Virus record (IMG/VR): IMGVR_UViG_3300035390_000012
Span: 1 to 25,343 of that record
Length of the DNA: 25,343 bases
Direction: 5' to 3' (one strand)
Origin: a virus
In this document: in pieces, positions 1-25,343 of the stretch
Position numbering within the stretch: the stretch's first letter is position 1
Layout: each line of letters starts with the position of its first letter
Translations under genes and position numbers: made by a program
The notes under the pieces: generated by a model
The model's database searches: none
Told to the model about the DNA's origin: nothing
What the model saw: the letters and a program-made list of their open reading frames with translations, nothing else

Positions 1-573
1 AGGACCGCCCACGTTGGGAATTCGTATGACAATGCCGTTGCCGGACACCGGAGGTTGGTTCGCCTCGGCCTCCACCGCCGCAGAACCGCACCCGTACATC
101 AGGTCGACGTCATCGTCCGCATTCGTGTAATCTTTCGCTAGACGGCGAATTGTCAGACCGTCAGCCGGGACGACATGGCCGTCACTCGGCAACACCGGCG
201 TGGCAGCGGTAATGGTGGTGTCCTCGGGATTGGCGTGGCAACCACGGGCGGTCATGGAAATGAGACCATCAATGGTGGCGTTGCCGGTGCCATAGATCAG
301 CAACCCCCGACAGCGTTTGGTGACCGTCATGGTGTAACCGCTATCAATGGTCAGGCTTCGGGCATTGACCACAACCATATCGCCATCCTGGACGGACGGG
401 ACCATGACCGTGTTCCCCACCATAGTCCATCCGGGGATTGCGGACCACGTCACGCAGTCGTCGAACGACTGCTCGGCTCCGGTGGATGTAATGCGGATAT
501 CACCATCAGACCCGTCGCCAAAATAATTTTTAGGGCCGGAGCCTCCCAGCACGGTGTGATGCCGAAAAACCAT
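1..573 (-). CDS. Tail fibre / tail-tip protein, partial (C-terminus off the left edge)
   Basis: The minus-strand frame is open from an ATG at 573 to the window edge, giving 191 residues with no stop, so the gene is cut by the window. Its ATG overlaps the TGA of the preceding tail-fibre gene (ATGA), so the two are probably translationally coupled. The product is rich in Gly, Thr, Asp and Val. It begins with a Gly-rich segment (GSGPKNYFGDGSDGDIRI, about residues 11-28), followed by short beta-prone repeats around YGTGNATIDGLISMTARG. This style is typical of phage tail-fibre or receptor-contacting proteins that form beta-helical shafts. Its place at the far end of the tail operon supports a role in host binding. 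No specific family is assigned; the product call is inference from composition and position. Confidence 0.6.
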   Translation of the reverse strand, partial: MVFRHHTVLGGSGPKNYFGDGSDGDIRITSTGAEQSFDDCVTWSAIPGWTMVGNTVMVPSVQDGDMVVVNARSLTIDSGYTMTVTKRCRGLLIYGTGNATIDGLISMTARGCHANPEDTTITAATPVLPSDGHVVPADGLTIRRLAKDYTNADDDVDLMYGCGSAAVEAEANQPPVSGNGIVIRIPNVGGP

Positions 574-1166
574 CACACCACCGCCTTGAAGTCCTGTCCG
601 GCATATCCACGCAGGATGGGAGTGCCGCCATTGTCGCGCACAGAGAAGTTGATCAAGTCCTCAGCGTTGACAGCCTGGGTGAGTTCGACGGCTGCGCCAC
701 CCGGCCAACGAATAGCCGCAGGCCAAATCACGGACCGGACAACGGATGCATCCTGCAACGTGGTCAATTCGTAAGTTCCACCGGCCTTGAAGTTGGTCAT
801 GGTGAAGGTCGTCACGTTCCCGGTCATCGGCAGTACAGCCACGGGGTTGGCTTCCATGTCCCATGTTACGGCACTGGTCTCGGCATCGATTGTCAGGGCG
901 TGTGATGCATAACGTTGCCCTTCGGACCATTCGTGCGGATCAGAATAAATATCGAGATTGGCGAGCATGACGCCGATCGCGGTTTTAAGCTGGTCCTGTT
1001 TGCTTCCATCCAGATCAATTTCAGCAGCCACGATAACAGCACAAATCTCCTCCTGAATCATGTTCAGCCAGTTGGCCGGGACCACAGTGGCAGGCACACC
1101 TGTCTGTGGGTTGCCCTCTGTAAAAAGATTGGTGTCCGTTGCCGTGGGGTGATCAACTCTTTTCAT
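573..1166 (-). CDS. Tail fibre protein (N-terminal attachment type)
   Basis: This 197-residue protein starts MKRVDHPTATDTNLFTEGNP and continues through ATVVPANWLNMIQEEI. That Asn/Pro/Gly-rich opening followed by a WLN-x-x-QEE helix recurs at the N-terminus of phage tail-fibre proteins, where it anchors the fibre to the baseplate. The rest (LTIDAETSAVTWDME and FTMTNFKAGGTYELT stretches) looks beta-rich and fibre-like. A longer reading begins at 1229, but the ATG at 1166 is preferred because the preceding gene's TAA (1166-1168) shares one base with it (TAATG) and the family-like sequence begins there. It is coupled downstream by ATGA to the partial tail-tip gene. The role is inferred from family resemblance and from its position after gp48. 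Confidence 0.7.
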   Translation of the reverse strand: MKRVDHPTATDTNLFTEGNPQTGVPATVVPANWLNMIQEEICAVIVAAEIDLDGSKQDQLKTAIGVMLANLDIYSDPHEWSEGQRYASHALTIDAETSAVTWDMEANPVAVLPMTGNVTTFTMTNFKAGGTYELTTLQDASVVRSVIWPAAIRWPGGAAVELTQAVNAEDLINFSVRDNGGTPILRGYAGQDFKAVV

Positions 1167-1759
1167 TATTCTGCTCCGTATGCAAAAGTTACGATTGTGT
1201 GGGCCGGGGCGAGCCGTGAGATGTGACATTCAAACATCTCGTTGCCCCACTTGGCCAAGGAATCACCAGCGGCTCCACCACCAGCGATAAAAGGCTTTAT
1301 GGTCTCTTCCGGACCGCGCATACGCCATGCGTGTGTCCATGGTTCATTGCTCAAAGGATCGCCTGCGGTGGAGCTGCCGACACGGAATGGTCGGAATTCC
1401 TCCACCGTGGCAGCCACGCCCATGGTGGCTGCAGCCTCTTCATAATAAGCCGGAGTTTGTCCGCCCTGGGCCGTAATGACGAGGTGAACGGCTTCGCGAC
1501 GTTCCTGGATGGTTTCGGACGAGCGGGAGCACTTACCGGGCAGTTCACAGACGCGCTCCCAATCAGTGAGCAGTTCCATGGAAGTCCGTGGATCAAGCTC
1601 TGCCAGGACGTCGTCGGCTCGACTGTCCACGCGGGCCTGTTCATCGGCCATGGCCATGAGCAGTTCCGCAAAGACACTATCCAGTTCCTTGGGTAATGCC
1701 GTGCCGGGCGGAGCCAGAGCCAGAAGCTGAGCGCGATATTGTTCAGCGGTCATGCTCAT
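1166..1759 (-). CDS. Mu gp48-like baseplate protein (DUF2313/YmfQ family)
   Basis: The 197-residue product opens MSMTAEQYRAQLLALAPPG and contains LLTDWERVCELPG at about residues 63-75, both hallmarks of the YmfQ/DUF2313 family that includes Mu gp48. In these phages the protein sits at the baseplate edge and links the baseplate wedge to the tail fibres. Its length matches the family (about 190-200 residues). Two Met codons (1 and 3) could start translation; the first is kept because it overlaps the TGA of the baseplate J gene by four bases. It lies exactly where gp48 is expected, between gp47 and the fibre genes. Confidence 0.85.
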   Translation of the reverse strand: MSMTAEQYRAQLLALAPPGTALPKELDSVFAELLMAMADEQARVDSRADDVLAELDPRTSMELLTDWERVCELPGKCSRSSETIQERREAVHLVITAQGGQTPAYYEEAAATMGVAATVEEFRPFRVGSSTAGDPLSNEPWTHAWRMRGPEETIKPFIAGGGAAGDSLAKWGNEMFECHISRLAPAHTIVTFAYGAE

Positions 1760-2817
1760 GGCAAGTCTCCCCAGGTGATGGTTCCGAGGACCGGAATCTG
1801 GCCAGTGGTGTGTGAGATGTCAGCCACTGGCGAAACGAGTACATGGTCAGTCTCGCCCATGGCGATGGAAATGGCTTCGCGCAGATGGCTGATCAGGATC
1901 GTTGCGCCGGGTATGGCTTCACGTTTCAAAAGATCGGAGAGTTCCGCTTGCACGGCGGCTTGTACCGCCGCGCTGTTGGGGCTCAAATTGACAGCGGGAT
2001 TAATGGGCACGGCCACCGGAGCGACCACGAATACATCGGCGGTCACGGGGCGTACATTATCTATATAAGATTGTACGGCCGTCACGGACTCGGCGGCGGG
2101 GATGCCGTCGGCGGTCAAGTCGTCTGTCATGAAACGAACCGTCACGGTACCGGCTCCCAACTCACGAGGATACGGCCAAGCGCGGGTTACGCCGCTCACT
2201 TCCAGAGCCCAGTCCACATAGTCAAAATCAGCACCACCATGCGGAGCCTGCCGAATACGAGACAGGTACCTGCCGAGCAAAGATTCGTCGCTTTCTATGT
2301 CAGCTCCTCCAGCCAGTTCGCCGGCGATCGCGGTGCTCTGCACTCCGGCCACGGGAGACGGTAGTTTGAGCTGCGTGCTTGTAGCTGCATTGGAAGCGGA
2401 ACCAGCTTTAACGGCCTCGATGGACACATTCACCGAACCATCGGCAATCACGCCCTGGGTCGTGGTTTCATATTCAAAACCATCGGCTCGTTTTAGCAAC
2501 GTACCGATCGGGATCACGCTCCCGTCCGTTCCGGCGAAGTTGACGTTGGGGCAAGAAGATTTGGATGCAGCCTTGCGCTGCTTGCTCCAGATGGAAGCCC
2601 AACGCTCAAGGTGCTCGTCAGTGGCAGTATCCGGCATACCCTGCAAGGCTATCCAATCCAGATAACCATAAAGCCCATGAACGGAGCCGGCCTGCATCTT
2701 GGCGAGGATGTTCAGGAGCATCCGGCGCAAGCTGGCATCAGCTCCATCAAGGCGGCTCTCGATGTCCGTAATGGCGCGGCTCATCAAATCAGTCAGGCTA
2801 GGACGCTCAAAAGGCAT
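1756..2817 (-). CDS. Baseplate J-like protein (Mu gp47)
   Basis: This 353-residue protein has the baseplate-J pattern. An N-terminal helical part (MPFERPSLTDLMSRAITDIE, then LHGLYGYLDWIALQGMPDTA-like residues) is followed by GTDGSVIPIGTLLKRADGFEYETT, the conserved turn-rich segment of the family. AGGADIESDESLLGRYLSRIRQ and PHGGADFDYVDWALEVSGVTRAWPYP-type segments come next, in the order seen in Mu gp47 and P2 gpJ. It forms part of the baseplate wedge that surrounds the hub and changes shape when the sheath contracts. The start ATG abuts the TAG of the gp46-like gene with no gap, and the end overlaps the gp48-like start by four bases, so it is part of one continuous tail operon. Confidence 0.92.
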   Translation of the reverse strand: MPFERPSLTDLMSRAITDIESRLDGADASLRRMLLNILAKMQAGSVHGLYGYLDWIALQGMPDTATDEHLERWASIWSKQRKAASKSSCPNVNFAGTDGSVIPIGTLLKRADGFEYETTTQGVIADGSVNVSIEAVKAGSASNAATSTQLKLPSPVAGVQSTAIAGELAGGADIESDESLLGRYLSRIRQAPHGGADFDYVDWALEVSGVTRAWPYPRELGAGTVTVRFMTDDLTADGIPAAESVTAVQSYIDNVRPVTADVFVVAPVAVPINPAVNLSPNSAAVQAAVQAELSDLLKREAIPGATILISHLREAISIAMGETDHVLVSPVADISHTTGQIPVLGTITWGDLP

Positions 2818-3261
2818 CTACATTCCCTCCCAGAGATACTCAAATTTATACTTGATGGCGGGAGCGTCCGGACGCACGATCCTAGCCAAGAGGCCAAGGG
2901 TTCCAGTGCGAACCCACCACGTTTCAACGGACACGGACTCGGCGATGTTATCTTCCACCATCCAGGCCAATGCTTCCTCGGCGTATTCCTTGGCCCTCAT
3001 GAGAACCGAAGGCAGTTGCTTCTCACGGCTGAGCAACCACAAGCGCGAACCGATCTTGTCGTCTTCAATCTCGGAATAGGCATCGGCCCACCAGCCTCGG
3101 CGATCGCCGGTGTTGTCGGGCAGCACGTCGTCAACCTCGGCGCGACGATCGACGAATAAAGACAGGATGACAGCCGTTTTCAAGCCGTCATCACGGACCA
3201 GCGCCAAATCATCTAAGGCGAGGTCTGCACCCATCTCTTTCCAGATCAATCCGGCGTCCAT
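2818..3261 (-). CDS. Mu gp46-like baseplate wedge protein
   Basis: The 147-residue protein carries the GP46 family signature: an N-terminal MDAGLIWKEMGADLALDDLA segment, then TAVILSLFVDRRAEVDDVLP and RRGWWADAY at about residues 54-62. Family members are about 140-150 residues and act as the small wedge (gp25/W-like) component that attaches baseplate wedges to the sheath and hub. It begins directly after the TAG of the gp45-like gene (TAG-ATG, no spacer) and ends directly before the baseplate J start. Order and sequence agree, so the assignment is firm. Confidence 0.9.
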   Translation of the reverse strand: MDAGLIWKEMGADLALDDLALVRDDGLKTAVILSLFVDRRAEVDDVLPDNTGDRRGWWADAYSEIEDDKIGSRLWLLSREKQLPSVLMRAKEYAEEALAWMVEDNIAESVSVETWWVRTGTLGLLARIVRPDAPAIKYKFEYLWEGM

Positions 3262-3858
3262 CTAATCCACCTCCGGCGGTTGAATTCCATGTTCCGTACC
3301 AGCTACAACGGTGGCACCGTCGTGATACGTGTCGGTGTGCCACTGGCTATCCTCAAAAATAAGAGCATTTCCGTACCCGGCCACGTCCGTTTCCAGCCGC
3401 TTGCCTGCGTGCAGTTCCAACTCTCCCAAGGAGGCAATCCGGACACGCTCCGACCCCTCTAAATCTAATTCTCGCGCCCGCATTTGAATGACGTTGTTTC
3501 GTTTGAGTACAATCCGGCAACCGTGTTCGTTTTGATCTTCATCCGTATAAATGGCCACCTCGCCACCTTTCAGGCCCTTGAGCCGGTACCGGCGATCATC
3601 CACGTTGATGACAACGGTGTGCGAGCGATGTCCACCAACGGACAGGGTGATGGCTTCGGCACCGGGATGCGGCACGGAAGTGAATCCGTATTGCTGGAAA
3701 CGCTCCAGTTCATCGAGTAGCTCTTCACCCAAGATACGGGCTTGCAATTGCTGGAGGGTGGTTTTGTCGTCGATCAGGACCAACACGGCGCGAGAGACCA
3801 TAAGCGATATCCGATTCTTGATCGGGCGGAGCATTTTGCTGATGAGACGAATTACCAT
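3262..3858 (-). CDS. Baseplate assembly protein V / tail spike (Mu gp45)
   Basis: This 198-residue protein matches Mu gp45, the trimeric membrane-piercing spike at the tail tip. The N-terminal RISLMVSRAVLVLIDDKTTLQQLQ and the central ERFQQYGFTSVPHPGAEAI segments resemble the family's OB-fold. They are followed by GHRSHTVVINVDDRRYRL and a C-terminal stretch with alternating beta strands (residues about 120-198). The C-terminus carries several His residues (DSQWHTDTYHDGATVVAGTEH), a feature compatible with the metal-bound spike apex seen in this family, although the classical HxH apex is not clear. The ATG at 3858 overlaps the end of the gpP-like gene by seven bases. Confidence 0.88.
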   Translation of the reverse strand: MVIRLISKMLRPIKNRISLMVSRAVLVLIDDKTTLQQLQARILGEELLDELERFQQYGFTSVPHPGAEAITLSVGGHRSHTVVINVDDRRYRLKGLKGGEVAIYTDEDQNEHGCRIVLKRNNVIQMRARELDLEGSERVRIASLGELELHAGKRLETDVAGYGNALIFEDSQWHTDTYHDGATVVAGTEHGIQPPEVD

Positions 3859-4889
3859 GCTTCATCTTCCCCCGGTTCCGGCAGTTCCATGCGCTCAAAG
3901 GATTGACGCGGGAGCAGGTCCAGCTTGGTGTTGAATCCTTTATCATCCAGAAGCAGGTCGACTCCGGAAATGAGGCGGTCATCGCTGACACCAAGAAATT
4001 TGTCTCGCACTGGAACCATGAAGCCCGGCTGCCAAAGATCGCCGGAATGATGCCAGCCTTTGACGGTGTAGCTGATCCTACGACTTCGGCCATAGCGAAC
4101 ATTGCGCTCCCACTCGGCCCGCTCCTTGGCGGACGTTTCGTCCACCTGTTCTTCGGCCAGCACGGTCAGGGGACGATGCCGCTTGATGGCGTTGTCGGTG
4201 GCTGTTCCAAACGGGTGGGCGGCGTCTTCGGCGTTCCACTCGTCAGTACCGGCCATCTGGCCCTTGACCTGATAGCGGCTGAACCGATCACGATGGGATG
4301 AACTGCCGCTTGCCCGGAGTACATTCCTGCCGAGTTCGAGCACTTCCTTGATACGCTGCGTCCCGGCTCTGGCCAGGACCAGGTTGCCCAAACCGTCAGA
4401 GAGAAGAAGTATCGCGCGAACCCGTGCTGCCGGTTCCAAGGTCTCGAAAACCGAATCACCTTCGTTGTTCTTGAGACGAGAAAAGGGGCCGCCGATGTCA
4501 GTGGCCACTTTGACGCCTACGCCGAAGGGTTTGCAGAGATCAGTGGCTACTTCTGCGATGGTGCGGCCAGAAAATTGAGTTGACGGCGCGGAACAGTCGA
4601 TCAGGTCGCCTGTCTTGTCGCGTCCGGACACGATAACGCCATGGCTTTTATCGTCGTAATCAATGCCTATGTCGTCAACGTATCCGTTGATTATCGGCGA
4701 GCCGTTGACCAGCAAAGTGCAGGTTACTCCTGGAACGATCGGCCGGACCACATCCTGCCCGGCCCAGCGTTCGGTCACGGTCAGTTCAAACGTGGCGGCG
4801 AGCTGCTCCAGCCCACGCCGGATAGAAATCCGTTTCCAACCGCCGAACTCGCGGCCGTCGATCTTGAGGCGCACGTCCGGGCTAGTCAT
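3852..4889 (-). CDS. P: Baseplate hub protein P (Mu gp44)
   Basis: The 345-residue protein starts MTSPDVRLKIDGREFGGWKR and continues with SIRRGLEQLAATFELTVTERW, the opening of the Mu gpP / gp44 hub family. Later features are PGVTCTLLVNGSPIINGYVDDIG, GVIVSGRDKTGDLIDCSAP and, near the C-terminus, WQPGFMVPVRDKFLGVSDD. Hub proteins form the central trimer of the baseplate, connecting the tube to the spike. The length agrees with the family (about 340-380 residues). It overlaps the DNA-circulation gene by eight bases upstream and the gp45-like gene downstream. Confidence 0.9.
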   Translation of the reverse strand: MTSPDVRLKIDGREFGGWKRISIRRGLEQLAATFELTVTERWAGQDVVRPIVPGVTCTLLVNGSPIINGYVDDIGIDYDDKSHGVIVSGRDKTGDLIDCSAPSTQFSGRTIAEVATDLCKPFGVGVKVATDIGGPFSRLKNNEGDSVFETLEPAARVRAILLLSDGLGNLVLARAGTQRIKEVLELGRNVLRASGSSSHRDRFSRYQVKGQMAGTDEWNAEDAAHPFGTATDNAIKRHRPLTVLAEEQVDETSAKERAEWERNVRYGRSRRISYTVKGWHHSGDLWQPGFMVPVRDKFLGVSDDRLISGVDLLLDDKGFNTKLDLLPRQSFERMELPEPGEDEAW

Positions 4890-6066
4890 TGGTCAGGACC
4901 TCCAGGGACATGCCGCCGGGCACGGCTCCGGGATGGCGCACGCGGTTGCGGGAACATATCTCATCGGACCGGGTGGCATCTCCATAAATGGAATGGGCAA
5001 CCACAAGGGCGGGCAACGTTTCGGCAGGCTTGTAGGACGTCAGCCTTGGCAGCGATCCACGTCCGGCGAAGTTTTTGACCACAGCTACGCGCAGATCAGT
5101 CAGGGACAGATACACCGGATCACTGGCCATGGTCGCTTCGTCTTCCAGACCATCGGCCAGGAGATCGCGGACGGCCAGTCCATCTTCATAGGTATCAAAG
5201 TTCATGGTGGACACGTCTCTGGCGGCCTCGGCCAGAGCAACGCGCCGAACCAGTCCAGATATTGCTTCGGCGTTCGCCTCGGCCTTGGTGCCCATGGTGG
5301 ACAACGGCGACAATGCGGGGGCTGGATTGGAATAGGTGAACAGGCTACGGGCTACGGGAATCGGATCGCTCAGGTTTGACGGCAAGAGACCAGCAATGAC
5401 GCCCGAAAGGCGACTGGCCAGTGTATCTGGCGTTCCCAGAAGTGTGGAAGCCTCGCCCTTTAAATTAGCCACATCGGTGGCAACCTGACTGACCAAGTCG
5501 ACGGGAACGGCAGCCTGATCGAGAGTTGCCCGGGCTTTGTCCAGGGCGGCGTTGATATGACCAAGTGCCTCGGTGCGCACCCATTCCGGACCTTTGGTGT
5601 CAAAGGTCATGGAAAAATCTTTGACGGATGTTTCTGTCACCGTATCCGCCGCCTTGCTAACGGCCCAGGAAGTGTCCGCGCTTTCGGTCGGCTGAGCCAC
5701 TTTGCCCGCTTCGCAAAAGGGAATGGTGATTGTAGCTATACCACCCTTGGCCGTAGTTTCGCGAACACGAAATTTCCCATTCACGGCTACGGTGCGAGTG
5801 CCGTAATAAGGATGGACTAGCTCTCCGGGCCCACCAGCTTCCAGCGCCTCAACAAGGGCGTTCCGAGCAGCCATGTAATCATTCCCCAGCACAAAAACTT
5901 CCACGGTGAATTCCCTTGCCATCCGGCCAAGGTCCTCAGTGTACGGGTCATCACGTAATGGGTACTCGGTCAACTGCGTCCGTCGACCACCAGAGAAGTC
6001 ACTTGACTTAACGAAAAAAGGCTTTCCTCGAAAGCTCGCATCACGCAGTTGATCTCTCCAACTCAT
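4882..6066 (-). CDS. N: DNA circularisation / tail protein N (Mu gp43)
   Basis: The 394-residue protein has the Mu gpN N-terminal domain: MSWRDQLRDASFRGKPFFV, then GRRTQLTEYPLRDDPYTEDLG and FTVEVFVLGNDYMAARNAL within the first 75 residues. The family was named for DNA circulation, but in Mu-like phages it works as a tail component between tape measure and hub. Residues about 150-350 are helical and more variable. SYKPAETLPALVVAHSIYGD near the C-terminus is the second conserved patch. The start overlaps the end of the tape-measure gene by four bases and the end overlaps the hub gene. Confidence 0.9.
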   Translation of the reverse strand: MSWRDQLRDASFRGKPFFVKSSDFSGGRRTQLTEYPLRDDPYTEDLGRMAREFTVEVFVLGNDYMAARNALVEALEAGGPGELVHPYYGTRTVAVNGKFRVRETTAKGGIATITIPFCEAGKVAQPTESADTSWAVSKAADTVTETSVKDFSMTFDTKGPEWVRTEALGHINAALDKARATLDQAAVPVDLVSQVATDVANLKGEASTLLGTPDTLASRLSGVIAGLLPSNLSDPIPVARSLFTYSNPAPALSPLSTMGTKAEANAEAISGLVRRVALAEAARDVSTMNFDTYEDGLAVRDLLADGLEDEATMASDPVYLSLTDLRVAVVKNFAGRGSLPRLTSYKPAETLPALVVAHSIYGDATRSDEICSRNRVRHPGAVPGGMSLEVLTND

Positions 6067-7952
6067 CGGCCAACCCCCACCATGTAGAGCCCGGAATCAA
6101 CATCGACTTCCATTCCGCGTGCGTCCAAGTGGCCCACACGAACACGGTCATCACTGACCTCGATGCGCATTTTTGCCTCGGGTCGTTTCTGTTCGTCATC
6201 ACCAGCCAGCATTCCGATTAACTCGCCAAGCCGTTCGCCCACGTTTCCGCCAGCCCAAGCACCAGCAAGACCACCACCAACGCCGCCGATAGCCGCGCCA
6301 ATAGCCGTCCCAAGCACGGGAACAACGCTGCCGAGAACCGCACCGATTTGCGCACCAGCTACGGCACCACCCCAACCGCCGAGGCCGCCGCCCACGGCTC
6401 CACCGCTGGCCGTAATTTTATCACTTGTAGAAAAATCGTCGTTGGTCAGTGTCGAAATAAGTCCAATTGCAGTGCCCGCCAGAACAAGTCCTCCGGCAGC
6501 ACGCCGACCGAATTTTCCGCCTCTCCCCGATATTTTGCTGCCAACTTTTTTACCCTTTCCGCCTTGCCAGCCACCGCCGTATTCGCCTGGCATCATGCTC
6601 ATCTTATTATTGACGACATAAACTGGAATCGGCCCGGAACCGCCACCAGCAAGGCCGCCGAGTCCACTTTTCAGCTTGCCACCGAGACGGGAAAGAATGA
6701 GGCCACCGACCAACTTGGCCGTACCCAAAAGGGCTGCACCGGCCACGGCGCCGCCTACCAGCATTTCAGTGCCGGAGACTTTCTTGTTATCTAAAAGATG
6801 CTTGATGGCACGCTTGATGACATCATTGATAGGCTGAGCGAATTCGTCAGCGGCTTCACCCAGTGCGGATTTGAGGCGAGCAACCTGGTCAACCGAGTTG
6901 TCCAATGCTCCCGGCAAGTCTTTGGCGATGGTGCCGAATGCATCCTTGATGGTCGCGGCCATGGTCCGGGCACTGGTCAGAGAGTCACCAGCCAGGAGCG
7001 TAGAAAGTCCTTTTCGTGTATCAAGATCAGCATCGCCAAAGGCCGCGAAGATGAAACGATCACGCTGCCGATCAGTCGTCAATGTCTTATACTTGGTAGC
7101 GATATCTTCAAGTACATCAAAGGCAGCTCTGCGTTCACCATCAGCGTCATAAAAGCTAACTTTTGTGACTTTGGACGCTTTTTTAAGATAATTTTGATTG
7201 GTGAATAGTCGAAACGTCGAATCCATCAGTGTGGCCAATCGTTCAGGGGACTTCTCGATGAGTGACAGTTCCTCAATAAAGCCAAGGGTGGAATCAAAAT
7301 CCAGCCCGGCGCGCTTTGCGTTGACGCCAACGCGACCGAAGATGCCTGCCAAGTCTTCCAGTTCGGCATTGCCCAACCTACCGGCCACGGTCATCTTGTC
7401 CAGCAGCAAGGCCGAGGTTTCCACCTTGGTCAGATCGAAATCAAAAGCCTTGGCCGCCACGGTGAGCCCGCCGGTCAGCACTTCGGACTGTGCGCCGGTG
7501 ACGCCCATGGCCCGATTAATGTTGTAGATGGTAGCGAGGGCTGCCTCCCAGCTGAGGCCGGACTGAACTAGGTTGTCAAAGCCTATCAGCAAATTGTCCA
7601 CTTTTATGCCCGTCAACTTGGACATGGTGTGCAGTTCACGGCGCAAGAGTGCGGCAGCCTTCCGAGTTGCCTCGGCGGTCTGGGTGGTCTTAATGAGGCT
7701 CTTGTCAAGGTTGCCCGAGGCCATGACCGCCTGGGCTCCTTTGTAAGCTGCCGCCATGCCGCCAAAGCTAGCTACGTAACGATTGCCCATGGCATCGAGA
7801 CCGCGGCCGACGGCTAACGTGGACCGACGCAGCATATTCATGCTGCGCGATCCACGCTTGGCCATGTTGGTGATGGCCTTGGTGTAGCTTCTGGCCTTGC
7901 CCTGAAGGTTTCCAGCCAGGTCCAAAATAACTGAAGTTCGCAGATTGCTCAT
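6063..7952 (-). CDS. Tail tape-measure protein (Mu gp42 position)
   Basis: This 629-residue protein is the longest in the window, as expected for a tape measure, whose length sets tail length. The N-terminal 380 residues are mostly helical with the TP901-type core (LTGIKVDNLLIGFDNLVQSG, INRAMGVTGAQSEVLTGGL). The central and C-terminal parts contain strongly hydrophobic Gly/Ala-rich segments at about residues 395-425 and 520-575, likely membrane-insertion elements used during DNA entry. A run of Gly/Lys-rich sequence lies between them. The ATG at 7952 overlaps the TGA (7949-7951) of the frameshifted chaperone frame, which ties it to the overlapping chaperone genes upstream. At about 630 residues it predicts a relatively short tail. 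Confidence 0.88.
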   Translation of the reverse strand: MSNLRTSVILDLAGNLQGKARSYTKAITNMAKRGSRSMNMLRRSTLAVGRGLDAMGNRYVASFGGMAAAYKGAQAVMASGNLDKSLIKTTQTAEATRKAAALLRRELHTMSKLTGIKVDNLLIGFDNLVQSGLSWEAALATIYNINRAMGVTGAQSEVLTGGLTVAAKAFDFDLTKVETSALLLDKMTVAGRLGNAELEDLAGIFGRVGVNAKRAGLDFDSTLGFIEELSLIEKSPERLATLMDSTFRLFTNQNYLKKASKVTKVSFYDADGERRAAFDVLEDIATKYKTLTTDRQRDRFIFAAFGDADLDTRKGLSTLLAGDSLTSARTMAATIKDAFGTIAKDLPGALDNSVDQVARLKSALGEAADEFAQPINDVIKRAIKHLLDNKKVSGTEMLVGGAVAGAALLGTAKLVGGLILSRLGGKLKSGLGGLAGGGSGPIPVYVVNNKMSMMPGEYGGGWQGGKGKKVGSKISGRGGKFGRRAAGGLVLAGTAIGLISTLTNDDFSTSDKITASGGAVGGGLGGWGGAVAGAQIGAVLGSVVPVLGTAIGAAIGGVGGGLAGAWAGGNVGERLGELIGMLAGDDEQKRPEAKMRIEVSDDRVRVGHLDARGMEVDVDSGLYMVGVGR

Positions 7953-8441
7953 GAGACCCCGAGATGTTGCAAGTATCTAATCAATCGACGAAGCGGCAAT
8001 CCAAGCAACTCAACTTCTGACCACGTCGTCATCTTCGCCATGAGCAGGACCAACTTCTGAATCGTCGGAACCATGCTCACCATCTCGCCCCCGCTTATTC
8101 AATTCCGCCTTAAAGATCTGGAGTGCTTGTGCCTTGTCCATATCGTCAGCGGTCCTTTGCACCGCGTTCAGATCGGGTACGGACAACCGTTTAAGGGTGA
8201 CAATGTCAACAGGCCCTTTGATAGGACCGATACTGACAACCTGACGGCGCAACACGTTCACTCCAACAAGCGTAGGACTTGCAACAAGCTGGGGACCATC
8301 AACCGTCATGATCAGCTTTTCGGATTCTTCCTGCGCTTCGATGACGTCTCCACCACCGGCCTCGCGCAGAATCACCTCACCGCATTCCTGTTTTCCGATT
8401 ATGATCGGTGTAGTCAGCGGGATAGTCACAGTGGCGGGCAT
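7949..8441 (-). CDS. Tail assembly chaperone, long form made by -2 frameshift
   Basis: From the chaperone start at 8441 the reading frame reaches CGG-GGG-CGA (8093-8085). If the ribosome slips back two bases there, reading continues as GGC-GAG-ATG and stays open for 46 codons to the TGA at 7949-7951, giving a 164-residue protein (118 + 46). The extension contains MTTWSEVELLGLPLRRLIRY, a compact helical sequence with no start codon of its own preceded by a convincing ribosome site. It ends overlapping the tape-measure ATG. Tail phages make such a long G-T-like chaperone that recruits the tape measure, and Mu is known to use a -2 slip. The frame and end point are seen; the slip itself is inferred. 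A +1 slip would reach the same frame. Confidence 0.75.
8010..8441 (-). CDS. Tail assembly chaperone, short form (Mu gp41)
   Basis: The unshifted frame encodes 143 residues: MPATVTIPLTTPIIIGKQEC, then a beta/alpha domain with VGVNVLRRQVVSIGPIKGP-like residues and LKRLSVPDLNAV, then an acidic tail (DGEHGSDDSEVGPAHGEDDD). It matches the Mu gp41 / tail assembly protein E-like family found between tube and tape measure. The product binds the tape measure during tail assembly and is not part of the finished particle. The ATG follows the TAA of the tube gene with no gap (TAAATG), with AGGAAG just upstream. The 25 residues after the shift site form a low-complexity acidic tail, as expected if selection acts mainly on the alternative frame. 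Confidence 0.88.
   Translation of the reverse strand: MPATVTIPLTTPIIIGKQECGEVILREAGGGDVIEAQEESEKLIMTVDGPQLVASPTLVGVNVLRRQVVSIGPIKGPVDIVTLKRLSVPDLNAVQRTADDMDKAQALQIFKAELNKRGRDGEHGSDDSEVGPAHGEDDDVVRS
8085..8093 (-). other. Programmed -2 ribosomal frameshift site (CGG-GGG-CGA)
   Basis: Read on the minus strand, frame 0 is CGG GGG CGA. With tRNA-Gly on GGG, slipping back two bases re-pairs perfectly on the first GGG of the five-G run, while the A site holds CGA, usually a slowly read Arg codon. The next codon in the new frame is GGC. The site lies 118 codons into the chaperone gene and 141 bases before the end of the alternative frame, where tail-chaperone shifts normally occur. Confidence 0.7.
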
Positions 8442-8807
8442 TTAATCTTCCTCACAAGTCATGGCAGACATCTTGACCGCAACCTCGCCGCCCTTGGTCT
8501 TGAGCGAAAGCGGATCGGTGACGAAAGCACCGGTCAGGACCCACCGGCTACCGGTGTCGGTCTCGAAAATCACGGTAGCGTTATCAATGGCCTGAATTTC
8601 AGCCAGTGAAATCTGGTTGGTGTGGTAAATGGTGCATTCCATTTCCGGGACTTCAGTCGTTTCGGTGAAGCCGTGGACCTTGCCTGCACCCTTGACCGGT
8701 TCGCGGGATACGCCGCCCGGTGAGAGATTGGCTTCATCGGCCGTCTTGTACTCGCGTCCGTCGAAACGGATAACGGCCTTTCCGGTGATTTGATTTGGGT
8801 TGGGCAT
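8442..8807 (-). CDS. M: Tail tube protein M (Mu gp40)
   Basis: The 121-residue protein starts MPNPNQITGKAVIRFDGREY, followed by GGVSREPVKGAGKVHGFTET and ECTIYHTNQISLAEIQAIDNATVIFET. This is the Mu gpM tail-tube family pattern, in which the protein stacks as hexamers to form the inner tube. A longer reading begins at 8846 but would run into the sheath gene. The ATG at 8807 has AGGAGA six to seven bases upstream and gives the family's usual length (about 115-120 residues). It follows the sheath gene by ten bases and precedes the chaperone with no gap, as in Mu. Confidence 0.9.
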   Translation of the reverse strand: MPNPNQITGKAVIRFDGREYKTADEANLSPGGVSREPVKGAGKVHGFTETTEVPEMECTIYHTNQISLAEIQAIDNATVIFETDTGSRWVLTGAFVTDPLSLKTKGGEVAVKMSAMTCEED

Positions 8808-8817
8808 TGATTTTCTC

Positions 8818-10284
8818 CTACAGAATGAACTGAATCTGCTCGGCAAGGATGCGGAGCTGGTTAACGAGATCGGGCGGGCTCAGGACGTTGAGGCGGTTGC
8901 GATCGTCGGCATCGCGCTCAACAATGAGATCGGCCTTGTACTGGGTGAAGTTCTCCACCAGTCCCTTTTCTTCGAGTTCACGGAACAGAGCGAGCAGCTC
9001 GGCCCGGATGATGGAAGGCGTCACGATGGCCTGTCCAGGACCGAACCTGGTGCCGTCGTCTGCCAGCTTGTGGCGGGGGAACTTCTGCGTGATCCGCGCG
9101 CGGGTGGCGTACCGGAGATAGCTGAGCGTAGCCGGAGTGGTCACATCCAGATAGCTCGGATCGGCCAAGCCATAGGCGTTTTTCTGATAGGTCGTGATGG
9201 CGCGCTCAATGCGGACCACGCCGCCGGAATCCACGGAGAAAGTGGCCAGTCCATCATAGAGCAGCAAGTTGCGTTCTTCCATGGTCCACCGATCGCCCTG
9301 GGCCGGAGGCAGAATGCCGGTCAGAGCCAGCGTCTGGAGCGGCCGGGCCGGATCAATGGACAGGGAACCGGAAGCGACCACCGCATAGACGGCTGCCCAA
9401 ATCCAAGGCGGTGTGGGTGATGCACCGGTAGGTATGCAGCTGGCCAGATGGCCGTTGCGAGCATTGCCCCAGGTTGCGGCCTCGGAATGCGTTCCCTTCA
9501 TGGCGGTATAGGCGATGCCGTCTTTCATATTGGTCGGACCCCAACGATCAAGCAGCTCGGTTTCCAGAGCAGCCATGTTGCTGCCATCGGTCCAGGGAAC
9601 AACCAGGCCGTTCCACCATTCATCACCGAATGCGGCGATGGCATCAGCGATCTCCGGGTTGGCAGCACCGGAGGCCATGTTCGTGATTGCCACGGTTAGG
9701 CCAGCTGGAAGCACTTCGCCGGTGTAATAATTGAAACGGATGTCAATATCGTTGCCGGATTCACCCTTGTGCCGGGCGGTCAATGTGACTGTTCCAACGG
9801 CAGCGGACGCTGTGACAGGCAGATCAAGGTCGGCGTTAATGGCATCGGCCAGGGCGGTAGCGGCTTCGGTGGCCGTGGCGAGTGCAGGCACGGATGCACG
9901 GACTCGCTGGCCAGCGATGTAGCAGTTGAGGACTCCGGCGGCCGTGGCGGAACCGGTCAGTGCGATCGTGCCGGTAGCGGCAATGCCTGCGCCAGCATCC
10001 TTGAGCGGTATGCACCATGTCTCCAGGTAGCGATCCGCAAGCTTGGCGGCACCGAACATGCCGGCCAGCATAGAGCCACGTCCGAATAGGCTGACGGCAT
10101 GATCCTCGCTCAGCACGCGCACGGGTTCAGCTTCGGTGGCCGTACCGGTAGAGAGCATCTGACCGAGGACGAGCAGCTTGTACTCGATGGCCGGAGTACC
10201 TGCAACGGCACGGGTGTTGTCGAACTCGATGTAAACCAGGGGCACCCGGATGTTGTCCGGGATGTCATTGAAGCTGATAGCCAT
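8818..10284 (-). CDS. L: Contractile tail sheath protein L (Mu gp39)
   Basis: The 488-residue protein begins MAISFNDIPDNIRVPLVYIE and shows the Mu gpL sheath features. These are SLFGRGSMLAGMF at about residues 67-80, a central immunoglobulin-like insertion (residues about 110-190), YAVVASGSLSIDPARPLQTL and, at the C-terminus, WTMEERNLLLYDGLATFSVD and VIERAITTYQ-like residues that form the conserved assembly arms. The sheath contracts on infection to push the tube through the envelope. AAGGAGG lies eight bases before the ATG, consistent with high expression of a many-copy protein. The length is within the family range. Confidence 0.95.
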   Translation of the reverse strand: MAISFNDIPDNIRVPLVYIEFDNTRAVAGTPAIEYKLLVLGQMLSTGTATEAEPVRVLSEDHAVSLFGRGSMLAGMFGAAKLADRYLETWCIPLKDAGAGIAATGTIALTGSATAAGVLNCYIAGQRVRASVPALATATEAATALADAINADLDLPVTASAAVGTVTLTARHKGESGNDIDIRFNYYTGEVLPAGLTVAITNMASGAANPEIADAIAAFGDEWWNGLVVPWTDGSNMAALETELLDRWGPTNMKDGIAYTAMKGTHSEAATWGNARNGHLASCIPTGASPTPPWIWAAVYAVVASGSLSIDPARPLQTLALTGILPPAQGDRWTMEERNLLLYDGLATFSVDSGGVVRIERAITTYQKNAYGLADPSYLDVTTPATLSYLRYATRARITQKFPRHKLADDGTRFGPGQAIVTPSIIRAELLALFRELEEKGLVENFTQYKADLIVERDADDRNRLNVLSPPDLVNQLRILAEQIQFIL

Positions 10285-10287
10285 GGC

Positions 10288-10524
10288 CTAATCCTCCTTG
10301 GCGGGTTTGGCCTTGGCCTTCTCAGCGGCAGCCTCTCTTTCGGCAGCGGCTTTCTTTATGGCTTGGGCAGTGATTTTTTCCACATCGCCATCACGCAGAC
10401 GGCGTCTCCAGTAGCTGGTGTCGGGAACACCGTCACCGCCCTCGGGCAGTCTTTTTCCATTACGCGGATCACGCACAACGGAATCCTTGTTCGTAGGTTT
10501 CAGGTAAAGCATTTTCATAGCCAT
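10288..10524 (-). CDS. DUF2635 protein (Mu gp38)
   Basis: This 78-residue protein reads MAMKMLYLKPTNKDSVVRDP, then GKRLPEGGDGVPDTSYWRRR and a charged, Ala/Lys-rich tail. It matches DUF2635, the small protein immediately upstream of the sheath in Mu-like phages (Mu gp38 position). Its function is not established; its strict placement suggests a part in tail assembly. AGGAGG lies eight bases before the first ATG at 10524, which decides between that start and the in-frame ATG two codons later. The spacer to the sheath start is only three bases. Confidence 0.85.
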   Translation of the reverse strand: MAMKMLYLKPTNKDSVVRDPRNGKRLPEGGDGVPDTSYWRRRLRDGDVEKITAQAIKKAAAEREAAAEKAKAKPAKED

Positions 10525-10536
10525 GGTTTTTTCCTC

Positions 10537-11094
10537 CTAAACCCCGTCCTGGGGCAGGCTGACCTGATCCTTGGTCTCGGGAGCATCGTCCGCGATCGGG
10601 AATCGGGCATCAAAGGTTGCAAAAAGATCAAGAGTCGCCAACTCGTCTTCGGTCATGGCCCGGCCGAGCTCCATATGCTGTCGCCAGGTGATTGCCCACA
10701 TGGCCACACCGGCCTTGTCTATGAGGGCGGAAAAAAGATTGTCAGCCTGAATCCTTTCAGGCGTGCCCAAGGATTCATCCAGGCTCCAGTTATTGCCGGG
10801 GAGAATCAAGGACAGCATGTCCACGATGGACAGAGCCACCTGATCACGTTTCGCGCCGCGCTGATCCTTGGCAACCACGAACACGCCCCAGGCCACGGTC
10901 GCCTCGTAAGTCCCGGAAAGTTCCTTCAAGTTGCTGAATCCGAGGGTGGCCACATACGCGGCCGGTGCCTTGGACGAAACGCGTTTGAGTTCGTTCAGAT
11001 CGAATCGGCCACCATGCGAATCGCAGTGGACGCTTTTGGGTGTGGACGTGTTGAGTTTGTTAACGACGCCAGTGCGCAGGGTTTCAAGACTCAT
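10537..11094 (-). CDS. DUF1834 / Mu gp37-like tail protein
   Basis: The 185-residue protein has the Gp37/DUF1834 pattern: an N-terminal LRTGVVNKLNTSTPKSVHCD, a strand-rich core (AAYVATLGFSNLKELSGTYE, VAWGVFVVAKDQRGAKRDQV), an ALSIVDMLSLILPGNNW helix and a C-terminal WRQHMELGR segment. In Mu-like phages it is encoded just before the DUF2635 and sheath genes and is taken to act as a tail-terminator or joining protein. That role comes from position and is not directly shown here. The start overlaps the end of the virion morphogenesis gene by four bases (ATGA). Confidence 0.85.
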   Translation of the reverse strand: MSLETLRTGVVNKLNTSTPKSVHCDSHGGRFDLNELKRVSSKAPAAYVATLGFSNLKELSGTYEATVAWGVFVVAKDQRGAKRDQVALSIVDMLSLILPGNNWSLDESLGTPERIQADNLFSALIDKAGVAMWAITWRQHMELGRAMTEDELATLDLFATFDARFPIADDAPETKDQVSLPQDGV

Positions 11095-11567
11095 TGCAAT
11101 TCCCTCAACTGGCGATCCACATAGTTATCCACCAGGGCAACCAGATCCTCTTCGTTTTCAAAGGAAATACCGAGGTACGGACGGGCCGGGATCGTGATCC
11201 TGCGCCGGTTACTGACCACGGTCATGTCCAGGCCGTACTGGTGGGCGGCTGCATAAACCAGGTTGGAACCGACTTCGACATGGTCGCCGGTGATGCCCAT
11301 GATGTGCTCGATGGAGTCATTCAGGGCACCGAAACCCATAAGCAGGCTTTGCCCTTGGTGGCGTGTTTTGGCATGACTGTCGGACCACGCTTCCCACGGC
11401 TTGCCGTCCGGGTCGGTCTTTTCGGAATCGATCCGGTGCTGCGTCTGCGAAACGACAGCCGCGCCCAACTCATCCATGAGCGGGCGGGTGTCCATGTCGC
11501 CGAGTCGGGCGATCCGATCAGCCAGCCTGTGCAGGCCACGCATGTCAACGCGCATGTCAACGCTCAT
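11091..11567 (-). CDS. G: Virion morphogenesis / tail completion protein G (Mu gp31-like)
   Basis: The 158-residue protein matches the phage virion morphogenesis (tail_S / Mu gpG) family: LHRLADRIARLGDMDTRPLM, ALGAAVVSQTQHRI-like helix, DGKPWEAWSDSHAKTRH and LVYAAAHQYGLDM, ending with IPARPYLGISFENEEDL. The Pro-Ala-Arg-Pro-(Tyr/Phe)-Leu-Gly motif is the strongest mark of the family. It works in head-tail joining. In Mu this gene sits before I; here it lies among the connector genes after the capsid, as in many Mu relatives. GGAGG six bases upstream supports the first of three in-frame ATGs (11567). Confidence 0.88.
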   Translation of the reverse strand: MSVDMRVDMRGLHRLADRIARLGDMDTRPLMDELGAAVVSQTQHRIDSEKTDPDGKPWEAWSDSHAKTRHQGQSLLMGFGALNDSIEHIMGITGDHVEVGSNLVYAAAHQYGLDMTVVSNRRRITIPARPYLGISFENEEDLVALVDNYVDRQLRELQ

Positions 11568-11992
11568 CGCAGACCTCCGCCGGAGCCTCGGCCGAACACA
11601 CGAGGTGGACCTTTCACGATGGCTGGCCCCGAGGCGATTCCGCCGGACGATTCAGGGACAGCGCCAAGCGATGTCTCGCCTTTGGCAATACCGCGAAGAG
11701 TACTCCGTGCGTCCTTGTATCGAGTGCGAATTTCCTCGGTAACCAGCGCATCGTTGTTGCACATCCGATAGATGGCGATATCCACGGCCACCTGAATCAG
11801 GACGGACGGCACGGTTGCCAACGGCAAGTCGTAGAGCTTGGCCAGATGGAGGTCGATTTCGGAATCGGCGTCCGCCAGAGCTCGGCTCGTCACCTCGGCA
11901 TCGGCGGCGCCGTCACCATCCCGGTCAGCAAGGACCAAAAGAAGGTCCTCGCCGTACCGGTCTATGATGTCTTGCGTGGTGGCGTAAGCCAT
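11564..11992 (-). CDS. DUF1320 head-tail connector protein (Mu gp36)
   Basis: The 142-residue protein begins MAYATTQDIIDRYGEDLLLV and contains ALADADSEIDLHLAKLYDLP and VAVDIAIYRMCNN at about residues 68-80. These are the conserved helices of DUF1320, the Mu gp36 family. It is structurally akin to head-completion connector proteins such as HK97 gp6, which sit under the portal. A Gly-rich C-terminus (VFGRGSGGGLR) follows. The ATG overlaps the gp35-like stop (TGATG) and its end overlaps the next gene by four bases. Confidence 0.88.
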   Translation of the reverse strand: MAYATTQDIIDRYGEDLLLVLADRDGDGAADAEVTSRALADADSEIDLHLAKLYDLPLATVPSVLIQVAVDIAIYRMCNNDALVTEEIRTRYKDARSTLRGIAKGETSLGAVPESSGGIASGPAIVKGPPRVFGRGSGGGLR

Positions 11993-12372
11993 CAGCCGTT
12001 ATCCTTCTTGTACTGCTCGAAGGCGACAAGAACCTCTTCGCCGTTGACGTTGTAACCGAGCTTTGCCTCAACCGAATCGACGCGAGGCGTACCGGCCTTG
12101 GTGAAGTCAGTTTCCTTGTCCAGATCACCGATAGCCTTGGCGATGGCCGCCAGCAGATCATCGGTATTTTCCGGTTTGGTTGGCACGGGCTCGGCTTCGG
12201 ACGTACCGTCCTCATCCTCAAGATAGCCGACGATGAGCATGGGCTCTGCCTCAAGAATTTTCACTTGCTCTTCACTGAAATGATCAGTTTCCCAAATGGT
12301 TTCCTTGACGGAGTGAGCCTCGCCGCATCGACGGAAGCCTTCACGCCTGGATATAATGACTACCTTGGGCAT
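11992..12372 (-). CDS. Mu gp35-like protein (HI1506 family)
   Basis: The 126-residue protein reads MPKVVIISRREGFRRCGEAH, then DHFSEEQVKILEAEPMLIVG, a signature of the short FluMu/HI1506 and Mu gp35 proteins found directly after the major capsid gene. The first 55 residues form the conserved domain. The remainder is an acidic linker and a C-terminal LeVNGEEVLVAFEQY-type segment. The biochemical role is unknown; a connector or capsid-associated function is inferred from position. TAGGAGG is placed about seven bases upstream of the ATG. Confidence 0.85.
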   Translation of the reverse strand: MPKVVIISRREGFRRCGEAHSVKETIWETDHFSEEQVKILEAEPMLIVGYLEDEDGTSEAEPVPTKPENTDDLLAAIAKAIGDLDKETDFTKAGTPRVDSVEAKLGYNVNGEEVLVAFEQYKKDNG

Positions 12373-12382
12373 GATTTACCTC

Positions 12383-13276
12383 CTACGCGAGCCACGGCGT
12401 GGTCAGGAGCTCTGCCGTGTTCTGGTAGACGTTGGTGGCACCCTGGGCGTCACGTTCAGCCTTGAGCACTTCGAGTCCCGCGCCTTCATTAACCGGGGAT
12501 ACAACCAAAAGTGTCGGACGAACGCCGAGCGGCTTGCCGTTGTCGCCCTTCATTTCCATGAGAGCGGTACGGGCGGCCTTGTAGCTGTCCTTGTTCAGAA
12601 CTTCTTTGGAACCGTAGGCGAGCTGCCAGAGGCCAAAGCCGACATTACAACGGGCATCCACGCCGTAGATGTATTCCTTGCGCATGAACACATTGGTGTC
12701 AGTGTCCTTGTTCATGGCGGTAAAGGTGTAATTCTTACGGCGCTGGAAGATGAGCGGCTTGATGGCGCGGCTTACGTCCACAAGGAACCAGGGTGCTGAT
12801 GCACCAGCCGCCATATTGGACACGCTGGTCACGGAGCCATCTTTCTGGATAACAGGGTGATCTGTGTCGAAGAAGTTCTGTCCATCGTAGCAAGGGGTAG
12901 AAAAGCCAGCCTTCAGGAGAGCGAAGATCAGCTCATCCGGATGGGATTTCGCATCCTGACCGAGCTGGGCGATCATGGGATTGTAAACGCCGTAGTTGTC
13001 ATCGTCGATCTTGTCGCGATTGACGCCAACGGTATTCTCAAAGGACTCGTTCTTGATGGTGAAATCGTGGGTTTTCAGATTTTGAATTACGCGGTCACCA
13101 GCCCACTTGCTGAATCCGGTAATGGTGCCAAGCCATGCGTATACTTCTTGCGAAGTAGAGGACGGAACGACCATGGCCAGTTTTTCCCAGTCGCTGGGCG
13201 TTCCCTCGAAAGCCTTGTTGAAAATAACTTTGAAACCAGTGAACAGGGCACTCAAAGTGGATGCATTAATTTGCAT
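12383..13276 (-). CDS. T: Major head (capsid) protein T (Mu gp34)
   Basis: The 297-residue protein is the Mu gpT capsid: MQINASTLSALFTGFKVIFN at the start, then EVYAWLGTITGFSKWAGDRV at about residues 44-63, LKTHDFTIKNESFENTVGVN and KIDDDNYGVYNPMIAQLG. ALMEMKGDNGKPLGVRPTLL-type sequence and a C-terminal NTAELLTTPWLA follow. All match Mu gpT, which adopts the HK97 fold and is the main shell protein. TAGGAG lies before the ATG. It follows the protease/scaffold and decoration-like genes, the standard head operon order. Confidence 0.95.
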   Translation of the reverse strand: MQINASTLSALFTGFKVIFNKAFEGTPSDWEKLAMVVPSSTSQEVYAWLGTITGFSKWAGDRVIQNLKTHDFTIKNESFENTVGVNRDKIDDDNYGVYNPMIAQLGQDAKSHPDELIFALLKAGFSTPCYDGQNFFDTDHPVIQKDGSVTSVSNMAAGASAPWFLVDVSRAIKPLIFQRRKNYTFTAMNKDTDTNVFMRKEYIYGVDARCNVGFGLWQLAYGSKEVLNKDSYKAARTALMEMKGDNGKPLGVRPTLLVVSPVNEGAGLEVLKAERDAQGATNVYQNTAELLTTPWLA

Positions 13277-13285
13277 GTTTTACTC

Positions 13286-13690
13286 CTAGATTTTTACCCA
13301 GACGCCGAGGTCATCCACGTCCATGATGATTCCGGCAACCGGGCGGGAGCTGGTGCCATTGGTTTTAGCCAGGGTTTCATCGTCCACCACGTATGCGGAG
13401 GAGTTGATGTCGGCACGTGTGATTTCGTCAGCAGCGGAGCTGTTGGCGTAACAGAAGCAACCCCGGAGGACTGTGCCTTCCAGGTTGCCGTCTGCGCCGT
13501 TGCGGTTATCGACGGTTTCCTCTGCGCGCCCAACGATCGTCAGAGCGGTGTCGGCGGCGGCAGGGACCAAAAGAGAAGATGCATCCAAGGCGGCCAGACT
13601 GCCAGCGAAGATGAGAACGCCCGCTTTTGCAGGAAACTGGAACAGGTCTCCGTCACGTTTTCTTGTGTTGCGATCTGCGGTCAAAGGCAT
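13286..13690 (-). CDS. Capsid decoration-like protein (between protease and capsid)
   Basis: The 134-residue protein has no motif I recognise with certainty. It is small, Ala/Thr/Asp-rich and beta-prone (MPLTADRNTRKRDGDLFQFP, FAGSLAALDASSLLVPAAAD, ARPVAGIIMDVDDLG-like end). Capsid decoration or cement proteins of Mu-like and related phages with this look lie between protease/scaffold and major capsid genes. AAGGAGG precedes the ATG, and the TAG of the I gene sits directly against its start. The many-copy position and the good ribosome site fit a shell component. The call rests on position and composition. Confidence 0.6.
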   Translation of the reverse strand: MPLTADRNTRKRDGDLFQFPAKAGVLIFAGSLAALDASSLLVPAAADTALTIVGRAEETVDNRNGADGNLEGTVLRGCFCYANSSAADEITRADINSSAYVVDDETLAKTNGTSSRPVAGIIMDVDDLGVWVKI

Positions 13691-14311
13691 CTAGCTATCC
13701 TCCTTGAGGGATTTGGTGAAATCCTCTTCGGACAGGCCGAGGTTGTGGCAGACGGCGCGCTCCGAATCGGAAAGCGAATTTTTGCCGGTTTTAGGTTCAT
13801 CCGGCAGCTTCGGATTATCGATGACCTTGGGCGCGGACTCGGCGAACTTCTGGAATTCTTCCAGGCCGTCGTCTTTGCGGCACATGGACACGTAGAAGTC
13901 CTTGTTGGCCGGAGCGATCTTGCCGTCCTTGATGGCCGTGTTGACGGCTATCTCGATCTTGCCATCGAGATCAGCATCGTCGCGTTGCTTGAGACCAGTC
14001 TCGGCAGTCTCGGCGCGATTGATGGCCATATCGTAGTCCGAGCGTAAAACGTACTTGGTCAGATCAAGGGTGGCACCAACGCCCTGGATGCTGTTCAAAG
14101 CCTTGTCATCACCGGTCAGCGTCTTGGCCTGGGCGATGACCTGATCCATTCCGGCGTTCTCCTCCAGACCGAGAACGGAAAGCAGTTCCTTGGTCATGAC
14201 TCGGTTGCTTGCCGTATCCAAATCTCCCTTGAGTTTGGAAACGGCATCCTGAATTTCCTGATCGGATGCCGTTTCCAGCAATCCGAGCAGACGGCACAAT
14301 GCCTTTTTCAT
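13691..14311 (-). CDS. Z: Capsid scaffold protein Z (internal in-frame start within I)
   Basis: Inside the protease gene, codon 162 (ATG at 14311) is preceded by GGAGGAAG with eight bases between GGAGG and the ATG, a far better ribosome site than the one in front of the full gene. Starting there gives a 206-residue, highly helical acidic protein (MKKALCRLLGLLETASDQEI at its start, AVCHNLGLSEEDFTKSLKED at its end). This is the size and nature of Mu gpZ, the scaffold around which the capsid shell forms and which the protease then degrades. The internal start is seen in the sequence; the role is from Mu. Confidence 0.78.
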   Translation of the reverse strand: MKKALCRLLGLLETASDQEIQDAVSKLKGDLDTASNRVMTKELLSVLGLEENAGMDQVIAQAKTLTGDDKALNSIQGVGATLDLTKYVLRSDYDMAINRAETAETGLKQRDDADLDGKIEIAVNTAIKDGKIAPANKDFYVSMCRKDDGLEEFQKFAESAPKVIDNPKLPDEPKTGKNSLSDSERAVCHNLGLSEEDFTKSLKEDS

Positions 14312-14794
14312 GGTGTCTTCCTCCATGTTTGTCGCCCGCCGGTTAAGGGCCGTCAGGCGAAGGTTGGGTTTATTGGTCAGACCGGCAGACTCCAGAACCC
14401 GGATTGCGCGGTCAGTCTTGGTGTAGGAAAAAACGGGAGAGAGGTAGCGATATTCACGGCTCTCGATTTGAGCCTTGGCGCGATCCGTCCATTCGACTCG
14501 CCCCCACAGGGCTCCGTTTCGATCTTCCATCTCCTTGATCCATCCGGCGGCCGGGGCTTCTTCGCCCTCCGCGCCCTTGATCTCGGTGGCGTGTTCGCGG
14601 TCAATGACCAAATCGAGCCCATCGAATTCATAGCGGTTTATAACGTGGAAGATTTCGTAACTGCCGAATTTCCATTCTCGGCCGTCTCGCCCCTTGACCA
14701 TAGGGCCAGCAGGAATCAACTCGACCCACTCGGGAGCAATGGCCGGGAGTTTTACATTGAGAGCGAAAAGAAGATGTTTCATGACCGGCAGCAT
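13691..14794 (-). CDS. I: Head maturation protease I (with in-frame scaffold Z)
   Basis: The 367-residue protein is Mu gpI-like. The N-terminal half (residues about 5-150) is the self-processing capsid protease: KHLLFALNVKLPAIAPEWVE, FDGLDLVIDREHATEIKGAE with the candidate catalytic His in DREHAT, and YRYLSPVFSYTKT, in which the Ser is a conserved active-site candidate. The C-terminal half (from residue about 160) is the helical scaffold, also made separately. It is the first gene of the head/tail operon. Neither Met1 (14794) nor Met5 (14782) has a good ribosome site, so the start is uncertain by a few residues. A dyad shared with the lysis operon lies just upstream. Confidence 0.9.
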   Translation of the reverse strand: MLPVMKHLLFALNVKLPAIAPEWVELIPAGPMVKGRDGREWKFGSYEIFHVINRYEFDGLDLVIDREHATEIKGAEGEEAPAAGWIKEMEDRNGALWGRVEWTDRAKAQIESREYRYLSPVFSYTKTDRAIRVLESAGLTNKPNLRLTALNRRATNMEEDTMKKALCRLLGLLETASDQEIQDAVSKLKGDLDTASNRVMTKELLSVLGLEENAGMDQVIAQAKTLTGDDKALNSIQGVGATLDLTKYVLRSDYDMAINRAETAETGLKQRDDADLDGKIEIAVNTAIKDGKIAPANKDFYVSMCRKDDGLEEFQKFAESAPKVIDNPKLPDEPKTGKNSLSDSERAVCHNLGLSEEDFTKSLKEDS

Positions 14795-14804
14795 GGCAGG
14801 AAGG

Positions 14805-14819
14805 CAGGACCAAGTCCTG
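14805..14819 (-). other. Hairpin at the head of the head/tail operon
   Basis: On the minus strand CAGGAC-TTG-GTCCTG forms a perfect six-base-pair stem with a three-base loop, ten bases upstream of the first candidate start of protease I. It directly abuts the shared GTAAC-N4-GTTAC dyad and lacks a T-run, so it is not a terminator. If transcription starts near it, it would lie at the 5' end of the late mRNA and could stabilise the message or limit translation of I. Confidence 0.5.
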
Positions 14820-14837
14820 TAACAGGCGTTACTAAAT
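14818..14837 (-). promoter_or_regulatory. Putative late-activator site upstream of the head operon
   Basis: This 20-base block is identical at 19 of 20 positions to 22264-22283 upstream of the lysis operon, and both copies point in the same direction relative to their operon. Its core on the minus strand is GTAAC-GCCT-GTTAC, a five-base inverted repeat with a four-base centre. Mu late operons are switched on by the dimeric activator C binding dyads next to weak promoters, and position here suggests an equivalent. No standard -35 is seen. The activator gene is not in the window. Confidence 0.6.
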
Positions 14838-15163
14838 CCCCTGCTCTGGAAAGGGCGATGCCAGTGACGGACAGGAATTCACAGCCGAGCGGCCGATTCA
14901 ACCACGTTCAAAACGATTCATGAACGGGCTACGGCACATTTTTGTTTAAAAATCAACGGACGGGACGCGAGATAGAGGCTAAATGCGTTCTGAGACGTTT
15001 TTCGAGCACCTCACATTGACGTGGGGAGCAGGAAGCCTTATTATCGTATTAAGCTGGTTGCGACACGGTGATGAATCTCCCGGCCGTAACACGGTGCTTG
15101 CACCGGAGTGCTATGCAGGGTTTCCGGCTTGTCCGGATGGGAGGCCCTGCCAGCCAGCGAAGA
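14833..15163. other. Non-coding gap between gp30 and protease I
   Basis: About 395 bases (14795-15189) separate the gp30 and I genes, the longest stretch without a convincing gene. The part at 14840-14990 shows nothing clear: no ribosome site with a usable frame and no strong promoter on either strand. The part at 15016-15191 holds the plus-strand promoter, the structured RNA candidate and the terminator listed separately. A plus-strand frame that starts at 14983 and runs into the gp30 gene has no ribosome site and lies opposite coding sequence, so it is not accepted as a gene. Confidence 0.6.
15016..15044 (+). promoter_or_regulatory. Near-consensus sigma70 promoter for a small RNA
   Basis: TTGACG (15016-15021) and TATTAT (15039-15044) are separated by exactly 17 bases on the plus strand, matching ten of the twelve consensus positions of a housekeeping promoter. 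The predicted start is near 15051. No open frame with a ribosome site follows; a structured stretch and a terminator do. All known genes nearby run the other way. Confidence 0.65.
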
Positions 15164-15197
15164 AAAACCCCTTGCCTCGGCGAGGGGTTTTACTTTT
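15051..15197 (+). ncRNA. Candidate structured small RNA (about 145 nt)
   Basis: The predicted transcript begins just after a near-consensus promoter and ends at a strong terminator. Its 5' end GCTGGTT (15053-15059) pairs with AGCCAGC (15152-15158, one G-U pair), closing the whole molecule. Inside are CGGTG-CTTG-CACCG (15092-15105), an outer stem GCAGGG/CCCTGC (15115-15120 with 15145-15150) and, within that, TCCGG-CTTGT-CCGGA (15123-15137). Closing stem, internal hairpins and terminator together are the plan of a stable independent RNA. I do not recognise a family. It converges on the 3' end of the MuF-nuclease gene, so read-through would be antisense to it. Function is unknown; regulation of that gene or of host mRNAs is only a possibility. 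Confidence 0.5.
15164..15191. terminator. Intrinsic terminator, probably bidirectional
   Basis: AAAACCCCT pairs with AGGGGTTTT around an inner GCC/GGC stem and a short CTCG loop, about 13 base pairs with one T-G pair. On the minus strand the hairpin is followed by T-rich sequence (TTTTTCTT), ending the lysis/packaging operon directly at the gp30 stop codon, which lies inside the stem. On the plus strand it is followed by TTTTACTTTT and would end the small RNA. Confidence 0.8.
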
Positions 15198-16449
15198 GGC
15201 GACGACGCAGCCGGATGATCTCACGATCACGCTTGCCGCCCTCGGAAGACAACCGCCGAAAGCTCGTCATGAACATGGCCTTGCCGGACTTAGTTGCCTT
15301 CACCACTGTCACGTAACCTTCTTCCTCAAGCAGATAGACCAGACTGCGCGATCCATCCTGAATAGGTTCACCGCGATCAAAAGCGTCCTGAATAAAAACG
15401 TATTCCTTGAAGTCCAGTTCAGGGTGTTCCCTGAGTTGTTTGTCCAGCGTATCCGGTGAGAGTCGGACCAACCTGGTCTTGCCGCCGATCCTGACCGCGT
15501 CATCTTCGGCCATCATGCCGATGGGAAAATCAGCCTTGGGTGACTTTGACCATGTCTCCAGAGTTTCAGCGGTCAGCTCACGGACAACGGCCGCGCCCTC
15601 AGCTCCAGCATTGGTCAGCTTCTTTGCGGTGATGTCCAGTGCCTGATTCAACCGTCCAACTTTTCCGGGGTTGTAATCCCATCCGGGATCAACGCCCATT
15701 GGTACCTGATGGACTTCGCCAGTCCGCCGATTGATATACTCGCGTGTTCTAATGGCTGGGGCTTCGGTTCGCACCTTCACGTTTAACGGTGAACGATGGC
15801 CAGTTGGCAATCTGGTCTCTGGGTTAATCACCTGTTCCGGAGCCGGAGCTCGAACCCCGTCACGCACCAGTCGGCCATGCTCTGCTTTGGAAACTTGTCG
15901 AACGTGGCACTTGCAGCCCCATCCATTGGGTGTCATATGCGTGCCCCAGAAAGAATCATCCACGGGAAGCAGCAAGCCATGAAAGGCAATGTGTTCTGGT
16001 CTGTGCTCGCGGGACGGGCCGAGTTGATAGAGGAGGTACGGCAGTCCGGCTTTGGTGCGCTGGATGCGTTCCCATTGCCCGGCGCTGCGAGCTGTGCGCA
16101 TGTTGGTATCGTAGATAATTTTGAGTCGCCGCGGGCTTCCGAGCTGCACAATCCGCGTTTTACCCGTGGCCGGATCAAGCATTTCCTTTGCGCCCCACCA
16201 GCCTTTCTTCTGAAGTGTCGGCTTCAAGTCCTTGGCAAAGTCGCGGAAGGCTTTGCCTTCTGCCAGAGCGCGATCCACTTCGCCGCGAATGTCAGACAGA
16301 ATGTCCATCTGGGTGGCCTTGGCCACAGTGAAGGCGGTAGCGTGTTCCTCTCCCCAGACGTCCCGATGATCGAAACCGGGCTTCATATCCTTGGCGCGGA
16401 ACCATTCCAGTGTTTCCTTGGGCGGACGTCTGACAAACTTACCTGCCAT
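15190..16449 (-). CDS. F: MuF minor head protein (Mu gp30/F) with C-terminal nuclease-like domain
   Basis: The 419-residue protein has two parts. Residues about 40-190 are the MuF/SPP1 gp7 head-morphogenesis domain, with HGLLLPVDDSFWGTH (157-171) and NGWGCKC (175-181). Such proteins bind the portal and are packaged in the head. Residues about 305-400 (LVRLSPDTLDKQLREHPELD, YVFIQDAFDRGEPI, YVTVVKATKSGKAMFMTSFR) resemble the PBECR group of Barnase/EndoU/ColicinE5/RelE-like nuclease domains found fused to MuF proteins and thought to be injected with phage DNA. Classical Mu F lacks such an evident toxin-like end. No immunity gene is adjacent. The MuF call is firm; the C-terminal call is recognition from memory of the pattern and is moderate. 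Confidence 0.88.
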   Translation of the reverse strand: MAGKFVRRPPKETLEWFRAKDMKPGFDHRDVWGEEHATAFTVAKATQMDILSDIRGEVDRALAEGKAFRDFAKDLKPTLQKKGWWGAKEMLDPATGKTRIVQLGSPRRLKIIYDTNMRTARSAGQWERIQRTKAGLPYLLYQLGPSREHRPEHIAFHGLLLPVDDSFWGTHMTPNGWGCKCHVRQVSKAEHGRLVRDGVRAPAPEQVINPETRLPTGHRSPLNVKVRTEAPAIRTREYINRRTGEVHQVPMGVDPGWDYNPGKVGRLNQALDITAKKLTNAGAEGAAVVRELTAETLETWSKSPKADFPIGMMAEDDAVRIGGKTRLVRLSPDTLDKQLREHPELDFKEYVFIQDAFDRGEPIQDGSRSLVYLLEEEGYVTVVKATKSGKAMFMTSFRRLSSEGGKRDREIIRLRRRQK

Positions 16450-16451
16450 GA

Positions 16452-17987
16452 TTAATCCCCAACATCGCCCAGGCCACGCGCTTTGAACGAGGCCTCGGCA
16501 AGGGACATCATGAGCTTTTCGGAATCAACGTCCCGCACAAGGTCATTCAGGCCGGCGAGAAATTCTTCATACGTGAAACAATTGTCTGCAAGGGCTTGAA
16601 CCGGGTTGACCATGGGGTCCAGTATTTCTTCCCATTCGTCCATCGCATCCCGGGCGAGCTGATCCATTTCAGCCTCAGCATCGAGGGCAGCTTTACCGGA
16701 ACGGTTCTTCGCCCGGTTGAGAGCAACAGGAGGCGTTACGCCGAGTAATTCAGCTCCTTCCGTTGGATTGGAAAAGCCCATTCGTTCACGCACGGATCGG
16801 GCCTCGATGCCGAGATTGCCGAGAGGCACCAGCTTGGACAGCACTTCGGCCAGAGCCGTGATGTCTTCAGGTTCTTCTTCCTTGATCTTAACAATCGGGT
16901 ACCGCTCCTGGACGCCGTAGTTGAGATCGACGAACGGCTTGACCAGGTCTCGATTAATAGTGGCACCAACTTGACGGCCGTCATCATTCTTGATGTCGAG
17001 ACGCACGTCGTTGTGGACATTAGCCTGAGCTTGTGAACTTCCGTCATCCGTTGTCATGGTTTGCCCAAGGACGGCCTTGGACATTTGTCTATCCAGGAAT
17101 TCGGCCAAGCGTGGGAATAACTCCGGGCCGCCAGCTGATTTGGCAGCATCCTGGAAATCAATTCGCATGGAATCTGGTAGCACGGCACCCGCGTCTGTTC
17201 CGAGATTGGCAACGGCCATCTTGAGAATATCGATGTCCCGTTCTGTAGCATCCTGCCCATAGCGACCGAGGCGCAGCGGCATACCAAACACCTCGGCAAA
17301 GGCCATCCAGTCCGCCAGCGTATATGACTTGCACATCCAGCTCACGGCAGCCAATCGAGCAAGGCCAGCTCTGATGGGTATGCCGGACTTAAGGTGCGGC
17401 ATGTGGGCGATGAACTTGAACGACGGCAACGGATTGCCCTCACATGTCGCGCCCTCATCAAGCAGCCGGAGCTTTTGGCCGGACTCGCGATCGAAAACAA
17501 AGAAACGTGGATCGCGCCACTCATATTCAACGGGCACCCACTTGGCACCGGACTGATCCCATATGATCTCACATACGGAATACCCTTTGCCCAAGCCATC
17601 CAGCAGATCAGTGATCAGACCGGGAAACTCCGGACGCTCAATCAGGTCGCGCACCGCGTCCGCGATCTCCACGTCTTTCTTGTCGTCGCTGGCGGCATTG
17701 ACCGAGGGCTCTATTCCAGCCACGGCGCGTTTGCGGGTGGACAGAACGGATGAATAATGCGGGTCACGCTCTTCCATTTCCTCAGCCAACAACAAATACT
17801 CTCGAGGATCACCGTCCGCTGCTTCGCGAAGAACTCTTGCAAGACGCTGAGGAGTCAATCCTTGGGCAATGGAATCACCAGACCAGATGGACCGAACGCC
17901 TGTCAGTGATGGCGCGGCGTGTTCTCGCTGCAAATCATTTTTGACGATGGGCCGATTGAGATGATCGTATAAAGTGGGAGTGGACAT
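16452..17987 (-). CDS. Portal protein (Mu gp29, DUF935)
   Basis: The 511-residue protein belongs to DUF935, the Mu gp29 portal family. Diagnostic pieces are ADGDPREYLLLAEEMEERDP at about residues 53-72, RDPHYSSVLSTRKRAV-type residues, DGLGKGYSVCEIIWDQSGAK, FGMPLRLGRYG and MSKAVLGQTMTTDDGSSQAQ. Twelve copies form the ring through which DNA enters and leaves. The reading could start at a TTG at 17990, but the ATG at 17987 overlaps the terminase stop (TGATG) and is preferred. It ends three bases before the MuF gene, the usual portal-MuF pairing. Confidence 0.93.
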   Translation of the reverse strand: MSTPTLYDHLNRPIVKNDLQREHAAPSLTGVRSIWSGDSIAQGLTPQRLARVLREAADGDPREYLLLAEEMEERDPHYSSVLSTRKRAVAGIEPSVNAASDDKKDVEIADAVRDLIERPEFPGLITDLLDGLGKGYSVCEIIWDQSGAKWVPVEYEWRDPRFFVFDRESGQKLRLLDEGATCEGNPLPSFKFIAHMPHLKSGIPIRAGLARLAAVSWMCKSYTLADWMAFAEVFGMPLRLGRYGQDATERDIDILKMAVANLGTDAGAVLPDSMRIDFQDAAKSAGGPELFPRLAEFLDRQMSKAVLGQTMTTDDGSSQAQANVHNDVRLDIKNDDGRQVGATINRDLVKPFVDLNYGVQERYPIVKIKEEEPEDITALAEVLSKLVPLGNLGIEARSVRERMGFSNPTEGAELLGVTPPVALNRAKNRSGKAALDAEAEMDQLARDAMDEWEEILDPMVNPVQALADNCFTYEEFLAGLNDLVRDVDSEKLMMSLAEASFKARGLGDVGD

Positions 17988-19348
17988 CAAATAATTCCTC
18001 GGCCAAATCCGGCGGTGATCCGCACGGGCCTGTTGTTGTCGTGGTCATCGTTGGGGTCACGCTTGGGAACGCTCTGGTAGGCGAATACATCTTGTCCAGA
18101 ATCGGCAGCAGCGAGGGCAAGAAAGCATGACCATGCTCGATCCGCATGACCGGAGGAGTCAGATTCTGCTACGAACTTTGGTGCTCCAGTAGGTGTGGCC
18201 TCGCGCCGCAATTTATGCAGATCGGCCCTCAGGTCGGTGTCACCCATGGGAATGCGGATGGTCTTGTCGTCAAACGCTTCCTTACCGAGGGTTGCCATGT
18301 ACAGTTTGGTAACGGGGTTAAAGAGAATACCTTGCACTCGGACTTGACCATGCCGCCGCTTGGCATCTTCCACCGGCTTTTCCCCCATGCCTGTTTGGTC
18401 GATGCGGCAGCCAACAACACGGTACCGTGAAAACACTTCATCAAGGAGAGCGTCCTGTTCTGCAAAAGATATGCGATGGCGGGCTATTACCTCTCGTGTC
18501 CAAAGCACATCCCCAACAGACTCAAGCACCCAGATCGTGAACAAGTCATTTCGGATGCCAATATCAACGCCAATAAAACAAGGGTTGCCGGTGTAGTTCT
18601 CCGGTATGCCAGCGCGTTCGTGCTCCACTCCGCCAATAAGATCATAGGAGAGCCACGCCGAGGCCTCGTCCAGCCACTTGAGTTCATATTCTTGGGACCA
18701 TGTGTCTACATCGCCGACACCTGCACACAACTCCTCAATGTCACGCTCAAGTCCAAGATCAACGGCCTTGTAAATATCCACATGATGACGGCTCCAAGCC
18801 TTACCAAGCTTGGCATCCGTCATCAGTTCATAAAATTTATTGCCTTTACCATTAGGTGTGGAGACAACCCGCAGTTTGAGACCAGGCTTGGAAATAACTG
18901 GAAACAGTGCCGACCATATCTTGCGAGAATCAGCATGAAAGGCGAACTCATCCAGAAATACATTGGCAGAAAAGCCACGAGCCGTATCTGGATTTGCTGG
19001 CAATGCCGTTACTCGGCTGCCGTTTTTGAGAACAACTTCCAGAGCCTTGATGGATGAGCCATCCTCATAGCGGTAACCGGAATCTTCTTCGAAATGTTCA
19101 AAGGCGGTTCCCATAGCGCGAAGATGGAGTTTCAATCCCTCGTTCATGGCCTCTTTTGCCTGACGCTCACCGCGTGAAAGTATTACCCAGCGAGACCGTT
19201 TACCTCGCACATCGTGGTCAAGGATGTCCTCGGCAATCTCAAGGGTAGAGGAAAATGTCTTACCTGTCTGACGGGCAAACATCCCCACCTTGAAACGGGC
19301 ATCATCGTCCACCCATTGGCGTTGGAATGGATGAAGAACGCCGCTCAT
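17987..19348 (-). CDS. Terminase large subunit (Mu gp28)
   Basis: The 453-residue protein is the packaging motor. The ATPase half shows ARQTGKT (residues 25-31, Walker A-like), NVFLDEF (129-135, Walker B with the catalytic Glu) and VVSTPNG (161-167, coupling motif). The nuclease half begins with IGVDIG (259-264), an RNase H-fold metal-binding strand, followed by CRIDQTGMGEKP and a C-terminal HADRAWSCFLAL. Mu-like phages use it to cut phage DNA out of host DNA and fill heads. It is somewhat shorter than Mu gp28. Four-base ATGA overlap with the gp27-like gene upstream indicates coupled synthesis of the two terminase subunits. Confidence 0.94.
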   Translation of the reverse strand: MSGVLHPFQRQWVDDDARFKVGMFARQTGKTFSSTLEIAEDILDHDVRGKRSRWVILSRGERQAKEAMNEGLKLHLRAMGTAFEHFEEDSGYRYEDGSSIKALEVVLKNGSRVTALPANPDTARGFSANVFLDEFAFHADSRKIWSALFPVISKPGLKLRVVSTPNGKGNKFYELMTDAKLGKAWSRHHVDIYKAVDLGLERDIEELCAGVGDVDTWSQEYELKWLDEASAWLSYDLIGGVEHERAGIPENYTGNPCFIGVDIGIRNDLFTIWVLESVGDVLWTREVIARHRISFAEQDALLDEVFSRYRVVGCRIDQTGMGEKPVEDAKRRHGQVRVQGILFNPVTKLYMATLGKEAFDDKTIRIPMGDTDLRADLHKLRREATPTGAPKFVAESDSSGHADRAWSCFLALAAADSGQDVFAYQSVPKRDPNDDHDNNRPVRITAGFGRGII

Positions 19349-19887
19349 GCTTCGCCCCTGTAGATGGCCTTGATACGTTGCAGAACTTCTTCGGCAGAGG
19401 CTTTCCCGCCGTCCTTTTGAGCCACATCCTCCACGGCCTTGACCATTTGTTCTTCCGCTTTCCTACGAGCTTGTTCTTGCGCTTCGGCCATCCATTTTTT
19501 CTGCGTGACCGAAGCGCGTCCCAGCTCAGCTACATTTCGTACAAGGCTTGCCACGTTCACCTTTGTCGGATCTACTTCCAACTCCAGTAATATGCCGAAC
19601 AGTTTTTCCTGAGTAAGGCGCATGAGAGCATCGTTGATAGAGTTGTCGTCATCTGGATTGGCCATGACGATGGCGCGGGATTGTTCAGTGACCAGTTTGA
19701 GTGAAGCCAAACGGTCCTCAAACTTCTGGCCATAGCGATGGACAGCAGACTTGGAAATCTCGAAGCCACGGCCTTTGAGCTCATCGGATAACAAACGATA
19801 GTCCTTGAACCCATTTTCGGCCAAAGCGAGGTCAAGCCATTTCTTGATTTCCTTGGGGAGTACGTCGACGGCGGAGCGTGAGGGCAT
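19345..19887 (-). CDS. Terminase small subunit-like protein (Mu gp27, DUF3486)
   Basis: The 180-residue protein matches DUF3486: VDVLPKEIKKWLDLALAENG, DYRLLSDELKGRGFEISKSA, then VHRYGQKFEDR, a helix-turn-helix-like N-terminal half. A long C-terminal coiled helix (QKKWMAEAQEQARRKAEEQM) is suited to oligomer formation. In Mu-like phages gp27 lies just before the large subunit and is taken as the DNA-recognising small subunit. The ATG at 19887 follows the gp26-like stop by five bases with only a weak ribosome site, so translation probably depends on coupling. Confidence 0.88.
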   Translation of the reverse strand: MPSRSAVDVLPKEIKKWLDLALAENGFKDYRLLSDELKGRGFEISKSAVHRYGQKFEDRLASLKLVTEQSRAIVMANPDDDNSINDALMRLTQEKLFGILLELEVDPTKVNVASLVRNVAELGRASVTQKKWMAEAQEQARRKAEEQMVKAVEDVAQKDGGKASAEEVLQRIKAIYRGEA

Positions 19888-19892
19888 AATGA

Positions 19893-20201
19893 CTACCAGT
19901 ACTTTTCGGGCCGGGCGATGCCGGGTTCACAGTTTACGGTGTATTCTGCCAGGTCGACACCGATGCGATTGAGTTTGGTGATCCATCGGCCGTCAGGTTT
20001 CTTCTCCAGGTCCACCAGTTCGCGGTCTGCGAGGTAGTCTAGCTCGCGGCGTACTTCCAGTTCGGTGGCATCGGGATATACGCCCTGGACAGTCGCCAGA
20101 GCGATGGAATCATGACAGCCCATGGGACGGGCATTGTTCAATGTGAGGATAAGCACCCAGCGCAAGTGTTCGCGCCGGACACGATTATGGTCAACAACCA
20201 C
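19893..20201 (-). CDS. Mu gp26-like winged-helix protein
   Basis: The 102-residue protein begins with GTG at 20201 (VVDHNRVRREHLRWVLILTL) and carries GVYPDATELEVRRELDYLAD, DLEKKPDGRWITKLNRIGVD and a conserved end, EPGIARPEKYW. This is the pattern of Mu gp26 relatives, small proteins with a winged-helix fold between gp25 and the small terminase. A part in packaging or DNA recognition is likely but unproven. GGGAGG lies five bases before the GTG. The first eleven bases overlap the preceding gene in another frame. Confidence 0.85.
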   Translation of the reverse strand: MVVDHNRVRREHLRWVLILTLNNARPMGCHDSIALATVQGVYPDATELEVRRELDYLADRELVDLEKKPDGRWITKLNRIGVDLAEYTVNCEPGIARPEKYW

Positions 20202-20511
20202 TTCGGCCTCCCTGATCTAGTTTAGTGGCCAAGGCATCCAGCTTGGCCTCAATGACAGTCTGGTTGCGAATCCAATCATCGCGCCGGACATACTCAATAG
20301 GCAGTTCCGCACGAAGCTTGAGGATGCTCTTTTCGTTGTCGTCAGCTTTTGTAGCAGCATCTTTTGCGCACTTCATCGCGACATTCGCGTCTCTATCCCG
20401 CCTGTCAGCGATGATTTTCCAGACAGCAAAAACAAAACCAAAAAATGAAAGTAGCAGGGTTGTCCCAAGGACAATCAATTGCCAGGCCGGGATAGTTACT
20501 TCTGGACTCAC
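20191..20511 (-). CDS. DUF2730 membrane-anchored protein (Mu gp25 position)
   Basis: A GTG start at 20511, overlapping the Rz stop (GTGA) and preceded by GGAGG seven bases upstream, gives 106 residues. The reading from 20547 would extend into Rz and lacks such a site. One membrane segment (WQLIVLGTTLLLSFFGFVFA, about residues 10-32) is followed by a coiled region and by LPIEYVRRDDWIRNQTVIEA, the hallmark of DUF2730. Its place between the lysis genes and gp26 is standard. Its role is unknown. Confidence 0.85.
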   Translation of the reverse strand: MSPEVTIPAWQLIVLGTTLLLSFFGFVFAVWKIIADRRDRDANVAMKCAKDAATKADDNEKSILKLRAELPIEYVRRDDWIRNQTVIEAKLDALATKLDQGGRSGC

Positions 20512-21155
20512 GGAGTAACCTCCCCATCGTTTAATCCCTGGGCCCATTGAATGAGTGCGGCCAGTTGCGCTTCAAGGGACCGATTTCGTTTGCCGTTGTC
20601 ACGTGCATGAGCGAGAATATCTTCCGGCGTTACGGTTGGGGCTTCTGAAAGTAGCCCGGCGTCAACGATTGAGGCGGCTTGGGCATCTCCAGCAGGGCCG
20701 GAGGGGGCGACGGACATGGCATCACTACCGTCACCGGCACCGATGGCCTTGTTGTAGAGACGCACCCACTCAGGGCCAAAACGGCAAGTGCCGTCAGCAG
20801 TATCAACATCTTGACTCGCATGGGCGATCCTTTGGTTGGTAAGTTCACGGGATTGATTGGCAATGACTTGCTTAGCGGCAAGGTATTCGCCTTCCAGGGC
20901 GTGGGCACGGGCCGTTGCAGCTTCCAGAAACTTTCGCGCTTTGGCCTCGGCTCCAGCCAGAGCCTGGGCGTGGTCCGCGTGGATCGCGGCCACCTCGGCC
21001 TGACGCTTGAGGTCAGCGGATTCGTATCCGGCCCGATAGCCGCGCCAGCCAGCCAGCCCCACGAGGACGGCCACCACGATGACAACGGCCAGGCCCAGAG
21101 CCAGCTTTTTCCAGCCTGAACTTGCAAACGCCGAAAGCATGGTCAACGGGATCAT
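20508..21155 (-). CDS. Rz: Inner-membrane spanin Rz
   Basis: The ATG at 21155 overlaps the transglycosylase stop (ATGA) and has AAGGAG eight bases upstream; readings starting earlier extend into that gene and are rejected. The 215-residue product has one N-terminal membrane segment (KLALGLAVVIVVAVLVGLAG, residues about 17-36) and a long periplasmic coiled coil rich in Ala, Glu and Gln. The C-terminal part contains TCRFGPEWVRLYNKAIGAG, a segment repeatedly found in phage Rz proteins. Spanins link inner and outer membranes and fuse them at the end of lysis. A second frame inside the gene encodes the partner Rz1. Confidence 0.85.
   Translation of the reverse strand: MIPLTMLSAFASSGWKKLALGLAVVIVVAVLVGLAGWRGYRAGYESADLKRQAEVAAIHADHAQALAGAEAKARKFLEAATARAHALEGEYLAAKQVIANQSRELTNQRIAHASQDVDTADGTCRFGPEWVRLYNKAIGAGDGSDAMSVAPSGPAGDAQAASIVDAGLLSEAPTVTPEDILAHARDNGKRNRSLEAQLAALIQWAQGLNDGEVTP
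20630..20821 (-). CDS. Rz1: Outer-membrane spanin Rz1 (embedded in Rz, different frame)
   Basis: An ATG at 20821 with AGGA seven bases upstream opens a 63-residue frame wholly inside Rz. It reads MRVKMLILLTALAVLALSGC, a textbook lipoprotein signal with lipobox LSGC and Cys20 as the acylated residue. The mature part is Pro-rich (VMPCPSPPPALLEMPKPPQS). Short size, lipobox, high proline and nesting within Rz identify Rz1. The mature lipoprotein would sit in the outer membrane and bind the Rz C-terminus. Confidence 0.88.
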   Translation of the reverse strand: MRVKMLILLTALAVLALSGCVSTTRPSVPVTVVMPCPSPPPALLEMPKPPQSLTPGYFQKPQP

Positions 21156-21778
21156 GGGCAGACTCCTTGGCCCCATCCGGCGGCCTCGTAGAGGGGTTCG
21201 AGCTTGAACAAGATACGGAGCGGGTAGCTCCGGTTTTCGCGGACGGCCCAGGCGGCCCGGCCCGAGTTGACGGTTTCCACTTGGCCCCACCAGATGGTCG
21301 GGTCCAACCCTTTGCTTTTTGCCAGCCGCTTGTCCCGGCGCAGCCAGCCCAGGCCTCCGTTGTAGGAGGACAGGGTCATGGCCATGCGGTCACACGGGGT
21401 AGCACCGTTGATGCGTTTCCAGAGCCAAAGGTCATAGGCGGCCAGGGCGCGTAACGCCCACCCCGGATTGAACGGGGCGGGTTCGCCTGTCTGCGGTGCA
21501 ACCTCCGGAAGCCAGTTGGCTGTGGAGGGCATGAATTGAGCCAAGCCGCCAGCGCCTACAGGAGACTTGGCTTCGGCGTTCCATAAACTTTCTTGGTGCA
21601 GCTGGGCCGCGAAGGTGGCAACGGGAGCATTCAGCCCCCATTCCACACGGGCGCAGCGGATAAGAATTGAACGGTACTGATGGGCGCGGTCCGGGATTTC
21701 CAGGGCGTGAGCCGTAGACATCCAAAGAACCAGTACGACCATGCAGAGAATGAATGTGAAAATGCGGGATAAGTTCAC
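21152..21778 (-). CDS. Secreted lytic transglycosylase (endolysin)
   Basis: A GTG at 21778, overlapping the stop of the small membrane gene (GTGA) and preceded by a G-rich GGGGGTG, gives 208 residues; an open frame extends further upstream but covers the holin region and is rejected. The N-terminus is a signal peptide or signal-anchor (FTFILCMVVLVLWMSTAHA, residues about 8-25). The SLT fold follows, with the candidate catalytic Glu63 in QLHQESLWNAEAKSPVGAGG, then LAQFMPSTANW and LSSYNGGLGWLRRD. It cleaves peptidoglycan glycan strands. Export by its own signal fits a lysis mode in which the holin or a small membrane partner controls timing. Confidence 0.88.
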   Translation of the reverse strand: MNLSRIFTFILCMVVLVLWMSTAHALEIPDRAHQYRSILIRCARVEWGLNAPVATFAAQLHQESLWNAEAKSPVGAGGLAQFMPSTANWLPEVAPQTGEPAPFNPGWALRALAAYDLWLWKRINGATPCDRMAMTLSSYNGGLGWLRRDKRLAKSKGLDPTIWWGQVETVNSGRAAWAVRENRSYPLRILFKLEPLYEAAGWGQGVCP

Positions 21779-21891
21779 TTGAACACCCCCGCGACTTTGA
21801 GGGCAAATACAATCGCAAGAACTCCAGCCATGAAGCCCATGGAGTGAAACAAGCCCTCGACAACGCAATGAAGCAAACGCGGCCAGTCCAT
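21775..21891 (-). CDS. 38-residue membrane protein in the lysis cassette
   Basis: An ATG at 21891, two bases after the holin TAG, opens a 38-codon frame (MDWPRLLHCVVEGLFHSMGF at the start, ending KVAGVFK) that stops at 21775-21777. Residues about 12-33 are hydrophobic enough for one membrane segment. The stop overlaps the GTG of the transglycosylase (GTGA) and the start nearly touches the holin stop, so it is embedded in a coupled chain, which argues for a real gene. A role as second holin, antiholin or anchor is possible; nothing in the sequence decides among them. Confidence 0.68.
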   Translation of the reverse strand: MDWPRLLHCVVEGLFHSMGFMAGVLAIVFALKVAGVFK

Positions 21892-21893
21892 AA

Positions 21894-22199
21894 CTACAGC
21901 CCCAACCCCACGGCCAACATGGCAGCGGCCACGATAATGGCACGCCGAAACTGAGCGGCAAAGAATGCCTTGAGATCAATCCAATGTTCATCCGGTGCAC
22001 GAGCAATATCATCTTTAAATCTATGCGGCCGGCCATAGGGAAACAGCGCGAAGTCCAGGCAATAGCCTGCCACTCCGGCCATGACGACGAGCGTGATCTT
22101 GTACACAATGACACCGAGTTGCTGTGGGGCAATCACAGCCACACAACACAGGAGCGCAAGAGCCATGACGGCAGTCACGGACATACGGGGGAATTTCAT
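21894..22199 (-). CDS. Holin (phage holin 8-like)
   Basis: The 101-residue protein has three hydrophobic stretches: about residues 9-26 (TAVMALALLCCVAVIAP), 29-53 (YKITLVVMAGVAGYCLDFAL) and 86-101 (AIIVAAAMLAVGLGL). PYGRPH and a charged segment lie between the last two. This layout and its position directly before a transglycosylase match putative holins of Mu/BcepMu-type phages. Holins accumulate in the inner membrane and open it at a set time. GAGGAGG lies six bases before the ATG, the strongest ribosome site in the cassette. It is the first gene downstream of the shared late element and of a 5' hairpin. Confidence 0.75.
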   Translation of the reverse strand: MKFPRMSVTAVMALALLCCVAVIAPQQLGVIVYKITLVVMAGVAGYCLDFALFPYGRPHRFKDDIARAPDEHWIDLKAFFAAQFRRAIIVAAAMLAVGLGL

Positions 22200-22215
22200 C
22201 AGAAGCCTCCTCTAG

Positions 22216-22238
22216 AGTTTGGTTCAAGAAACCAAACT
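22216..22238 (-). other. Hairpin in the leader of the lysis operon
   Basis: AGTTTGGTT and AACCAAACT form a perfect nine-base-pair stem with a five-base loop, ending about 17 bases before the holin ATG and just ahead of its ribosome site. No T-run follows on either strand, so it is not a terminator. It would lie near the 5' end of the late lysis transcript and may protect the mRNA or tune holin translation. Confidence 0.6.
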
Positions 22239-22263
22239 TTAGAAAAGAGGAGACACTATGTAT

Positions 22264-22283
22264 TGTAACGGGCGTTACTAAAT
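22264..22283 (-). promoter_or_regulatory. Putative late-activator site upstream of the lysis operon
   Basis: This is the second copy of the 20-base block also found at 14818-14837, with one mismatch. The minus-strand core is GTAAC-GCCC-GTTAC, and TACAAT overlaps its downstream end and could act as a -10, with no matching -35. It lies between the end of the cargo gene (stop at 22293) and the holin. Position corresponds to the Plys promoter of Mu. Binding by a Mor/C-type protein is inferred. Confidence 0.62.
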
Positions 22284-22292
22284 GGAAAAGAG

Positions 22293-23114
22293 TTATTCGA
22301 AGAAAGGAGGCTGAAATTTTTCTATCACGGAATTGGGTAAAAAATTATTCGCATTACGATTATCCCACAACTTAATCTTGGGGTTCCACAATAAAGCTTT
22401 GTCTGGAATATGTCCTTCAATGATTGCTGAAATCCCAACATGATCTCTCCGCATAAAAAATGCTGAGTCTACGTAGGCCGTTGAGTTCTTTTTAATGCGA
22501 CTTTCTTTGGGGTATTCAATACGCATTCCGCTGGGCGATGAAACGATAACCTCGTTCCCTTTAAGCCCATAACAAACTTGGGCTACGGGCGGAAGGTTAT
22601 GCTCAAAGTGTCCCCATATACCTATTCCGATATCAGCCGTATTCACAGCGATGATGTAATGTTCATTTTGTTTTACATGCCCACTTTCCCTACGGGCAAC
22701 GTATTGTTTTTGTTTTTCGGTAAGAGCATTGATTATACGAAATTTTGCTTTGTCGGACGCCTCGGTTGGGATGGGAAATGGTTTCTGCTCCTTGCCAAAA
22801 AAATCTGGCATTGGGTCTTTCACTTTGTGTTGTTCATTTGTCGCATTTCCGGGGGCGACACATTCGATCCATAGAGTTTCACCGTTATCCAGAATTATTT
22901 TTATATCAGGTCGACCATCTGCCGACTCAGACTTTCGTTGCACACGAGTCTGCACATTAAGTCCTAAAGAAAGACAAAACGCTGTTAACCACTTTTCCCA
23001 ATAGGCTTGGGTCGGACAAGCCTCAACTTCTTGAGAATATTTCTCAGAGTTGTCAGGACAATATTCCTCTTTATATTTGTAAAGAAATTCATTGAATTTT
23101 TCGAAATTACTCAT
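22293..23114 (-). CDS. Cargo protein with PD-(D/E)xK-like nuclease motif
   Basis: The 273-residue protein is not part of the Mu core. Residues about 38-86 look like a restriction-endonuclease fold: a leading helix with YWEKW (Glu40), then GRPDIKII (Asp70), DNGETLWIECVAP (Glu84). The spacing is right for PD-(D/E)xK, but the usual Lys position holds Val86 after Glu-Cys, so activity is uncertain. The rest (ALTEKQKQYVARRESGHVKQ, HYIIAVNTADIGIG, ISAIIEGHIPDKALLWNP) suggests a larger globular protein of unknown family. The gene is visibly richer in A+T than its neighbours, a sign of separate acquisition. Its start overlaps the end of the membrane-protein gene by four bases (ATGA), so the two probably act together, perhaps in defence or superinfection exclusion (inference). 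Confidence 0.65.
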   Translation of the reverse strand: MSNFEKFNEFLYKYKEEYCPDNSEKYSQEVEACPTQAYWEKWLTAFCLSLGLNVQTRVQRKSESADGRPDIKIILDNGETLWIECVAPGNATNEQHKVKDPMPDFFGKEQKPFPIPTEASDKAKFRIINALTEKQKQYVARRESGHVKQNEHYIIAVNTADIGIGIWGHFEHNLPPVAQVCYGLKGNEVIVSSPSGMRIEYPKESRIKKNSTAYVDSAFFMRRDHVGISAIIEGHIPDKALLWNPKIKLWDNRNANNFLPNSVIEKFQPPFFE

Positions 23115-23833
23115 TGTGATTCTCCCAAAATCGGAATGACCAAATCTCCCCGGGCAGGAAGAAACGGCTGGTCAAGGAATACTGATTTCGCTTGCCTCTT
23201 TTGAAGAATAAGAGCTTTGCCCGTATCCTCAATACCCACGGCTATTCGATGGCCTCGAGCAAAATAGTCCTTGGGAATGGTCCTGTCATCGTCCGCCACT
23301 TTGAAATCAAGCCACGTTACGGTTGTCCCTTTTTCGAAACCGGCTTCCTGTGCCGCTGAGTAGTTATACCCAGCACGGATTTCAAGGAACGTCAAAGACG
23401 ATTGATATTTGAGGAGACCTGGCAGATTTTTTTCCAGGGCCGGAGCGGCGTTCTGAATAAGTTCGACTGTTTCCGTTGGGGTGTCGGTAGGAAGAGTTAA
23501 TGTCATCGGCGCGGACTCAGCCACATCATTTCCATCCCAGCTATTTAACCTTTTCGGGGTGTGCTGCGCAAAGGTCGGCAGCAAGAGGAGCGCCCCGCAG
23601 ACTAGAAGCGGCCTGCACCACTTCTTACGGGCTGGGTAGTGCAAAAAGATGACGTAGCCGACGAACAGGCTGGCCACTCCGCATAGGGCTATAAGGAAAT
23701 ATACGACTGTCATATTCTCGCCGTGGGGCAGCATGAAGGCACCAGCAATTGCACCCAAACTCCAACGAGCCCAACCGGGGATCAACCAAAAGACAACAGC
23801 GAACAAGATGACAATAATAAGATAAATCGTCAT
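23111..23833 (-). CDS. Cargo membrane protein coupled to the nuclease-like gene
   Basis: The 240-residue protein has three or four hydrophobic segments in its first 90 residues: about 2-18 (YLIIVILFAVVFWLIPG), a weaker one at 22-37, 42-65 (VVYFLIALCGVASLFVGYVI) and 73-90 (RPLLVCGALLLLPTFAQ). The following soluble domain of about 150 residues starts at PKRLNSWDGND and includes SSLTFLEIRAGYNYSAAQEA and KGTTVTWLDFKVADDD. I do not recognise a family. GAGG lies shortly before the ATG. Repressor upstream, nuclease-like partner downstream, same strand, four-base overlap: the pattern of a two-gene cargo module of the sensor-in-membrane, effector-in-cytoplasm type, although which part does what is unknown. 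Confidence 0.62.
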   Translation of the reverse strand: MTIYLIIVILFAVVFWLIPGWARWSLGAIAGAFMLPHGENMTVVYFLIALCGVASLFVGYVIFLHYPARKKWCRPLLVCGALLLLPTFAQHTPKRLNSWDGNDVAESAPMTLTLPTDTPTETVELIQNAAPALEKNLPGLLKYQSSLTFLEIRAGYNYSAAQEAGFEKGTTVTWLDFKVADDDRTIPKDYFARGHRIAVGIEDTGKALILQKRQAKSVFLDQPFLPARGDLVIPILGESQ

Positions 23834-23900
23834 AAATACCTCATCTCCCTTTTCGGCTTTGCGCCGGGCTTCAAGTATGACTCCCCCAAGTCTTCATAAT

Positions 23901-23931
23901 ATTCTAGCGGCCCGCCTGACCGCTTATCCAA
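23901..23931 (-). promoter_or_regulatory. Possible promoter of the cargo pair
   Basis: On the minus strand TTGGAT (23926-23931) and TAGAAT (23901-23906) are 19 bases apart, longer than ideal. An inverted repeat AGCGG/CCGCT lies in the spacer. The site overlaps the last codons of the repressor gene and lies about 70 bases before the membrane-protein start, where a lysogenic-expression promoter would be useful. Evidence is weak; the pair could also be read from the repressor promoter. Confidence 0.3.
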
Positions 23932-24271
23932 TTTTCTTCAGAGCTTTGGCTTTAGATTTCGCCAATAGAGCACTTGTCTTGACAATCGCGTCCTGCTCGT
24001 CTTCCGGGCAGTGACGAAAGTTGTCCAGCAGTGCTGCCTCCACAGAAGTCAGTTCCGGCTTGGGTGGCTCTCCTGCCCCAAGCAACAGCCAGTTGGCGTC
24101 TATGCCAAAGTCCTCAATCAAAGCCGTCACAAAAGATGTCTTTGGATCGGTCGTTTCGTTCTCATAACTCCATAGGGTGTTCTTACTTAGCCCATATCTT
24201 TTGGCAAACTCTGTTTGAGAGGTGTCCCCACGGAGCTTTTTTATTCTGTCGCCCAAGGCTTCGTAAGACAC
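23924..24271 (-). CDS. XRE-family phage repressor (short, no protease domain)
   Basis: The protein is 115 residues from a GTG at 24271 preceded by AAAGGGG. Residues about 6-60 form an XRE/Cro-type helix-turn-helix (LGDRIKKLRGDTSQTEFAKR, then GLSKNTLWSYENETTDPKTS). DANWLLLGAGEPP follows, which recurs after this domain in phage repressors. A short helical, Lys-rich tail ends the protein. There is no LexA-type peptidase with Ser-Lys dyad, so it cannot be inactivated by self-cleavage after DNA damage; induction must work otherwise. It is divergent from the early operon and its own gene lies beside two matching operators, as expected of a lysogeny repressor that controls itself. It occupies the position of BcepMu gp17. 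Confidence 0.82.
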   Translation of the reverse strand: MSYEALGDRIKKLRGDTSQTEFAKRYGLSKNTLWSYENETTDPKTSFVTALIEDFGIDANWLLLGAGEPPKPELTSVEAALLDNFRHCPEDEQDAIVKTSALLAKSKAKALKKIG

Positions 24272-24282
24272 AAAAAACCCCT

Positions 24283-24300
24283 TTCCCTGTTTTTAGGGAT
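24283..24300. promoter_or_regulatory. Repressor operator 1
   Basis: TTCCCT-GTTTTT-AGGGAT is a six-base inverted repeat (one mismatch) with a six-base T-rich centre, matching the perfect copy at 24308-24325. It lies just upstream of the repressor start and next to TTGACT (24300-24305), a plausible -35 of the rightward early promoter. No good -10 is evident at normal spacing. Confidence 0.6.
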
Positions 24301-24307
24301 TGACTTG

Positions 24308-24325
24308 TTCCCAATTTTCTGGGAA
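24308..24325. promoter_or_regulatory. Repressor operator 2
   Basis: TTCCCA-ATTTTC-TGGGAA is a perfect six-base inverted repeat with a six-base AT-rich centre. It lies 25 bases centre-to-centre from operator 1, between the divergent repressor and early genes and inside the presumed early promoter. Two similar dyads at about two and a half helical turns suggest repressor dimers contacting each other or competition with an early Cro/Ner-like protein. Confidence 0.65.
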
Positions 24326-24385
24326 AAGATAAACACGAACCACGCCAAAGCGCGTTAAACAAACTCAAAAAAAAGGGACTACACC

Positions 24386-24625
24386 ATGGTCAAAAAGACC
24401 TCCAAGCTGCTCCTTACCCCGGAGCAGGCGAGGGCAAAACTGGAAGAACAAGGATTGTCCATCGCTCGGTGGGCCGTCAAAAACGGCTTGAATCCTAACA
24501 CTGTCAGTGACCTCCTTAATGGTCGTAAAAAAGGTGTTCGTGGCGAATCTCATAATGCAGCAGTTCTTCTCGGCCTGAAACACGGCAGAGTGCCTGACAA
24601 CAGTCGTATGGCAATACACGCCTAA
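24386..24625 (+). CDS. BcepMu gp16-family DNA-binding protein (early regulator)
   Basis: The 79-residue protein reads LLTPEQARAKLEEQGLSIAR, then WAVKNGLNPNTVSDLLNGRK and GVRGESHNAAVLLGLK. This sequence pattern (a helix-turn-helix followed by a G-x-(R/K)-G-x-(S/A)-H motif) defines the BcepMu gp16 family of small phage DNA-binding proteins. It is the first gene of the rightward early operon and diverges from the repressor, the arrangement in BcepMu. It probably plays a Ner/Cro-like role, turning down the repressor promoter during lytic growth (inference). A GGGA ribosome site precedes the ATG. Confidence 0.82.
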   Translation: MVKKTSKLLLTPEQARAKLEEQGLSIARWAVKNGLNPNTVSDLLNGRKKGVRGESHNAAVLLGLKHGRVPDNSRMAIHA

Positions 24626-24665
24626 CTGATGCTTCATTGTATACCCACCATAGGACACGGACGCA

Positions 24666-25136
24666 ATGTCTAAACGCCAGTCAATTCCAGACATGCGCTT
24701 GGTGCAATTGTGCATTCCCATGTCAAGCCTTCCATCGCAACAGCTGAAAGATGGCTCCCTGCGGACCTTTGAGTCTGTCAAAGCCGCCGTAAACCGCGCC
24801 CTCAAGGGGTGCGGCCTGTCCCGTGATGTGGTTGCGGAGGAAGTGACCAGGCTCACAGGCCACGACGTTTCCGTACATCAAATCAACAATTGGGCGGCAC
24901 CTGGCAAGGAAGATCGTCCGGTGCCACTCCACGTATTGGCGGCACTTATAGAAATCACAGGCGATCACAGTCTGGCCCAGGCCGCCCTGGATGGCACTGG
25001 ATTCAAACTCCTGACCCCGGAAGAAGTCGTCTATTACGAGATAGGTGTCCAGGAATTCGAGAAAAAGGAACAGGCCGAAACACGCAAAGAAATCTGGGCA
25101 CGAGCCAAGGAACTGCGTGGGAAGAGGCGGACATAA
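24666..25136 (+). CDS. Early protein with putative DNA-binding helices
   Basis: The 156-residue protein is not confidently named. Residues about 35-95 (VKAAVNRALKGCGLSRDVVA, then GHDVSVHQINNWAAPGKEDR) look like a helix-turn-helix region similar to those in the second early gene of Mu-like prophages, and VPLHVLAALIEITGDHSLAQ follows. The C-terminal 40 residues are charged and helical. Starts at codons 10 and 19 are possible; 24666 is kept because AGGA lies about ten bases upstream and the later ones have no site. It lies 40 bases after the gp16-like gene in the same operon. A DNA-related early function is inferred. Confidence 0.7.
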   Translation: MSKRQSIPDMRLVQLCIPMSSLPSQQLKDGSLRTFESVKAAVNRALKGCGLSRDVVAEEVTRLTGHDVSVHQINNWAAPGKEDRPVPLHVLAALIEITGDHSLAQAALDGTGFKLLTPEEVVYYEIGVQEFEKKEQAETRKEIWARAKELRGKRRT

Positions 25137-25153
25137 GAAACAAGGAGGAAGAC

Positions 25154-25343
25154 ATGGGTAGCATCAAGAAGATCACCGTCAAGGAAACCCTCCAGATGCA
25201 GAGGATGCGCAAGGTGCAGGAGCGACTTCATAAGGACGTTCTCACCTTCAAGGACATGCACGAAATTTGCCCACGTCCAGATGAACGGGCGGACTTGGTT
25301 TCCCGGATGCTGGCCGGCGGCATGATTGATGCCACCTTCTACC
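25154..25343 (+). CDS. Early protein, partial (3' end off the right edge)
   Basis: A frame starting at 25154 (MGSIKKITVKETLQMQRMRK) is open for 63 codons to the window edge. AAGGAGGAAG lies just before the ATG, about six bases away, one of the best ribosome sites in the early region. The visible sequence is highly charged and helical, with DVLTFKDMHEICPRPDERAD and MLAGGMIDATFY. No family is recognised. It starts 17 bases after the preceding gene's stop, so it is the third gene of the early operon. The transposase genes expected in this operon are not reached in the window. Confidence 0.7.
   Translation, partial: MGSIKKITVKETLQMQRMRKVQERLHKDVLTFKDMHEICPRPDERADLVSRMLAGGMIDATFY

Follow-up and report, generated by a model that had tools for sequence, protein, structure and literature searches.

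A conserved pseudoknotted RNA gene convergent to muF in Mu-like phages, and its possible role as an antidote to the MuF nuclease domain

The question raised by this locus is what is transcribed, and to what end, from the gap of 395 nt between the genes for a Mu-like protease/scaffold protein (I) and a minor head protein (MuF) in the virus record IMGVR_UViG_3300035390_000012, of which positions 1 to 25,343, the whole stretch of DNA analysed, are called the window here. The phage is Mu-like, with portal, terminase, gpT and sheath genes also found, and the gap holds a plus-strand promoter, an RNA and a terminator hairpin (Table 1). An earlier, sequence-only reading had proposed an RNA gene independent of its neighbours, complete with promoter, closed fold and terminator, and this is borne out by the sequence itself, by covariation and by the retention of the promoter in relatives. 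Comparison of many loci establishes that an RNA gene with its own promoter exists, how the RNA folds, that it belongs to a family and that it is linked to the C-terminal nuclease domain of MuF. The convergence on the 3' end of the nuclease gene, also proposed before, is seen as well: the terminator hairpin extends to the muF stop codon, at or just short of which the RNA itself ends; any overlap with the coding sequence is limited to the last codons. For the function of the RNA, we give about even chances to the reading that it protects, as an antidote or immunity RNA, against the BECR-fold RNase domain that the phage's own MuF carries.

Table 1. Features of the I-muF region, in window coordinates.
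Feature	Position	Strand	Basis and remarks
I, Mu-like protease/scaffold gene	13691..14794	-	Pfam Mu-like_Pro; upstream of the RNA promoter, divergent
-35 hexamer TTGACG of the RNA promoter	15016..15021	+	sequence, sigma70 scan; kept in L002/L003
-10 hexamer TATTAT	15039..15044	+	sequence, scan; spacer to TTGACG 17 nt
Structured RNA (type A), ~105 nt	15051..15159	+	covariance model R1 match 15050-15158, E = 8e-25 (the window is itself one of the 24 sequences in R1)
P1, 5' strand GCTGGTTG	15053..15060	+	pairs with 15151-15158
P2 hairpin ACGG...CCGT	15065..15087	+	conserved loop contains pseudoknot strand
Pseudoknot, 5' strand CTCCC	15077..15081	+	partner 15139-15143 GGGAG
P3	15089..15109	+	basal AC:GT, 15089-15090 with 15108-15109; hairpin CGGTG-CTTG-CACCG, 15092-15105
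P4 GCAGGG:CCCTGC	15115..15150	+	15115-15120 with 15145-15150
P5 CCGG:CCGG (optional)	15124-15127 with 15133-15136	+	inside P4; missing from short subtype
Pseudoknot, 3' strand GGGAG	15139..15143	+	located in P4 loop
P1, 3' strand CAGCCAGC	15151..15158	+	pairs with 15053-15060
Intrinsic-terminator hairpin AAAACCCCTTGCC-TC-GGCGAGGGGTTTT	15163..15195	both	near-palindromic GC stem with T run; sequence and scan
muF, minor head protein gene	15190..16449	-	Pfam Phage_Mu_F

Within the 395 nt of the gap, the RNA promoter is the one sigma70-like site of at least 9/12, against 0.1 expected, while four such sites, the RNA promoter included, occur across 10-20 kb (4.9 expected), and another site of 10/12 lies within a gene at 12328; the statement that it is the only strong promoter of the window is thus slightly overstated. 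Transcription is expected to start near 15051, about 7 nt past the -10 box. In L002 and L003, the arrangement TTGACG-17-TATTRT is kept while the sequence of the 17-nt spacer differs (alignment A6, read without row L172raw). Upstream of 80 muF-linked copies of the RNA, the promoter score is 7.3 against 5.3 +/- 0.23 for shuffled sequence (about 9 SD), and the start of the -10 box peaks 24-28 nt ahead of the core motif CGGTGA, a nearly fixed position. Copies with no MuF domain nearby (solo copies) give a weaker signal, 5.9 against 4.8 +/- 0.4. The terminator hairpin is specific to the lineage, many relatives using P1 followed by a U run instead; it can end the RNA on the plus strand and, being near-palindromic, should be able to serve the muF transcript on the minus strand as well.

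The RNA of the window, taken alone, folds with a z-score of -4.5 with the terminator, -1.9 without it and -2.6 on the reverse strand. Since single-sequence folding is weak evidence, the proof of an RNA rests on comparison. In alignment A1, 95.4% of cells are paired, with 134 double-change cells against 39 after shuffling; 45 members that the core pattern had not picked give 95.3% and 241 against 61, and controls in which the fold was slid along these 45 sequences all paired at 41-49%. The covariation is overwhelming, far above every control. The sequence-only reading had pointed to the homologous gaps of relatives as the place to look for a retained promoter and compensatory changes, and comparison of those gaps finds both, the compensatory changes lying in the stems and in a pseudoknot. 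Of the fold then described, the closing stem (P1) stands, with double-sided change at 6-7 of its 7 modelled pairs, while the three plain hairpins give way to P2, P3 and P4/P5 joined by the pseudoknot. P2 is paired in 98-100% of members and covaries weakly because it is mostly invariant; the P3 stem covaries and is variable across the family, its basal x:y pair being G-C, A-U or C-G in 102/104. One pseudoknot position is U-A or C-G (89/22) and broken in none of 111 members, and members not selected via the core pattern carry ten exactly complementary versions of the pseudoknot (5' strands CUCCC, CUGCC, CUUCC, CCCCA, CCGGC, CCCCC, CUCCG, CUCUC, CUCCU and CUGCA). Two further compensated versions were seen by eye, CUUGC:GCAAG in L038 and CUGGA:UCCAG in L301. 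The unpaired positions of the core are also strongly conserved, which suggests contact with a protein.

Other readings of the conserved sequence were considered and set aside. It does not behave as a coding sequence, the core varying in length in all three frames and a GGAG-ATG frame not being conserved; the likeness of CACGGTGAAT..TCCCGG to 16S rRNA 1366-1386 is no better than that of shuffled sequences, and mimicry of 5S rRNA, at p 0.04-0.06 over nine tests, is unconvincing.

The closest relatives, L002 and L003, carry the RNA at 90-95% identity. Combined, pattern search and the covariance model extend its distribution to upwards of 150 loci in phages and bacteria, for the most part Proteobacteria and Desulfovibrionia. 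The core pattern alone recovered at least 81 IMG/VR and at least 80 GTDB stretches, with the whole RNA in at least 139 pattern matches, at least 111 of them distinct. The covariance model, built from 24 pattern-found members, also matched MuF loci fetched by protein similarity alone (L009, L038, L039, L041-L045). About 1,400 genomes were sampled in total, in samples that each contain a centre genome known beforehand to carry the RNA and whose taxon names are inferred; the covariance model found the RNA in 10/385 alphaproteobacterial and 7/369 gammaproteobacterial genomes, in 15/248 of a Rhodospirillales-centred order, in 30/297 of a Desulfovibrionaceae-centred class and in 3/99 of the order of Roseithermus.

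The search of Rfam that had been suggested for the gap returned no family: Rfam 15 gave no match at the site in the window and 14 relatives, the best match at a relaxed threshold was rnk_pseudo at 22 bits against a cut-off of 55 (with none for L206), and its ribozyme models matched neither the window nor the relatives. Representative RNAs compared by BLAST with cultured phages, with plasmids and with E. coli genomes gave no match, nor did genome contigs scanned with the protease protein, and no description of such an RNA was found in a mainly open-access literature. The family is apparently large and undescribed.

Compact RNA-like elements of about 60-75 nt were seen at the same place and in the same orientation in other MuF phages, one of them a cultured phage, POA1180 of Ochrobactrum. 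They show a closing stem, GAGC(C/A)A and a terminal hairpin, with loop-to-hairpin complementarity in several (alignment A4, by eye), and are look-alikes, possibly homologues, of the type A RNA. Compact or divergent candidates lie antisense after muF-BECR genes in L016, L017, L019, L021-L028, L031, L033, L037 and L210, and further ones at this spot in L273, L275 and L292; the one in L275 is a variant of type A whose pseudoknot is compensated as CUCCU:AGGAG.

The protein that the RNA gene faces is a fusion, with a Phage_Mu_F match at residues 53-183 and a BECR-like domain at about 235-419. The C-terminal domain was modelled by AlphaFold2 at a pLDDT of 92, and the top structural matches were colicin D tRNase (Z 6.2), BrnT (5.9), a CdiA toxin (5.2) and RelE (4.6), modest scores that all fall below Z 8, for proteins that have the BECR fold in common. 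These matches suggest a BECR-like (colicin D/RelE-like) domain, which together with the conserved His and Ser speaks for a predicted RNase. Pfam PBECR3 matches weakly in 9/74 members (best E 9e-5), and the domain of the window itself matches no curated Pfam RNase model, PBECR3 included. The conserved motif of the domain is KQxxxHPEL...VVKATxxGxxxFxTSFRR; in the 185-aa C-terminal piece from the window, His108, Lys150 and Ser162 were located, of which His108 and Ser162 represent the His of the first helix and the C-terminal Ser/Thr. Iyer et al. 2017 (PMC5512222), in their passage on these proteins, predicted MuF-linked PBECR RNases, considered gp30 of phage Mu inactive and probably RNA-binding, and proposed crRNAs as possible PBECR targets.

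The RNA and this domain travel together. Among the matches listed, the RNA is convergent to and abuts a MuF-domain ORF at 70 of 111 distinct pattern-found loci, and for four more of these the domain lies within a few kb. In the 385 alphaproteobacterial genomes, the RNA occurs in 10, the domain in 13 and both in 7 (p = 8e-10), and 10 of the 14 RNA copies in that sample abut the domain. At loci found through MuF, the RNA is present only where the C-terminal domain exists; the covariance model found no RNA in the domain-less MuF relatives L015, L018, L030, L032, L034-L036, L040 and L046, some of which are contig fragments. Distances between RNAs correlate equally with those of the N-terminal part of MuF and of the nuclease domain (partial r 0.28 and 0.29), so they do not discriminate between the two, and co-inheritance alone could produce the linkage.

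Of 94 RNA-linked domains, 93 retain the catalytic His (59/60 in alignment A2 and all 34 found in genomes), the exception having Arg, and the Ser/Thr is nearly always kept (60/60 in A2). In all six RNA-less phages examined, by contrast, the His is lost, being replaced by R in L010, L011 and L012, by D in B23 and Mu gp30, and by G in SuMu, and the Ser/Thr is lost too in L010, L011, L012 and B23. Counted by lineage, the association of His retention with the RNA has p = 1e-6, with an RNA-less side of only about four lineages and a remote alignment for Mu and SuMu. No RNA was recognised in L267, L269 and L270, whose His is intact, though divergent RNAs are possible. At the level of sequence comparison, the presence of the RNA thus matches an intact active site, and the link looks like a pairing of RNA with protein rather than with mRNA. 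In L318, the RNA is retained beside an apparently truncated muF C-terminus (ending ..AIKTTRTGKRCFF), as if the nuclease gene had decayed and the RNA had stayed.

About one third of the copies have no MuF domain nearby, and 19 of 22 genomes with solo RNAs lack the domain anywhere, many of these being MAGs that are perhaps incomplete. Reading of the neighbouring ORFs by eye places solo copies beside Mor-, GemA- and MuB-like genes of other Mu-like prophages, and also beside HipBA-like and HigBA-like pairs and PIN, FRG and restriction-like proteins. Tandem copies occur in G010, G013, G1038, G1099, G1285 and G1322, and inverted ones in G007; in G013 the tandem consists of two different RNA subtypes adjoining one another.

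It is from this pattern, an RNA kept with an intact nuclease, absent with a dead one, and found by itself in chromosomes and defence regions, that the antidote reading is drawn. The RNA would be transcribed in the lysogen from its housekeeping-type promoter as a pseudoknotted molecule of about 105 nt, and would bind and block the RNase, or occupy it as a decoy substrate. The cell might thereby be spared damage from MuF, whether expressed late in the phage's own cycle or injected when a related phage superinfects, and the solo copies of other prophages and defence regions could guard against incoming MuF nucleases. A broader version is put forward only tentatively: that these RNAs form a widespread class of pseudoknotted immunity RNAs against virion-injected RNases of transposable phages, the solo copies serving bacteria or rival prophages as defence, some of them beside CRISPR arrays.

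An opposite sign of the interaction, with the RNA a positive partner of the MuF nuclease, as cofactor, guide-like scaffold or an RNA packaged in the head, loosely like the prohead RNA of phi29, for its action or assembly, would predict the same linkage and the same correlation with the active site, and the conserved unpaired core positions hint at protein contact. A substrate of an active nuclease would likewise follow the state of the active site. We nevertheless consider a positive partner unlikely. That so many genomes lacking the nuclease carry solo copies, some of them in tandem, fits a protective role better, Mu and Mu-like phages without the RNA still assemble heads, and the gene has its own sigma70 promoter and is not under late control. 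Less probable again is that the RNA acts in trans on some widely conserved component of the host (RNA polymerase, CsrA/Hfq or the ribosome), as its regulator or sponge, and came to lie after muF by history. This would suit the very broad host range, the invariant core and the promoter-bearing solo copies in chromosomes, but does not predict the tie to MuF-BECR and its active site, and there is neither significant similarity to 16S or 23S rRNA nor a match to an Rfam regulator family.

Some solo copies have a further kind of neighbour. In L245, L248, L251 and L261 they lie about 60-160 nt from CRISPR-like arrays, in G1322 (L349) tandem copies lie about 110 nt from an array, and in G1035 and G340 the distance is 0.6-1.0 kb; L206 has a muF-linked, P5-bearing RNA about 170 nt from a type I-F-like array, with muF, RNA and array within 1 kb. 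Among the roughly 31 solo loci from random samples, four lie no more than 1.5 kb from an array, an excess with p = 2e-6 against a rough genome background, and a marginal one against muF-linked loci of the same samples (4/31 vs 0/34, p = 0.046). Such neighbours would favour a role tied to CRISPR, as an anti-CRISPR RNA, an RNA guarding the array or a protector of crRNAs from PBECR RNases, the more so as the PBECR passage of Iyer et al. (PMC5512222) suggests crRNAs as targets. We think this improbable, given that a minority of copies is concerned, that the excess over muF-linked loci is so slight, and that the array repeats differ and by eye none resembles the RNA. Among the matches listed, spacers of the adjacent arrays matched, in the fetched loci, the same arrays and, over 21 nt, one other CRISPR-adjacent locus. 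Solo copies adjoining arrays include L260 and L321. Where checked, array-adjoining solo copies are of the short subtype without P5, with repeats that differ between arrays, and where the repeat allowed a guess at direction the RNA lies at the leader-distal end.

The sequence-only reading had also allowed for antisense action on the nuclease domain. Control of muF in cis by antisense, or by interference with transcription at its 3' end, would accord with the convergent orientation and with an RNA that ends at the muF stop codon; selection has, however, maintained the folded core and not complementarity to muF, the overlap with muF is at most its last codons, and solo copies exist, all of which makes it very improbable. 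That the structure merely terminates transcription in both directions, or is a DNA element lying between muF and I, with no RNA acting in trans, is scarcely credible in the face of the conserved pseudoknot, the conserved promoter and the solo copies, even if phage Mu does separate operons there with a terminator and late promoter.

Several known systems invite comparison. The prohead RNA of phage phi29 is likewise a phage RNA of about 100-170 nt with helices and loop-loop pairing; the RNA described here belongs to another phage group, lies at another position and has no Rfam match. Polymorphic toxins of the MuF type have protein immunity partners, unlike the candidate immunity element here, which is an RNA. 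They are otherwise similar in architecture, the passage of Jamet et al. 2017 (PMC5576092) describing temperate-phage MuF proteins with C-terminal toxin domains. The nearest precedent is type III toxin-antitoxin (ToxIN, PMC5086642), in which an endoribonuclease toxin and a pseudoknotted noncoding RNA take part in phage conflict; the roles of toxin and antitoxin are inferred in the present case. In type III systems, the toxin stands alone and the RNA consists of short tandem repeats upstream of it in one operon (PMC5086642), whereas here a BECR-type domain is fused to a virion head protein, and a single RNA gene of about 105 nt has its own promoter and converges on the nuclease gene. As nuclease fold, RNA and layout all differ, the pair is not classed there. 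The passage on PBECR of phage MuF and polyvalent proteins (PMC5512222; PF18812) names no RNA partner; here, an RNA accompanies the domains with intact sites and is missing from Mu and SuMu. CreTA and other CRISPR-associated RNAs (PMC9458426; PMC9067536) are also small RNAs near CRISPR loci, but in the present family no resemblance to CRISPR repeats was noticed, most copies are muF-linked and the fold is conserved whatever the CRISPR type. Hammerhead, twister and other ribozymes have been linked to Mu-like phages (PMC10085705), and no ribozyme model matches here. With this RNA, temperate phages across many bacteria gain a large class of structured RNA that Rfam 15 does not contain, and the MuF C-terminal domain gains a candidate partner; the 2017 passage cited above predicted that domain to act as an RNase or, in Mu, to bind RNA without being active. 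If the antidote reading is true, a nuclease delivered by the virion would be neutralised by RNA, and orphan copies of the immunity RNA would stand in chromosomes and close to CRISPR arrays.

The remainder of the gap also contains conserved elements. Between the RNA promoter and gene I lies an inverted repeat, GTTCAAAACGATTCATGAAC (14906-14925), kept in L002 and L003, which looks like a putative operator. A palindrome, TGTAACAGGCGTTACTA (14818-14834), is found immediately upstream of gene I and kept in L002; as phage Mu has its late promoter at the corresponding place, it is a candidate activator site for such a promoter. In the I-muF gap of other loci, paired CGTTTAA/CGTTAGA repeats were observed.
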